In this document: positions 1 to 64,000 of the stretch, in pieces
Layout: the number at the start of each line of letters is the position of its first letter
Numbering within the stretch: the stretch's first letter is position 1
Source: Candidatus Methanohalarchaeum thermophilum
Lineage (GTDB): Archaea; Halobacteriota; Methanonatronarchaeia; Methanonatronarchaeales; Methanonatronarchaeaceae
Assembly (NCBI GenBank): GCA_001914405.1
Contig: MSDW01000001.1
Span: 496,001-560,000, forward strand
Direction: 5' to 3'
DNA: 64,000 bases
Translations under genes and position numbers: made by a program
The notes under the pieces: generated by a model
What the model was told of the DNA's origin: nothing
Seen by the model: the letters and a program-made list of their open reading frames with translations, nothing else
The model's database searches: none

Positions 1-2
1 AA

Positions 3-140
3 GATTTCCATTTACTTGGGATCGAAATAGCCGATACATTTCAAATGACCAAAAAAGTTGAAAAACGAGTCAGAGACCTAACAAATGTCTTTTCATATGT
101 TGATCAAGTAGCTAAGCCAATAAATAAAAAAGGTTTTTAA
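3..140 (+). CDS. C-terminal end of an unidentified protein (partial)
   Basis: An open frame enters from the left edge and ends at a TAA at 138-140, giving about 45 residues that finish VAKPINKKGF. It lies 19 nt upstream of the hydrogenase small subunit on the same strand, so it is probably the preceding gene of the hydrogenase operon. In group 3 hydrogenases that position often holds a flavin or iron-sulfur electron-transfer subunit. The visible tail has no cysteine motif or other diagnostic feature, so I do not name it. Confidence 0.55.
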   Translation, partial: DFHLLGIEIADTFQMTKKVEKRVRDLTNVFSYVDQVAKPINKKGF

Positions 141-159
141 AAATTAGAGGTGGAAAAAA

Positions 160-669
160 TTGAATAATAAATTAAAAACTGCTATAGTTGAGACAAGCCA
201 TTGTGCAGGATGTGAAGTAGCTATAGCGGATATGGGCGAATCTCTTTTAGAAATGCTAGAAGAAAAAATCGAATTAGTTTATGCTCCAGTTTTTATGAGT
301 TCTAGGGACTTTGGAGAAGTAGACTTAGCATTAATAATAGGTTCAGTTAAAAACGACCACGATGAGGAAAAGATAAAAGAAACAAGGGAAAAAGCAGAAA
401 TACTGGTCTCATTTGGAGCCTGCACAAACTTTGGTGGAATATATGCAATAGGAGACATGTACGGTAAAGAAGACCAATTAAAAAAAGCTTATAAAGAAGT
501 TCCAAGCCTAAAAGATGGAGATATACCAGATAAAGATATCCCAAAGATAACGGATGAAGCTTCCCCTGTCAGTGAATATGTAGATGTTGATTATAAACTC
601 CCTGGATGCCCACCACCACCCCCTCTAATTAAAGATTTTCTCACCACATTATTGGAGAGTGTTAAATAA
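160..669 (+). CDS. [NiFe] hydrogenase small subunit (cytosolic group 3 type)
   Basis: Electron-transfer subunit of a cytoplasmic [NiFe] hydrogenase. C15 and C18 (HCAGC), C88 (FGAC) and C150 (PGCPPPP) are the four ligands expected for the proximal [4Fe-4S] cluster. At 169 residues it has no Tat signal and no cysteines for medial or distal clusters, as in reduced group 3 small subunits that pass electrons to a partner protein. The start is TTG at 160, chosen because GAGGTGG at 147-153 is a good ribosome binding site. The stop is directly followed by the large-subunit ATG, so the two are translationally coupled. F420-non-reducing (Mvh-like) versus sulfhydrogenase-like cannot be decided without a phylogeny and the upstream genes. 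Confidence 0.9.
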   Translation: MNNKLKTAIVETSHCAGCEVAIADMGESLLEMLEEKIELVYAPVFMSSRDFGEVDLALIIGSVKNDHDEEKIKETREKAEILVSFGACTNFGGIYAIGDMYGKEDQLKKAYKEVPSLKDGDIPDKDIPKITDEASPVSEYVDVDYKLPGCPPPPPLIKDFLTTLLESVK

Positions 670-2109
670 ATGAATGATAATAAATCAACAGAAGAAACAA
701 ATAGATTGGTTAGAGAACCCTTTACTAGAATAGAAGGCCACTTAAAAGTTACAATTGATCTAGATAAAGAAGGAGGAGTAAAAGAAGCTCACTCCCACCT
801 AACTGAGTTCAGAGGATTTGAAAAATTCCTCGAAGGAAGAAGGATCCATAAAGTACCACAAATAACTCCAAGAATATGTGGCGTCTGCTCAGCACCTCAC
901 CATATAGCTCCAACAAAGGCAATAGAGGACGGCTTAGATGTAAAGCCACCTGAGACAGCCAATTTATTAAGACAACTTATTTCAATGGGGGACTTAATCC
1001 ATGATCACACTCTCCATCTGTTTATCTTAGCTGGACCAGACTTCGTCTTATCCGATATACCTGAAGAAGAAAGAGGGATAAGTAAACTTTACGAAAGAGA
1101 ACCAGATCTAGTTAAGCAGGCAATTAGGGTAAGAAAACTAGGCCATGAAATTATCTCAACCCTAGGTGAACAGGCCGTACATCCATTAACACTAGTTCCA
1201 GGAGGAATCTCCAGAGGTCTAACAGAAGACAAAAGACAAAAACTACTAAAAAAAGCAAAGGAAGCTAAAGAAATAGTTTTAGGTTGGAATAACTCCTTTG
1301 TACAACCAATAATAGAAGAAACGGTAAATGACTATAAGGACCTCGGAGAACTAGAAACCAACTTTATAGCTCTACACGATGATGGAAACCTTGAGGTATA
1401 TGACGGAACTGCACAAGTTGTTTCACCAGAAAATAATGTCAAGGATGAATTTACTGGAATAGATTATCTAGATAACATAGCTGAAAAATCTATAGAATAC
1501 AGTTACGGGAAAGCATGTTTTACAGTCGAAGATGGATTTCCTAAAGGAATATACCGAGTAGGTCCATTAGCAAGAGTAAACATAGCAGAAGATGCACCAA
1601 CAGAAAAAGCAAGCGAATTAATACAAGAATTTAAATCTAAATTTGGAGAACCTTCTCAAACTACTCTCACATACAACTTAGCTAGATACATTTGCCTAGT
1701 ATACGCAGTGGAAAATGCAGTAAACCTACTTCAGAAAAGAGAGATAACAGGAGATAACCTTCGAAATAAACCAGACTTAGAAGAAGGAGAAGGCGTAGGC
1801 CTCGTAGAAGCCCCAAGAGGCCTACTTATACACCACTACAAATGGAACAACCAAGCTCAAGTTACAGATGCAAACCTAATAGTACCAACCACACAAAACT
1901 CATATCCAATAGACCAATCAATGAAAAATGTAGCCCAAAGATCAATCAAAAACAAAGAAATCAAAGAAGACAAACTCTGGCACGAAATAGCACTAACAGT
2001 AAGATCATACGATCCCTGCATAGCATGCGCAACACATCTAGACGAAAATATGAAAATAGAAATAAGAAACAAAAAAGGCAAAGTTCTAAAGAAAATACAA
2101 AAAGAATAA
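670..2109 (+). CDS. [NiFe] hydrogenase large (catalytic) subunit
   Basis: Catalytic subunit carrying the Ni-Fe(CN)2CO centre. The N-terminal L1 motif RICGVCSAPHH gives ligands C70 and C73, and the C-terminal L2 motif DPCIACATH gives C450 and C453. FTRIEGH near residue 18 is also typical. A 23-residue tail follows H456; in this family such a tail is removed by a maturation endopeptidase after the L2 histidine, so an active enzyme would need a HycI/FrhD-like protease not seen here. Length (479) is normal. The ATG follows the small-subunit stop with no gap. Group 3 (MvhA / HydA-like) is likely from the short partner subunit. A run of C's and T's around 2153-2168 may mark the transcript end. Confidence 0.95.
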   Translation: MNDNKSTEETNRLVREPFTRIEGHLKVTIDLDKEGGVKEAHSHLTEFRGFEKFLEGRRIHKVPQITPRICGVCSAPHHIAPTKAIEDGLDVKPPETANLLRQLISMGDLIHDHTLHLFILAGPDFVLSDIPEEERGISKLYEREPDLVKQAIRVRKLGHEIISTLGEQAVHPLTLVPGGISRGLTEDKRQKLLKKAKEAKEIVLGWNNSFVQPIIEETVNDYKDLGELETNFIALHDDGNLEVYDGTAQVVSPENNVKDEFTGIDYLDNIAEKSIEYSYGKACFTVEDGFPKGIYRVGPLARVNIAEDAPTEKASELIQEFKSKFGEPSQTTLTYNLARYICLVYAVENAVNLLQKREITGDNLRNKPDLEEGEGVGLVEAPRGLLIHHYKWNNQAQVTDANLIVPTTQNSYPIDQSMKNVAQRSIKNKEIKEDKLWHEIALTVRSYDPCIACATHLDENMKIEIRNKKGKVLKKIQKE

Positions 2110-2325
2110 CGAAGCAAACACATAAAAAACAAAAAACCATATCAAACCATAAAACCCCCCATTTTTTATTAAAAATATACTAAACAAAAAATCCACAAAA
2201 AACAGAAAATAATCTTTAACCTCAAAGAAGAGATAGATAGAAGGAATAGATCCTCGAGTCATTTTAGATTGAATGGAATACATAAATCTCTTTTAAAACA
2301 AATAAATACCTAAATTAATTCTAAC

Positions 2326-2680
2326 ATTAACTTTTGTGAGAGTTTGAGAGAGCAAAATAGTCTCCTCCGTCTGCGGAGGAGATACATCGGACTTTCTCAT
2401 CTATAATACTTTATGGGCAAGAGGCTAATAGCATTGCTATAGTTTCACGGTAATATCCAATTTCCCAAGCTTGATAGAGGTGTTAGGGGTGGTGAGAGAC
2501 TGAATACTCTACTGAACGTAATCAAAGCTTCTAATGTGAACGAGAAGTCCTCTGTGGCAGGGCTCAGAAGCCACTACTGTTGACCCGGCCTCTGCGCCTT
2601 TCGGCAAAAAGCTGGTGAGGTAGGTAGGTAACCTCTTGGAGTCGGTCGGATGCTCCGCCCTTTAGGGCGGAGAGGATGGA
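2326..2680 (+). mobile_element. Family F tnpB-less element (copy F1)
   Basis: A 355-bp noncoding block starts with ATTAACTTTTGTGAGAG and a CTCC/GGAG stem, and ends with the strong hairpin CTCCGCCCTTTAGGGCGGAG near 2652-2671. The left end recurs at 5106 and 45721. The right half (about 2550-2680, with GTTGACCCGGCCTCTG and GAGGTAGGTAGGTAACCTC) recurs at 46970-47075, directly downstream of a broken tnpB. The element therefore looks like an internal deletion derivative of that IS200/IS605 unit which keeps both ends and the right-end structured RNA region. It has no credible ORF. Confidence 0.7.
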
Positions 2681-2884
2681 ACTTTGTATTCTTATTTTTC
2701 TGTATCTACTAAATTCTTGAAATTTTTTGTTAAGTAATTGATAATCTAGAAGAACTGACTATCTATTTATATTAAGAATTAAATTGGTCTTTTACGTAAT
2801 TTTAGATCTGTAATGATCAAATTCTAGGATTGGGAAAAGCGTATCTAAATAAGAACCAGCTACTACATTAAGCCGAATAAGATG

Positions 2885-3382
2885 TTATCTTTTGTGGGTT
2901 TGTAAGAGAGCAGTATAGGCCCCGTCCTTTATGAACGGGATACACAGACTTCTCTTACACAGAAAGAATGAACTCTAGCACTTAAATGGTTCTAAGAGCG
3001 ATTAAGGATATATAGCAGTTGGTTGGATTTGTCTGCCCTACCAAAAAGCGATCCCATGTCTCTAGAGGTATCCTGGCTAAGTTAAAGGCCCCGAGACTTT
3101 ACATCGAATAGGTGTATTTTGGGAACTTGAAACCTTTGTGGGTGAGTCCTAGTGGCTGGTTTAGGAGCTACCAAGGGAGAATAAGGGAACCATCCTAAGA
3201 GTTAAGTTAATATATGGGCTCTTGTGTCTTGATCCAATTTTTCTCTTGGAGCAAATAGTTCCAAGTGTTGATTTAGGTGGAGTGAGGGAAGTTTCTGTAT
3301 GAAAAAAAGCAAAATTCACTCTGGATAAGGTTCACATGGAAGCCCTTTTCTAAGTCTCTGATTTAGGTAGGAGTTACTTCAC
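2885..3382 (+). mobile_element. Family A tnpB-less element (copy A4) with a family-F-like left end
   Basis: The interior from about 2975 on matches the family A consensus: GGTTGG with a CTGCC partner, AGCTACCAAGGGAGAATAAG, GAGCAAATAGTTCC, and the terminal palindrome TAAGTCTCTGATTTAGG followed by GTTACTTCAC. The left end differs from other A copies. It begins TTATCTTTTGTGGG and has a CCCGTCC/GGACGGG-like stem, resembling family F ends. It may be a recombinant between families, or an older element type. Confidence 0.65.
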
Positions 3383-3838
3383 GTATAAGCATTATTTCTT
3401 ATTACAAAATTTTCGCCTGAAAGCCCACCCAATTTAGTGGTGAAATGAATGCCGAACTACTAATGGGAGCAAAAAGAAATGTATGTATATGGGTTCTTGG
3501 GTAATTTCCGAGTTTCCGTGTCGGAATCGGGAGCGATAGGACGAAAGAGATTAAATCCCTCTCTCTTTCTCGATACTAAAGTCTCTATTCGGGAATCAGA
3601 AAGCATCTACTGACAGAACTCTTGTCTTGAAACCCAAATTATCGAACTACCGTTTCTCTGTATATCAAGTCGGTCTTTAGGTTAGGTTATGTATTTGAGG
3701 AACCTTGTAACAGAAGAAAGAGTCTATAGTAGAGTGAGGAGGAGAACCTCGCGGCTTGGCGTGGGGGTGAATCCCGTTTAACTTAAATTATAATACTACT
3801 ATTAAGTACTTTTTTAATTCTAAAAGTGACTTTTTTGG
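3383..3838 (+). repeat. Structured intergenic repeat, right part shared with 44095-44190
   Basis: No gene is visible. The stretch from about 3750 to 3838 has a GC-rich hairpin around GCGGCTTGGCG, then AATCCCGTTTAACTTAAA, an AT spacer and AAAGTGACTTTTTT. The same order (CACGGCTTGCTGCGGG, GGATTCCGTTAAATTTAAA, AAGGTGGCTTTTTT) occurs at 44095-44190. I infer a right-end remnant of an IS1341-type (tnpB-only) element. The upstream part (3400-3740) has local dyads but no other copy that I recognise in the window. Confidence 0.45.
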
Positions 3839-4700
3839 GTGTTTTACATGCTCCATCTCTCAAGAAATCGAGAGGTTGGGATGGGTGGTGTCAGTAGTGT
3901 GAAGCTACAGAGAACTTGTAACAGCCCTTAGTATGCTAGGACGATCAAACTAACCTGCCACCTATGCAGGATGGTTTCGTCTGAAGCGTAGGTTCTCTGC
4001 TGACCGGGGTGCACATGAGAGAAACCCGGTGGGAAGGCAGAATTACCCGCAGAGAAGCCCCACAGCTTGCTTTGGGGACACTTCACGGCTCATTAATACA
4101 CATCGGTACCACCTAAACTTAATCCGAGACCAAAGAAGGGTGGAAAGGGATAAGAACCCCTCAAATTTATTCGTGGGTGGAGGGGGACATCAGAAAGTAT
4201 GGGTGTTAAATAAAAGCTAGTGACATCCTCTTTGCCTCAAGATGACGGAGCTTCTCTCTATTCCCGTCCTTTCAGTCCACGGTTAAAGACAGTACCGAGG
4301 GAAGTACCATGACAGGCCACCGATCTGTGCATAGGCATTGTTGACTGTTTCCGGTCCATATCGCCCGACTTTCTACCTATCAAGTGACCAAAAAGCCGAT
4401 AGAGGGAGGCCTGGATCCTAGCTAGGGAGTTCCATTTTCCTAGCTTAGACCTTATTTGCTGGAGAGAAAGTCTAGAGGAAACTGGATGGCTCTGCCATAG
4501 GAGCCCTGTTATGCAACTTACTTGGGAGATTCAATTTCCAAGAACCCCGCGTGGTGCGCCCTCTCTCTTCGTGGCAGAGAGGACTCAGGGAACGGCCTTG
4601 TCCCAATCCTTGTCACCACGACCCGGCTTAATCTATGTTCTTTGAGTTTATACTTAATGTTTGCTGGGATACAAGGTTTGCTGTATCTCTGCCCTAAATG
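3839..4700 (+). mobile_element. tnpB-less element remnant, family G-like (structured, noncoding)
   Basis: This starts near a hairpin CCATCTCTC...GAGAGGTTGGGATGG at 3852-3882. It contains many GC-rich dyads unusual for this AT-rich genome, and ends around 4690 with CCCT/AGGG near the repeated AAGATAAAAAAG. The section 4430-4510 (CCTAGCTTAGACC, TGCTGGAGAGAAAG, GAGGAAACTGGATGGCT, GGAGCC) aligns with 49090-49170, the right end of a broken tnpB unit. The 63-codon frame at 4029-4220 has no recognisable protein features, and I treat it as spurious. Confidence 0.5.
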
Positions 4701-4836
4701 ACAGGGTTTTTAGCGCCCTATTAAGATAAAAAAGAAAACTTGGGTAAGCAAATACCCTAAAATAACTAAATAAAAGATATAGGATAAAAGTAATTTAGTT
4801 CTATCTATTGGAGGGCGAAGGGCTTAGAATAATCTT

Positions 4837-5055
4837 TTAGTCTTTTTCTGAAATCGATTCAACTGCCTTTTTTATATCATCGGATCTTATGGTTTTTCTA
4901 TTATCTGAAAGTGCTATTTCTTTAGCTTTTTTAGAAATTTCTATTCCACGTTCTTCTAAAACCTTTACCATATATTCTTTGGCGTCTTCACTGACTCTTG
5001 ATGCTCCGCCTTTTTCAATTAACCTAGCAACAGGTGCTGTAGGAAATTCTGACAT
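4837..5055 (-). CDS. Archaeal histone
   Basis: A 72-residue histone-fold protein (HMf/HTa-like family) with PTAPVARLIEKGG, RVSEDA, an alpha-2 helix KEYMVKVLEERGIEISKKAKEIA and RKTIRSDDIKKAVE. This is the helix-loop-helix-loop-helix pattern that dimerises and wraps DNA. Length is normal (about 66-72). It is a single-gene unit. The left end of element F2 begins about 50 bp upstream of its start, so its promoter lies against, or partly within, an insertion. Confidence 0.95.
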   Translation of the reverse strand: MSEFPTAPVARLIEKGGASRVSEDAKEYMVKVLEERGIEISKKAKEIALSDNRKTIRSDDIKKAVESISEKD

Positions 5056-5105
5056 AAGTAAAAATAATTCCTCTTTGCATAAAAGGATTACTTTTTTACC
5101 TTAAT

Positions 5106-5430
5106 ATTAACTTTCGTGAGAGTTTGAGAGGACAGTAAGTCCTTTTCTTTTTGGGAGAAGATACATGGGCTCTCTTGAGTGGGAGGATATAGATACTTGG
5201 AATATTATTACTGGTGTTAGTTTTGTGGTAATCCTCAAGCCATTAAGTTGGAAAGTGTGTTAGGATTTAGGTGACTGAATCTATTAGCAAACATTATTAG
5301 AACCTCTGCTGTGAACGGGAGTCCTTTTTGGCAGGGCTTCGAATCCACTATTGTGGACTCTTCCTCTTGGTGCCATGTTTACTGGAGAACAAGTTGGCGG
5401 GATAGTTGGTAGACTGTCAGAAAAGATGGA
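5106..5430 (+). mobile_element. Family F tnpB-less element (copy F2)
   Basis: Left end ATTAACTTTCGTGAGAG followed by TTTGAGAGGACAG matches 2326 and 45721. The middle shows TGTGAACGGGAGTCC and TTGGCAGGGCTTC, which align with F1 (TGTGAACGAGAAGTCC, GTGGCAGGGCTC). The final hairpin has decayed to AAGATGGA. No ORF. The next ~310 bp to the gene at 5741 (5431-5740) is noncoding, with a GC-richer patch near 5440-5530 that may be another right-end remnant. Confidence 0.6.
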
Positions 5431-5740
5431 ATCTTTATTTTCGCAGAGTTTTTCTGGTTGGATTCCTTTGGCAGCTGCGTAAACCAGAGTTTATGAGCGG
5501 GAGGAGGAAGGACCTTCTAAATCGTTAGATTTGGTTGTTGGGGTAGGGTAAGCTAAAGTTGAAACAAAATAAAATCTAAAGATTTCTATTAGGGTTTAAA
5601 GTAAATAAATTCTGGTAAAATTAAAAATCAGATAACTAAAAGATAAATTGGTTTCTGTAGGTATCTCTTAATTGAAGAACTTAGATATAGGCCCAAATTC
5701 TTTAGTTTGACTAGGAAATAAGGTAAAAGGGTATTAAAAG

Positions 5741-6013
5741 ATGAACGAAGAAGAGAATGAGGAAAAGAAAAATACAATGGAGAGGGTTAAACGGATTAGG
5801 GAAAAAATGAGGGAGGAACTTCACGGCTCAAAAAGGCCAAAGGAGGTTAAAAAACCGAAAAAAGAACTAGAACCAAGTAAAACTACAGAATCTTCCCAAA
5901 AAATAAAAAAACTAACAAAAACTAATGAAAAAATGATGGAAGAAGTAAAAGGGATTAAAAAAGAACTAAAAGGAATTAAAAATGAATTAAAAAAACTTAA
6001 TCAAAATAATTAA
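5741..6013 (+). CDS. Small charged coiled-coil protein, function unknown
   Basis: A 90-residue protein made almost entirely of Lys and Glu, with Leu/Ile at heptad-like spacing. The C-terminal third repeats GIKKELKGIKNELKKLNQ, which predicts a coiled coil, and the central part is rich in Pro-Lys and probably disordered. There is no signal or membrane segment. It starts at ATG with only a weak purine stretch upstream, and stands alone between element F2 and a tnpB unit. Low complexity prevents a family call, and it could be a poorly constrained orphan. Confidence 0.5.
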   Translation: MNEEENEEKKNTMERVKRIREKMREELHGSKRPKEVKKPKKELEPSKTTESSQKIKKLTKTNEKMMEEVKGIKKELKGIKNELKKLNQNN

Positions 6014-6147
6014 TATCAAAATTGTTTTCAATTTATTTTAACTTTTTTTGGTGAGAAATCCCTGTCTTTAATCTTTGATTTAGGTTAGGGATGAATCACC
6101 ACAAGATGTATATAAGTAGTTAAATAATGTTTATGTAGGAGGTATGT

Positions 6148-6288
6148 GTGGAAGACCCGGCAACCATACAGATAGAAAAAGAAACACGGAAGAAGCTCAA
6201 GGAGCTAAGGATAACAAGGAGAGAAACATACGACGAAATATTAAATAGGTTGATGAAAAATGCAACTAACTCAAAAAATAAAGATTGA
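6148..6288 (+). CDS. VapB-like small protein linked to tnpB
   Basis: A 46-residue protein with TIQIEKETRKKLKELR and ETYDEILNRLM, a pattern of short archaeal VapB-type antitoxin-like proteins often found just upstream of tnpB. GTG start at 6148 follows AGGAGGT at 6137-6143. The gene overlaps the tnpB start (ATG at 6260) by 29 nt. No toxin gene accompanies it, so a DNA-binding or regulatory role within the transposon is more likely than a toxin-antitoxin pair. The frame is intact although tnpB is not. Confidence 0.6.
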   Translation: MEDPATIQIEKETRKKLKELRITRRETYDEILNRLMKNATNSKNKD

Positions 6289-7486
6289 GCCAACAGAAGA
6301 ACAAGAAGAAGTTCTTACTTCTCTTTCTGAGATATGTAGGTTGCTTTATAATTTTTCACTCAAAGAAAGAATATACAGATCAATAAAATAAGTTACCCAA
6401 ATTAAGAGAAGAATACTCAAAATACAACTGGGTGTATTTAAAAGTCTTACAAATGATTTTAAAGAAACTGGACGCCGATTACAAGTCTTTCTTCTCTCTA
6501 TGGAAGAAAGGAGACAATAAAGCGAAACTACCAAGATTTAAAGGCAGTAAATACTTCACGAATTTATGCTATAATCAATTTGGGGTCAAAATAAAAAAAG
6601 GGGAAAATAAAGTTTTCTCACAATCATCCAGACAAGACAGAACTATTTTTTGATGTTCCAACCAAGTTTTATTTGGAAGATAAGGACATTAAATAAATCG
6701 AAATTTTCAGAGATGAAGTTAAAGAAGAATACTATGTCTCAATATCTTATGGGGTAGATATTCCAAGATACAAAGATAACGGAGAGTATCAAGCTTTCGA
6801 TTTAGGAGTTGACAAACACATGGGAGTTGATATGAGTGGGAAGTTTGTTGGGTTCAAGAACCCAAGACCAGGCAAGTTTTGGCAATTGAAAATGGAAGAA
6901 GTTTAATCAAAATGAGACAGATGTAAAAAAAGGAAGTAATAGATGGAGATGGTATAATAAGAAATTGCAACAGGTGAAAAGAAGACTTGCTAATTAAGTG
7001 AAGGATTGGCGACATAGATTAGGTAAAAAGATAGTTGAGAACATTAAAGCGAATATTATAGTGGTTGGGGTTTTAGATACTGAAGATATGGCACAGAACA
7101 ACAAGAATGTAGGGGGCTTGAACAGGAGTTTACAAAATACAGGCACCATAGGTAGATTTGTTAGGTTTCTAATCTACGAGGCAGAACTTGTAGGTAAGAA
7201 GGTAGTAGAAATCAACGAAGCAAGCACTACTAAAAGGTGCTGTGTCTGTGGGAAGAAACAGGATATGCCATTACATGAAAGAACTTATAAATGTGATTGT
7301 GGAAACGAAATTGACAGAGACAAAAACTCTGCTATCAATATAATGAATCGTTTCCTATCACAAGAACGCTCTGTGAACGAGCAATCTTCCTTTATGGAAG
7401 GTTTTCTGCGACAAACAGGTTTGGAATACGCCAACCAGCAAATGTCCAAACACTCGCAGGAAACCCCTTCCTCACGAACAACGTGA
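6260..7486 (+). pseudogene. tnpB: Broken tnpB (RNA-guided endonuclease of IS605 family)
   Basis: The first segment (MQLTQKIKIEPTEEQEEVL) stops after about 43 codons. Homology resumes in other frames at 6432-6653 (KLPRFKGSKYF), near 6790-6850 (FDLGVDKHMGVD, the first RuvC aspartate) and 6998-7486. The last segment has the C-terminal zinc finger CCVCGKK...CDCG and the DRDKNSAINI catalytic motif. At least four frameshifts or stops show it cannot encode a working nuclease. The terminal palindrome lies inside its last codons, so the omega-RNA region would overlap the 3' end of the gene. Confidence 0.85.
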
Positions 7487-7508
7487 GCTAGGTAGGGGTA
7501 GTTCACTC

Positions 7509-7808
7509 TGTCAAGAAGACTCTCTTCCTATTCTTTGATTCTGGGTAGGAGGATGAATCAATCCGATTGGACTTAAATGGCTCCGTGTTTTAGGTTTTTG
7601 ATGTAGGTGGTGGTGAGGCTAAATCTAGAGCCTGTGGACAGAAGAGGGTCTGTGTATTAAGTTTGCTGGCTGAATTGGTTGTCTACTGGGTAAAGTTTTT
7701 TGGATAACCCCGGCACTCTGGATTGAGGTGATTTGACGGCGGTAGAAGGTAGACCTCTTTGATTCTGGAGCCCCTCTCCTAATCTCTGATTGGATAGGGG
7801 GAAGTCAC
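7509..7808 (+). mobile_element. Family B tnpB-less element (copy B1)
   Basis: About 300 bp of noncoding sequence abutting the preceding unit. Left palindrome CTTCCTATTCTTTGATTCTGGG then GATGAATCA; right palindrome CCCCTCTCCTAATCTCTGATT...GGGG then AAGTCAC. The interior (GTGTTTTAGGTTTTTGATG, GTCTGTGTATTAAG, TTGGTTGTCTACTGGGTAAA, GGATTGAGGTGATTTGAC) aligns along its whole length with 44196-44508. No ORF is conserved between the two copies, so the conserved product is probably RNA. Confidence 0.7.
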
Positions 7809-7979
7809 TTTCTATAGTGGTGTAGGGAAGAGAACTCTTATTCTTGTTAGGTGGGTCACTTCTTATGTTTGCTAGGGTTTTTCTATTTAGTCTAGGTAGT
7901 TTATTTAGGTTAGGTGATTTCGATTTACTTACCAAAAATTATCTAAAGGGTTTGGTAACAATGACTAACCAACCCAGCA

Positions 7980-8035
7980 CTAAATAAGTCACCTCAGGAG
8001 CCGGTTCCTCAATAAACCGGCTCCTCCTATTTCCT
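7980..8035 (-). repeat. Terminal hairpin of another element type (E), minus orientation
   Basis: The inverted repeat GGAGCCGG / CCGGCTCC with TGAGGTGACTT on one side occurs here in reverse orientation and at 41158-41210 in forward orientation (AGGAGCCGGG ... CCCGGCTCCTGAGGTGACTT). The shared flank, not just the stem, shows that the two are copies of one mobile end. About 170 bp around it (7809-7979) is otherwise featureless. Confidence 0.55.
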
Positions 8036-8111
8036 CCTCTAACTCCTTAGATCAAAATAGCAAACCAGATACCAAAAAAACTAAGTGAATTACATATATA
8101 ACAAGAAGAAA

Positions 8112-8258
8112 ATGAAATACAATTACAGTCAACTAGGATGGCTAGGGTTTCTGGGCTTTCTAGGTTACATCTATCCTCCATTGTATTACCTGTTTCTGTT
8201 ATTTATGCTTTTTATGCTTAATCCAGTAATAGAAACGATAGAAGATAAGCTAGGATAA
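8112..8258 (+). CDS. Small membrane protein (48 aa), function unknown
   Basis: ATG at 8112 opens a 48-codon frame: MKYNYSQLGWLGFLGFLGY, then a proline-tyrosine turn and a second hydrophobic segment YYLFLLFMLFMLN, ending in an acidic tail. Two membrane segments are predicted. The LGFLGFLGY repeat is typical of tiny archaeal and bacterial membrane proteins of unknown role (DUF3796-like in style). A TATA-like ACATATATA at 8090-8098 suggests a short or absent leader. It is an isolated gene. Confidence 0.55.
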   Translation: MKYNYSQLGWLGFLGFLGYIYPPLYYLFLLFMLFMLNPVIETIEDKLG

Positions 8259-8924
8259 CTTGAAGCCACTATCAATTTGCACTGGGCCTCTGCCTGTGCA
8301 AGTCTAGGTGTAGGTATGTCTTAACCTTTAGAAAGGGAGATGTTTACTTCTTCTTAGGATTTTCCTGTGTGTTTCCTTTTCCGATAATCTTTCCCTAAAA
8401 ACAGATGGACGAGAAGGAAGCCCCTTTTCTAACAAAATTTTAAGTATTTAAGGAGGTTATGAGTGTACAGATAGGAGGATGTTTTATTTTTTTATAACAA
8501 CATCTACTAATTTTATTAGATTTCTTTTTAAACTTTTGTTGGCTACTCTAATATGTTAGTATATGTTATGGGTATTTCTCTTTTTTCATTTAAGATTGAA
8601 TGTTTAGGAGTTAAATAAGGTCTTTTCTTAAACCTTTGATTTAAGGCTATAATTTTGTTTTAAATAAATTATGTTTCTTGTATTAAAGAGAAAAAGTTAT
8701 CTGGAGATTGGTTGGCTTGTTTGACTCTATAAAAATTATCTTAAATATGTGGGCATATGATTAAGTTCTAGATCCAGTATTGAAATTGTTTAGTGAAATT
8801 AAGAAGCTTCATTGAAGTAGGAAGCAATATAAGATAATGTAGCGTTGCTATGAAAATCAAGGGAAATTAATTGTTATATACAGAAGTCCTCGTAACTTTT
8901 ATTCCAGTTTTTTCTAAAACCAAG
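8259..8924. other. Noncoding AT-rich stretch
   Basis: About 665 bp with no convincing gene. A dyad CTTGAAGCC...TGCACTGGGCCTCTGCC near 8260-8300 and scattered GGAGG-like tracts could be eroded element right ends. I see no copy elsewhere in the window and no tRNA-like fold. Confidence 0.4.
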
Positions 8925-9361
8925 TTTATCTTTTGATTGGGAAGACACTTTCCTGAATCTTTTGATTTAGGTAGGTGATGGATCAACTACATTAGTTAGG
9001 TAGTTTTTAAACTAATTAAAACTAAATTGGCAGTTGGTTGGTTTGTCTGCTTCTTGAACAAAAAGCAATCCCGTCTCTAAAGACAAAATCCTTGGGTAAG
9101 CCTGAAAGGTTCTTGGAGTAGGGAGGTCTATTGGCTGGCGTGGAGCTACCAACGAGAAATAAGAGGAACCATCAAGAGTTAAGTTAAGTTAGTATATGGC
9201 GTAGTTGCCTAATCTAATTCTTCCCTCAAAGCAATAGGTTCCCTTGTTGACCGAATGCATGGGACAAGTTCGGTGGTAAAACAAATTCCTCTGCTTCTAA
9301 GAGGATAAGGTCGCAGGAAAGCCCCCTCCTAAACCTCTGATTTAGGTAGGGGTCACTTCAC
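8925..9361 (+). mobile_element. Family A tnpB-less element (copy A3)
   Basis: Starts at TTTATCTTTTGATTGGGAAG with the left palindrome CTGAATCTTTTGATTTAGG, followed by GATGGATCAAC. Ends with CCTCCTAAACCTCTGATTTAGG and GGGGTCACTTCAC. The interior holds the family A marks GGCAGTTGGTTGG, GGAGCTACCAACGAGAAATAAG, and an arm CCGAA/TTCGG around a loop. It is nearly identical to the minus-strand copy at 56926-57295. A second, shortened right half follows at 9362-9460 (GCAAACTTTCC...GGATAAAGG), so this site has taken more than one insertion. Confidence 0.8.
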
Positions 9362-9480
9362 CCTTATAACTGAATGTATGAAGAAAGCATGATGGAAAAG
9401 CAAACTTTCCTTTGGATAAAGGACTGCGTCGTAAATTCCTTTTATTAAAGAAGGAAGAAGCAAGTAAGCTAGAAGCTGCT

Positions 9481-10239
9481 TCATCCCATTAGGGTTCCTG
9501 AGAATATCTGCCAAGCTAAAGCTGATTTGGCGACTAGACTGAGAACAATATACATTTTTTCTCCGAAGATGTAGTTTTTCCATGCTCCAATCTGTTTATA
9601 CTGTAAGTACTGATTGATTGCAAATATATTAAAGAATATTGCTATTGAAATGTATATCCATAGGACGAATTCTGGTACTTGACCAGTTGCGGAAATGAAT
9701 CCTTTTATTAGGTATAATGCTATTGCTATCCAAGGAATAGCTCCTGCTACACAACCAAATATGTAAGGGCTCCAGTCTATTTCTTTTTCAAAGTCATTGA
9801 ATTTTTCCATAAGCCATCCAAACCATATCATTGAGGCGTTAAGAAAACCTATAGCTAATAGATAACCTAGGTCGTAGATTCCGGTAAACATTGCTATTAT
9901 TACAATCATTAGGGAGGCACTGAATGTATATTCTACCCACCTGTATGGGTTGACTTTTTTATCTAAATATCTTATATATGAGCTATATCCTATGGTAGAT
10001 ACATAGAAATGAGCTATTGATGAAATTAATAGAAATAAAGCTACTGCAGGACCAATAGGAATTTCTATAAGAGTTTCTGTTAGAAGACCAGCTTCTCCAG
10101 GTTGGCCTGTTAGATGGGATACGGTTATAGGTAAAGAAAAGTCTGTACTCAGGTAGTAAATTAAGCCTGCTTGTAAAAGATGTAAAAAACCCATAACTAT
10201 ATTAAAGGACCTTAATTTAGGTTCTGAACTTCGTTCCAT
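9481..10239 (-). CDS. Heliorhodopsin
   Basis: A 252-residue integral membrane protein with seven hydrophobic segments. The family-defining pieces are present: RWVEYTFSASLMI in helix 3, with E103 at the place of the Schiff-base counterion, and SLVAKSALAWQIFSG in helix 7, with K238 as the retinal-binding lysine. The long extracellular AB loop (residues 31-60) also fits heliorhodopsins rather than type-1 pumps, whose DTD/NTQ-type helix-C motif is absent. Heliorhodopsins lie inverted in the membrane and have no agreed general function; some regulate neighbouring enzymes or transporters. The gene is alone, and is bracketed by family A elements A3 and A1 in direct orientation. Carotenoid or retinal synthesis genes are not in this window. 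Confidence 0.9.
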   Translation of the reverse strand: MERSSEPKLRSFNIVMGFLHLLQAGLIYYLSTDFSLPITVSHLTGQPGEAGLLTETLIEIPIGPAVALFLLISSIAHFYVSTIGYSSYIRYLDKKVNPYRWVEYTFSASLMIVIIAMFTGIYDLGYLLAIGFLNASMIWFGWLMEKFNDFEKEIDWSPYIFGCVAGAIPWIAIALYLIKGFISATGQVPEFVLWIYISIAIFFNIFAINQYLQYKQIGAWKNYIFGEKMYIVLSLVAKSALAWQIFSGTLMG

Positions 10240-10305
10240 AAAAAAAAATATGCAAAATATATTTATAAAACTTACTAAAAAAACAATATCTCAAAGAAAA
10301 TTTAG

Positions 10306-10782
10306 TTTATCTTAGTGGTTGAGGAGACTTCTTCCTAATTTTTGATTTTGGTAGGAGGGATGAATTAACCTTAACATTTAGATAACTCGATACTATTAAA
10401 GAGTAATTGGTAGTTGGTTGGGTGTTTGCCTTGGACAAAAAGGGATCCTATGTCTTTTGAGGGTTTGGCTAAAGCCTTGGATTAACATTGAGAGGTGTTA
10501 GGTAAGCTTGATTGTAGTAGGGTATAAGCTCGAACCGTTTTTTGGTGTAGAGTGTAGTGGTAGTATAGGAGCTACCAGGGGGGGTATAAGGGAATCATTA
10601 AGGGTTAGTATGATGACACTTCTTTGTGTCCTGATCCAGTCTTCTCCCAGAGCAAATAGTTCCCGTGTTGATTTAGGTGCAGTGAGAGAACCCCTCGGAT
10701 GGAAAAAAGCAAACTCCTCTCTGGATAAGGCCAAAATGGAAGCCCCCTCCTGAATCTCTAATTTAGGAAGGGGTCACTTCAC
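10306..10782 (+). mobile_element. Family A tnpB-less element (copy A1)
   Basis: Starts TTTATCTTAGTGGTTGAG with the palindrome CTAATTTTTGATTTTGG and GATGAATTAAC. Ends CCTCCTGAATCTCTAATTTAGG then GGGGTCACTTCAC. The interior carries GGTAG/CTACC, GAGCAAATAGTTCC and GGATAAGGCC as in the other A copies. It lies 66 bp upstream of the heliorhodopsin start and 57 bp upstream of the histidine kinase, so both genes may have element-borne promoters or insulation. Confidence 0.8.
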
Positions 10783-10839
10783 TTGGATCTTCTTAATTTA
10801 AAAACTTTAATCAAATAAAAGAATCAAAGGGATATTAGC

Positions 10840-12342
10840 ATGAATAGAGATTTTGTAGAACCTATTTTTGGTTCTCTGAGACCTAATATTGGTCTTTTGA
10901 ATGGATTAGATAAAGTCTTTGTTTACAGGTTATTTCTTTTTGTTGGTGGTTTCTCTTATCTGTTTTTTGGTGGCTTATATATTGTTTATGAAATTAAAGA
11001 TCCTATGCCTATTATTCAGCGTATTTTAGGTAGTTTTTTCTTTCTTTTTCCTCTATTGACATCTTTTTTTAGCAGCTATTTAGAGAAGAATATTGATGAT
11101 GTTATTTATTTTGTAACAATACTAGCTTTTACACATCTTGTATATATGGCATACATCTCTAACTACGCTTTTAACTATAGTTTAAGCATAATAATAGTTT
11201 TGGTTATTATAAATCTAATTTTAGGTAATAATTTACGATTAAAGATTATTAACATCTATTTTTATATCTTAATTACGATATCTGTGGTTATAACGAAAAC
11301 ATTGTTATATTCACTATTTTATCTTTTCGTGCTCTTATTTTTAGGTCTAGGTTCTTACTTGGTGAGCAGATTTAAATCTAAAATAAGAAGGAAATACAAA
11401 AAATTGTTTTTGGATTCTCCTATAGGCTTAGTAGAGGCTTCTTCAGAAGGACAGATATTAAGAATAAATCAAGAAATGCTAGATATATTAAAAATAAACT
11501 TTCATGAAGACCCGAGAGAATGCAATATCTTTCAATTACTTGAGATAAACCCTAAAGAATGTGATAACGGAGAAAGAGTAATAGAAGTAAATGGGGACAG
11601 GATTTGGATAAAGTTCCGAATAAACCAATTAAAAACTTCTCCACTAAACAAAAACAAATATATTATCTCATGTTTGGATATATCAGAGAGGAAAGAAGCC
11701 GAAAAACAACAAAATTTCCTTCATTCCATACTTCGACACGACCTTAAAAATAAGATACAAATACTTGAGGGGTACCATGATCTCTTAATGGAAAAGGGAC
11801 TCAATGAGAAAACAAAAAACTATCTAAAAAAATCAGAAAAAGTAATTGAAGAGATTACTGGACTTATCAAAAAAGTCAAAACACTAAAAAAAGCTACAAA
11901 AAAAGAAGAAACTAAAGCGATTGAAGTAGGGGAGATCATTGGGAAATCAGTAAAAGAGAGAAAACCACAAGCCAATGAAAAAAACATAGAAATAACGCAA
12001 GAAAAAATAGACTGCAAAATAAAAGGAGGAAAACTATTAAAAGAACTATTCAACAACCTAATAGAAAACGCTATAAAACATTCAAAGTGTAAAAAAATCA
12101 AAATCTCAAGTAAAACAAAAAATGAAAAATGTATTATAACGATAGAAGATGATGGAAAAGGAATACCAGACAAACTAAAACAAAAAGTCTTTAGAAGAAG
12201 CTTTAAGCATGGTGAAACATCGGAAACTGGATTAGGTCTATATATAGTAAGGGAAATAGCTAGAGCTTATGGTGGAAAAGTTAAAGTCAAGGATTCAAAA
12301 CTAGGAGGAGCTAGGTTTGATGTCTATCTAAAGAAAGCTTAA
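10840..12342 (+). CDS. Membrane sensor histidine kinase (PAS domain)
   Basis: A 500-residue two-component sensor. Residues about 28-175 form six or seven membrane segments. A PAS-like domain follows (about 185-290, SPIGLVEASSEGQILRIN), then a HisKA region with phosphoacceptor H300 in SILRHDLKNK. The HATPase domain has N-box NNLIENAIKHS, G1 IEDDGKGIPD and G2 SETGLGLYIVREIA. No response regulator lies beside it; the HalX regulator at 60453 is far away, and pairing is unproven. The ligand or stimulus is unknown. Its position next to heliorhodopsin is suggestive of light-related signalling, but element A1 separates them, so this is only a guess. Confidence 0.9.
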   Translation: MNRDFVEPIFGSLRPNIGLLNGLDKVFVYRLFLFVGGFSYLFFGGLYIVYEIKDPMPIIQRILGSFFFLFPLLTSFFSSYLEKNIDDVIYFVTILAFTHLVYMAYISNYAFNYSLSIIIVLVIINLILGNNLRLKIINIYFYILITISVVITKTLLYSLFYLFVLLFLGLGSYLVSRFKSKIRRKYKKLFLDSPIGLVEASSEGQILRINQEMLDILKINFHEDPRECNIFQLLEINPKECDNGERVIEVNGDRIWIKFRINQLKTSPLNKNKYIISCLDISERKEAEKQQNFLHSILRHDLKNKIQILEGYHDLLMEKGLNEKTKNYLKKSEKVIEEITGLIKKVKTLKKATKKEETKAIEVGEIIGKSVKERKPQANEKNIEITQEKIDCKIKGGKLLKELFNNLIENAIKHSKCKKIKISSKTKNEKCIITIEDDGKGIPDKLKQKVFRRSFKHGETSETGLGLYIVREIARAYGGKVKVKDSKLGGARFDVYLKKA

Positions 12343-12355
12343 AAAGCGTATACCC

Positions 12356-12773
<418 letters not shown>

Positions 12774-13217
12774 AAACCTAAGTATGAATTCCTGGATTTT
12801 TATTTCCAGGATAAAATCTTGAGGTTCCTATGGATATTCAAAAAAGTACTAGGTAGTTGAACATTTGAGTTTGTGACAACAAGCTATTATGTCCATAATT
12901 TCTATGATATTACATTTTATGGCTTATAAGAGTTAATTTACATTTTTGCATGATTTTAGAGAGGCTGGTGATGTGAACTTTATCTTTTGGTTTTGTTTTC
13001 CTTTCTTGGTTTTTTGTCTATTGGAAGTATTTTTGTCTTTTATTACCTAGTTTTTCATCATATTTTTAATGCTTTTTGTCTCGGTCGTATTTGACTTAGA
13101 AAGAGGTTGGGTTTTATTTTGTTTTAGGGGGTTTTTGGAAGTGGTGGTTGGTTCTTAATATATTGATTAGAAGTCTTTTGGTTATTAGATTAATTAAAAC
13201 GAGCCTAGAAGAGGTGA
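12774..13217. other. Noncoding T-rich stretch
   Basis: No gene seen. A small hairpin CCTGG...CCAGG occurs near 12792-12810, and GGTTAAAAAACC straddles the end of element C1. The rest is T-rich on the plus strand and could hold the 3' trailer of the minus-strand tRNA at 13218. Confidence 0.4.
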
Positions 13218-13320
<103 letters not shown>

Positions 13321-13467
13321 TTTGTGATTTAATCTAGGGTTTGGTTTTTTCTTTTTATTTTTTGTTTTAATTAAGTTTTTTGAATTTTTTCTGTTTCTGT
13401 TTTCTTTGGTTTTTGGTTCTGATGTGGTTCTTATATGTTATTTTTCTTGTTTCTTGTGGTTTTTGCT

Positions 13468-13529
13468 TTTATTTTTCATTTTCGAGAAGACCTCTTCCAA
13501 AATCTTTGATTTAGGGAGGGGTAGTTGAC
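13468..13529 (+). repeat. Solo element-end palindrome that forms the hemB 3' end
   Basis: A lone end with left-type flank TTTCGAGAAGACC, palindrome TTCCAAAATCTTTGATTTAGGGAGG and right-type flank GTAGTTGAC. On the minus strand, the last codons of hemB (KSTTPP and TAA at 13511-13513) are written by this sequence. It is therefore an insertion that replaced the original end of the gene and probably acts as its terminator. Confidence 0.65.
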
Positions 13530-14479
13530 TTTTGGGCTAGTTTTTTGGCGAAGTATGTTATTATAAAGTCTGCTCCTGCTCTTTTTATTGAGATGAGTGA
13601 TTCTAATATTATTTTTTCTGAGACTAGGTTATTGTTGATTGCTTGTTTTAGCATTGAGTATTCGCCGCTGACTTGGTATGCTGCTAGTGGTTCTTCGAAT
13701 TTTTGGGATGTTTCGTTGATTATGTCTAGGTATGGCATTGCTGGTTTGACCATTAATATGTCTGCTCCTTCTTTTATATCTAGTCTGTTTTCTATGATTG
13801 CCTCTCTTTTTTGTTTAGGATTCATTTGATATCTTTTTCTGTCTCCGAATTCTGGAGCTGATTCTGCTGCTTCTCGGAAGGGGCCGTAGAAGTTGGAGGC
13901 GTATTTTGCTGAATAGCTCATTATTGATGTGTTTTCATATCCTTCTTTGTCTAGGCCTTCTCTGATTGTTTTTACCATTCCATCCATCATTCCGCTTGGT
14001 GCTACTATGTCTGCTCCTGCTTCGGCGTGGCTTATGGCTGTTTTTTTGAGTAATTTTAGGGTTTCGTCGTTTTGGACTTGTTTGTTTTTTAGTACTCCGC
14101 AGTGGCCGTGGGATGTGTATTCGCATAGACATACATCTGTAATAACGGTTAGTGATGTGTTTTTTGATATTTCTCTAGCTGTTTGTTGTATTACTCCGTT
14201 TTTTTTCCAGGCATATGTTCCTTTTTTATCTTTTTCTTCGGGTACTCCAAATAAAATTATTGCAGGTATTCCAAGTTCTTCTGCTTCTTTTGCTTCTTGA
14301 ACTGCATCTTCGATAGGATATCTCTTTATTCCTTCCATCATGTCAATTTCAAGTGGCTTACTTCTTTTTTCTACAAATATAGGATAGATTAGGTCACTTA
14401 AATCTAGTTTAGTTTCTGATAGCAGATTTCTTAGAGATTCCTTTTTTCTTAATCTCCTCATTCTTTTTTTAGGAAACAT
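13511..14479 (-). CDS. hemB: Porphobilinogen synthase (delta-aminolevulinate dehydratase)
   Basis: Condenses two 5-aminolevulinate molecules to porphobilinogen, the first shared step towards cobalamin, F430, sirohaem and haem. The 322-residue sequence has the zinc site [13 protein letters not shown] (C117, C119, C127), Schiff-base lysines K192 (SYSAKYAS) and K245 (LMVKPAMP), and the GVPEEKD segment. Length is normal. The last residues, STTPP, do not look like the family's usual ending, and come from the inserted palindrome described at 13468. ATG at 14479 is taken as the start; M7 is an alternative. It is a single gene, and element A2 begins 12 bp upstream. The cbiA/cbiP genes at 52-56 kb use the same pathway. 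Confidence 0.95.
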
Positions 14480-14490
14480 GTAAACACCTA

Positions 14491-14916
14491 TTTATCTTAG
14501 TGGTTGAGAAGACCCCTTCCTAATCTCCGATTAGGTGGGGGATGAATCAACTACAAATTTTAAATGGTTCTTGGAACAATTAAGTTTTGGCAGTTAGGTG
14601 TTCTGCCTTGAACAAATTACAAGACCCTCTTGGATTGTCCCATTTGGCTAAAGAAATCTCTGAGTAACCCTGAAACAGATCTGGAGTAGGGTCCAGGTGG
14701 TTGGTGTGGAGCAACCATTGAAGAATAAGAGAAGCCACTAAGGCTAACATATGGGTTCTTGTTTTTGCTCTAATCCAATTCTTCCCTCAAAGCGTAAGTT
14801 CCCCTGCTAGCTGGGTCTATGAGACAAGCCCAGTGGATAAGGCAAACTCCCCTCATAGATAATGCCCACAAGGAACCCTCTTCCTAAATCCTTGATCTGG
14901 GTAGGGATCACTTCAC
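14491..14916 (+). mobile_element. Family A tnpB-less element (copy A2)
   Basis: Starts TTTATCTTAGTGGTTGAG with the palindrome CCTAATCTCCGATTAGG and GATGAATCAAC. Ends CCTAAATCCTTGATCTGGG and ATCACTTCAC. It keeps the family A interior. The arm CTGGG/CCCAG here replaces CCGAA/TTCGG of copy A3, and GGTTG/CAACC replaces GGTAG/CTACC of A1. These are compensatory changes that argue for a functional RNA fold. Its left end lies 12 bp upstream of the hemB start, so the hemB promoter is within or beyond the element. Confidence 0.8.
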
Positions 14917-14940
14917 AACTAGCTTATAAATTGTTTCTGT

Positions 14941-15402
14941 TTTATCTTAATGATTTAGAAACCACTCTTTCACATCAAATATAGAGGGGTATAGTAGTAG
15001 GGGTTAAATAGCTATGATTTTAATAGTATTATTACTAATAAGAGATAAGTGGCAGTTGTTTGGATGGTTTTTCTTGAATAAAAAGCTATTCTATATCTTG
15101 AAGTAAGGCCTAAATCTTATTAAAATCAAATAAATGAATGAGGTAACTTCGGAACCGTTTTAGGTATAGATTTTTAGTGTCTTTGTGGAGGTGCCAGATA
15201 GAGTATACGGAAACATTGTGAGCAATTATATGGCATTCTTTATGTCTTGATCAAGTTTTTTCTCTGAGAACAAGTAGTTTCGGTTTTTTGAGAAGAATGA
15301 GTGGATCGCGATGTTTAGTTAAAATTTTTTTGGGATAAAGATGATGTGGTGAGAGTTCCTTATTTTAACGAGCGAAGAGCAAATAAGATAAGGGGTTTTT
15401 AA
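14941..15402 (+). mobile_element. Family A element, eroded copy (A5)
   Basis: TTTATCTTAATG begins a second A-type unit only 24 bp after A2. The interior is recognisable (GGCAGTTGTTTGG, AGAACAAGTAGTTTCGG, GGGATAAAG) but heavily mutated and AT-shifted. The terminal palindrome survives as CCTTATTT...AAATAAGATAAGGGG. Its greater decay than A2 suggests an older insertion in the same spot. Confidence 0.55.
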
Positions 15403-15482
15403 TTGTTAATCTAAATTGTTTTTAATACTGTGTTTTTTTCTTTGTAAGGTTAAATATATTTTAAGTACATTAGGTTATAGAG

Positions 15483-16136
15483 ATGATTATTATGGGAGTT
15501 AGTGGTTTTTTGTTTGATTTAGATGGAGTTTTAATAGATTCAATGAGTTATCATGCTGATTCATTTATAAGTGCCTTTAGCGAATACGGGATAGATGTAG
15601 ATGAGAAAACGATATATGATCTGGAAGGAAAAGAGGATAGATACATAATAAGGGATCTACTAGAAGAGAAAGGACTATTGGAAGAATTTAATATTGAAGA
15701 GATTACTGGAAGAAGAAGGAAAATTTTTAATGAAATAGAGAATACGAAGGCATTTGATGGAATGAGGGATCTCTTATTGGATTTAGGGGAGAGATATCGG
15801 TTGGCTCTGGTTTCTGGAAGTAATAGGGAAAATATGGAGGATTTTGTTGATAAATTTTTTCCTGGTGTATTTGATTGTTTGACATCAGGGGACGATGCTG
15901 CGAGACAGAAGCCGCATGCTGATCCTTATCTTACTTGCCTGGATAAACTGAATTTGGATAGAGAGGAAGCTATTGTTGTTGAAAATGCCCCTTTGGGAGT
16001 AGAATCAGCAATTAGAGCTGGGATTAAATGCTTGGCAGTAGCTACTTATGTTGATAAAAAAGATCTTGCTGCGGCTGATGAAGTTTTTAGCGATCATATG
16101 GAATTAAAAAAATATATTAAAGAAAAATTTTTGTAG
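15483..16136 (+). CDS. HAD-superfamily phosphatase (beta-phosphoglucomutase-like)
   Basis: A 217-residue HAD subfamily I hydrolase. Motif I is FLFDLDGVLIDS, with nucleophile D12 and D14. Motif II is LVSGSN, motif III includes the lysine of ARQKPHADPY, and motif IV is VVENAPLGVESAIRAG. A helical cap (about residues 18-85) is of the beta-phosphoglucomutase / phosphoglycolate type. The substrate, most likely a sugar phosphate or phosphoglycolate, cannot be told from sequence. ATG at 15483 or 15492 could start it. It is a single gene, and its 3' end lies 57 bp from the convergent secY. Confidence 0.85.
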   Translation: MIIMGVSGFLFDLDGVLIDSMSYHADSFISAFSEYGIDVDEKTIYDLEGKEDRYIIRDLLEEKGLLEEFNIEEITGRRRKIFNEIENTKAFDGMRDLLLDLGERYRLALVSGSNRENMEDFVDKFFPGVFDCLTSGDDAARQKPHADPYLTCLDKLNLDREEAIVVENAPLGVESAIRAGIKCLAVATYVDKKDLAAADEVFSDHMELKKYIKEKFL

Positions 16137-16193
16137 GGTTTCAATCTATTTGCCTTACCTTATCTATTAGCTATGTTTTTTCTTTTTTAGGTT

Positions 16194-17687
16194 TTACGAG
16201 AATAGGTTTCTGATTGATGGATACATTTCCATTAGTTGTTCTTCTGCTATTTCTTCGTAGAGTTTGTAGAGTATTCCTACTGTTAGGAGTATTCCTGTAC
16301 CAGTTGCGTTTCCTAGTGTACCTAGGAAGTTGGATAATGCTGCTATTACTCCTAAGATTAATCCTCCGATTATTGTGACTTTTGGTATATATTTGGCAAG
16401 TACCTTTTTCATTACATTGATGTTTCTACGGAATCCAGGGATCTGCATTCCGCTGGAGCTGATTTGTTGAGCAACATCTTCTGGAGCCATTCCAGTTGTC
16501 CTGATCCAGAATATTGAGAATGCGACTGAACCAATTATGAAGAAGGATAGGTAACAGATTATGTGTAGTGCTATCTGTCCTGTGCCTATGGCTACTCCCA
16601 TTTGTGCTAACTGTTGTTGGGCTAAAGAGGGGATCCAGTCTTGAGGGCCATTTATCGATGAGAAGTAATATGCTATTCCTCCTATTGGAGTTTGACCAAC
16701 ATATTCTCCTATGAAGGCATTGCTGCCTATTAATGGTAGATTGCTGTTCCAGAGCATTAGTCCCATTAACTGTATGTTTGCTATAAGAGCTCTTACAAGT
16801 ATAATTGGAAGTACGCTTGCATAAATTAATTTAATTGGATATCTACCTCTAGCTCCTCTTACATTACCATGTGATAATGGTATTTCTACTCTGGTGCTCT
16901 CGCAGTATATGACTACTGCAAATATTATTATCGTGCTTGCAATAGCTAGTAGTCCTCCTCTTAGAAGCAAAAAGCTGAGTCCTTGGAGCGAAAGTAATTG
17001 ATTAACTGGATAGGTTACGAATATATGGAATAGCTTTGGTATTACACCGACAGGGAGTTGAAGGCCAACGGATGGAATTTTCCAATAAATTAAACCTTGG
17101 ATTATTTGCTGTGAAACTCCTGCAACAATGAATAGACTTACTCCACTACCAATACCCCACTTGCTCACGATCTCGTCGAGATACATTATAATAAGTCCAC
17201 CGACCACTATCTGCGCCAGCAAAAGAAGTCTTATTCCAAAAACTGGAATACCTAATGTCTGAGCTACTGCTTGATTCGGAGCTAAAAAACCACCATATAT
17301 TTGGGGTACGGCCATTACGAAACAAAATATGATTACTAGAAATTTCTGGAAGGTTTGATATATATATTGATCCTTTGGATCGTTCAAATCTAGGCTTAAG
17401 AGTCCAGAGCCACTTAGTAACTGTAAGACAATTCCAGCGTCAACTATTGGCCCTATACCTAATTGCATTAGCGAACCTTGTTGACCAGCTAAAATAGCTC
17501 TGTAATAAGAAAATATGTCTATACTCTCTCCTAAACCAAACAAGGGGACATTAGTTAATATAAAATATAGAGCTAGGACGCCAATAGTCCATAGAATCTT
17601 CTTTTTAAAATGAACATGCTTTTTAGGGCCTCTTACACTTGGTATCTTACTCATGACTGGTAAAAGCTTTTCTAGATAACTTGCCAT
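16194..17687 (-). CDS. secY: Preprotein translocase subunit SecY
   Basis: The channel subunit of the archaeal Sec translocon (Sec61 alpha homologue). The 497-residue protein has ten hydrophobic segments. It also has an archaeal-type N terminus ([18 protein letters not shown]), the plug region after helix 1, and cytosolic loops with [24 protein letters not shown] and the C-terminal IPGFRRN. Length fits archaeal SecY. Unusually it is not followed by adk or preceded by rplO within the visible region, so it has left the usual ribosomal-protein operon or is at its broken end. ATG 17687 is a clear start. Confidence 0.95.
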
Positions 17688-18206
17688 GGTATCAATGCCT
17701 TAGCTATCCGGTTATTGGAACCTCTAAACAAAATAAACTTTCCCGCACAAATAGTTTATGGTGTAATCAAATAAATGACTTTCCTCACCAAACGCCCTTT
17801 AGCTTATGAATTTTTTACCAAACAAACCTTGATTGGAAATAACGCCCAATTTTTTCAAGCACTCGATATCCACGATTAGATTAGATACCTTATTACTTGA
17901 TAAAATCTAATGCAAGTATAGTTACCTACTTTTTACAGTTTCCTAGCTTTTTTAATTTTTACTAGATATTGATGAATAGGGGATAAGGTTTTTTATCTTA
18001 TTAATTGGCTGGAAAAACTTTTTTAATCTCTGATTAGGTATAGGAGTAGTTGACTAGGGTTTCTTCAATTTTGACTAATTTAGTTAAGTTAAATATGCTG
18101 GTAGATGTTTCAGTTAAAAGATAAATAAATGAGTTTGGGGAAACTGAAGGTATATGTTTTCTGGGTTATGGGTGTTTGGTTTATAGGTGCGGTTTTTTAA
18201 TTTTTT
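17688..18206. repeat. Intergenic region with a solo element palindrome at 17992-18054
   Basis: Between the divergent-facing secY 5' end and the herA 3' end there is no gene. At 17992 the element start TTTTATCTTATTAATTGGCTGG is followed by the palindrome TTAATCTCTGATTAGG and TAGTTGAC, i.e. a lone mobile end like those at 13468 and 54296. The secY promoter should lie within about 17690-17800. Confidence 0.5.
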
Positions 18207-19862
18207 TTACTTGTTTTTTTGGTTTTCGTTTGAGAATAGCTTTGTTTCTTTGTCTTTTTGGATTGTTTTGTCTCTTTTATCGTAGAAATTGTCTTTTAGG
18301 TTGTTTTTCCATGATTTTGATGGGTTTTTAACACCTTTTCCTCCGTGTCTTGTTATTCTTTTTCTTACTTCGATGTTTACTGGAGTGTTGACAGTTGATC
18401 CGCTTATTATAGCTTCTCCGGTTGATAAGGAGGGTAGTCTGTCTACTATATCTTTTCCTACGCTTTCTATGGATTCTTTTATTTTATTTTGATCGTATGG
18501 GTTTATTATTTTCATTGTTATCTGGGACATGCATTGTGATAAGCTGTCTGTGTCAAGTTTGCTTGGTCTTTGGGAAACTAGGCATACACCTATTCCGAAT
18601 TTTCTTCCTTCGCTTAAAACGGTTTTTAGGACATTTTTTGATTTGGATCTTCCTTCATTAGGTGCAAATCTGTGTCCTTCTTCTATTACTATAAATACTG
18701 GATGAGGTACTTTTGTTATATTGGTCTTGTTTTCTCCTTTAACGGCCATTTTTCTGGATTCAAATATCTTTCTTAAAATAACGCTGCTTAGCAGTTGCTG
18801 GTCTTTGGCTTTTATTCCTGATAGGTCCAAAATTGAAGCCTTTTTGGGGGATAAGAGTTCATTTAGGCCTAGTTTAGTGTAGTTTTGGAAGAAGTCCTTG
18901 TTTAATATGTTTTTTTCAAGTCTCCATAGGATTCCTTCAATAGAGGATGAATGTAGGGGATGGTCTTTTAAGTAATTTCCTTCTTTATCCTTTAGTTCGA
19001 GTACCTTGTCTCTAATTTCTTCTTGATTAAAGTTTTTTCTTTTGAGTTTATTGTAAGCCCGCTGAAGGTAATGTCTCATTTTTTCACTCATGCTTCCATC
19101 ATCGATGATCGCTGCTAGATCATCAAACTCTAGGTCACTGATTTTTAACTGAATATCATCCTCGTTGAAGACTTTAACATCGGGAAGTTCGTTGTTGGGG
19201 TATTTAAATTTATTAATTACCTCTTTATTTGATAAAAGGGACTTGTTTTCTAAGTCTTTGAGTGTTGAATATTCACCATGAGGATCTAAAATCAGTACTG
19301 ATGCACCATTTTTTTCTTTGAGCATTTCTTCGATTAATACTCCTACTGTATACGACTTACCACTTCCTGTACTAGCTAAAATGCTAATATGGGTGTTTAT
19401 TATTTCTGAAATATCAAGATTTACATTTTTTTCGGTTTTTATTATTTTTCCTATGTATGCACTGTTTTCTTCTTCTTTTTCAACTTTATTTATGTAATCT
19501 AAAACTGATGTAGAAGCTTTTTTAACTGGGGTACCACTTGCAGGAGGGATCTTAGGGTTAACGAATTCACTTGTTTTTTCCCTAAAGTAGCCAATAATTT
19601 TAGCTTCTATCTCAAACTTACCTATATCTTCGAGGTCTATTCCTGCCATCTCGGCTGCTTCTTCAGGATCTAGGTCTGGAGAAAGAAACTCAGGAGGAAA
19701 AGATTTCAGCGTACTCATATCTATTATTTTGGATAATATAGGGATATTCTCTAGTTTAGGTTCATTGTATTCTACAAAGCTTCCTTTTGGTAGTCTTTGG
19801 TCAGAAATAAATTTAAAGTAATTTCCTTTTGAGGATTCATCGACGACTCCAATTTTATCCAC
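18207..19862 (-). CDS. herA: HerA DNA-repair helicase/translocase
   Basis: Hexameric DNA translocase that works with NurA and Mre11-Rad50 in end resection. The N terminus carries an OB-like HAS barrel (residues 1-100). Walker A is STGSGKSY (164-171), Walker B FIVIEEGHRFAP, and then the sensor VSQRPSKLDTDSLSQC, all in HerA order. At 551 residues it has a normal length plus a lysine-rich tail. GTG at 19862 overlaps the stop of the upstream gene (TAGTG), so it is translationally coupled and last in the mre11 operon. Confidence 0.93.
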   Translation of the reverse strand: MDKIGVVDESSKGNYFKFISDQRLPKGSFVEYNEPKLENIPILSKIIDMSTLKSFPPEFLSPDLDPEEAAEMAGIDLEDIGKFEIEAKIIGYFREKTSEFVNPKIPPASGTPVKKASTSVLDYINKVEKEEENSAYIGKIIKTEKNVNLDISEIINTHISILASTGSGKSYTVGVLIEEMLKEKNGASVLILDPHGEYSTLKDLENKSLLSNKEVINKFKYPNNELPDVKVFNEDDIQLKISDLEFDDLAAIIDDGSMSEKMRHYLQRAYNKLKRKNFNQEEIRDKVLELKDKEGNYLKDHPLHSSSIEGILWRLEKNILNKDFFQNYTKLGLNELLSPKKASILDLSGIKAKDQQLLSSVILRKIFESRKMAVKGENKTNITKVPHPVFIVIEEGHRFAPNEGRSKSKNVLKTVLSEGRKFGIGVCLVSQRPSKLDTDSLSQCMSQITMKIINPYDQNKIKESIESVGKDIVDRLPSLSTGEAIISGSTVNTPVNIEVRKRITRHGGKGVKNPSKSWKNNLKDNFYDKRDKTIQKDKETKLFSNENQKNK

Positions 19863-20380
19863 TATTTTTTCCTCCTAGTATATCTTTTAAGTGCATCAAG
19901 AGTATTTAATACTTCTTTATTGCTAAATATGGTTTCTAAGTTCTCTAATATCTTGTAAACAATATCTAGTTCAATTTTTTCAAAATCAACTATGTCTGAA
20001 TAATAACTAAAGCTAACTCCACCTTTATTGTGGAAATCTACAACTTCTTCTTTCTCCATTCTAAAGACATCCTCTCTTAGGCCTGGAGGATGATTAATAC
20101 CAAACTCACTTGATCCTTTTTCACCAACTCCTAAGACCTTAAAGTAAGCTTCTTCTTCATCAGTTCTGTTTAAAAAAATACCTGAATCTGACTCAAAGTC
20201 TCCTTCCTTGCCTATATAGTCTTCTGGGATCTTCTGTAGATTACCTACTAAGACACCTACTTTAGAATTTGATACAACTAAGAATGAACCAATGGGTAAC
20301 TTTCTAGCTTTTGTTTCGTTTTTAACTTTAACTATCCATTTATCGTAATCCAATATTTCTGTTATTTCTCCAATGTACAT
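19862..20380 (-). CDS. HAS-barrel-like protein of the HerA-NurA operon
   Basis: A 172-residue protein whose first 90 residues (MYIGEITEILDYDKWIVKV, GSFLVVSNSKVGVLVGNL) resemble the HerA/ATP-synthase (HAS) barrel fold. An acidic helical C-terminal part follows. HerA next door has its own barrel, so this may be a separate adaptor or a regulatory ring for HerA. It overlaps the 3' end of nurA by 41 nt in a different frame, and herA by 1 nt. Both overlaps are open reading with sensible protein, so a sequencing slip is unlikely. The function is inferred from fold pattern and context only. Confidence 0.6.
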   Translation of the reverse strand: MYIGEITEILDYDKWIVKVKNETKARKLPIGSFLVVSNSKVGVLVGNLQKIPEDYIGKEGDFESDSGIFLNRTDEEEAYFKVLGVGEKGSSEFGINHPPGLREDVFRMEKEEVVDFHNKGGVSFSYYSDIVDFEKIELDIVYKILENLETIFSNKEVLNTLDALKRYTRRKK

Positions 20381-21479
20381 TTTTATTACCCAAACTCTTC
20401 TTAGTTTCTTTTACACTTTTATTTAAGCCAACAGTTTTATCTACTACTTTTTCAAAAAATTCCTTATCTTTATTATCTAAAACAGCTTTATTATGTGCCT
20501 TTTCAATAATAGATAAGTACCCATTTCCTTTGTAAGCTTCAACCCTTAAAAGTTCAGCTAAGTCATCAACCATTCCTTTCTCATAACACCATAGTGGGAA
20601 TTCCACTCTGCAACAGTTACCTTTACTAAAGCATATGTAAAAAAACCCAATCTGATCCTGGAAATTTCCATAGTCAGCTAAAACCGCTTTCTGATTTATA
20701 TTACTTCTGTCATCTCGCTTACACATAAATACACTAGTTCTTTCTCCTTCTTCAAGTAATTCACTTAATAATAAAGAATCATGTATCTTATTGTTGTTTT
20801 TGGGTCCTGAATCAATTTTTTCTATCATTGTACTGATATCTCTGCTAAAACTGGTTTCTATAAAACCAATGACCGGGATCTTGTTATCTCGTGATTTTTT
20901 TAGTAGACCTTTTATGTTGTTTAAATACCTCTTTTTTAATTCCTCTTTTTTTCTGTTAGCGTGAGATAAGACCAGTGCTCCATCAAGTAAGCAATATGAG
21001 TTTTCTATTTTTCTCTGAATGAAATTACTAGCTAGGTTATTTTCAATTTTATCTCTAATGAAGTAAACAAATTCCTTTGAGGAAGTAAAAAAACCGGAAT
21101 TAGTGAAATCACTAGGAGTAACTAATCTGGTATCCTTTTTGAGGTCTCTTTCATTTGAATTGTGGTTGTCTATTATACATACGGCATGTCCTAATCCTAT
21201 AGGAACCTCATATTTTTTTCCAGGAACAATCTGACTTCCGTCTATACCTGCTAGGGTTTTTTTACTTAGGGTTCTTGAAGCCCATTTTTTTAAGTCACTT
21301 GGACCTTGGAATTTTTTTATAAGTCCTCCATCTTCTATTGGATGAGCCCCGTAGAAGCCATTTAGTTCATTTATTTCATCCATGTAATCTTTCAAGTTAG
21401 TTAAGACTTTCTTGTAATTATCTAGATCCTTTCTTCTTTCCGTATCGTATTTATTGATCTCTTCTTTTTTTGATTTCAC
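20340..21479 (-). CDS. nurA: NurA 5'-3' nuclease
   Basis: Manganese-dependent nuclease that partners HerA in making 3' overhangs. The NurA domain shows LAGIDGSQIV (catalytic D80), YCLLDGALVLSHANRK, a central KIPVIGFIE region and a C-terminal PLWCYEKG...YLSIIEKAHNKA block. At 379 residues it is in family range. Start is GTG at 21479. It lies 32 nt after rad50, and overlaps the next gene by 41 nt. Confidence 0.88.
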   Translation of the reverse strand: MKSKKEEINKYDTERRKDLDNYKKVLTNLKDYMDEINELNGFYGAHPIEDGGLIKKFQGPSDLKKWASRTLSKKTLAGIDGSQIVPGKKYEVPIGLGHAVCIIDNHNSNERDLKKDTRLVTPSDFTNSGFFTSSKEFVYFIRDKIENNLASNFIQRKIENSYCLLDGALVLSHANRKKEELKKRYLNNIKGLLKKSRDNKIPVIGFIETSFSRDISTMIEKIDSGPKNNNKIHDSLLLSELLEEGERTSVFMCKRDDRSNINQKAVLADYGNFQDQIGFFYICFSKGNCCRVEFPLWCYEKGMVDDLAELLRVEAYKGNGYLSIIEKAHNKAVLDNKDKEFFEKVVDKTVGLNKSVKETKKSLGNKNVHWRNNRNIGLR

Positions 21480-21511
21480 TTTATTGAGGATTTCTTCTCT
21501 ATTTAACGTAA

Positions 21512-23833
21512 TTAAAAACCCTCCTGGATCTTGCTTACTCCGTTTCGTTTTCTGACTTGAATAACATTCTGTATGGCAGAGTTAAAAGCATCATCGTGAG
21601 ATATTACAAATATTTGACTAAAACCATCTAGTTCTTGGATTCTCTCAGCAAGCTTTCTTTTCCTAATTGAATCCATATTTTCTGTTGGTTCATCTAAAAA
21701 AATTACATTAAAATCGCTTATTATTTTAAGTAAAGATATCCTCACGGATAGGGCTGCACTCATTTTTTCTCCCCCACTCAATTGATTAAAATTTCTTTCT
21801 CTTCCTTCTTTCCTGATAATTATCTCGTAGTCATTGGACCAATGTAGTTCTTGTTCGTAATTTTCCGTTATCTCTTTGTAGAGTTTGTTTGCTTCGTTAT
21901 TTATTTTTTCAATAAAGGCCTGAGCTAGGTATGGTCTAACATTTTTATAGGTGCTTCTTATGAATGAGAAGAAGTCCTGAAACTCTACTGTTTCGTTCAA
22001 TTTCTTTTCTTTTTTCTCTTTTTTCTCTTTAATTTTCTTTATTTCTTCAATTTCTTTTTTTAATTCCTTTATCTGGTTTTTCTCCTTACTTATCTCTGTA
22101 TCAAGAGATGTTACTTTTTTACTTAATTCATTTCTTTTTTCTTTCATTTTTTCGTAGTAATTGACGGTGAAATCCTGTTTAATCTCCTTAACTTTGTCCT
22201 CAATTTCTTCTTTCTCTTCTTTTAGTTCATTTATTTTGTCTTTAATTTCTTTTAATTCCTTTTTTCTTTCTTCAAGTAGTTTAGATGCTTCAAGTTTCCT
22301 TTCATACAGTCTGGCATCTTCTTCTAGATTTTTTTTCTTACTCTCCAATTCATCTATTTTTTCTTCAAACACCTTAATTTTATTTTTAACGTTATTACTG
22401 GGTCTTTTTTCTTCTATCTTATTTTTTTCATTCTTTAATTTCTTTAAATCCTTTTTCAGTTTCTTTTTATCTTTAATATTGTCTTTTAAAATTGCATACT
22501 GTTCTTTTGGATCATTTAAACAACTAATTTTTTCTTCTACCTCGTTCAATCTGGTCTTTTTCTCCTCGATTTTTTTCTCAAAAGTTTCAATTTCGTTCTT
22601 AAAGTAATTGTCCATATCTTCAATCGTAGTACACTCAATATCAAAAATTGGACACACATTGCCCTCAGATTTAGATTTTTCCCTTTGTTTTCTAAGTTTT
22701 TCAATAGAACTTTCTAAGGCCCCTAATTTAGATTCGATCTGCTTTTTCTCCTTCCTTAGTTTATCATATTTATTTATTTTAGAACGAAGTTCCTCTTTTT
22801 TCTTCTCTAGGTTCTCAATCTCATCTAACTTTTTACGTTTATTTCGAATCCTTTCATCAATCTTGGCTATTTTACTTTTAATGGATTCTAGTTCCTCACT
22901 TTTCTCTCTTAAATCCCTGTAATCTGATCTAAGATCCTTTATCTCATCTTTAATTTCCTCATACCTCTGTTTTTTAGGTTTTTTCTCGTTAATAATCTTT
23001 TTAGCTTCTCTAGATTTCTTGTAAGCTTTTTTAATATCTTTAACCCGTTTACTCAAAGAACTAATTCTATTTTCCTTCTCATCTCTTTTAGACTTTAAAT
23101 CTCTAAGCTCGTCTCTTTTATCCTTTAATTCACTAATCTCATTTTCGATATCTTTAAGTTCATCCTTAGCTTTTTCAATTTCTTTTTGCCTTTTACTGAC
23201 ATTTTCCGTTAATTCATTCAATTTTTCCTTTTTATCACCTAAATTAGAAGACTTAATCCTTAACTCACTGATATCTTCCTTTATCTCTCTTATATCTTCA
23301 TCAATAGATTTTTTAACATCTAATAAGTATTTAAAGGAATTACCATATTCATTAAGGCCTAAAATAGGCTCAAAAATTCTTTGGCGCACTGATCTAGACT
23401 CTAAAAAAGAAGAAGTAAACTTCCCTTGTGGAACCCCAATAGCGTTTTCATAGATCTTCTCCAAATTATTTTCATTCACAGAAACTATATTCTTAGAAAA
23501 CCAATTTTTAACTTCATTAACACCATTTGCAATTTCTATATTTCTACTAATGGATTTAATATAATGATCAGATGAATTGCATTTCCTAACCACTCTAAAT
23601 CTTTCGTCCTTCTCTGTAAACTCAATTGCAACCTTCCCTTCGTTCTCGCCTCTTTTCACGAAATCGCCCTGAGGAAATGGTAGATAATCAAACAAGGCAT
23701 AACCAATTGACTCGATAATAGTTGACTTACCTGCTCCATTTTTTCCAGAAATAGCATTTAAACCTTTCTTAAATTCAATCGATTCATTATTATAAGTCTT
23801 TATGTTATTCATGTAAACTTTTTTTATAATCAT
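21512..23833 (-). CDS. rad50: Rad50 SMC-like ATPase with atypical hook
   Basis: ATPase of the Mre11-Rad50 double-strand-break complex. Walker A is GKNGAGKST (30-38), then a long coiled coil (about 180-640) rich in Lys and Glu, the signature LSGGEKMSAALSVR, and Walker B VIFLDEPTENMD. The hook apex should carry CxxC for the interlocking zinc. Here the only cysteine pair at the apex is C394 and C401 in VCPIFDIEC, with six residues between. The coils are short for Rad50 (773 residues in all). It starts 9 nt after mre11 with ATG. Confidence 0.93.
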   Translation of the reverse strand: MIIKKVYMNNIKTYNNESIEFKKGLNAISGKNGAGKSTIIESIGYALFDYLPFPQGDFVKRGENEGKVAIEFTEKDERFRVVRKCNSSDHYIKSISRNIEIANGVNEVKNWFSKNIVSVNENNLEKIYENAIGVPQGKFTSSFLESRSVRQRIFEPILGLNEYGNSFKYLLDVKKSIDEDIREIKEDISELRIKSSNLGDKKEKLNELTENVSKRQKEIEKAKDELKDIENEISELKDKRDELRDLKSKRDEKENRISSLSKRVKDIKKAYKKSREAKKIINEKKPKKQRYEEIKDEIKDLRSDYRDLREKSEELESIKSKIAKIDERIRNKRKKLDEIENLEKKKEELRSKINKYDKLRKEKKQIESKLGALESSIEKLRKQREKSKSEGNVCPIFDIECTTIEDMDNYFKNEIETFEKKIEEKKTRLNEVEEKISCLNDPKEQYAILKDNIKDKKKLKKDLKKLKNEKNKIEEKRPSNNVKNKIKVFEEKIDELESKKKNLEEDARLYERKLEASKLLEERKKELKEIKDKINELKEEKEEIEDKVKEIKQDFTVNYYEKMKEKRNELSKKVTSLDTEISKEKNQIKELKKEIEEIKKIKEKKEKKEKKLNETVEFQDFFSFIRSTYKNVRPYLAQAFIEKINNEANKLYKEITENYEQELHWSNDYEIIIRKEGRERNFNQLSGGEKMSAALSVRISLLKIISDFNVIFLDEPTENMDSIRKRKLAERIQELDGFSQIFVISHDDAFNSAIQNVIQVRKRNGVSKIQEGF

Positions 23834-23842
23834 AGTCTCAGT

Positions 23843-25114
23843 TCAACTATAAGCATCCTTCCAATTCCATGTAGATCTCTTTTCCCCATCTTCATCCTCT
23901 TTAACCAGTCGATGTAGCTCTCTAATCTCTTCCTTAATTTTATCAGGATCTTGCTCATCCTTAATCAATTCTTTATACCTAATTATTTCTCTAGCAATCT
24001 TTAGAGAACTATCACTCAAACTAGATCTTTTCTCTCCAATGTAATTACTAATAACATCCTCTTCAATCTTACTTTTATCATCCTTCTCAATATCCCTAAA
24101 ACTCATTTCCTCCTCTTCTACATCAAATTTAGTATTAATATAAACAGCATGTTCTGATAAACTATCTCTTATATTACTTAAATCTAATTTATCCCTATCA
24201 AACCTAATTTTTCCCCTAAAAACCAAATTTACGACCGGATTCTTTTTGTAACTCTTATCTTTGATCTTCTCTTTAAATTCCTCAATCTCCTTAAGAACAT
24301 CCTCAGGGCTAGGAAATTCAACCATATCCAGCTCAAGAACTTCAAAACTCCTTCCTTCATATTCAATTAAATCAATTTCACCACGATCAAAGTAAAAAAA
24401 ACCGCTTCTTTTATTTACCTCATTCAATCTAGTTGTTTCAGGACTTCCTGGATTAAATACCCAGTTTTCAATTTCGTAAGCTACATGGTAATGTCCAAGA
24501 GCCAAATAATCTATGTAATCATCTAAAGGAGCGATCTTACCATAAGAATATCCCTCACCAACCTCAAGATCGATTTGATTTTCCAAACCAAAATGCATCA
24601 TTAAAATACAGAAATCAGGTTCTCCTTTATCTTCGTTAATTGTTTCAATATCATCAATAAGTCTTGGAACAATCTCTGGAGTCCTAATACCAAGGTACTT
24701 AACTCCAAAAACCCTAACTAAATCCCCATTAACCTCGAATTCTCTAAAATCTCCAAGATATTCAACCCTCTCATTAGATCTGAGTTTCAAGACATCTATT
24801 AAGCCCTGGCTATCAAGAGCGTCTATCCAACTCATATTTTCATTGTAATAAGTAGTATCATGATTTCCCTCAATAGCAAATACCTTAATACCTGCCTTCC
24901 GAAGCTTCTCTAAGATCTGATGAGATTGGGTAAAAGTAGCTGCATTTATATCCCTGTCATCAAATATATCACCACTAATCAATAAAAAATCAACATCCCT
25001 CTCAACAGCAAAATCAGCTATATGCCTAAAAGAATCTCCAAAATCCAAAAACCTTTTTCCTAAACCATATTGCCTATAACCCAAGTGAAGATCAGCAGCA
25101 TGAATAAACTTCAT
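23843..25114 (-). CDS. mre11: Mre11 nuclease
   Basis: Double-strand-break nuclease, first gene of the mre11-rad50-nurA-HAS-herA operon. Phosphodiesterase motifs are in order: AADLHLGYRQYG (I), ISGDIFDDRDI (II), IEGNHDTTYY (III), then LALGHYHVAY and FNPGSPETTR. The C-terminal 130 residues are acidic and carry the Rad50-binding helices. Length 423 is normal. The intergenic region upstream (25115-25290) is AT-rich, with no clear Shine-Dalgarno sequence, so a leaderless transcript is plausible. Confidence 0.93.
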   Translation of the reverse strand: MKFIHAADLHLGYRQYGLGKRFLDFGDSFRHIADFAVERDVDFLLISGDIFDDRDINAATFTQSHQILEKLRKAGIKVFAIEGNHDTTYYNENMSWIDALDSQGLIDVLKLRSNERVEYLGDFREFEVNGDLVRVFGVKYLGIRTPEIVPRLIDDIETINEDKGEPDFCILMMHFGLENQIDLEVGEGYSYGKIAPLDDYIDYLALGHYHVAYEIENWVFNPGSPETTRLNEVNKRSGFFYFDRGEIDLIEYEGRSFEVLELDMVEFPSPEDVLKEIEEFKEKIKDKSYKKNPVVNLVFRGKIRFDRDKLDLSNIRDSLSEHAVYINTKFDVEEEEMSFRDIEKDDKSKIEEDVISNYIGEKRSSLSDSSLKIAREIIRYKELIKDEQDPDKIKEEIRELHRLVKEDEDGEKRSTWNWKDAYS

Positions 25115-25289
25115 TTTATCAGCTTGTCGAGGGCTACTAAATGCTTTTTAAACAAATAAACTTAAAAATTAGACTATTCCCTCACTTTTAGCTATAATAA
25201 TCTTAAAAAATAAATATTCTTGTGGAACCTACAAAATCATTAGAACCAAATAATAAACTCTTAGCTATAGACTTATAACCGGTAAGTTT

Positions 25290-25670
25290 TTCTTCTGCAC
25301 TGGAGATATTGGGGATATTTGAGGTTGGATTGGGGTTTTTAGGGGTTTTGGGAGATTAATGAGGAGGGTTTTAGTCCATTGGATGGGTTAGGTGGTTAAG
25401 TGCTTAGGTGGTAGACTATATTGCAGTGAGTATGTGGTGGGGGATTGGGTAATGGGATTCAGGTGATCGAACCCATAAATATGGGTAATTAGTGAAGTGC
25501 TTTGATAGGGGATGTAGATCTAAGGTTCCTTGGTATCTATAACATCAGAGAGACCGTATATATCTCAATTAGGCCTTTTGGTAGCAGGGCACTAATCTTT
25601 GGATGTTGGTTTTGTGAATGAGTAGAAAATCCTTTCCAATCTCTGATATAGGTAAGAAAGGAGGCCACAC
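25290..25670 (+). mobile_element. Family C element, eroded copy (C3)
   Basis: The right half, with GGGCACTAATCTTTGGATG, GGTTTTGTGAATGAGTAG and the palindrome CCTTTCCAATCTCTGATATAGG then GAGGCCAC, aligns with the reverse complement of 12356-12450 and with 32680-32734. The left part is G-rich and poorly conserved, and the exact left end is unclear. No ORF. Confidence 0.5.
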
Positions 25671-25816
25671 CTTTTGAAAAGGAAATTAGTAATAATATTA
25701 GTGTATAGTCTTGTTGTTCTATTGCCTTGGTTTTCTGTTTTTTGTATCGGTGGTTAGAATGATATGGTTAAAAGGACAAGAAATACTTAGATAAAATTGA
25801 ATTTGCTTTAATGAAT

Positions 25817-25846
25817 ATTTGATTAATATTTATTTGATTAATATTT
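25817..25846. promoter_or_regulatory. Tandem 15-bp AT repeat upstream of the cis-prenyltransferase
   Basis: The unit TTTGATTAATATT occurs at 25818-25830 and again at 25833-25845, a period of 15 bp, about 60-90 bp before the ATG at 25907. It could be a regulator binding site or part of the promoter. I see no second example in the window. Confidence 0.35.
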
Positions 25847-25906
25847 TAATTATTTTAATAAATGATGTGGCTTACAATATTTTTGATCCTAGGGGAGTAA
25901 GAGCAG

Positions 25907-26632
25907 ATGGAAGAGATTGGATCGCCTAATCATGTAGCAATAATCCAGGATGGTAATCGCCGATACGCTTACGAAAAAAATGAATCAGCGTATAGAGGCC
26001 ATCAAGCTGGTGTTTCGGCTACAGAAAGAATTCTTGATCACTGTAAGGATTTAGGAGTTAACTACTTAACTGTTTATGCTTTTTCAACAGAAAATTTTAG
26101 TAGGGATGAAGAAGAGTTGGAGGATCTTTTTGATTTGTTTGAAGAGAAATTCGAAGAGATTGCGGAAGATGAAAGAATACACGAAAATGAGATAAGAGTG
26201 AGAATGATCGGTGAACCCGACCTGATGCCTGAAAAAGTTATTAAAAAGGTGGAAAAGGCAGAGAGATCTACTGAAGGCTACAGTAATTTTTACTTCAATA
26301 TAGCTCTAGGTTACGGAGGTAAAAAAGAGTTGGTGGATACAATGAAGTTACTGGAGGAGAAAATAAAAGATGGATCACTAGAGATAGAAGATATCGATAA
26401 AGATGTTATTTCGGGTTCTCTTTACCCACATCACTTAGACGAAGAAAAATTACCTCAAGTTGATCTATTGATACGTACTGGAGGGGAGAAAAGATTCTCG
26501 AACTTCCTTCTATGGCAGGCCTCTGGTGAAGAGTGTGTTACTTACTTCACTGATGAATACTGGCCTGAGTTCGATGAGGAGAGTTTCAATAAAGCCATTG
26601 AGAAATATAAGTTAACATTAGAAAAAAGTTAA
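25907..26632 (+). CDS. uppS: Cis-prenyltransferase (undecaprenyl/polyprenyl diphosphate synthase family)
   Basis: Makes long-chain polyprenyl diphosphate used for the dolichol-type glycan carrier. The five family regions are present: HVAIIQDGNRR (catalytic D with GNRR), YRGHQAGV, VYAFSTENFSR, NIALGYGGKKEL, and the C-terminal LLIRTGGEKRFSNFLLWQ with FTDEYWPEF. 241 residues is normal for the short archaeal form. ATG follows GGGGAGTAAGAG. It is the last protein gene before the rRNA operon, on the same strand. Confidence 0.92.
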   Translation: MEEIGSPNHVAIIQDGNRRYAYEKNESAYRGHQAGVSATERILDHCKDLGVNYLTVYAFSTENFSRDEEELEDLFDLFEEKFEEIAEDERIHENEIRVRMIGEPDLMPEKVIKKVEKAERSTEGYSNFYFNIALGYGGKKELVDTMKLLEEKIKDGSLEIEDIDKDVISGSLYPHHLDEEKLPQVDLLIRTGGEKRFSNFLLWQASGEECVTYFTDEYWPEFDEESFNKAIEKYKLTLEKS

Positions 26633-26704
26633 ATCTTGGAATACTGGATAAAATCGTAAGGTTTTTATTGTTGAAAAACAACCAATTATATCCAGTTGGA
26701 TAAC

Positions 26705-26799
26705 GCAACCAATTTCGGCCTAATATTGGTTTGTTACATACCCCTTTACTGGGGAAGTAGGAAACCTTTATTAGGGAAAAAGAAAACAAAATTGGTTGC
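26705..26799 (+). ncRNA. Nested long hairpin in the 16S leader / uppS trailer
   Basis: A 95-nt segment folds as one nested rod. The closing stem GCAACCAATTT (26705-26715) pairs with AAATTGGTTGC (26789-26799). CCTAATA (26720-26726) pairs with TATTAGG (26770-26776), and GGTTT pairs with AAACC. The apical stem CCCC/GGGG surrounds TTTACT. A further stem-loop follows at about 26830-26875, GATTCAAG with CTTGGATC around CCGTT/AACGG. Position and strand suggest part of the pre-rRNA leader, for folding or antitermination, but it may be an independent small RNA. Confidence 0.5.
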
Positions 26800-26898
26800 A
26801 ATCCTTGAAGAGTATTAGACTGATGAGGATTCAAGTAAGCCGTTAAAAACTAACGGAAACCTTGGATCTGATGTAAGAGACCTTGACAAGTCAGCATA

Positions 26899-28444
<1,546 letters not shown>

Positions 28445-28500
28445 GCTGTAAAACTTGTTAGGGTCTTAATAAAGTGTATAGTAGAAATGTAAGTATGTTA

Positions 28501-28591
<91 letters not shown>

Positions 28592-28740
28592 TTTCAGAAT
28601 CTTAAAATTAGAAAAATCAAATCAGATGCACCTAATTAGGTAGAAACTAGTTAGGGAAGGGTGGAGCCTCAAGAAAAGGCAAAGAAGCCGTGTGTAGGAA
28701 GGATAACCCGAACGTCTACTGGGTAAGAGTTAGTGAATGC

Positions 28741-31695
<2,955 letters not shown>

Positions 31696-31759
31696 TATCT
31701 CTTACCTAGACGAAATTTGGGTTATCCATCCTACAAGGAAACTTTATCACTCTATGAGA

Positions 31760-31857
<98 letters not shown>

Positions 31858-31861
31858 TCTT

Positions 31862-32094
31862 GGGGTGCGACGACCATAGTGGCGGGGTAACACCCGGACC
31901 CATTTCGAACCCGGAAGTTAAGCCCGCCGACGTTCTGCCTTGTACCATGATACGCGAGTTCATGGGAAAGGTAGCCCTGTGAAGGGTAGTCATCTAACCG
32001 TCCAGGTCAGCAAGTTTCGTCCAGCGGGCTTTGCCCAACGGACGATTCGAGCTGATCGTTTAAAGGCGGTTAGCCGGCTGTTCGTTGTCGCCCC
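31862..32094 (+). rRNA. 5S ribosomal RNA with a ~104-nt structured insertion
   Basis: Canonical 5S blocks: GGGGTGCGACGACC (5' strand of helix I), GGCGGGGTAACACCCGGACCC, CATTTCGAACCCGGAAGTTAAG, then the helix IV/V arm ending GGAAAGGTAG at 31974. The expected closing strand TTCGTTGTCGCCCC appears only at 32081-32094. The intervening sequence (about 31975-32078) is itself paired: CCCT-GTGA-AGGG with a GNRA loop, then a rod of TAACCGTC/GGCGGTTA, GGTCAGC/GCTGATC, CGTCC/GGACG and GGGC-TTT-GCCC. Total is 233 nt instead of about 120. Halococcus morrhuae is known to have a 108-nt insertion in a ~231-nt 5S rRNA. Confidence 0.85.
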
Positions 32095-32273
32095 CATCTT
32101 TTTACATATACACAAATCTTTACATATACAAACAGTCATCTACCAAGAATTAAGCATATAAAAATAAAGAGTAAAGCTTTTTCTAATCAAAGACAGGATA
32201 AAAATAATTAACTATGAAAAATACTTTGTTATAATCTTATACTCTTTATATAAAAATATAATTTATTATTATC

Positions 32274-32734
32274 TTTAGCTTATTTGGTGAGAAATTCCCT
32301 TCCTAAGTCTCTGATTTTATGTAGGAGAGATGAATCAGCATTAGATATCTGTATTTGGGAAACGAATAGGTTTTTGTTGAGAGGTTCTGAAGCTTATAGG
32401 CCAAGTTCGAGCAGCCGAGTGCCTCGAGAATTTACCGAGTTCGAGCACTCGAGTGCCTCGGGAATTTAGGTTCTTTCGCAAAGGGATACGTGGAAGACCT
32501 CGGAACGGAGCCCCAATAACCAGAACTGGCCCCATAATCAGGGCACAAGATAACGATGGACATAGGGGGCTGTCCTGGGAAAACAGTTTAAGTCCTTGGA
32601 AACTGCTAACTAGACCCAAGCCATGCCCGGCATACAACCCCCGATAGAAACTATGAGCCTCGAAACCTGAAAGCACTCCAAATAGATGAAAACACCTCCC
32701 CAAATCTTTGATTTAGGTAGGTGAGGAGGCCACA
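32274..32734 (+). mobile_element. Family C tnpB-less element (copy C2)
   Basis: Left end TTTAGCTTATTTGGTGAGAAA with palindrome CCTAAGTCTCTGATTTTATG and GATGAATCAG. The right palindrome is CCCCAAATCTTTGATTTAGG followed by TGAGGAGGCCAC. The interior shares GCCGAGTGCCTCG, GGATACGTGGAAGACC and TGGACATAGG with copy C1. It contains a local duplication of GAGTGCCTCGRGAATTTA. It sits in the 5S-rnpB gap. The remaining 32095-32273 is AT-rich and probably holds the rRNA operon terminator (CTTTTT tracts). Confidence 0.7.
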
Positions 32735-32885
32735 TGTTGCTTGGGTCTGTTTATCTCTTTAATTAGTCTTGGTTTTTCTATTTTGTCTTTTTTCTTTTAT
32801 ATTTGGTCTAGTTGTTCTTTATTTTTTAAATAGGAAAAATTTATTTTTTGAAGTAATCTAAGGCTTATTGTTTGGTTTCGTTTGT

Positions 32886-33207
32886 TGGTTGAGAGGAGAA
32901 GGCCAGCTTTCGCGGCTTTTTAGAGGTCGTGAGGAAAGTCCCCCCACCTCCGAACATGGGATGTCGAGATGGCATAAGGCGAGAGCCTTGGCCCTGGTAC
33001 AGAAACGACACGGCTTGTTTTGAGCTATGATTTGATTGGGAGTCGATGAGCGATGAGGAACAAGAATCGATGGAACGACGAAACCCCTAGGTGCAAGTCC
33101 AAACCGGGTTATGGGTTGTTCGGCCCTATCCCAGGTAGGATGCTAAGATGAATGCTGGCATTGGATTTTCCAAGAACAGAAGGGGGCTTACTCTCTCCAC
33201 TCATCCA
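32886..33207 (+). ncRNA. rnpB: RNase P RNA
   Basis: Catalytic RNA of RNase P. The universal P4 and CR regions are visible: GAGGAAAGTCCCCCC near 32930, then GGTACAGAAACGACAC (CR II/III) and CCCAGGTAGGATGCTAAG, with ACAGAAGGGGGCTTACT at the 3' side. P1 forms from TGAG.GGAGA at the 5' end with TCTCC.CTCA at the 3' end. A length of about 320 nt fits archaeal type A. Confidence 0.92.
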
Positions 33208-33334
33208 TTTAATTTACTCTGTTTCTTTATTTTGTCTTTTATTTGGGGTTTGGTTTTTGTAACGGGTTGACTTTGTTTTTTTTGTGGTTTTTCAGAAAGT
33301 AGTAAATGATATAATAGCTATAGTTTTGATATGT

Positions 33335-34114
33335 ATGAAGGTGATGTTGACTAATGATGATGGGATTTATTCGACTGGAATAAAGGCAGCTTATAATGCT
33401 CTTTCTGGAGACTATGATACTACGATTGTTGCTCCTTCGACACAGAAAAGTGGGATTGGTAGAGCAATTTCACTGTTTGAGCCTATTAGGGTTTCTGAGG
33501 TAAATACTTTAGATACTAAGGCTTATTCAGTAGGTGGAACGCCTACTGATTCTGTTATACTAGGTTTATATTCAATTTTGGAGGAGGATCCAGATCTAGT
33601 TGTTTCTGGTATTAATTTAGGGGAGAATTTGAGTACTGAGGCTGTAACAACATCTGGGACGATTGGAGCTGCTTTAGAGGCTGCAACTCAAGGTGTTCCA
33701 GCTATATCGGCATCGGTTCAGCTTTCAGATGAAGGAAATAAATTTCATGAGGGAAGAATTGATGTTAATTTGGATTTGGCGAAAAAAAATCTATTAAAGC
33801 TGGTTAATGGGATAGAGAAGAATGGCTTCCCAGATGAAGTTGATGTATTAAATCTGAACGTCCCTAACTCGGTTAATGAGGATACTCCTGTTAGAATTAC
33901 TAAACTAGCAAGAAAGGTTTACAATACCTCAGTTGAAAAGAGAAAGGATCCTCGAGGAAAGCCATACTTTTGGATTGATGGTGGACACATAAAAGAAGTT
34001 GAGAAGAATACTGACGTGGATACCATATTAAATAAAGAAGAAATATCTATTACGCCTATAACATTAGAAATGACTTCTAAGAGAGATTTGGAGAAAAAAG
34101 ATATCCTATATTAA
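33335..34114 (+). CDS. surE: 5'/3'-nucleotidase SurE
   Basis: Metal-dependent nucleoside monophosphate phosphatase. The N terminus MKVMLTNDDG holds the metal-binding DD pair, followed by VAPSTQKSGIGRAIS, VGGTPTDSVILGL and VVSGINLGENLSTEAVTTSGTIGAA. An open frame extends upstream to 33284, but homology starts at M at 33335, so I use that start (259 aa). The stop is 12 nt before the rpiA ATG, suggesting one transcript. Confidence 0.93.
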   Translation: MKVMLTNDDGIYSTGIKAAYNALSGDYDTTIVAPSTQKSGIGRAISLFEPIRVSEVNTLDTKAYSVGGTPTDSVILGLYSILEEDPDLVVSGINLGENLSTEAVTTSGTIGAALEAATQGVPAISASVQLSDEGNKFHEGRIDVNLDLAKKNLLKLVNGIEKNGFPDEVDVLNLNVPNSVNEDTPVRITKLARKVYNTSVEKRKDPRGKPYFWIDGGHIKEVEKNTDVDTILNKEEISITPITLEMTSKRDLEKKDILY

Positions 34115-34128
34115 TTTTGAGGTTTTCT

Positions 34129-34833
34129 ATGTCAATCAAAAAAAATGGAGATGAATTAGGAAAGAAGAAGGCAGCTAAATCAGCGATCAGTCAAATAGAA
34201 GACGGAATGAAGGTAGGATTAGGCACAGGTTCTACTGTAGCTGAATTTGTTAAACTACTAAGTAAAGAAATAAAATCCCGAAACCTAGATATAAGAGCAG
34301 TCTGCACATCTTACCAAACTAAGAATTTAGCAATAGACAATGAAATACCTATCATATCCTATAACGAAACCAAATCACTAGATATAGGAGTTGATGGAGC
34401 AGACCTTGTAGACGAGAACCTAAACCTACTTAAAGGAGGAGGAGCAGCTCATCTAAGAGAAAAAATAATGGCCAAAATGACCAAAAAATATTCCATAATA
34501 GTAGATGAAACAAAACTATGCGAAAAAATAAATGAGCCAATACCGATAGAAGTTATCCCATCAGCAAAAAACCTCGTAGAAAAAAACCTAGAGGAACTGG
34601 GTGGCAAACCAATCCTCAGAGAAGCAGAAAAAAAAGATGGACCAGTAATAACTGACAACGGGAACTTCGTATTAGATTGCAGCTTTGAAAACCTAGAAAA
34701 AGACAAAAGAGATCTCGAACAACTGGCAAAAAAAATCAAGGAGACCACTGGAATAGTAGAACATGGCTTATTCATCGATTTAGCCGATGAAGTACATATA
34801 GGAAACAAGGAAAAATGCTACATTAAGAAATAG
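34129..34833 (+). CDS. rpiA: Ribose-5-phosphate isomerase A
   Basis: Interconverts ribose 5-phosphate and ribulose 5-phosphate. Motifs: VGLGTGSTVAEFVKLL, IGVDGADLVDENLNLLKGGGAAHLREKI (with the catalytic Asp), IVDETKLC, IPIEVIP and DNGNFVLDC. A TTG at 34117 is in frame, but GAGGT at 34119-34123 sits just before ATG 34129, so the ATG is the start (234 aa). It probably forms an operon with surE. Confidence 0.93.
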   Translation: MSIKKNGDELGKKKAAKSAISQIEDGMKVGLGTGSTVAEFVKLLSKEIKSRNLDIRAVCTSYQTKNLAIDNEIPIISYNETKSLDIGVDGADLVDENLNLLKGGGAAHLREKIMAKMTKKYSIIVDETKLCEKINEPIPIEVIPSAKNLVEKNLEELGGKPILREAEKKDGPVITDNGNFVLDCSFENLEKDKRDLEQLAKKIKETTGIVEHGLFIDLADEVHIGNKEKCYIKK

Positions 34834-34888
34834 ACAAAAAATAAAGGTATATAGCCAAAAAACGGATAGTTAAAAAAGATAAATAAAA

Positions 34889-36514
34889 ATGAAAGAAAAT
34901 GTTTTTAGAGCAATATTAATACTAATATCTCTTCTAACATTCTTATTTGTATATAGATACGATAAAAGGCAATTCAACAGAGTCAAATCATTTTTCTCAA
35001 ATAGATTATACTATTCTCTGCCAATAGGAACGGCCATACTAGTTTTAGTTAATATTTCCATATACTTATTTATCCAAAGAGGCCTATGGAGCTTCGAACA
35101 CCCTTACTGGATTCCATTCACCTCAACTTCCCTTTTTAATGTTACAGGCATAATTTTATCATCCTTCTCCCATATGACCCCTATCCATCTATTTAATAAC
35201 ATTTTCGCTACACTGATTATTTCACCTTTCGCCGAAGCAGTATTTAATACAAAAAAACCCACATCGTGGATCGCAGGCAGGTTTTCTAAGCCAAAATATA
35301 GAGCTCTCTTTTTATTTCCTCTGTTATGGTTTATTGTAGGATTATCTACTTCGATCGGTTCACCACCAGGACTAGGTTTCTCAGGAGTGTTCTTTGCCCT
35401 GGTAGGATTCTGTATAATACTTTATCCGTTTACAGTAATTGGTCTAACCCTAACAAGATATGTGTTAGGCATAATAATTACATCAATAATAGACCCTATA
35501 GAGATAACAAAAGCAACCCTAGTACTAAGTGAACCAAGCTGGTCCAACATAGGAGTTTGGGCCCATTTATTTGGTTTCCTAATAGGGATAACTATAGGAA
35601 TAACTATTTTCGTAAAAAGAAATGACTTAAAAAAACCTAAACCGCTTTATGTTCTTATCTCGATTATAACCGTGGGATTAATAGAAGGGCTCTATAGAGT
35701 ATTTGCACTAAACTTAGAAGACAGATTCGTATCCTATAGTGGGGCAGGGATATCTCTAATCCTAATTATAGCGTTTATATCAGCTCTCTTCTGGAGATAC
35801 TACAAAAAAGAAGAAACATTTAGAACAAAAAAAATAACGAAACTGGGGAGTAGAACTCAAAGAGATTACAATATAGAGAAATGGAAGATCATTTACATAG
35901 TATTCCTAGTTTTTATAGTCGTTTCAGGGACATCAATAGGCCTTATGAAGACCTTAGAAGGGAAACCATCTTCAAATCTAAACAACCAATCAATTAAATA
36001 CCAAGGATACAATATCTGGTTTAATGAAACAAGAGGATTAATGATATATAACCATGAAAGAAACATTTACGCCAACTTAATTACACCACAAAAACTCGAA
36101 ATTAATAAAAACTACTCATTCAACATAGGCACACTCTTAGACAAAGATAAGATACAAATTAGATACAGTTCGATCCAAAATATAAAGAACACTGAACTAT
36201 CCTCAATATGGATAAAACTAAACCAATCTAAGCCATATCAGATATTATTTAATAAAGATCCAATTCCATTAAACCAAAAAATAACTAAGAACAAACTATA
36301 CATAGCACTAGAACCAAAAAATATATCCTACAAGCTATTTAGCCAAAGAAAATACACAAATCAGACATTATGCTACATAAACCAAACAAAAGCATCCAAT
36401 ATGACAATAAATAATCAAAACCTCAAAGCATACATCCAAGATAATTATATAAAAATCGAAAACCAAGAGACAGAACTTACATTGGCAAAAATAGAATCAA
36501 GACTTCCAAGCTAA
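34889..36514 (+). CDS. Rhomboid-family intramembrane serine protease with extracytoplasmic C-terminal domain
   Basis: A 541-residue polytopic protein. The rhomboid core has HLFNNIFA in helix 2, catalytic S165 in GLGFSGVFFA, and H226 in WAHLFGFLIG, forming the Ser-His dyad. Two or three more helices follow (about 240-300). After a further helix (330-350) comes a roughly 170-residue domain rich in Asn, Tyr and Lys with several N-x-T/S sequons, predicted outside the membrane. The substrate is unknown. It starts 55 bp after rpiA on the same strand and ends convergent to tatC. Confidence 0.85.
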   Translation: MKENVFRAILILISLLTFLFVYRYDKRQFNRVKSFFSNRLYYSLPIGTAILVLVNISIYLFIQRGLWSFEHPYWIPFTSTSLFNVTGIILSSFSHMTPIHLFNNIFATLIISPFAEAVFNTKKPTSWIAGRFSKPKYRALFLFPLLWFIVGLSTSIGSPPGLGFSGVFFALVGFCIILYPFTVIGLTLTRYVLGIIITSIIDPIEITKATLVLSEPSWSNIGVWAHLFGFLIGITIGITIFVKRNDLKKPKPLYVLISIITVGLIEGLYRVFALNLEDRFVSYSGAGISLILIIAFISALFWRYYKKEETFRTKKITKLGSRTQRDYNIEKWKIIYIVFLVFIVVSGTSIGLMKTLEGKPSSNLNNQSIKYQGYNIWFNETRGLMIYNHERNIYANLITPQKLEINKNYSFNIGTLLDKDKIQIRYSSIQNIKNTELSSIWIKLNQSKPYQILFNKDPIPLNQKITKNKLYIALEPKNISYKLFSQRKYTNQTLCYINQTKASNMTINNQNLKAYIQDNYIKIENQETELTLAKIESRLPS

Positions 36515-36576
36515 CCTACCAACCTAGATAGAACTATTAAAACCAACAAAGAATTCTCTAAAATTTAAAATAACCT

Positions 36577-37326
36577 TCAGGTTGTATATTTACTAATATA
36601 TAAGCTTATTTCAAAGAACAAGAAAAGAGGCAATGCTATCATTACCTGTGTAATAATTGTTGGGCCCGTTACCAACCCCGAAAGAATCAAGATAAGTAAG
36701 TAAATAATTTTTCTCTTTTCTTTAACAGTTTTATACTTAACCAAACCAGATCTAATCGCTAAATTCAGAATAATTGGAAATTCAAACGTTATACCAAAAG
36801 CAAGAACCATTAAAACAACCAAATTAATGAACTTACTTATAGTATATGTTATTGCAATACCTGGATCTATCATATTACTCAAAATCACAAGTGCCTTGAA
36901 CATCAATGGAGTCATGAGGAAATACGAGTATAAAACTCCAGCTAAGAAAAGCAAAATCGCAGCTACTACAATAACCAAGATCTGCTTTTTCGACAGATTC
37001 AAGTTTAAATTAATCCTATCAATCTTCTCATTAATGGAACCATATAAATAATAAAAAATTAAAGGCAGAGCAATTAAAAGACCAATAATAATAGATATCT
37101 TTATTTGAACGGTTATAATCTCCAGAGGACCAATCCAAACTAGTTCAACATCACTAGGAACTCTAGAAAGCATCTGAGTCCTAATTTCATTTATAATAGC
37201 AAATGACAGAAGATAACCTAACCCAGTACCAACGATAAATACCGCAAATATCTTTAAAAGATGGGACCTAACCCCATCCAAAACATCATCAATCTCACTA
37301 AGAGTCTGCCTGTAATCTTCGCTCAC
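36577..37326 (-). CDS. tatC: Sec-independent translocase TatC (short paralogue)
   Basis: A 249-residue TatC-family protein with six membrane segments. It has an acidic amphipathic N terminus (LSEIDDVLDGVRSHLLKIF), an ELVWIGPLEIITVQIKISIIIGLLIALPLIFYYLYG core and a conserved helix 5-6 block KYKTVKEKRKIIYL. The usual FxxxE-type twin-arginine-recognition details are weaker than in the second TatC at 39144. Halophilic archaea often have two TatC proteins, and this pair faces apart with a dead transposon between them. Confidence 0.85.
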   Translation of the reverse strand: MSEDYRQTLSEIDDVLDGVRSHLLKIFAVFIVGTGLGYLLSFAIINEIRTQMLSRVPSDVELVWIGPLEIITVQIKISIIIGLLIALPLIFYYLYGSINEKIDRINLNLNLSKKQILVIVVAAILLFLAGVLYSYFLMTPLMFKALVILSNMIDPGIAITYTISKFINLVVLMVLAFGITFEFPIILNLAIRSGLVKYKTVKEKRKIIYLLILILSGLVTGPTIITQVMIALPLFLFFEISLYISKYTT

Positions 37327-37536
37327 AAAAGATCCTCTAAACGATATAAATCTTCAAAGGTAAATAAATTTTCAACGCCCCCAACACTAAACAACCAAAA
37401 TAAAAACAACAAAATCAAAAGAAAACCAAAACCAAAAAATGAAAAAAATAAATTAAACAAGGTTAGAGAATAACCAAAAACAAAAGAACCCCTATAATAC
37501 AAGACAAAATAAAATAAAACTTAAGCAGACAAAAAA

Positions 37537-37605
37537 TTTAACTTTATAGGTGAGAAATCCCTTTCCTAAATCTTTGGTTTAGGTTAGGGGATGAATCACT
37601 ACAGC
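37537..37605 (+). repeat. Element left end (GGTGAGAAATCCC type)
   Basis: TTTAACTTTATAGGTGAG, palindrome CCTAAATCTTTGGTTTAGG, then GATGAATCACTAC. The same end occurs at 6037, 32274 and 56146. Here it is cut off directly by the left end of the next unit at 37608, so an older element was interrupted or replaced. The bases 37327-37536 upstream are A-rich and noncoding, and include the tatC promoter. Confidence 0.55.
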
Positions 37606-37607
37606 GT

Positions 37608-39097
37608 TTATTATCTATTTGACTGAGAAGGCACCTTGCTAAATTTTTTGATTTGGGTGGGTGGTGGTTTAGTCTTCTGGAAAAACTTTTAGATATAGTG
37701 GTAAGCATTAGGTATGGTCGGATATAGTAGGATGAGGAAGTGTTTGAGGCAGAATCTATGTGGACTAACTAAACAAGAATATGAGATCCTAAAGAAGATG
37801 AGTCATAAATCCAAGGACCTATACAATGAAGTGTTCTACGAGAAGGAGACAAATACTTCTTTGACAATGGGGGATACCTTTAACTATTGCAATGCCTACA
37901 AACGTTTAAAAGTTGAAAGTGAGAGCTATAGAGTTTTGGCCTCTCAAATGGCTCGGTAAGCGATGAAGCATGTAGACAAAGCTTTTAAATCTTTCTTCAA
38001 GTTAATAAAGAAGAGAGGAGAGGGGGTAGGTATGATGGTGAAGCTAGTCCACTCCGTTACTTAGAAAAGGATGGATATTTTTTATTGATATTTCCTAAGT
38101 CAGAGTTTCCAGGTTAAAGAAGATCATATTTGAGTTGGTGTTCCAAGAGGTTTCTGTGAAAGGTATGAGTATGATAAAAGGGAAGTCTAGATTGATTTCT
38201 CTTATGAGAAGCTTAAACAGAGCCACATTGATATTAAGTAATTACATGTTTTTCTTAGGGCGAAGGCGGAGTATTTTGAGTATAGGGTTGTTTATGAGGA
38301 GGAGAAGGAACCAGTTGGGACAAAGGGAGGGTTCTTGGTTAGGTATTGATTTGGGGTTGGATAATTTGGCTACTTGTGTTGACCACTTTGGGCGCTCATT
38401 TATCTTGGATGGGCGATTACTTATAATCGTATAACAGGTGGTTTAATAAAGAAGTAGCTAAGTTACAATCTATTAAAGATAGGCAGGGATTTGATGGGAA
38501 CACGAAGAGAATAAACAAATTATTTCAGGACCGAAAAAACTACGTGCATGATTACTTAAATAAGGCAACCAAGGCAATCGTTGACTACTGCAAAGAAAAT
38601 AGGATAGGGAGGGTGTTTTGTGGTGATGGAAAGGGGCTGGAAACAAGAGGTTAATATTGGTGATAAGAACAACCAGAGTTTTGTGGAGATACCTTTTGAT
38701 TGGTTTAAGCAAAAACTTAAGCATAAACTAGAGTATTATGGCATAGAGTTCAAGTTAGTTAATGAAGCATACACAAGCAAATGCAACGCATTAGCCAACA
38801 CTGAAGTAAGGAAAAAACCAAGTTATAGAGGAAAAAAAACAGAAAGAGGTCTATACGAAACAAGTGATGGCGTACTGATTAATGCTGATTTGAATGGTGC
38901 TTTGAATATTGCTAAGAAAGGGTATGTCTGAAACTAATTTGGAGTTGGGAGTAGGAGGTAGTGGTTGTGTGGACACGCCAAGGAGAATAAGGAAACCCTT
39001 TGGGTTAAGATGCGGCTCAGATATAAAAGTGAGAGCCTAATTCAAACTTCTCCTGAAATCCCCTTCCTAATCTTTTGATTAGGTAGGGGTAGTTCAC
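37608..39097 (+). mobile_element. Degenerate IS200/IS605-type unit D1 (tnpB only)
   Basis: Left end TTTATTATCTATTTGACTGAG with palindrome CTAAATTTTTTGATTTGGG. Right end palindrome CCTTCCTAATCTTTTGATTAGG then GGGGTAGTTCAC. The 115 bp before the right palindrome (38940-39060), with CACGCCAAGGAGAATAAGG and GAGAGCCTAATTCAAACTTC, is the presumptive omega-RNA. It is homologous to the middle of family A elements. A near-identical copy stands at 41782-43291. Confidence 0.8.
37714..38931 (+). pseudogene. tnpB: Broken tnpB (copy D1)
   Basis: Segments of one TnpB appear in shifting frames: RMRKCLRQNLCGLTKQEYE (N terminus), [27 protein letters not shown] (first RuvC Asp), [37 protein letters not shown] and [16 protein letters not shown] (last catalytic Asp). 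Several stops and frameshifts make it non-functional. Regions in common with D2 keep the same defects in part, so one may be a copy of an already damaged element. Confidence 0.85.
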
Positions 39098-39143
39098 TTT
39101 TGTGTAGAAGATTGTATTTTTGTAGGGTTATGTTGGGTTATTT

Positions 39144-40244
39144 ATGAGCGGACCTGAAAAGGATGAGGAAAGACCTTTGGTCGAGCATCTTATTGAGTTG
39201 AGAAAGAGGGTTGGTATAGCTTTAGCTGGGGTTGTGTTGATTACGATCGTTATTTTTCCTTTGTCCTTTAAATTAATATCTATTTTAGTTGGAACGGTTA
39301 CGGATCCCTCTAATCTAGCTATTTACGATCCCTTAGAAACTATTTTGATTCAGATTAATTTTTCGTTGATTGCGGGGTTTGCTTTGGGTCTTCCTTTGAT
39401 CTTGTATGAAGCTTATAAGTTCATGGAACCAGGGCTTTTTTTGAATGAAAGAAGATTTTTTGCTCTTTTAACCCCTACATCTCTCTTTTTGTTTACTCTA
39501 GGAGCTTCAATAGGTTTTTTTTATGTTGTTCCAACATTATCTGACTTGGTTTTAACTATTGGCCAAGGAGCATCCGTTAGGCCTGCTATTTCAATACAGA
39601 GAGCTTTTAATTATGTTATTTCTATCGTAGCTGGGTTAGGGTTTATTTTTCAACTACCTCTAGCTTTGTTATTTGCTATTCGAATAGAACTCGTTAAGTT
39701 AGAGACCCTAAAGAAAAGAAGATTAATGGTTTACATCCTTTTTTTCGTTGTTGCTAGTATTGTAAACCCTGATCCTACTTTCATAACACAGACAATAGTT
39801 GCTGCTATATTTATAGTTCTCTATGAGTTTAGTTTAAGAATAGGTTACTATGTTACTCCTGATACTGATGCAGAGATCATAAACTTCCTAGATAGATTCA
39901 CAGCTTTAGGCCCACTCTTTGTGGCTCTAGGAGCCCTGATAGGATACCTATTTGTATCTAAATTAGGTATATGGTGGGTTACAGCAATAACACTAGGATC
40001 CTTTATATTTTACTTAACACAGAGATTCAGTAACCTAATAATAGAAGAAGAAAAAATAGGAACAATAGGTTTCTTTACACCAATTCTAGGCCCAATGATT
40101 GGATTATTCCTAGCAGAAAAATACTTCACGTATCTACCCCAATTACTCCAAAAAATTCAATTCGGCTACACAGTTTTAATCCCCATAATCATGGCTGCCA
40201 TAACATTTGGATTAGAAAAAATAAATAACAAATTATTAAAATAA
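39144..40244 (+). CDS. tatC: Sec-independent translocase TatC with C-terminal membrane extension
   Basis: The first ~235 residues are a full TatC: PLVEHLIELRKRVGIAL (amphipathic N terminus with the conserved Glu), FMEPGLFLNERRFF, six membrane helices and the NPDPTF signature of the 5-6 loop. About 130 residues with four further hydrophobic segments follow (LGPLFVALGALIGYLFV onward), an extension absent from most bacterial TatC. Together with the short paralogue at 36577 it resembles the two-TatC set of haloarchaea. No TatA is visible nearby. Start ATG 39144. A family D1 palindrome ends 47 bp upstream. Confidence 0.9.
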   Translation: MSGPEKDEERPLVEHLIELRKRVGIALAGVVLITIVIFPLSFKLISILVGTVTDPSNLAIYDPLETILIQINFSLIAGFALGLPLILYEAYKFMEPGLFLNERRFFALLTPTSLFLFTLGASIGFFYVVPTLSDLVLTIGQGASVRPAISIQRAFNYVISIVAGLGFIFQLPLALLFAIRIELVKLETLKKRRLMVYILFFVVASIVNPDPTFITQTIVAAIFIVLYEFSLRIGYYVTPDTDAEIINFLDRFTALGPLFVALGALIGYLFVSKLGIWWVTAITLGSFIFYLTQRFSNLIIEEEKIGTIGFFTPILGPMIGLFLAEKYFTYLPQLLQKIQFGYTVLIPIIMAAITFGLEKINNKLLK

Positions 40245-40251
40245 TAAATAA

Positions 40252-40440
40252 ATGAGAACTATGCAGATAAATTACACCAAAAAATTCGTCGTCAAAAACG
40301 TAGAACAGGTTGGTGACCAAAAAGCAGTTGAAGCAATAAATAAAGAAGGACTAGGGAACCTTAAAATAGTCTTACCTAAAGAAACCGAAATAAATGAGGG
40401 TGAAGAACTAAACATTAAAGCCTGGAAAGCAGGTAACTAA
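40252..40440 (+). CDS. Small hypothetical protein downstream of tatC
   Basis: A 62-residue soluble protein with ATG at 40252 (or 40261, giving MQINYTKKF), 7 nt after the tatC stop, so co-transcribed with it. It has a predominantly beta pattern (KFVVKNVEQVG, GNLKIVLPKE, GEELNIKAW) like a small barrel. I do not recognise a family. It ends 2 nt before the convergent small-modifier gene. Confidence 0.5.
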   Translation: MRTMQINYTKKFVVKNVEQVGDQKAVEAINKEGLGNLKIVLPKETEINEGEELNIKAWKAGN

Positions 40441-40442
40441 GA

Positions 40443-40646
40443 TCAACCACCTGCAATAACTCTATGAACTTTGATCTCTTCAGCTTCACCGACCTCCTGG
40501 TCTTCAGGAACAAACTCGCCATTAATTGAAAATAAAGTAGATTCAATATTCACATCCAGCTTTTTACCAATTTCTCTAATTTTCATGCAATTATTGACTT
40601 CGACTCTTCTCCTTTTATCATCAAAGTTTACAATTACTTCTCCGAT
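40443..40646 (-). CDS. SAMP/ThiS/MoaD-like beta-grasp modifier ending in Gly-Gly, without a standard start codon
   Basis: The minus-strand frame reads GEVIVNFDDKRRRVEV, IREIGKKLDVNIES, LFSINGEFVPEDQEV and EEIKVHRVIAGG, then TGA. The order beta-beta-alpha-beta-beta and the terminal GG match small archaeal ubiquitin-like or sulfur-carrier proteins (SAMP2/Urm1/ThiS). No ATG, GTG or TTG lies between the upstream in-frame stop and the fold. ATC at 40646 sits 4-5 nt after GGAGGAGG, and ATT at 40634 is another option. An ATG at 40585 would lose two strands. The gene may start at a rare codon, or it may be the second half of the 37-aa frame at 40747 joined by a frameshift in the A-run. Confidence 0.6.
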   Translation of the reverse strand: MGEVIVNFDDKRRRVEVNNCMKIREIGKKLDVNIESTLFSINGEFVPEDQEVGEAEEIKVHRVIAGG

Positions 40647-40747
40647 TTTTCCTCCTCCTCTAGCTCCTTAATCTCATCTAAATTCTTATCTAAAAGCTTT
40701 TCTTCTAACTCTTCCGACTTTTCCTTTCCTTTTCTCTTTCTCTTCAT
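40634..40747 (-). CDS. 37-aa charged peptide overlapping the modifier gene
   Basis: ATG at 40747 opens MKRKRKGKEKSEELEEKLLD and ends in an acidic run EEEEKSEK. It overlaps the start of the GG-modifier frame by 13 nt. It is either a separate small gene, or the N-terminal extension of the modifier if a frameshift occurs at the AAAAA run near 40646-40651. The coding content alone cannot settle this. Confidence 0.35.
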   Translation of the reverse strand: MKRKRKGKEKSEELEEKLLDKNLDEIKELEEEEKSEK

Positions 40748-40852
40748 AAAAACCACAACCACCAAAAAACTGATATCAACAAAAAAATATCATCAAAAAA
40801 GTAATAAAATTTTTCAAGAACCCAAAAAATCATCAAACAACGAAATAAGATA

Positions 40853-40940
<88 letters not shown>

Positions 40941-41781
40941 TCTAAATTTTAAAGTACGTTACACTTAATCCACAGCTAAAAAAAACTTTTAAAAAATTTT
41001 ATTGAAAATCAAAGCTTTTTTTCAAAAATAATTACTAAGAGATTGGTATACAGTCACTAATACCTTTTAATATTAATTAAGATCAACAAAAGCAAAAGAA
41101 GATAAGTCAACAAAAAGATAGATAATCAAAGAGATAAAAAATTAATTTAAGGGAGGAAATAGGAGGAGCCGGGTTAAAAAAGAATCTTTCCCGGCTCCTG
41201 AGGTGACTTTTCCTCGCTTTGGGCCCGGCCTTACAGTTAAACACCCAGGTTAAATCCTGGGCTATAATTTTTCCATAATCAAATTTTACTAACCCAATAT
41301 AAAAATTATGTAATATTTATAAACTTATATAATTTAGATAAATCAAAGCACTAACACAAAAATCCTATCACCAGTAATAAACCCACCACAAAATAACCCT
41401 CTACAAGAAAAAAACCACCCAAAAGATAAAAATATAGAAACCCCCCAGAATAAAAATAATCTTACTTAGTCATAAACTGCCTAAAACCGAGTTAAAAGTC
41501 TCTATATAGAGGAAGATCACAATAGAAAAAACTCAAACACAGACCCTCTTAGGTATATAAAAAAGAAAAGCTTTTTTCTTGTCCTCTCTGATACCTAGAG
41601 AAGCAATTAATTAATATTTTATTTAAAAGATATATTTAAATTTTAAAAACAATTTAGTAAGGTAATTGAAAAAATCCGTATCTGATTAGGCCCTTGAATT
41701 AGTCGATCTCAAATTGGTTGTAGTTTTGGTCCCCTTGGTTTTTGTAATAGTAAGGTGTTCTGTTCTATTTAATTAAGGTGG
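40941..41781. other. AT-rich noncoding region with an element-E hairpin at 41158-41210
   Basis: No gene. The hairpin AGGAGCCGGG...CCCGGCTCCT followed by GAGGTGACTT is the forward copy of the end seen reversed at 7980-8035. A short CAGGTTAAATCCTGGG dyad follows at 41250. The stretch 41270-41780 is A/T-rich with a TATA-like TTTATAAACTTATATAA, and I see no reading frame worth calling. Confidence 0.45.
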
Positions 41782-43291
41782 TTATCTATTTGACTGAGAA
41801 GGCGCCTTTCTAAGTCTTTTGATTTAGGTGGGTGGTGGTTTAGTCTTCTGGAAAAACTTTTAGATATACTGGTAAGCATTAGGTATAATAGGATATAGTA
41901 GGATGAAGAAGTCGGTGAGACAGAATCCTACGTGGACTAACCAAAAAAGAATACGAAATACTAAAGAAGATGAGCCATAAATCCAAGGACCTATACAACG
42001 AAACACTCTACGAGAAGGAGACAAATACTTCTTCACTAATGGAGACTACCTAAACTACTACAAATCTTACAAACGCCTAAAAGATGAAAGCGAGAACTAC
42101 GAAGTACTCTCATCTCAAGCAGCTCAGCAAACGATGAAGCACGTAGACAAAGCTTTCCAAAGCTTCTTTAAATTAATAGAGAAGAATAGAGAAGGTAGGT
42201 ATGATGGTGAAGCTAGTCCACCCCGTTACTTAGAAAAGGATGGATACTTTTCATTGATATTTCCTAAGTCAAAGCTTCCAGGTTAAAGAAGACCACATAA
42301 GAGTTGGTGTTCCAAAAAGTTTCAGGGAAAAATATGGGTATGATAAAAGAGAAATCCAAATTGATTTCACTTACGAGAAACTAAAACAAAGCCACATAGA
42401 CATCAAACAACTACACATAATTCCAAGAGCAAAAGCACAATACTTCGAATACAGAATTGTTTATGAGGAGGAGAAGGAACCAGTTGGGACAAAGGGAGGG
42501 TTCTTGGTTAGGTATTGATTTGGGGTTGGATAATTTGGCTACTTGTGTTGACCACTTTGGGCGCTCATTTATCTTGGATGGGCGATTACTTATAATCGTA
42601 TAACAGGTGGTTTAATAAAGAAGTAGCTAAGTTAGGTTGCAGTCTATAAAGGATGGGCAAGGATTTGAGGGGTGCATAGAGAGAATAAACAAATTATTTT
42701 GGAATCGAGATAATTACATCCATGATTACTTGAATAAGGTGATTAGGGCAATTGTTGACTATTATAAAGAAAATAGGATAGAGAGGGTGTTTTGTGGTGA
42801 TGGAAAGGGTTGGAAGCAGGAGGTAGATTTAGGTGACGGCAATAATGAAGGATTTGTGGAGGTTCCGTTTGATTGGTTTAAGCAAAAGCTCAAGCACAAA
42901 CTAGGGTATTATGGTATTATTTAGGGTATTATGGTATTGAATTTGTGTTAGTGGATGAATCTTACACAAGCAAATGCAATGCATTAGCTAATACTGAGGT
43001 AAGGAAGAAACCAAGTTATAGAGGAAGAAGAATTGAGAGAGGCTTATACGAAACAAGTGATGGCGCATTAATTAATGCTGACTTAGATGGTGCTTTGAAT
43101 ATTGCTAAGAAAGGGTATGTCTGAAACTAATTTGGAGTTGGGAGTAGGAGGTAGTGGCGTTGTGGACACGCCAAGGAGAATAAGGAAACCTCTTTGGGTT
43201 AGGATGCGGCTCAGATATAAAAGTGAGAGCCTAATTCAAACTTCTCCTGAAATCCCATTCCTAATCTTTTGATTAGGTAGGGGTAGTTCAC
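41782..43291 (+). mobile_element. tnpB: Degenerate IS200/IS605-type unit D2, second copy of D1
   Basis: Same left end (TTATCTATTTGACTGAG), same tnpB fragments and same right end (CACGCCAAGGAGAATAAGG, palindrome CTAATCTTTTGATTAGG, GTAGTTCAC) as 37608-39097. The tnpB pieces include [67 protein letters not shown] and DGALINADLDGALNI. They are split by frameshifts, stops and a small duplication (TAGGGTATTATGGTATT at 42903-42940). tnpB is dead here too. A short stretch near 42470-42600 is almost identical to D1, consistent with recent copying or gene conversion. Confidence 0.85.
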
Positions 43292-43344
43292 TTCCGTTTA
43301 TTTGGTTTAAAAAATCTTTCTTGGTTATGGTTGAAACATGTGGT

Positions 43345-43580
43345 TGCGTAGAGGTTTTAGGGGTTAGTATATGAGCAGCTATTGAGGGGATAAGTGGAAG
43401 CTATAGCTTAGCTAATATAAGGCTTTTTATATCTCTGATTTAGGATTCTTCAAAGCGCAAGCTTAATTTGCTGATCAGGGGATAGGAGGAAGCTTTATTA
43501 GAAAGGCAAACTTTCTTTTGAGATAAGGTCTAAGAGAAAGCGCACTCCCTTTAAGGAGTAAGTTTCTTTACTGCAGTGGC
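43345..43580 (+). mobile_element. Family A right-half remnant (A8)
   Basis: The second half of the family A interior is recognisable directly after D2: AAGCTTTATTAGAAAGGCAAAC, TTTTGAGATAAGGTC and the terminal stem CTCCCTTTAAGGAG. The left end and the first half are missing or decayed. Confidence 0.4.
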
Positions 43581-43656
43581 AAAAATATATTTCTTTAATC
43601 TATTAGTTAAAAGCATGAAAGGTTAAAATTGGTTACAAAAAGTTTTTTAATTTATA

Positions 43657-43668
43657 CTAATTAATTAG
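43657..43668. promoter_or_regulatory. Perfect palindrome and TATA box upstream of the wHTH gene
   Basis: CTAATTAATTAG is a perfect 12-bp palindrome immediately upstream of a TATA-like TTTAAATA (43676-43683), about 20 bp before ATG 43699. A binding site just upstream of the TATA box suits autoregulation by the encoded winged-helix protein. The short TATA-ATG distance fits a leaderless mRNA. Confidence 0.45.
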
Positions 43669-43698
43669 AGTTAGTTTAAATAACTTATAGGATAAAAA

Positions 43699-44073
43699 AT
43701 GGCATATAGAGCAGAAATGAACTTTAAAAAAAATAAAGATGTAAAAATCCCCTCAAAGATAGAAGCAATGCTCTTAATACTTGAAGGCAAAGATCACTTT
43801 AAAGAAATAATAGAAAAAAGCAGTTACTCTAAACCAACCATTAATAAAATACTAAACAACTTAAAGGACGAAAAATTAATCGAATACAAAATCGGGGAAG
43901 ACAAAAGAATTAAAAGATACAAATTAACCAATAAAGGCCTAAAAACACTTAAACGATACAACCAAAAACTAAAACAACAAATAGAGAACCCAGACAAAAA
44001 ACCAAAACCCATGTATAATAAACTCCCCAGAAACAAATTACGCAGCAAAATGATCTGGAAACAAATCAGATAA
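43699..44073 (+). CDS. Winged helix-turn-helix transcriptional regulator
   Basis: A 124-residue DNA-binding protein. The wHTH domain covers about residues 17-90: EAMLLILEGKDHFKEII, recognition helix SKPTINKILNNLKDEKLIEYK, wing EDKRIKRYKLTNKGLKTL. A lysine-rich C-terminal tail follows. The arrangement resembles archaeal PadR/MarR-like or phage-type repressors. No effector domain is present. A palindrome upstream suggests that it controls itself. It is flanked on both sides by mobile-element remnants, so it may be accessory DNA. Confidence 0.75.
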   Translation: MAYRAEMNFKKNKDVKIPSKIEAMLLILEGKDHFKEIIEKSSYSKPTINKILNNLKDEKLIEYKIGEDKRIKRYKLTNKGLKTLKRYNQKLKQQIENPDKKPKPMYNKLPRNKLRSKMIWKQIR

Positions 44074-44094
44074 AAAAATATCTATTCGGAGTAA

Positions 44095-44190
44095 GGGAAT
44101 TAATCCCACGGCTTGCTGCGGGAGTTGGATTCCGTTAAATTTAAACAAATAATTTTACTTGTGTTTTTACTCCCTAAAGGTGGCTTTTTT
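44095..44190 (+). repeat. Second copy of the 3750-3838 structured repeat
   Basis: CCCACGGCTTGCTGCGGG forms a hairpin, followed by GGATTCCGTTAAATTTAAA, an AT spacer and AAGGTGGCTTTTTT, matching 3750-3838 in order and spacing. The hairpin plus conserved downstream flank is typical of the 3' end of tnpB-only elements. No tnpB remains here; the wHTH gene lies where one would expect it. Confidence 0.5.
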
Positions 44191-44195
44191 AGTTG

Positions 44196-44508
44196 TTTTA
44201 TCTTTTTATGGTTGAGGAAGGTCTTTTCCTTTTCTTTGGTTGGGTAGGGGGATGATTTAACCCTATAGGACTTAGATAGCTCTGTGTTCTAGGTTTTTGG
44301 TGTAGGGCAGGAGTTGTGGCCGAACCTAAGCCCGTGGATAGATGAGTGTCTGTGTATTAAGCTTGTTGGCTGGATTGGTTGTCTACTGGGTAAATTTTCT
44401 TGGAATAGCTTCGGCCCTGGATTGAGGTGATTTGACTGCGGTAGGAGGGAGACTCCTTTGGCTTTGAACCCCTCTACTAATCTCTTATTAGGTAGAGGAG
44501 GAAATCAC
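44196..44508 (+). mobile_element. Family B tnpB-less element (copy B2), supplying the next gene's stop codon
   Basis: Left end TTTTATCTTTTTATGGTTGAG. Interior TGTTCTAGGTTTTTGGTG, GTCTGTGTATTAAG, TTGTCTACTGGGTAAA, GGATTGAGGTGATTTGAC. Right palindrome CCTCTACTAATCTCTTATTAGG then AAATCACTC. It aligns end to end with 7509-7808. The TGA stop of the minus-strand gene (44505-44507) lies inside the terminal TCAC of the element. Confidence 0.75.
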
Positions 44509-45194
44509 TCTACTCTGTAGGGGCAGTCTATTCGTTCGCATCCCTCACATGAAAAGATATTCTCTATATTTTTAATTTCCTTTCCTATTCCTATTACAAA
44601 GGATAGTGACTTCTGTGGTGAAATTGCATTTGTTTTTTTAAGTTCAACATTTATTTTTCCTGCATTTATTAAATTAAATATGAATTCTTGGTTTTCAATT
44701 CCCCAATCGACTCTTCCGCTTCCAGGTGGAACTATTCTGGTTGTGTTTAGTCCATTGTCGGTGGCTTCTGATTTAATCTCTAGAGCAACTTTCCTAAAAG
44801 ACTTTTCAAGTGCAATATTCTCGATTGCATCTATTACTAACATCTCAAGGCTTGCTCTGTCATCTCTAGATTTATTTTTCCTAATAGGGTTTTCATAGAT
44901 TTCAGCACCAATTGTTACTACTCCAACAGCAAGATGATCTGAATCTAAAAGACCCTTAGGCGGGGAATAAGCTTTAATTTCCGTATTCTTTTTAGGTAGA
45001 ACCTTTTGGATCGACCTCGGTTTAGTGTAAGAAAGGACATCTTCTTTTACTCTGGATACTATATCACGGACCTTCATTTTTGTTTTCTCGTTCTGAGCCC
45101 ACTTAGTAAAAGGAGGGTTCTCAAGAACTTCATCAGTCTGAAGTTCAAAAGGAATATCTTTATACACATTATCTAGATCTTTCATAGAAACCAT
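44505..45194 (-). CDS. MetH-activation-domain-like corrinoid protein (vitamin B12-dependent methionine synthase family)
   Basis: About 229 residues. The second half, with RIVPPGSGRVDWGIENQEFIF, INVELKKTNAISPQKSLSF and GIGKEI, follows the pattern of the MetH reactivation (AdoMet-binding) domain. The C terminus CEGCERIDCPYR is the cysteine cluster of stand-alone anaerobic relatives. Such proteins are thought to act in corrinoid methyl transfer or reactivation. That would fit an organism with corrinoid methyltransferases and cobalamin genes, though no methyltransferase is in the window. Start ATG 45194 (TTG 45203 and ATG 45185 possible). The terminal VE and stop come from element B2. Confidence 0.65.
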   Translation of the reverse strand: MVSMKDLDNVYKDIPFELQTDEVLENPPFTKWAQNEKTKMKVRDIVSRVKEDVLSYTKPRSIQKVLPKKNTEIKAYSPPKGLLDSDHLAVGVVTIGAEIYENPIRKNKSRDDRASLEMLVIDAIENIALEKSFRKVALEIKSEATDNGLNTTRIVPPGSGRVDWGIENQEFIFNLINAGKINVELKKTNAISPQKSLSFVIGIGKEIKNIENIFSCEGCERIDCPYRVE

Positions 45195-45231
45195 AATAAC
45201 CAACTTTAATTAGAACTTGGAAAATCATAAG

Positions 45232-45710
45232 TTTATCTTAATTGCTGGGAAGATCCCCTCTTTCTATATCGAATATATTGCGGTAGGGTGGTAGGATAGA
45301 TCAACCAAAGGAACTTAAATGGTTTGAGTAAGTTAAGTTGGGTTAATTGGCAGTTATTTGGCCTTGTTTGCTTTTGGACAAAAGATGATCTAGTGCCTTT
45401 CAAGTGTTGGCTAAAGCTTCGAACTAGTGTAAGGAGATGTTGGATGGGCTTAAACCCTTTAGGAGTAGAATCTTAGTGGTTGATGTAGCTTGTTAGGAAA
45501 GAAGATAAGTGGAACTATTTGCGAGTCAGTATAAGGCACTTCCGTGTCTGGATCCATGTCTTTTCTGGGAATTGGATTGTCCTCCGATGTTGTTGGTGTG
45601 GTGAGAGAAGCACGATGGCATGAAATGGCAACCTTCTTTTTGGATGGGTTTCACGCGTTGGAACCCCATTTCCTCACAAATGAATTTGAGCAAGTTAGGG
45701 GCGACTTTAC
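45232..45710 (+). mobile_element. Family A tnpB-less element (copy A6)
   Basis: Starts TTTATCTTAATTGCTGGGAAG; interior GGCAGTTATTTGG, GAACTATTTGCGAGTCAG, GGTTTCACGCG. The right stem is CCCATTTCCTCAC...GAATTTGAG...GGGG followed by CGACTTTAC. The loop of its terminal stem differs from other A copies but resembles the right end of the 6037 unit. It lies 38 bp upstream of the start of the corrinoid gene. Small ORFs here are not conserved in other copies. Confidence 0.65.
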
Positions 45711-45720
45711 ACATATTGTA

Positions 45721-45754
<34 letters not shown>

Positions 45755-45836
45755 TCATCTTCGTTTACGGAGGGGAGGCATCGGTCTCTCTCATGGAAAG
45801 TTTTTTAAAGACTATGGGGTAAGTATAGTGTGTATT

Positions 45837-45956
45837 ATGGAGAGAAAGAATATCACGATAAGGGAAGACCAGGCCGAATGGATAGAAGAGAACTATCTCA
45901 ACTTATCTCGTTTCGTTCAGGACAAGTTGGATGAGTTGATAGAAGGTGAAGGCTGA
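45837..45956 (+). CDS. Ribbon-helix-helix-like small protein linked to tnpB
   Basis: A 39-residue frame: MERKNITIREDQAEWIEEN, NLSRFVQDKLDELIEG. The beta strand followed by two helices with N-L-S-x-F-V matches short CopG/RHH-type proteins that precede tnpB in many archaeal units. It ends 3 nt upstream of the tnpB homology (KKTIVCKITEPNKGK). The frame is intact. Confidence 0.55.
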   Translation: MERKNITIREDQAEWIEENYLNLSRFVQDKLDELIEGEG

Positions 45957-46960
45957 AAAAAACCATTGTCTGTAAAATAACAGAACCCAACAAAGGCAAA
46001 CTCGAAGCAATTGAAGAAGAATACAGCAAGGTTCAAGGATATATCTGTGGAGAAACGGAAGATCTATATTCTGCAACCAAGCAGGCGATGGACAAATATA
46101 TCGACATCGAGAAATTGAAAGATGGTAAAGATTACCCGTTGTTCTTGAGAAATGACACATTTAGGGTAGAAAAAGCTGAGAACACCAAGGAATTTGGTTA
46201 CTGGGCTAAGATACCAGTAAGGGATGTCTATGGTGGTGTTTGGGTTCCAGTGAAACCACATGAAGAGATAAAACTAACATACAACATCAAGGATTCAAAG
46301 ATTGTTAGAAAGGATTATGTTTTCGAGTTCCATCTATCAGTTTCCAAGGAAGTGGAACCCGTTGAAGCCTACAGAGGTGCCATAGGCATAGACTTGAGTC
46401 TAAATAAGTTTGCATACCTGCGTCAGGTTGTCCGGCCGTCAGAACCATTGCCACGGCACCCATACAGGCAATGTACAGGGCAAGTACTACTTTCTTAGGA
46501 AAAACTGTAAGAATGGCTATGTCCAAAAGAAATGGGATAATAAAGACAGCAACAAGATAGAGGATATCTATCACAAGATTAGCAGGGAAATAGTAGACAC
46601 TGCAAAGAAAAACGATTTATTGATTTAGGTCGGGACCCTCGATGAGATACAGGAACAGGGCAAGGGCAGAGAGATAAATCGGAAACTACATAACTTTCCA
46701 CATTGGAAGTTGAGGAACTACATCAAGTAAAAGGTAAAGTAGGAGGATATAGAGGTTGTAGAGGTAGTGAAGCGTACACTAGCCAACGATGTTTTAGGTG
46801 TGGTGAAGTTGGCGACAAATACAGAGATAGATTCAGTTGCCCAAATTGCGAACTCGAAACGGATAGAAATAAGAATTGAGCACATAACATAGCCGTTCGG
46901 GGCATCGGAAAGTTTGAGAAAACCTTTTCTGATGCTAGGGGCCATGTGGCATGGCCCAAA
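45953..46960 (+). pseudogene. tnpB: Broken tnpB (family F)
   Basis: The first open segment runs to 46498 (KKTIVCKITEPNKGKLEAI through AIGIDLSLNKFAYL with the first RuvC Asp). It begins at CTG where the expected ATG should be. Homology then shifts frame (GNVQGKYYFLRKNCKNGY), meets stops at 46626, 46728 and 46737, and ends with the zinc-finger region SQRCFRCGEVGDKYRDRFSCPNCELETDRN before another stop. It is clearly non-functional. Confidence 0.85.
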
Positions 46961-47140
46961 GCCACTGCCGTTGACCCAGCCTCTGGAAGCCATTTGGCTG
47001 ACAAGCTAGTGAGGTAGGTGGTAACCTCTTGAAGTCTGTCGGATGCTCCGCCCTTTATGGCGGAGAGGATGTCACTTGGTTAGGTAAAGTTGATGTTTTA
47101 GTTAAATTGATTTTTTTGTAAGATTAATGCGGGTTAATGG

Positions 47141-47851
47141 TTGGGGTTGTTTTTGAAGGAAGGTACTGACATTTTTGGTGAGATTTTGTGTGATTATAGG
47201 GATGGAAGAGATGTTTTTGAAATAATTGAAAGAAGTGATGGTTTTGTTGCTTTTAATTCGATTGATAGGTATTTTGCTTGCTATGATGATTGGCCGAAGA
47301 TAGAAAAGAGGGCTATGGAATATGTTGAGGGAAGAGTTCTTGATTTGGGATGTGGAGCAGGGAGACATTCTATTTTTCTTCAATCAGAAGGATTTGATTT
47401 GTTAGCAATTGATATTTCGCCCACCGCAATTAGGGTATGTGAGGAGAGGGGAGTTGAGAGAACTAAGGTAATGGATTTCAGAGAAGTAGGAGAGCTAAAT
47501 GAGGAGTTTGGTACCGTACTATTGCTTGGTAATAATTTTGGGTTTTTAGGGAAAAAAGTTACATCTAGAAAAGTTTTGAATGATTTATATGAGATAACTT
47601 CAGAGAATGGAAAGATATTGGCTGAATCTAAGAAGCCAAGTAAATTAAATGGTTTTTCTAGCGCACGAAAACGAAATAAGGATATAATGACTTACGAAGT
47701 TAGAGTTAAATATAGAGAGAAATCTACTGATTGGTTTAAATTCCTTTCAGTATCAGAGGAGGGGATGAAGGAAATTTTAGAGGGAACGGGTTGGCGAATA
47801 GATTCAGTTCTGAAATCAGAAGACTTAAATGTTTTTGTTGTGAAGAAGTAG
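47141..47851 (+). CDS. Class I SAM-dependent methyltransferase
   Basis: A 236-residue Rossmann methyltransferase. Motif I is VLDLGCGAGRHSIFLQ, motif II is LLAIDISPTAI, post-I acidic residue D in KVMDFRE, and motif IV is TVLLLGNNFGFL. The N-terminal 60 residues (YFACYDDWPKIEKRAMEYV) are substrate-side helices. The target is not evident. The start used is TTG 47141; no better codon with a ribosome binding site is visible. It begins 66 bp after the F3 right end. The family F guide region would point into this gene's 5' flank. Confidence 0.8.
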   Translation: MGLFLKEGTDIFGEILCDYRDGRDVFEIIERSDGFVAFNSIDRYFACYDDWPKIEKRAMEYVEGRVLDLGCGAGRHSIFLQSEGFDLLAIDISPTAIRVCEERGVERTKVMDFREVGELNEEFGTVLLLGNNFGFLGKKVTSRKVLNDLYEITSENGKILAESKKPSKLNGFSSARKRNKDIMTYEVRVKYREKSTDWFKFLSVSEEGMKEILEGTGWRIDSVLKSEDLNVFVVKK

Positions 47852-47879
47852 GCAGAAAACCCGGTTTTTTAAGACACAG

Positions 47880-49170
47880 GATGAATTCCGAATAAAAAGA
47901 CTTTAAAATACTTTAAATAGAAAAATAAGTAGATAAATGTCTGTGATAAAGGTTCTGGAGCTGACAAAGAGGTTTGTCAAAAGATTGAGGCAAAGCTAGG
48001 TAAAGACATAAGGAGTTTTGCTGGAGGAATCTGAAGAAGTGCCAGACTTGAAGCTTATAGAACAATCCAATCAGGAGTCGTGAATATAACGAAAACCAAG
48101 GAAAAACAACTTAGGAGAGAATACGAGAGCCTACAAAAATATCTACATAATGGAGAAGACGTTGAACTACATTATCTAACAAACAACAAGCCAGACGACA
48201 CTTTGACAAGATTAAAAAAGACAAAGAGCATTTAATTAGCCTAAGAAAAGACCTAATTGATTTAAAAGGATGTAGATCAGATTTCTGTGACTACTATGTG
48301 AATGTTTCCTCGGCCCTGCGTCGTAGTGGGATAAATGTTCCAGTAAAAACAGGTAGAGAAATAGAGGGTGGCTGGGAGCTATGTGAGTCTAAACTATTTA
48401 GAAAAAACGATAAGTTTTACCTTAATCCTGTCCTCGAGATAGAAGCATGTGAAGTCGATGAAGATGAATACAACGGCGTGTTGGGTATTGCCCTTGGGCT
48501 CCATAATCCAGTAGCCAGGAAAGGCCTTGGTGGCGCCGTCCAGCCAGCCCAAAGTCTTTTTTGGAGGCGAAGACGTCAAAAATATTCAAACGAAATACTA
48601 TTATCTCCGCAAACAATCAGATACAGATAAAAATTAAAGTTATAGAGAATGCAACAAAGTAAATGACCGATTACATAAGCTAACACAGGTATATTGGATT
48701 AATCAGAACAGAACAAGTTAATTGTCTGTATAGGAGGCCTAGAATGCATACAAAACCAAGATAGAGGAAGAGAGAGGGATCGTAAGTTGAATAGATTTTC
48801 GCATTATAGCTTTAGGCAAATGCTAGAATACAAGTACAAAGAGAGAAGGATCAAATACATCGAGGTAAACGAAGCCTTTAGCAGTTAAAGATGTTCTAGG
48901 TGTGGAGAGAAATAGGAGACAGATACAAAAGAGTGTTCAAGTGTAGTAATTGTGGCTATGAAATTGATTCCGATGCTAATGGAGCACGTAATATAGTGCA
49001 GCGGGCGATATGCAATCCTGAGATAATGAATGCTGGTTAGTGCAGGGGCTTTGTGGCAGACCCCTCCGGCCTCTTGTCCTTCGGCTGGACTTTCCCAGCT
49101 TAATGTTTTCGCTGAGGAAAGTTCAGAGGAGACTGGAGGGCTTTGTCACGGGAGCTTTCTGTTTATATTA
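47880..49170 (+). pseudogene. tnpB: Broken tnpB unit (family G)
   Basis: TnpB pieces occur in several frames: GADKEVCQKIEAKLGKDIRSF, TKTKEKQLRREYESLQKYL, LRRSGINVPVKTGREIEGGWELCESKLF, GVLGIALGLHN (RuvC block, catalytic Asp replaced by Ala), KYYYLRKQ, then RCSRCGEK and CSNCGYEIDSDANGARNI (zinc finger and final Asp). Stops and shifts occur throughout. The right end (about 49010-49170, GGCTGGACTTTCCCAGC, GAGGAAAGTTCAGAGGAG, ACTGGAGGG) matches 4430-4510. The 49171-49445 remainder is noncoding. Confidence 0.75.
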
Positions 49171-49445
49171 TGGTGGGAGGGTTCAGTCTTCGTTGGTTCT
49201 ATACTGAGTGCTTTCATTTTTGGGTTTGGGGGCTTGGGTGAGGTTTTGTTCTAATGCTTGTTGTGGACCCGCAGGGTTAAGTTGGGTTGAGAGAGTTAAG
49301 AGTTGTGGTATTCACCTCTGTGTCCTAAATGGATTAGGTTTTTGTCTAACTATAAGTGTAAGGAGAAGTCCGTGTATCCCTGGCCTAAAGAAGGGGGTCT
49401 ATGTTGCTCTTTTACAAAACCCACAATGAGATAAATATTGGGTTT

Positions 49446-49652
49446 TTATGTTCTTTTTGGATAGTTGAATGCTGATATTGTTAGGGAGATGTATGTTAAA
49501 AGGAATATTCCTACGATTATTGCGAAAAATAGTGTACTTTCGATTAGGGATGCGCTAACTAGTATTAAAGCTATCATTGAGAACAGGGCTATAAGTGCTA
49601 TTATATCTATACTATCTTTAAGATAGGTTATATTTTTCATTAAAAGCCCCAT
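49446..49652 (-). CDS. Small two-helix membrane protein, function unknown
   Basis: 68 residues (64 if it starts at MKNITYL). Two hydrophobic helices, IIALIALFSMIALILVSASL and LFFAIIVGIFLLTYISLTI, are separated by a short polar ES turn. A weak purine-rich stretch precedes the start. No family recognised. It is monocistronic between a tnpB remnant and an AT-rich region. Confidence 0.5.
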   Translation of the reverse strand: MGLLMKNITYLKDSIDIIALIALFSMIALILVSASLIESTLFFAIIVGIFLLTYISLTISAFNYPKRT

Positions 49653-49876
49653 TTTTATATTGGAGGTATCCTTACTTAATATTTTCGAAATTAAACCCTG
49701 AAGTCGTGTTATTTGTTGTCACAGTATCTTTTTGTTTCATATAAAAACAAAAAACCAAAAGCTAAACGACTTACTTAAAAGGTAAAAACTTAAAATGACA
49801 AGGAGATACACTAGTTATATACGCGAGGAAATATAAATTCGTTTTCTACATACACAAAAAAGTCTAAAGATCTAGT

Positions 49877-50116
49877 TCAAAAGAAATTTATCTCTAAATT
49901 ATTTTTAATACCCTTAGCTAGTTTTTCAATAGAATTTAACTTCTCTAATCTCTTTGCTTTAAGGCAAAAATCACATAAATCAGGTGATCCCTGTATAACA
50001 GCATTATTGAACTCTTTTTGAGACTTGAATTCACCTATTTTCGATTTAAGGATCTCAAACTTCTCTTTAGGACACTCAATATTACTTCCTTTATCCGAAA
50101 CCCATGCACATTGCAT
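49877..50116 (-). CDS. Small cysteine-containing protein, function unknown
   Basis: 79 residues from ATG at 50116 (MQCAWVSDKGSNIECP). The cysteines C3, C15 and the pair CDFC near residue 48 could bind zinc or a cluster. The C-terminal half is helical and basic/acidic mixed. It faces away from the methyltransferase at 50198, sharing a short divergent promoter region with TATA-like AATATTATTAAAA. I do not recognise the family. Confidence 0.55.
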   Translation of the reverse strand: MQCAWVSDKGSNIECPKEKFEILKSKIGEFKSQKEFNNAVIQGSPDLCDFCLKAKRLEKLNSIEKLAKGIKNNLEINFF

Positions 50117-50197
50117 TTTTAAAAACACCTAAGTATCTATCTGTGTAATATTATTAAAAACCTTTTATTTGAAAGAAAGAGGATAAAATAATTATCC

Positions 50198-50857
50198 ATG
50201 GCTGATAAAAAAGAAGTCCAGGACCTATATGATAAAATATCAAGTGACTTTAGTGAGAGAAGAAACTATCCGTGGCCTGAGGTTGTAGATTACATAGAAA
50301 ATAGTAAAAAAGGAAAAAATGCAATAGACCTTGGTTGCGGAAATGGGAGACACATTCCACATCTTTCCCAGATATATGAAACTGTAATTGGGTTGGATAT
50401 CTCTAAGGCTATGCTATGCGAGGCAAGATATAAATTAGAAAAAGAAAATCTGGAAAAACAGGAGTTTGAGCTAATACAAGGAGATATCACATATATTCCC
50501 TTTAAAGACGAAGTATTTGACTGTATAATTAATATTGCAACGTTCCATCATTTACCAACTACTAAAGATAGGATAAAAGCGTTAAATGAAATGTTCAGAG
50601 TGCTTAAAGAGGATAAAGAAGTTCTTTTTAGTGTTTGGTCAATAGAACACGAATACTTTGATGGAAACAGAAAAGAAATCAGGGAAAACGATTTCGATTA
50701 TAATGTGACTTGGGAATCAAATGGAAGACGCTTAGAAAGATATTATCATATATTTGACGAAAAAAGGTTAAAAAGACAATTAGGAAAATCAGATTTTGAG
50801 ATTAAATCTCTTGAGCTTTCCTCTGGAAATTATTATGTAAGATTACATAAACCATGA
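50198..50857 (+). CDS. Trm9/ALKBH8-like tRNA wobble-uridine methyltransferase
   Basis: A 219-residue SAM methyltransferase. The N terminus VQDLYDKISSDFSERRNYPWPEVVDYI has the DLYDKIS-x-x-FS-x-R-x-PWP pattern of Trm9 and related enzymes. Motif I is AIDLGCGNGRHIPHL, post-I GLDIS, and IIIATFHHLPT-like motif IV (NIATFHHLP) also fits, as does the KEDKEVLFSVWSIEH region. In eukaryotes the family finishes mcm5U at the wobble position; archaeal homologues are little studied. ATG 50198, with a weak ribosome binding site. Single gene. Confidence 0.75.
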   Translation: MADKKEVQDLYDKISSDFSERRNYPWPEVVDYIENSKKGKNAIDLGCGNGRHIPHLSQIYETVIGLDISKAMLCEARYKLEKENLEKQEFELIQGDITYIPFKDEVFDCIINIATFHHLPTTKDRIKALNEMFRVLKEDKEVLFSVWSIEHEYFDGNRKEIRENDFDYNVTWESNGRRLERYYHIFDEKRLKRQLGKSDFEIKSLELSSGNYYVRLHKP

Positions 50858-51195
50858 GGTAATATCCAAAAACTAGATTACTTTAAATAGAGTCACCTAT
50901 TAATCTAATTAATGTTCCTAATGAATAAAACAACACTAAGAAGACAATAAATCCTTCTAAATTCATATCAAGGTAACCTTCCCTGTTAAGGTTAAGTTTT
51001 TTTATTCAAAGTACTTATTAATTTTTCTGTTTGAGCGAAAATATCTTACTAAGCTAAGTGAAGTCCTCTCTTCCTTAATGAATATGTTTTATCCAAGCAC
51101 CGAAGATAATTAAAAGAACTACTAAATTAATTAGTGGTATACAAAGTATTATTCCATTTTTAAGTTGTTATCTAATGATTGATCGGCTTTTTTAG
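50858..51195. other. Noncoding AT-rich stretch
   Basis: Between two convergent genes. A small dyad AGGTAACCTTCCCTGTTAAGGTTA near 50970 is followed by T's and may terminate the methyltransferase transcript. Nothing else was recognised. Confidence 0.4.
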
Positions 51196-52122
51196 TTAAT
51201 TTAATATTTTACCTAGTTTTATAACTTGTTTATCTCTAGTTATTTTTTGTAATTCATTGGCTGCGATTTTTTTATCTGTTATTGCTATGATAGAGGTGGA
51301 GGGGCCTGCAGGTTTATCTAAATCTATATTAACTCCTTTATTAATTTCGTAATTGGTTTTCTTTTTTTCGAGATAGTTTTCTAAATTCTTTCTTATCCCT
51401 GAGTTACCTACTGGAATTAATTTTTTAACATTATCCATTTTATTTATCTTTTCTACATTTTTTAGGCCAAAATAAGAATTTTTCTTTATAATCTCCTCTC
51501 CACTTCTAGGTTTTCCTAAACAAAGTAACTTATCTCCTTTTTCTAGTTCCACTTTAGTTGTTTGAGAACTATCCTTTAATCCGATAGTAAAAACGCTTAC
51601 TCCAGTCTGATTAGTTTCTACTCTTTCTTCAGAATGCCCAAGAATATAGTTTTCTACTCCAATAATCTTACCAATTTTCTTAATGCCCTCAAAAACCTCT
51701 TTTCCAGTTGGATCTTTTTCATTGGAGAGATTTAATATAGCAACATTTGGTTTTACATCGTTTACCAAAAGCTTAATTAAAGCTGTTCTCATTATATAGC
51801 TTCCTAGAACATCTCCTCTGACGTCTATTCTATCATGTTTTTTTGGACCTATCCCACCAGAGGAGGAACTCGAGATTGCTATACTTAACCCCAATTTATC
51901 TATATTTAAATAATAAACATCCCTTGACCTAACATTTGAAATAGTAGGTTTTTGTATCTCTAATTCGTGAATATTGGTTAATTTATCAACTTCTCCCAAC
52001 AAATTTAGATAAATCGTTATCGATTGCCTAAATATCTCGGATTTATTTAAACCAAATTTATCGGTCAATTCACTAATCTTACTATCCATCTCTTCAGGCA
52101 ATCTAAAATTAGTTTGCTTCAT
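51196..52122 (-). CDS. RHH DNA-binding domain fused to a PurM/AIRS-like domain
   Basis: A 308-residue protein. Residues 1-45 (NFRLPEEMDSKISELTDKF, LNKSEIFRQSITIYL) form a ribbon-helix-helix domain of the CopG/NikR type. From about 70 onward the sequence (GLSIAISSSSSGGIGPKKHDRIDVRGDVLGSYIMRTALIKLLVNDVKP, GIKKIGKIIG) follows the PurM/ThiL/SelD nucleotide-binding pattern, with a C-terminal AIRS-C-like part. Coupling a DNA-binding domain to an ATP- or aminoimidazole-binding fold suggests a metabolite-sensing repressor. The regulon and ligand are unknown. It starts with ATG at 52122 and is a single gene. Confidence 0.65.
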   Translation of the reverse strand: MKQTNFRLPEEMDSKISELTDKFGLNKSEIFRQSITIYLNLLGEVDKLTNIHELEIQKPTISNVRSRDVYYLNIDKLGLSIAISSSSSGGIGPKKHDRIDVRGDVLGSYIMRTALIKLLVNDVKPNVAILNLSNEKDPTGKEVFEGIKKIGKIIGVENYILGHSEERVETNQTGVSVFTIGLKDSSQTTKVELEKGDKLLCLGKPRSGEEIIKKNSYFGLKNVEKINKMDNVKKLIPVGNSGIRKNLENYLEKKKTNYEINKGVNIDLDKPAGPSTSIIAITDKKIAANELQKITRDKQVIKLGKILN

Positions 52123-52284
52123 CTAAATCAGCGGGTCAAAAACCCTTCCTATTTTCTAGACACATAGATGTTTTTCGAAGAACTCCTACGAGTAGTCATA
52201 TAACCGGCGTGATTTAAAAAATTTAGGAAAAAGTTGGCCCAATTAAAAAAAGAAAACGCCTACTTCAATACCAAACTATCTAAG

Positions 52285-52700
52285 ACCACAATGTGAAGTG
52301 ACCTTTACTTTACCCATGTTCTTTAGGGATGGGAGTGGGGAGACACCTAACCTCTAGGTGGGTTACAATAATACTAGTAGCTAACGACTTCATCGGTAAG
52401 TATTTGATAAAATCTCTCTAAGTCTTAATAGCCAAGTGTTAAGGCATTATGGTGTTTCGGAGAATGAATCCCTTGTTAGCTATGAACAGAGGGTGCTTGT
52501 GGCAGTGTCCGTGAACTTCGGTAGCATAAGACCCAACTCTCCTCTCATGTTGGTGTAAGTTGGCTATATGGAGATAGAACCGATTTAAGATGGCTATAAA
52601 GAGTTAATGACTCTTCAATTTCTGCTAATTCCATCGTTAACATTTCAACCTTGGATTGAGAAGGGTGTGAATGGTGGAAACTTCTATCATCTAGGAAGAG
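52285..52700 (+). mobile_element. Mobile-element remnants (right-end palindrome plus family-F-like block) upstream of cbiP
   Basis: GTGAAGTGACC at 52291 followed by a CCCAT/ATGGG stem is a right end in minus orientation. From about 52425 the order GTGTTAAGGCATTATGG, GAATGAATCCC, TATGAACAGAGGG, TGTGGCAGTG, AGACCCAAC and GTTGG parallels family F (GTGTTAGGATTTAGG, ACTGAATC, TGTGAACGGGAG, TTGGCAGGGC, GTTGACCC). I infer a diverged F element. It sits where a cobalamin riboswitch could be expected, but I find no B12-box. Confidence 0.4.
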
Positions 52701-52863
52701 GAGGATGATAATTTTGGCCTATATAATTTTGTTCTTTAGGTTTTTTGGGGTTAGTTTTTTGTTGGGTCTTTTGGGTTTTTTCGATTTTTTTAACTTTATC
52801 TTTAAAAAATTTAAAAAAATTTAATATGCTTTTATAAGTAATTCTGTGTTTGTGTTGAAAACT

Positions 52864-54303
52864 ATGAGGCCTATACTTGTTCTGGGCACTTCCTCTCACT
52901 CGGGAAAAAGTACTATAGTTACGGCTCTGTGTAAGGTTTTTAGGGATAGAGGATACGATGTTGCTCCGTTTAAGGCCCAAAATATGAGTAATAATTCGTG
53001 GGTAACTAAAAAAGGAGGAGAAATCGGCATCTCGCAAGCAGTGCAGGCATGGGCTGCTGATAAAGAACCCAAGGTCGAAATGAATCCGGTTCTTTTAAAA
53101 CCGAAGGGAGATGGTGTATCTCAAGTTATCCTATTTGGAGAGCCATATGGGGATAAGGAAGCAACTGAGTACTATGAGGAATTTAATAAATTTAGAAAAA
53201 AGTCAAAAGACGCTTACGAGGAATTAGCTAGTGAAAACGATGTCTTAGTATGCGAAGGTGCGGGAGGAGCGGCTGAAATAAACTTAAAAGATCGAGATCT
53301 TTCAAATATAGAAACAGCTAGGTTTACAGATGCAAAAATTATTTTGGTTACGGATATTGAGAGGGGAGGAGCTTTTGCAAGTATCTATGGAACAGTTGAG
53401 TTGATACCTTCCGATGTGAAAGAAAAACTAGAGGGAATAATAATAAATAAATTTCGTGGAACTAAAGAAGTGCTGGAACCAGGTATAAAGGAAATAGAAG
53501 AATTAACTGGAGTACCGGTTTTAGGAGTTATGCCACATACAGATCTTCAACTTCCTTCAGAAGACTCTCTTTCAATAGATGATAAAGAAAAAGACAATTC
53601 CAGTTCAGAGATAACTATAAAGATCATAAGATTACCTCATATATCAAATTTCACTGACTTTGAGCCATTAGAGATGGAAAAAGAAGTTTCCATAGAATAT
53701 ATTGATATGAAGGAAAAATTGGGCTCACCAGATCTATTGATATTACCTGGAACCAAAAACACAGTCGATGACCTAAAGGCTCTCAAACGATCCAGGTTAT
53801 ATGACGATATAATGGAATTTGATGGCCCTATTATGGGCGTGTGCGGTGGTTACCAAATGCTAGGAGAAAAACTGATAGATAGAGGAAATGAATCAACATC
53901 GGATTCTGAAGAAGAAATAGATGGATTTGGGCTTTTACCTGTAGTAACCTATTTTGACAGGACAAATAAAAAAAGAACAGAGCAAGTTAAATTAGAAGTT
54001 ACTGGTGATAAGTCTTTATTATCAGATATAGAAGGAAAAATAGAAGGTTACGAGATACACATGGGTAAAACAGTAACTAAGGAAGACGAAGAAATAGAAA
54101 AAGCCTTTGAACATGATGGAGTTATTCACAAAGATGTGATAGGAACCTATCTTCACGGGTTATTTATGAACGATGAATTTAGGAATAAATTCATAAAGTC
54201 ACTAAAAGGAGAAACAAAAGACATTAAAAAAAGTAAAAACAAATACGAGAAATTAAAAGAAATATTTGAAAAAAACATTGAATTTAGTCAATTATTGAAG
54301 TGA
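52864..54303 (+). CDS. cbiP: Cobyric acid synthase (adenosylcobyrate amidotransferase)
   Basis: Uses glutamine and ATP to amidate side chains b, d, e and g of the corrin ring. The N-terminal dethiobiotin-synthetase-like domain has LVLGTSSHSGKST (P-loop) and FKAQNMSNNSWVT. The second domain is a class I amidotransferase with nucleophile Cys in GPIMGVCGGYQMLG and a triad His in GYEIHMG / YLHGLF. An upstream GTG frame exists, but ATG 52864 begins the conserved fold, and TTATAA at 52834 suits a leaderless transcript. The TGA at 54301-54303 is part of an inserted palindrome. Convergent with cbiA. Confidence 0.93.
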   Translation: MRPILVLGTSSHSGKSTIVTALCKVFRDRGYDVAPFKAQNMSNNSWVTKKGGEIGISQAVQAWAADKEPKVEMNPVLLKPKGDGVSQVILFGEPYGDKEATEYYEEFNKFRKKSKDAYEELASENDVLVCEGAGGAAEINLKDRDLSNIETARFTDAKIILVTDIERGGAFASIYGTVELIPSDVKEKLEGIIINKFRGTKEVLEPGIKEIEELTGVPVLGVMPHTDLQLPSEDSLSIDDKEKDNSSSEITIKIIRLPHISNFTDFEPLEMEKEVSIEYIDMKEKLGSPDLLILPGTKNTVDDLKALKRSRLYDDIMEFDGPIMGVCGGYQMLGEKLIDRGNESTSDSEEEIDGFGLLPVVTYFDRTNKKRTEQVKLEVTGDKSLLSDIEGKIEGYEIHMGKTVTKEDEEIEKAFEHDGVIHKDVIGTYLHGLFMNDEFRNKFIKSLKGETKDIKKSKNKYEKLKEIFEKNIEFSQLLK

Positions 54304-54356
54304 CCTCTACCTAAATCAGGGATTTGGGAAGATGTCTTTTCAACCTAAAAGATAAA
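54296..54356 (-). repeat. Solo element palindrome at the cbiP 3' end
   Basis: On the minus strand: TTTATCTTTTAGGTTGAAAAGAC, palindrome CCCAAATCCCTGATTTAGG, AGGTCACTTC. Left-end and right-end flanks meet at one hairpin, with no interior. The cbiP stop codon TGA is the reverse complement of its terminal TCA. Confidence 0.65.
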
Positions 54357-54380
54357 AAATAAAAACTAAAATTGATTTAA

Positions 54381-54445
54381 GTGAAGTGACTCCCACTTAA
54401 ACCAGAGATCTTGGGGGGAGGTCTTTTCAACCACTATAAGATAAA
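54381..54445 (-). repeat. Second solo element palindrome between cbiP and cbiA
   Basis: On the minus strand: TTTATCTTATAGTGGTTGAAAAGAC, palindrome CCCAAGATCTCTGGTTTAAG, GGGAGTCACTTCAC. It is 24 bp from the first solo end and in the same orientation. As it lies between convergent genes it can act as a bidirectional terminator. Confidence 0.65.
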
Positions 54446-54463
54446 ATAGATTTTGGTATTATG

Positions 54464-55765
54464 TTATCGCTTTTCTCTAGCTTCATAGACGAATTTGTTC
54501 AAATAGCCTTGAGTGCAGCCGTGAAGATGTGTGTAACAACCTAATGCATTATATTCAATAACTCCATCTTCTTTTCCGTTTACTCCTTTCCCTCTTTTCA
54601 TATCAAATACAGTTTTAGCATCTTTCTTAAGATGCGACTTGGAGTAATGAAATTCATGTCCCTTTATGTATTCGCCTTTATCGGAGATAGGTGAATCTTT
54701 TTTAGCTTTTAATCTGGAATAACCTACTGACTGAAGAGAATCAGTCATTTCTATCTCCACTGGCAAAATTCCTGCCATTTTGTAGTTCTCTCCTTTGTAT
54801 TTTATTTTATCGCTGAGATACATGAACCCACCACATTCACCAAAGATAGGTTTTCCTCTAGAAGCTGCATCTACTAGATCATCTTTAATACTACTGTTTT
54901 CACTTAAATTCTTAATATATAACTCGGGATATCCTCCGCCAAAATAATATCCATCTGCTAGAGGAAGCTCATCTTCAATTGGTGAGAAAAAAACGGGATC
55001 CGATATTTTGCTTAAAATCTCTATATTCCTAGTATAATAAAAATTAAACGCTGGATCACATGCTACTCCAATTTTAGGAATGTCCTCATCTATATGATCA
55101 TTTTCTTCTGAATAATTTAGGTTAAAAGATTTTTCTCTGGTTTTATTAGTTATTTCTTCTATCTTTAGGTTCTTGGAAACTTTATTAAGTTTTTCTTCAT
55201 CAAGAGGATTTTCCTTTCCCATGTAGAGACCAAGATGTCTACTAGGTATCTCAAATTCATTTTCATACTGAACCATCCCTAGATAATCTATCTCAGCACG
55301 TTTTAATCCATCCTTTATTCCTTCTAGTTGTTTTTTGCTAGAAACCTTATTTACTATCACACCAGCTACATCGACTTCTCCATATTCTTTAAATCCTAAT
55401 GCAGTGGCTGCAACGCTTTCCATACCATTTGTTGCATCGACAACTAAAATAACTGGTAAATCAAGAATTTCCGCAACTTTAGCAGTACTCTCCTCATAGG
55501 AATCATAAAGACCCATAACACCTTCAATAACCCCAAAATCACCTTCACCTCTGCTATAATTTTCTCTAACTCCCTTTTCATCCATCATAAAAATATCCAA
55601 GTTCCTAGAAGGTTTCTCAGTGATCTCCTTATGATGGCTCGGATCAATGTAATCTGGACCAACCTTATAAGGCTGTACTTCACCTCTCAATGCATTCATT
55701 ACGGCAAGGGTTATCGTTGTTTTCCCAATGCCACTAGAGGTTCCTGCAATAACAATTCCTCGCAT
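54464..55765 (-). CDS. cbiA: Cobyrinate a,c-diamide synthase
   Basis: ATP- and glutamine-dependent amidation of corrin side chains a and c, upstream of cbiP in the anaerobic cobalamin route; in methanogens the family (CfbB) also acts in F430 synthesis. The 433-residue protein has the P-loop GIVIAGTSSGIGKTT, VGPDYIDPSHHKEI, EGVMGLYDSYEE, the amidotransferase Cys in GKPIFGECGGFMYLS and C-terminal His in CYTHLHGC. Start ATG 55765. Convergent with cbiP. Whether it is a cobyrinate or Ni-sirohydrochlorin diamide synthase cannot be decided from sequence. Confidence 0.92.
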   Translation of the reverse strand: MRGIVIAGTSSGIGKTTITLAVMNALRGEVQPYKVGPDYIDPSHHKEITEKPSRNLDIFMMDEKGVRENYSRGEGDFGVIEGVMGLYDSYEESTAKVAEILDLPVILVVDATNGMESVAATALGFKEYGEVDVAGVIVNKVSSKKQLEGIKDGLKRAEIDYLGMVQYENEFEIPSRHLGLYMGKENPLDEEKLNKVSKNLKIEEITNKTREKSFNLNYSEENDHIDEDIPKIGVACDPAFNFYYTRNIEILSKISDPVFFSPIEDELPLADGYYFGGGYPELYIKNLSENSSIKDDLVDAASRGKPIFGECGGFMYLSDKIKYKGENYKMAGILPVEIEMTDSLQSVGYSRLKAKKDSPISDKGEYIKGHEFHYSKSHLKKDAKTVFDMKRGKGVNGKEDGVIEYNALGCYTHLHGCTQGYLNKFVYEAREKR

Positions 55766-56145
55766 TTTACCAACTAAGATATAAACCTCCTATTATATCA
55801 AATTAATTTAACTTTTTTCAGTTAATCTAGAAAATAGATATTGTGTTTCTCAGCTAATACCAGCACAAAGTTAGAAAAAGATGCGTTCAATTTGTAATTA
55901 ATAAGAGAAATTAGCGAAAAATTCATCCTCTATTTGTTAGTTAATAACTAGAAAATATTGCATTATAATTTGCAGAAAGAACATAGGGGGGCCTGTTAGG
56001 TATTAGTGTATAGTTCTGATCTGGCCTGATCTAAATTCTCTTCTAAGAGAGATAATTTAGATATTTGAGTGTATACAAGAAGAAATACTTAAGTAAAAGT
56101 TGAAACCTTACACTAAAACTTTCTCTGGATCTGTTGTAAAGTGAT
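55766..56145. other. Noncoding AT-rich stretch
   Basis: Holds the cbiA promoter region (a TATA-like ATATCAAATTAATTTAAC lies about 30-50 bp from its ATG) and otherwise no gene. A partial family C-like patch GCCTGTTAGGTATTAGTG near 55990 is too weak to call. Confidence 0.4.
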
Positions 56146-56925
56146 TTTTTAACTTATTTGGTGAGAGTTCCTCTTTCTAGATCTCTGATTTGGGTGGGGG
56201 ATGAATTGCTACAACAGTTATTATAAATGAGATAATGTTGCCTATGTAGGTAATGAAGATAGAAGCCATTACTACTAGGGGGGACGGAGCTAGGTGGTTA
56301 GGAGAAAACTACATTAATTTCTCTAGGTTGGTTTGGGAAAGACTGGATGAAGAAGTAGAGAGATGGGGGCTGGAAAGAAAAGACGATTGTTTGGGGGATA
56401 TTGGAATTCACAGAAAGAAAGGAGGGATTATTGATTAAAGGATTAAGTAATGCCAATGGGTATATCTAGGGATAAACAACTGATTTGTATTCAGCAACAA
56501 AATGGGCGATGGACATAATATATATAGAAAGACAAGCTCAGGGAAAAGTATACTTGTCTGTTGTTTTTGAGAAACGATGTGTTCAGGGTAGGGAAGCCGA
56601 AAGCACTAAGGAATTTGATTACTGGGTTAGGATACCTGTTTGTGGTGTTTGGGGTGGTTTTTGGGTTCCGATAAAACTGCATGAGCCGATAAAAGGAGAA
56701 TATGAGGTGGAGGGTGGTAAGGTTGTTTGGAAGTTGTATGGTTTTTGGGTTAATATTTATTGGTTGGTTTTGATGTAGTTCTACAAGCTCCGAAAAATGT
56801 CTTTGCTGTTGGTTTGGGTGACGGGGTTATGGTTGGTGGCCGTGTCCACAGCCAATAATGGGAACCCAAACCTATATGGCAGAGATGTTAGAGGGATTAG
56901 AAGACACTACGCCTACCTGAGAAGG
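56146..56925 (+). mobile_element. tnpB: Truncated tnpB unit (family F-like, copy F4)
   Basis: Left end TTTTTTAACTTATTTGGTGAG with palindrome CTAGATCTCTGATTTGGG and GATGAATTG. The RHH-like small gene is still readable (GARWLGENYINFSRLVWERLDEEVE, 56253-56438). tnpB follows with FEKRCVQGREAESTKEFDYWVRIPV, WVPIKLHEPIKGEYEVEGGKVVW and, after frameshifts, RDVRGIRRHYAYLRR near 56880-56925. It then stops abruptly at the junction with element A7. The RuvC C-terminal half and right end are lost. Confidence 0.7.
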
Positions 56926-57295
56926 AGAGGAGTTTGTTTTATCACCGAACTTGTCCTATGCATTCGGTCAACAAGGGAACCTATTGCTTTGAGGGAAGAA
57001 TTGGATTAGGCAACTACGCCATATACTAACTTAACTTAACTCTTAGGGGGGTTCCTCTTATTTCTCGTTGGTAGCTCCACGCCAGCCAATAGACCTCCCT
57101 ACTCCAAGAACCTTTCAGGCTTACCCAAGGATTTTGTCTTTAGAGACGGGATTGCTTTTTGTTCAAGAGGCAGACAAACCAACCAACTGCCAATTTAGTT
57201 TTAATTAGTTTAAAAACTACTTAACTATTGTAGTTGATTCATCACCTACCTAAATCAAAAGATTTAGGAAGGTGTCTTCTCAGTCAAAAGATAAA
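56926..57295 (-). mobile_element. Family A tnpB-less element (copy A7), right end truncated
   Basis: The minus strand is nearly identical to copy A3 (8925-9361): TTTATCTTTTGACTGAGAAG, palindrome CCTAAATCTTTTGATTTAGG, GATGAATCAAC, GGCAGTTGGTTGG, GAGCTACCAACGAGAAATAAG, ACCGAATGCATAGGAC. It ends within the interior at about 56926, where tnpB sequence begins. The right palindrome is therefore missing and this copy should be immobile. The near-identity with A3, 48 kb away, indicates a recent transposition. Confidence 0.75.
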
Positions 57296-57514
57296 GATCT
57301 CAGATGAGTTAGAGGAAAAATTGGAAAGTTCCTAGAAAATCGTCCTAATTTGGAGTTTGAAAGTGAAACTCAAGTCATTGAAGAGGCAATAAAGATTTTC
57401 TTAGAAAAAGAATTTGAGAGAAGTTTTTCTCTAAGTGGAAAAAATGTGAAGCTAACTAAAGCTAAAACAGACCAAGAAAGATACTATACATGTAAAGGAG
57501 GTAGAGATGGTTAA
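57288..57514 (+). pseudogene. Ribbon-helix-helix-like gene remnant
   Basis: KISDELEEKLESS stops at TAG 57332. In the next frame the protein continues GKFLENRPNLEFESETQVIEE, AIKIFLEKEFER, KLTKAKTDQERYYTCKGG and TAA at 57512. The pattern (strand, SETQVIEEAIKIFL helices) is that of an RHH regulator. Element A7 begins at its N-terminal codons, and one frameshift breaks it. 57515-57644 is noncoding. Confidence 0.45.
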
Positions 57515-57644
57515 ATGATTTTTTAATGTAAGTTAAATGGTGATTTGGTTTGAAGTAAATTTAAAGTTTTTATTGGGTATTTGGGCTACTTAAAGTTTTC
57601 TACTGGATTATTAATGTATTAGGTTGTTTTTTGATATAAATTTT

Positions 57645-59903
57645 TTAGGTGAATTTAAGTTTTCTAATTTTTTTGTAGACTGTTAGATCTGGAGACCATA
57701 GTTCTGCCCAGTCTTTTTTGTCTCTCACTACTCTTCCAATTTGTTGGATTAAGTCTCTTCTGGCTAGGTCTTCGTAATAATCCCAAAAAGCTTTTCCTAG
57801 TCTATTTTTAACTGCTACTAGGTATGGATCACTTAAATCAGGATAAGGGTATTTTTGTATTATTACAGACCTGCATTTGTCTCCTTTGAGGTCTATTCCT
57901 CTTTTCAGTTTAGTAGAAAAGACAATGTCTCTTTTATTCTGGTTGAATTTTTTTATGTTTTCTTCTTGGTTTTTGGATACTCTTTCTCTTAGTTTCTTTG
58001 GTAGATATCTGTAAGAATGAATTTGGACTAATGTGGGTTTTTTACTTTGGTTGATACAACTTTCAAGGGCTCTAAAATATTTTCTTTTTATATTATTTTT
58101 TCTAAATGTCTTACTGGTTAATTTTACTGCTTCTTCACATTTTTTTATCCGTATCTCTCCTCTTAGTTTTGGTTCTCCGACAACCTTTGCCTGATTTTTG
58201 ATTCCATACACGTTTTTTAGAACTCTGTCCTTTTGTGGAGTTGCGCTCATAAAAAGGAGGTTGTCAGAGCTGTTACTAATGAATTTTTTGAGGACTTTTG
58301 ACGGTTTCGGCACAAAGAAATTAATTTCTTCGTTATTAGAATTAAAGGTGTACGAAACATCACTCTTAAATTCGAGAATCTCACTAAGTTCTGATGATTT
58401 TCTTTGGCTCCATTCTTCATCAACTTCGGTTAAAACTTTATTTAAATTTTTTATGAAATTTTTTTCTTTACTTCCCATTTTTCTAACTTTTTTATTTCCA
58501 TCGAATTCATTTAAAATAGATTTAAGTTCTTGGATTTTTCTAGACTCTTTATCTGAATTAGATTCCTTGAAATAATCCTCTAATCTGTCTATGATCCATC
58601 TATCAATCTTTGTTTTAAGATTTAAATTATCTAAAAACATATCTGCTTCATCTAAAACCTCTAAGTCAACAACTGGTTTTCTCTTTGTAAAAAGAGATTC
58701 TATCTCGTACATTCTGGAATTCATTATAATTACATCAGAGTCAAAGTATGCTTTGAATTGCTTATAATAAGGACAAACCTTGTCTCTATAATTAAAAAAA
58801 GCCTTTCCACCGACTGAATCATATTTTATAGAGTCAAATTCTGGATCGCTAATAGAAAAACGGTATATTGGAGCCCAATAAGGACAGATTTTAGCTACTT
58901 GATACCTAGTTAAATCGCTTTTTTCTTTTAATTCATTAACTCTCTCTTTAGATTCCTTTTTATAGTTAAGATAAGTATTGAGTTTACCATCGGTTATACC
59001 TACGGTACATGGAAGATGTCTACAATCAGCAGTTGATTCATTTCCCCGACATCTACTGCACCTACACTCTTCTTCCATCTCTTCGAGATAGGGACAACCA
59101 AAATTAGATCTTCCCTTAATAAAGTCGATATCGAGTTTACCTTCATCCTTTTGTATCTCAAATTTGTTCTCGTAATCCTCAACATACTGATCCTGAAGAG
59201 GTTTAGTTGGAACAGATATAATAGCCTTCCCAAGTTCTTTAGCTGTATTTAGCGCAATAGCTGAATTGTGGTTAATAAATCCTTCTGCTAAGTAGTTACT
59301 AAATGGATCAGCAGTTACATCAAAAACAGTTTCCTTTCCTCTTTCTTTATCTTTTACTCTCGTTAAACCAATTTTGATACCTAAATCATTGAGAAATTTG
59401 CTTTTTAGGTTTTTTGAAACTAATCTGTCGTTATTGTATACCTTTCTACCATCGGAATGCTCTTCAAACTCATATATAGGTAAAAAGTCATTTTCATTTA
59501 TATCTTCTAGTTTCTTCCACTTAAGGCCTTTTTTGTCAAAAATAACTATCTTATGGTCGTTACTTCCTTCTATAGTTTTATTTGAGCTAGTAAATAATTT
59601 CACTGTCTCATTATCTTCAAATCTAAATTTCTTTGATACCCTCGACTCTTTAATCTGGTTTCCAGTCCAAGAGTAAACTTTATCTCCTTTTTCTATCTTA
59701 CTGATCTTGACCTTGCCTGAAGGAGTCTCAATTTTACAGTCCTCTACTAAGCACTTGCCAGTTCCCACCATACCTTTTAAATAAACGATTTCATTATCGT
59801 TGAATGCGTTAAGTATCTCATTAACTAGGACCTCTTGATTCTTGTTATTTGAGTATTGTAATGGCTCCATTAACTCATTGTCCGAATAAAGAGACCATCT
59901 CAT
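57645..59903 (-). CDS. DinG/XPD-type superfamily 2 helicase interrupted by a mini-intein in the P-loop
   Basis: A 752-residue precursor. The extein is an iron-sulfur SF2 helicase: Walker A GMVGTGK-SAIAL split after K50, four-Cys region (CPYLEEMEEECRCSRC, CPYWAP, VCPYYK), Walker B-type DEADMFLDN, MSATPQKDR, and motif VI QQIGRVVRD. The intein spans C51 to N213 (163 aa). Block A is CLVEDCKIETPSGKVKIS, block B GSNDHKIVIF, block F TVFDVTADPFSNYLAEG, and block G HN, with S214 as the +1 nucleophile. No LAGLIDADG endonuclease is inserted. The spliced protein would be 589 aa. It is a single gene facing a 550-bp noncoding gap. Confidence 0.9.
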   Translation of the reverse strand: MRWSLYSDNELMEPLQYSNNKNQEVLVNEILNAFNDNEIVYLKGMVGTGKCLVEDCKIETPSGKVKISKIEKGDKVYSWTGNQIKESRVSKKFRFEDNETVKLFTSSNKTIEGSNDHKIVIFDKKGLKWKKLEDINENDFLPIYEFEEHSDGRKVYNNDRLVSKNLKSKFLNDLGIKIGLTRVKDKERGKETVFDVTADPFSNYLAEGFINHNSAIALNTAKELGKAIISVPTKPLQDQYVEDYENKFEIQKDEGKLDIDFIKGRSNFGCPYLEEMEEECRCSRCRGNESTADCRHLPCTVGITDGKLNTYLNYKKESKERVNELKEKSDLTRYQVAKICPYWAPIYRFSISDPEFDSIKYDSVGGKAFFNYRDKVCPYYKQFKAYFDSDVIIMNSRMYEIESLFTKRKPVVDLEVLDEADMFLDNLNLKTKIDRWIIDRLEDYFKESNSDKESRKIQELKSILNEFDGNKKVRKMGSKEKNFIKNLNKVLTEVDEEWSQRKSSELSEILEFKSDVSYTFNSNNEEINFFVPKPSKVLKKFISNSSDNLLFMSATPQKDRVLKNVYGIKNQAKVVGEPKLRGEIRIKKCEEAVKLTSKTFRKNNIKRKYFRALESCINQSKKPTLVQIHSYRYLPKKLRERVSKNQEENIKKFNQNKRDIVFSTKLKRGIDLKGDKCRSVIIQKYPYPDLSDPYLVAVKNRLGKAFWDYYEDLARRDLIQQIGRVVRDKKDWAELWSPDLTVYKKIRKLKFT

Positions 59904-60452
59904 GGTTTAAATATCCATATTATAAACTCATATTTAGTCCAAAATTGGATTTAGCTGGATTAAAATAAAGCTTTCAAAAGTAAATAACTAATGTCGGAAA
60001 ATTAGTTTGTTAAAAATTGTAGAAATCAAATCAATAAATAAAAAAAGCCTTCCATTAACTATAATAGGTTTGAATTAATAAACCCGTTAGGAAAATTTCC
60101 AATGATGTAAAAATCTATTGGTCTTGAAAATTAAGATCAATGTGGCCCTATATCTGTGTGGCTCTATAATTGTGTAACAGTATACTTCGTTGTTAACTCG
60201 TATATAATGGCTTTAAAAAACTTATCTAAGGAATAAACCAAAAGATATTTATTTAGAACCAAGGATAGGTCTAAGGAGATTAAGAGAAGTTATTGATCTT
60301 TTATATTGGGCGTCTTTATACAACATGGGATTCGACTAGGTGGGCTAAGTTAATTTATTTCGGGGTCAAAAAAAAACTTGGAACTAACTTGGTTATAAGG
60401 TATATCGTAAAAAACTCCTCCGTTAGTTGAAGACTAAGTAATTGGATTTGGG
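59904..60452. other. AT-rich noncoding region
   Basis: No gene called. One stop-to-stop frame near 60237-60338 reads KDIYLEPRIGLRRLREVIDLLYWA but has no start codon and no neighbour support. I see no palindromic element end, tRNA or obvious precursor peptide. Confidence 0.4.
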
Positions 60453-61046
60453 ATGATGTCAGGAACTGAAAAGAAATTGATGGTAGTTGAAGATGATCCA
60501 GATGAAAGAGAATTATACAGGCAGATATTAAAAGATGAGTATGATGTTACTAAAGCCGCTGGAGGAGAAGAGGCTCTTGAGGAAATAGACTCAAGTTACG
60601 ATTTAATACTTTTAGATAGGAAGATGCCAGATCTCCACGGGGATAAGGTTTTAAAAAAAATCCGTAATAATTCAAGGACAGCTCAAATACCTGTTATTAT
60701 GCTAACTGCGCTTGATGCTAACTTGGATATAATTGATATGGAATTTGATGATTATATAAATAAACCAGTATCAGCAGACGATTTAAGAGATATAGTAAAA
60801 AAAACTCTTAGTTATACTCGATATAATAAAGTTTTGGATAGATATTTTTCTTTGATTAATAAAAAAGAAGCTTTAGTAGGTTCTTTAAACCAAAGTAAAC
60901 TAGAGGGTAGTGATGAATATCAAGAACTTCAAGAAGAGATTGAAGAAACTCGAAGAGAATTGGATCAAGAGCTGGACAAAATAATGGAGGACATACCGGT
61001 TGAAGATCTTTCGGGTTTTGAGAAATTTTTAGAAAACTTACTTTAG
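60453..61046 (+). CDS. HalX-type response regulator
   Basis: A 197-residue protein. The receiver domain (1-120) has the acidic pair DD14-15, phosphoacceptor D55 (LILLDRKMPDLHG), T/S in VIMLTALD and K in INKPVS. The C-terminal helical region (about 125-180: YNKVLDRYFSLINKKEALVGSL, ELQEEIEETRRELD) resembles the HalX domain, which is characteristic of haloarchaeal regulators and is not a known DNA-binding fold. It starts the block leading to the radical SAM genes, 94 bp upstream of the first, so a shared transcript is possible. Confidence 0.85.
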   Translation: MMSGTEKKLMVVEDDPDERELYRQILKDEYDVTKAAGGEEALEEIDSSYDLILLDRKMPDLHGDKVLKKIRNNSRTAQIPVIMLTALDANLDIIDMEFDDYINKPVSADDLRDIVKKTLSYTRYNKVLDRYFSLINKKEALVGSLNQSKLEGSDEYQELQEEIEETRRELDQELDKIMEDIPVEDLSGFEKFLENLL

Positions 61047-61140
61047 AATAGAGAACTTAACTTAGGTAGTATAATTTGCTAAGAATTTTTAATTATTTCT
61101 ATAACAAGTTTTTTTGATATCACTTGAGAGTCGAATAAAT

Positions 61141-62331
61141 ATGAAGGAAATTAGTGTTTTAGACAAAAAAGGATTAGATTTGTTCTTAGAGATCGGTGAT
61201 AACGATGTTAAGTTAAGGTCTTCTGGGCCTTTTTCCATTTTTGCAAAACCAATAGTTTCCAAAGTAAACTGGTTACTAGAAAATGAAAAACCGATAAGGG
61301 TAAGCGAGGATCAAGTTACTTTAAGTACTTGGATTCCTCCGATCCCAAGTGAACCATTCAAAAGAGCAATTAAAGCCGAAATTAAATCAAGGATATTTAA
61401 TGAAAATATCCCAGAAGCTGTTTCGATGAATATATCCGCTTGTACACTTAATTGTGAGGAATGCAATATTCTTGGTGAAGGAAGTCAATTAGAGACTAAG
61501 TTAATCAAGGATTTCATGGATGAGGTTCAAGAGATGGGTGCTATATCGCTCGGTTTTGCAGAAGGAGATCCCCTATTACGAGATGATCTCTTTGAATTGA
61601 TAGAGCATGTAGACAAAGATAAGAGTACAGTCAGTGTTTTTACGCCAGGACCATTAATGGACGATGAAACGGCTTCTAAACTCAAAGAAAAAGGAGTTCA
61701 CTCAGTAATTACCGGAATTAAAAGCCCGATCCCTTCAGAGCATAATAAAGCTAGAGGAAAGAAGAGGGCGTTCCAAGATGCGATAAACTGTATGGAAACC
61801 TGCGTGGACAAAGGATTAAATGTCTCTATGCATACTCATGTAAAACCTAGCTTAGTCGAAGAAGGTAAAATAACAGAAATCTACGAATTAGCCAAAAAAA
61901 CAGACGTTCATGAATTAACGTTATGGGAAAGCCATCCTACTTGGTCTTATAAAGATAAAACCAGTTTAATCTTAAGTGAAAGCCATAGGAATAAATTAAC
62001 TAAATTATATAAAAAGTGGAACAAGACAGAAGGGCCTAGGATCTTCTATAACCATGTCTTCGAGTCAGAAGATATGTTTGGGTGTATGGCCGGTAAGAGA
62101 TGGCTAAACTTAATACACGATGGGACTTTAACTCCTTGCACTTATGTACCTATCTCTTTTGGAAACATAAAGGAGGAAAAGGTCGAAACGATTTGGCAGA
62201 GAATGCAGGAATCGGATGCAATACAGTGTGGTGAGAAGTGTAAAATGCTAGACGAAGAATTTAGAACCAAGGTAGTAGACAAGCATTCAGTTCAAGAGAT
62301 GCCTATAGACTATAGAAATATTTCGTGGTGA
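61141..62331 (+). CDS. Radical SAM protein with SPASM-like C terminus (1)
   Basis: A 396-residue protein. An N-terminal domain of about 85 residues ends in STWIPPIPSEPFKRAI, shared with the next gene. The radical SAM cluster motif is CTLNCEEC (C101, C105, C108), followed by LGFAEGDPLLRDDL and TVSVFTPG. The C-terminal block FGCMAGKRWLNLIHDGTLTPCTY is SPASM/twitch-like with auxiliary-cluster cysteines. A TTG at 61114 is in frame, but ATG 61141 starts the homology. Families with the PPIPS N terminus are widespread in methanogens with undetermined substrates. Only 3 nt separate it from the next gene. Confidence 0.8.
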   Translation: MKEISVLDKKGLDLFLEIGDNDVKLRSSGPFSIFAKPIVSKVNWLLENEKPIRVSEDQVTLSTWIPPIPSEPFKRAIKAEIKSRIFNENIPEAVSMNISACTLNCEECNILGEGSQLETKLIKDFMDEVQEMGAISLGFAEGDPLLRDDLFELIEHVDKDKSTVSVFTPGPLMDDETASKLKEKGVHSVITGIKSPIPSEHNKARGKKRAFQDAINCMETCVDKGLNVSMHTHVKPSLVEEGKITEIYELAKKTDVHELTLWESHPTWSYKDKTSLILSESHRNKLTKLYKKWNKTEGPRIFYNHVFESEDMFGCMAGKRWLNLIHDGTLTPCTYVPISFGNIKEEKVETIWQRMQESDAIQCGEKCKMLDEEFRTKVVDKHSVQEMPIDYRNISW

Positions 62332-62334
62332 AAA

Positions 62335-63510
62335 ATGAAGGTTAATGTTCTTAATTCTAAGTTACTAAAAGTAGATTTAGATTACAATGGTGAAAAGGAA
62401 CTAGAACTAGAAACATCGGGTCTTCTATCCCCTTTTTTTAAAGGAAGGATCTCAGAAATAGAGGAATATCTCAAAGAACTTAGCCCAGTTGTTTCTGGTC
62501 AAAAGCTCTTTCTTTCGACAGGTTTTCCTCCGGTACCTAGCAATGGATTTCAAAGAATGGTTAAAAATGAGATTAAGAGACTACTAGGTTTTCATAAACC
62601 CAATGATATGACGATAATGGTTACCAATGAATGCCAATGTAATTGTAAACATTGCTTGGCAAATGATCTAATGAATCAAAATGAAGAATTAACAAATAAG
62701 GAAATTAAGAACCTAATAGATCAAGGAATTGAACTTGGAGTTTCTCAGATAGTTTTTGAAGGTGGTGAACCTACTTTAAGAGATGACTTACCAGATCTGG
62801 TTGGTTATGTAGGGGATAGAGCCTCCACAATGGTAGTAACTAATGGATATGAAATCAAAGAAAGTTACATAGATGAATTAGATAAAAATGGACTAGGGTG
62901 TATTAACTTTAGTCTAGATAGTCCTTATCCAGAGAAACATAATGAGTTTAGGAGAAAAGAAAACTTGTTTAGCTCCGTAATAGAATCGATAGAGGCCTCC
63001 GTATCCTCAAATATATTGACTGGGATACTATATGTAGCAAATCCTTTTAATTCTAATAAATCGACCATAAAAGACTTAATTGAACTTGGAAGACAACTTG
63101 GTGTATTTGAGATTATGATTGAGGAAATAGTGGATGTTGGTAACTGGGAAAATAGAGAAAATCTAACAGAAAGAGATAAAAAGGACATCAGAGCCCTCAA
63201 GTATGAACAAAATGCGGGGATAGTAACCAATTTCTTCGAATTGAGAGACAAGTTTGGATGTTTTGCAGGTGATAGATGGTTTTATGTATCTCCTTCTGGA
63301 GAAGTTATGCCATGTATGCATGCACCAATATCCTACGGTAATTTTAAAGAAAAACCTCTTTCAGAGATATGGAAAAGAATTAGAAGAGATAGATGGATAA
63401 AAGATACTGGAGAAGAATGTTTATATGAGAAAGATTACTATAAAAAGAGTATAAAAGAATTAAGCAAATCAAATAAATTACCTTACAAAATAAAGGACTT
63501 AAAGAAATGA
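62335..63510 (+). CDS. Radical SAM protein with SPASM-like C terminus (2)
   Basis: A 391-residue paralogue of the previous protein. N-terminal domain with LFLSTGFPPVPSNGFQRMV, cluster motif CQCNCKHC (C100, C104, C107), GGEPTLRDDLPDLV, and MVVTNGYEI with SLDSPYPEKHN. C-terminal block FGCFAGDRWFYVSPSGEVMPCMHAPISYGNF. The two PPxPS proteins probably act in one pathway, on related substrates or as partners. ATG 62335; its stop overlaps the start of the third radical SAM gene (ATGA). Confidence 0.8.
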   Translation: MKVNVLNSKLLKVDLDYNGEKELELETSGLLSPFFKGRISEIEEYLKELSPVVSGQKLFLSTGFPPVPSNGFQRMVKNEIKRLLGFHKPNDMTIMVTNECQCNCKHCLANDLMNQNEELTNKEIKNLIDQGIELGVSQIVFEGGEPTLRDDLPDLVGYVGDRASTMVVTNGYEIKESYIDELDKNGLGCINFSLDSPYPEKHNEFRRKENLFSSVIESIEASVSSNILTGILYVANPFNSNKSTIKDLIELGRQLGVFEIMIEEIVDVGNWENRENLTERDKKDIRALKYEQNAGIVTNFFELRDKFGCFAGDRWFYVSPSGEVMPCMHAPISYGNFKEKPLSEIWKRIRRDRWIKDTGEECLYEKDYYKKSIKELSKSNKLPYKIKDLKK

Positions 63511-64000
63511 ATTTAATGAAAAAACTATTTGAGGGGATTTGGCAGTACAAAATAAAGGACAAACCAATAGCAATGTCCCATCAAGTAAATTCGGAATGCA
63601 ACCTAAGATGTCCTTTTTGCTCTGACTGGAGAGAAAAAGGAGATCAAATGGATAAAAAAGAAATCTTCGATCTATTAGACGAAGCTCGTAAATTTGGTAT
63701 AATATTATACAACGCATGGAGTACAGAACCACTACTCAGGGATGAACTACCCGAAATACTCGAATATGCACATAAAAAAAATATGCTAACCTCAACTGTT
63801 ACAAACGGAAAACTTCTCGATAAAAGAATAGATGAATTAGATGACTTAGATTATTTAACAGTATCAGTAGATGGGATCTCCTATAATAAACAAATAAGAG
63901 GAATAAAACCATCTGAATTAATAAAAAGCCTAAAAAAAGCAAAAAATAAAGATATATCAGTTTCATTGAATTGCGTCATAACAAACAAAAATCTAGAAGA
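63507..64000 (+). CDS. Radical SAM protein (3), partial
   Basis: ATG at 63507 overlaps the upstream stop (ATGA), so the three genes are translationally coupled. It lacks the long N-terminal PPxPS domain: the cluster motif CNLRCPFC (C31, C35, C38) comes early, then AWSTEPLLRDELPEIL, TSTVTNGKLL and LTVSVDGISYNK. It runs off the window at 64000 with about 164 codons visible. A short-N-terminus radical SAM after two long ones suggests a dedicated biosynthetic or peptide-modifying locus that continues to the right. Confidence 0.85.
   Translation, partial: MNLMKKLFEGIWQYKIKDKPIAMSHQVNSECNLRCPFCSDWREKGDQMDKKEIFDLLDEARKFGIILYNAWSTEPLLRDELPEILEYAHKKNMLTSTVTNGKLLDKRIDELDDLDYLTVSVDGISYNKQIRGIKPSELIKSLKKAKNKDISVSLNCVITNKNLE

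Follow-up and report, generated by a model that had tools for sequence, protein, structure and literature searches.

Archaeal 5S rRNAs that contain a long expansion have been described for 15 strains of Halococcus, Halalkalicoccus, Halomarina, and Halodesulfurarchaeum (PMC7812874), and the Halococcus insert is known to be retained in the mature RNA (PMC7812874, PMC7530397). An internally paired insert within 5S rRNA has also been reported for Thermoanaerobacterium and other bacteria, but in that bacterial group the insert comprises 41-46 nt and is located at positions 52/53 (PMC7812874). The gene considered here, which lies within a 64-kb stretch of DNA (called the window in what follows), is of the Halococcus morrhuae type in its insertion site and two-part architecture. 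Its host, however, is a probable methanogen outside Halobacteria, assigned to Methanonatronarchaeia; excerpts of the open-licence PubMed Central literature on this class and on 5S insertions hold no report of a 5S insertion in Methanonatronarchaeia. The class is also known as the SA1 group (PMC7599335), and two orders are named within it (PMC13082222).

Trees based on proteins are affected by compositional bias. Where Methanonatronarchaeia branch is actively disputed: Zhao et al. describe them as sisters of Halobacteria, which implies one origin of extreme halophily (PMC10873845), whereas site-heterogeneous protein models place them far deeper, which implies two (PMC13082222). Given this dispute, the insert is a discrete character that bears on the placement. 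A homologous rRNA insert of about 106 nt at one site constitutes an independent character, and descent, transfer, and convergence differ in what they predict for further genomes. Our preferred reading, to which we assign a probability of roughly 0.7, is that the gene encodes a working 5S rRNA with a segment of about 105 nt homologous to the Halococcus-type inserts. This segment would either have arisen a single time, ahead of the split between Methanonatronarchaeia and Halobacteria, and then have been lost repeatedly, or have passed from one of the two groups to the other.

The expanded 5S rRNA gene and its predicted fold

The window contains an rRNA operon with the order 16S-tRNA-23S-tRNA-5S (Table 1). 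A previous sequence-only reading had claimed an oversized 5S gene of 233 nt, almost double the normal length, and this was confirmed by a match to the Rfam model RF00001 and by the closure of helix I upon folding. The score of 74.8 bits, compared with a cut-off of 38, indicates that the 5S core is recognised; the match spans 31866-31987 and takes the region of the insert's first hairpin for the 3' strand of helix I. According to Stepanov and Fox, the archaeal expanded 5S genes that they found had been misannotated in the same way (PMC7812874). A second, normal 5S gene, the presence of which would have altered the interpretation, was looked for; there is no further RF00001 match at E <= 0.001 in the host genome (2.14 Mb, rated 95% complete). 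The low-GC, non-Halococcus setting noted earlier is also correct: the GC content is 36.6% for the window, 35% without the rRNA operon, and 57.9% for the 5S gene, and the genome lies outside Halobacteria. In each of the two operon tRNAs, the anticodon loop contains an intron-like insertion. The tRNA between 23S and 5S, a tRNA-Cys by eye (anticodon GCA) that is absent from the ARAGORN output, stops five bases short of the 5S gene.

Table 1. Positions of the operon members and of the parts of the expanded 5S rRNA, in window coordinates
Feature	Position	Strand	Evidence
16S rRNA	26940..28418	+	Rfam RF01959, 1578.5 bits; same operon as the expanded 5S
tRNA with intron, between 16S and 23S	28501..28591	+	Rfam tRNA 58.5 bits, anticodon-loop insertion; ARAGORN; one strict bulge-helix-bulge
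23S rRNA	28735..31691	+	Rfam RF02540, 2865 bits
tRNA with intron, directly 5' of 5S	31760..31856	+	Rfam tRNA 53.6 bits, anticodon-loop insertion
Expanded 5S rRNA gene, 233 nt	31862..32094	+	RF00001 74.8 bits; sole match in the genome; folds
Helix I, 5' strand	31862..31873	+	Sequence and fold
Expansion segment	31975..32079	+	z = -5.8; R2 match 31975-32077, 27.6 bits, E = 4.6e-5, unfiltered
Small hairpin CCCU-GUGA-AGGG, at the position of the first Halococcus hairpin	31975..31986	+	Folds; alignment to R2
Rod: base stem, stem 1, asymmetric loop, stem 2, stem 3, tip	31988..32079	+	Folds; changes relative to G001
Asymmetric internal loop, 5' side, CA	32003..32004	+	Folds
Distal tip AGCGGGCUUUGCCCAA	32023..32038	+	Identical in G000 and G001
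Asymmetric internal loop, 3' side, GUUUAAA	32058..32064	+	Folds; sequences
Helix I, 3' strand; restart of the core 3' of the insert	32081..32094	+	Sequence and fold

When the gene is folded, GGGG (31862-31865) pairs with CCCC (32091-32094) to form helix I. The fold of 31860-32096 closes the same helix with its register shifted by one base and has a minimum free energy (MFE) of -115.2 kcal/mol, which none of 200 shuffles equals (z = -6.4); for the insert alone (31975-32079) the MFE is -49.3, again equalled by 0/200 shuffles (z = -5.8). Without 31975-32080 the gene is reduced to 127 nt, whose fold resembles that of a normal 5S rRNA. The expansion segment thus delimited lies between helix V and helix I and is 105-106 nt long, its ends being ambiguous by one base (31974, 32080) because there is a G on both sides. 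In the numbering applied in this analysis, the insertion site is the 3' end of helix V (104.1/105), after GGGAAAGGUAG. These folds bear out the proposal that the core runs to 31974 and that the helix I strand resumes at 32081; the insert is rod-like and of Halococcus size, as had been stated, but the proposed length of ~104 nt falls slightly short.

Helix V (GGUAG) ends at 31974 and is followed immediately by a 4-bp hairpin with a GUGA cap. Then comes the rod, at the base of which there is a stem, AGUC/GGCU, then a 9-bp stem, and then an asymmetric loop, CA / GUUUAAA; above this loop, a small internal region separates a 7-bp stem from a 6-bp stem, which leads to the tip, GGGC-UUU-GCCC. Both the GNRA-capped CCCT-GTGA-AGGG and the tip hairpin GGGC-TTT-GCCC (32026-32036) had been recognised from the letters and are present as described.

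The 5S rRNA would be transcribed as part of the operon and remain unspliced, with its core fold intact. The opposing idea, that the ~105 nt are an intron cut out by the tRNA-splicing endonuclease, gains some plausibility from the anticodon-loop insertions in the two operon tRNAs, but neither the motifs needed for such a reaction nor the behaviour of the Halococcus RNA argues for it. A scan of the stretch, which as a control recovered the tRNA intron at 28501 and missed the one at 31760, gave three strict bulge-helix-bulge motifs, compared with a shuffle mean of 5.5. One strict motif has a bulge adjoining the 3' junction of the insert, and none joins the two insert junctions. In addition, the Halococcus insert persists in the mature RNA (PMC7812874, PMC7530397). 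Splicing of the insert is unlikely, and we give its excision by this endonuclease a very small probability indeed.

Inserts in Halobacteria and Methanonatronarchaeia

A model built from three Halobacteria inserts (R1) matches 33 of 391 sampled Halobacteria genomes at E <= 1.2e-11, and by eye all 33 matches sit inside a 5S gene. By the anonymous taxon numbering used for counting, these genomes represent five families and ten genera. The insert of one of them, G564 (contig 54, 66420-66525), falls within the interval 66311-66541 published for NZ_AOMC01000054.1; this genome is thus very probably that of H. morrhuae DSM 1307, which identifies genus g99 as Halococcus and the scanned class as Halobacteria. 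In five further Halobacteria genomes R1 gives only weak matches, with E between 0.06 and 0.84; two were inspected as candidate expanded 5S genes and rejected, since they are not 5S. A sixth family is represented by G703, whose insert (L170, 1189-1291) scores 45.9 bits with a second model, R2, from which L170 had been excluded. Consequently, Halococcus, which had been named as the classic organism with such an insertion, does match in site and size, but it is not alone, as more genera and families carry the insert.

L170 is the most divergent Halobacteria insert seen, and the haloarchaeal family to which it belongs has draft genomes of ~1 Mb. The other 5S of G703 (L171, G703:C103) looks bacterial by eye although it is found within an archaeal draft genome; contamination of the G703 assembly is therefore probable. 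L170 was picked by a scan for the closure of helix I, which flagged 41 of 118 cores and was used for this purpose only, L170 then being checked by eye and run against R2; the false positives of the scan include L006, L016, and the tandem genes L037 and L054, and several known expanded genes were missed.

Two other scans covered the phylum. RF00001 has a match in at least 328 of 392 genomes. A low RF00001 score was considered as a flag for expansion and dropped: G010 and G059, both expanded, still reach E-values of about 7e-20, and for this reason the scan cannot exclude further expanded 5S genes. R3, a model that includes the Methanonatronarchaeia inserts, finds an insert under strict filters in six Halobacteria genomes and in G000 and G001 only, among 392 genomes; two more matches are weak (E 0.04 and 0.39).

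R2 derives from an alignment, A6, of 25 of the 33 strongly matching inserts without the 5S core, eight near-copies having been left out. The Halobacteria inserts have the same site, a length of 102-110 nt, and a hairpin (with a GNRA loop in 23/25) that is followed by a rod. Covariation supports the structure of these inserts: in A6, 20 of 33 pairs have changed on both sides, a count reached by 0/500 shuffles, and 95.4% of cells are paired. The distal tip is the best conserved part: 77% of its 30 columns are at least 95% identical, compared with 0-33% in the other segments. Within columns 51-82 of A6 the rod tip is highly conserved over five families while the lower stems drift; L096 and L097 deviate. 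The asymmetric loop has the form CA / GUUACAAC in Halococcus-like inserts and, by eye, other forms elsewhere, for example GA with GUCGAC or UA with GUUGAU, and because of this variation a CA / GUU..AA loop does not define a group.

That the rod tip is so strongly conserved in Halobacteria speaks for a functional role in what is otherwise described as a flexible structure. By analogy with the H. morrhuae cryo-EM structure, the insert would extend outwards at the central protuberance, starting where helix V ends. Its distal tip probably contacts something, whether a protein or 23S rRNA, and the rod below the tip may act as a spacer whose base pairs are free to drift.

Three genomes of Methanonatronarchaeia were available for comparison. 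The host genome (G000) and a second genus of the same family (G001) have the insert, with corresponding stems; the 5S gene of G002, which represents a different order, is normal. A MAFFT alignment of the two inserts is out of register with the stems, and a hand register was therefore used for pair counts and for the reverse profile described below. In this register, 20 of 28 paired positions are the same in G000 and G001, four have changed on one side, and four on both. The tip is identical at 16/16 positions, against 51/89 elsewhere (p = 4e-4), the latter figure coming from the MAFFT alignment, which is partly out of register and may understate identity outside the tip. On its 3' side the asymmetric loop reads GUUUAAA in G000, GUUAAA in G001, and GUUACAAC in Halococcus; on its 5' side it reads CA in all three. 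The first hairpin of G001 lacks a GNRA loop. In the MFE fold of the whole G001 RNA the hairpin region pairs with helix IV/V sequence; folded on its own, the G001 insert adopts the described structure. The 5S cores of G000 and G002 look alike by eye. A methyl-coenzyme M reductase alpha gene was found in G000 (215 bits), with no match in G001 or G002.

Comparison with the H. morrhuae insert, which the sequence-only reading had proposed, reveals several common features: each genome has one 5S type, the site agrees to within one base, the length is nearly equal, the core fold is kept, and in both cases a GNRA hairpin precedes a rod with an asymmetric internal loop starting CA / GUU. The differences lie in the stem lengths, in the 3' side of the loop (GUUUAAA here, GUUACAAC in Halococcus), and in the tip, which is AGCGGGCUUUGCCCAA here and ACACGCAGGGUCCGUCCCGGUGG in the H. 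morrhuae insert.

Probable homology between the two groups of inserts

When R2 is run unfiltered on the 64-kb window, the insert ranks first, matching end to end with 27.6 bits, and the next match has 12.6; the E-value of 4.6e-5 is roughly calibrated, on a window that includes 16S, 23S, and RNase P RNA. The G001 insert obtains 18.9 bits in the unfiltered search, and the normal 5S locus L003 obtains 8.7 or less. Structure-preserving shuffles, scored with our own scorer, reach the real score in 2/1500 cases for the window insert, in 0/1500 for G001, and in 0/1500 for the held-out L170. A first run had given 1/300 and 0/300, and three other parameter settings gave 0-1/400, with z of 3.0-4.1.

Filtered searches did not recover this relationship. 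R1, with default filters, missed the window insert, this model being too narrow (three inserts), and with filters on, R2 recovered neither G000 nor G001 in a whole-genome search. The two Methanonatronarchaeia inserts are visible only by unfiltered scans or with R3, and the R3 matches to them are circular because R3 contains them. A reverse profile made from G000 and G001 only places 10/10 Halobacteria inserts above the shuffle mean (z 0.27-3.84). Clear matches are seen for H. morrhuae (z = 2.7), g128 (2.4), f35 (3.8), and g154 (3.1); the other six have z of 0.3-1.8, the lowest being f39 (0.3 and 1.4) and f40 (1.3). Direct identity is low, with a p-distance to the Halobacteria inserts of 0.45-0.60 in the model alignment.

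If the end of helix V tolerates a long insert, two lineages might each have acquired a rod there. Stepanov and Fox regard this as the sole archaeal site that permits unhindered expansion (PMC7812874), and the p-distances, the loss of the link in filtered searches, and the weak reverse profile for six of the ten inserts would all be compatible with two gains. What speaks against them is the unfiltered R2 match (E = 4.6e-5), together with the scarcity of shuffles that reach the real score (2/1500 and 0/1500, similar under other settings) and the hairpin-then-rod order common to both groups. We regard independent gain as unlikely; homology of the window insert to the Halobacteria inserts is likely, but it is not proven. 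The alternatives first put forward from the sequence, independent gain or deep ancestry, have changed accordingly: the R2 match and the shuffles disfavour the former, and the latter is one of two readings that are left, beside transfer. That initial interpretation is thus partly supported.

Possible descent or transfer of the insert

A 23S rRNA tree was built from 40 hand-chosen genomes (22 expanded and 18 normal), five of them outside both classes; G001 contributes only 700 nt. Two other loci had no 23S match, and some stretches were too short or went unused. In this tree G000, G001, and G002 join Halobacteria with support of 100/99, a position that, together with the methyl-coenzyme M reductase gene, points to Methanonatronarchaeia as the class of the host. 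The first branch within Halobacteria consists of f39 (expanded) and f25 (normal), and the next is f40 (expanded), with support of 89/89 for the branch above. The state of the insert changes at least six times on this tree, a count that depends on the choice of genomes because the normal ones were hand-picked rather than random. Three of the changes are forced by well-supported branches, and 0% of 200 bootstrap trees allow a single change. Across 19 Halobacteria, insert distance correlates with 23S distance (r = 0.70, 0/5000), as it does when each group is represented by a single genome (n = 9, r = 0.54, 1/5000); within seven crown genomes there is no clear correlation (r = 0.335, 278/5000). 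An insert-only tree was rejected as an arbiter between descent and transfer, as it is too short and long-branched. An old origin with many losses and some transfer in the crown fits these results.

If the inserts are homologous, there is room for two histories. The expansion segment may be a synapomorphy uniting Methanonatronarchaeia with Halobacteria, which their common ancestor already had and which later disappeared on many occasions, a proposal we put forward tentatively and rate well short of an even chance. If it is true, the insert would be a rare discrete marker that favours the sister relationship over the deep placement proposed in 2026, and the conserved tip would mark a lineage-specific ribosome contact. 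Alternatively, a homologous insert could have moved between the two groups by transfer rather than by descent, which is possible, although we likewise put it well below even odds. The normal 5S of G002, a member of a different order, is in keeping with transfer, as are the better fit of the reverse profile to crown inserts (f35, g154, Halococcus) than to the deep f39/f40 and the correlation results for the seven crown genomes. Yet over the 19 Halobacteria the insert distance tracks the 23S distance, and deep Halobacteria branches carry the insert. Furthermore, the G000 core is like the G002 core by eye, and so only the segment, not the whole 5S, could have been transferred. Transfer among four genera also sits poorly, as the whole story, with the wider distribution in Halobacteria, which includes deep 23S branches.

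The halophily of the host is presumed from its class membership only. The 23 open reading frames of at least 200 aa in the window have a median pI of 6.06, with 11/23 below 6, and the window itself therefore shows no acid proteome. Downstream of the operon, several short open frames on the + strand (37714-38931) resemble by eye a broken IS605-type TnpB transposase gene. This TnpB-like stretch is flanked by 36577-37326 and 39144-40244, which appear by eye to encode TatC-like membrane proteins in opposite orientations.
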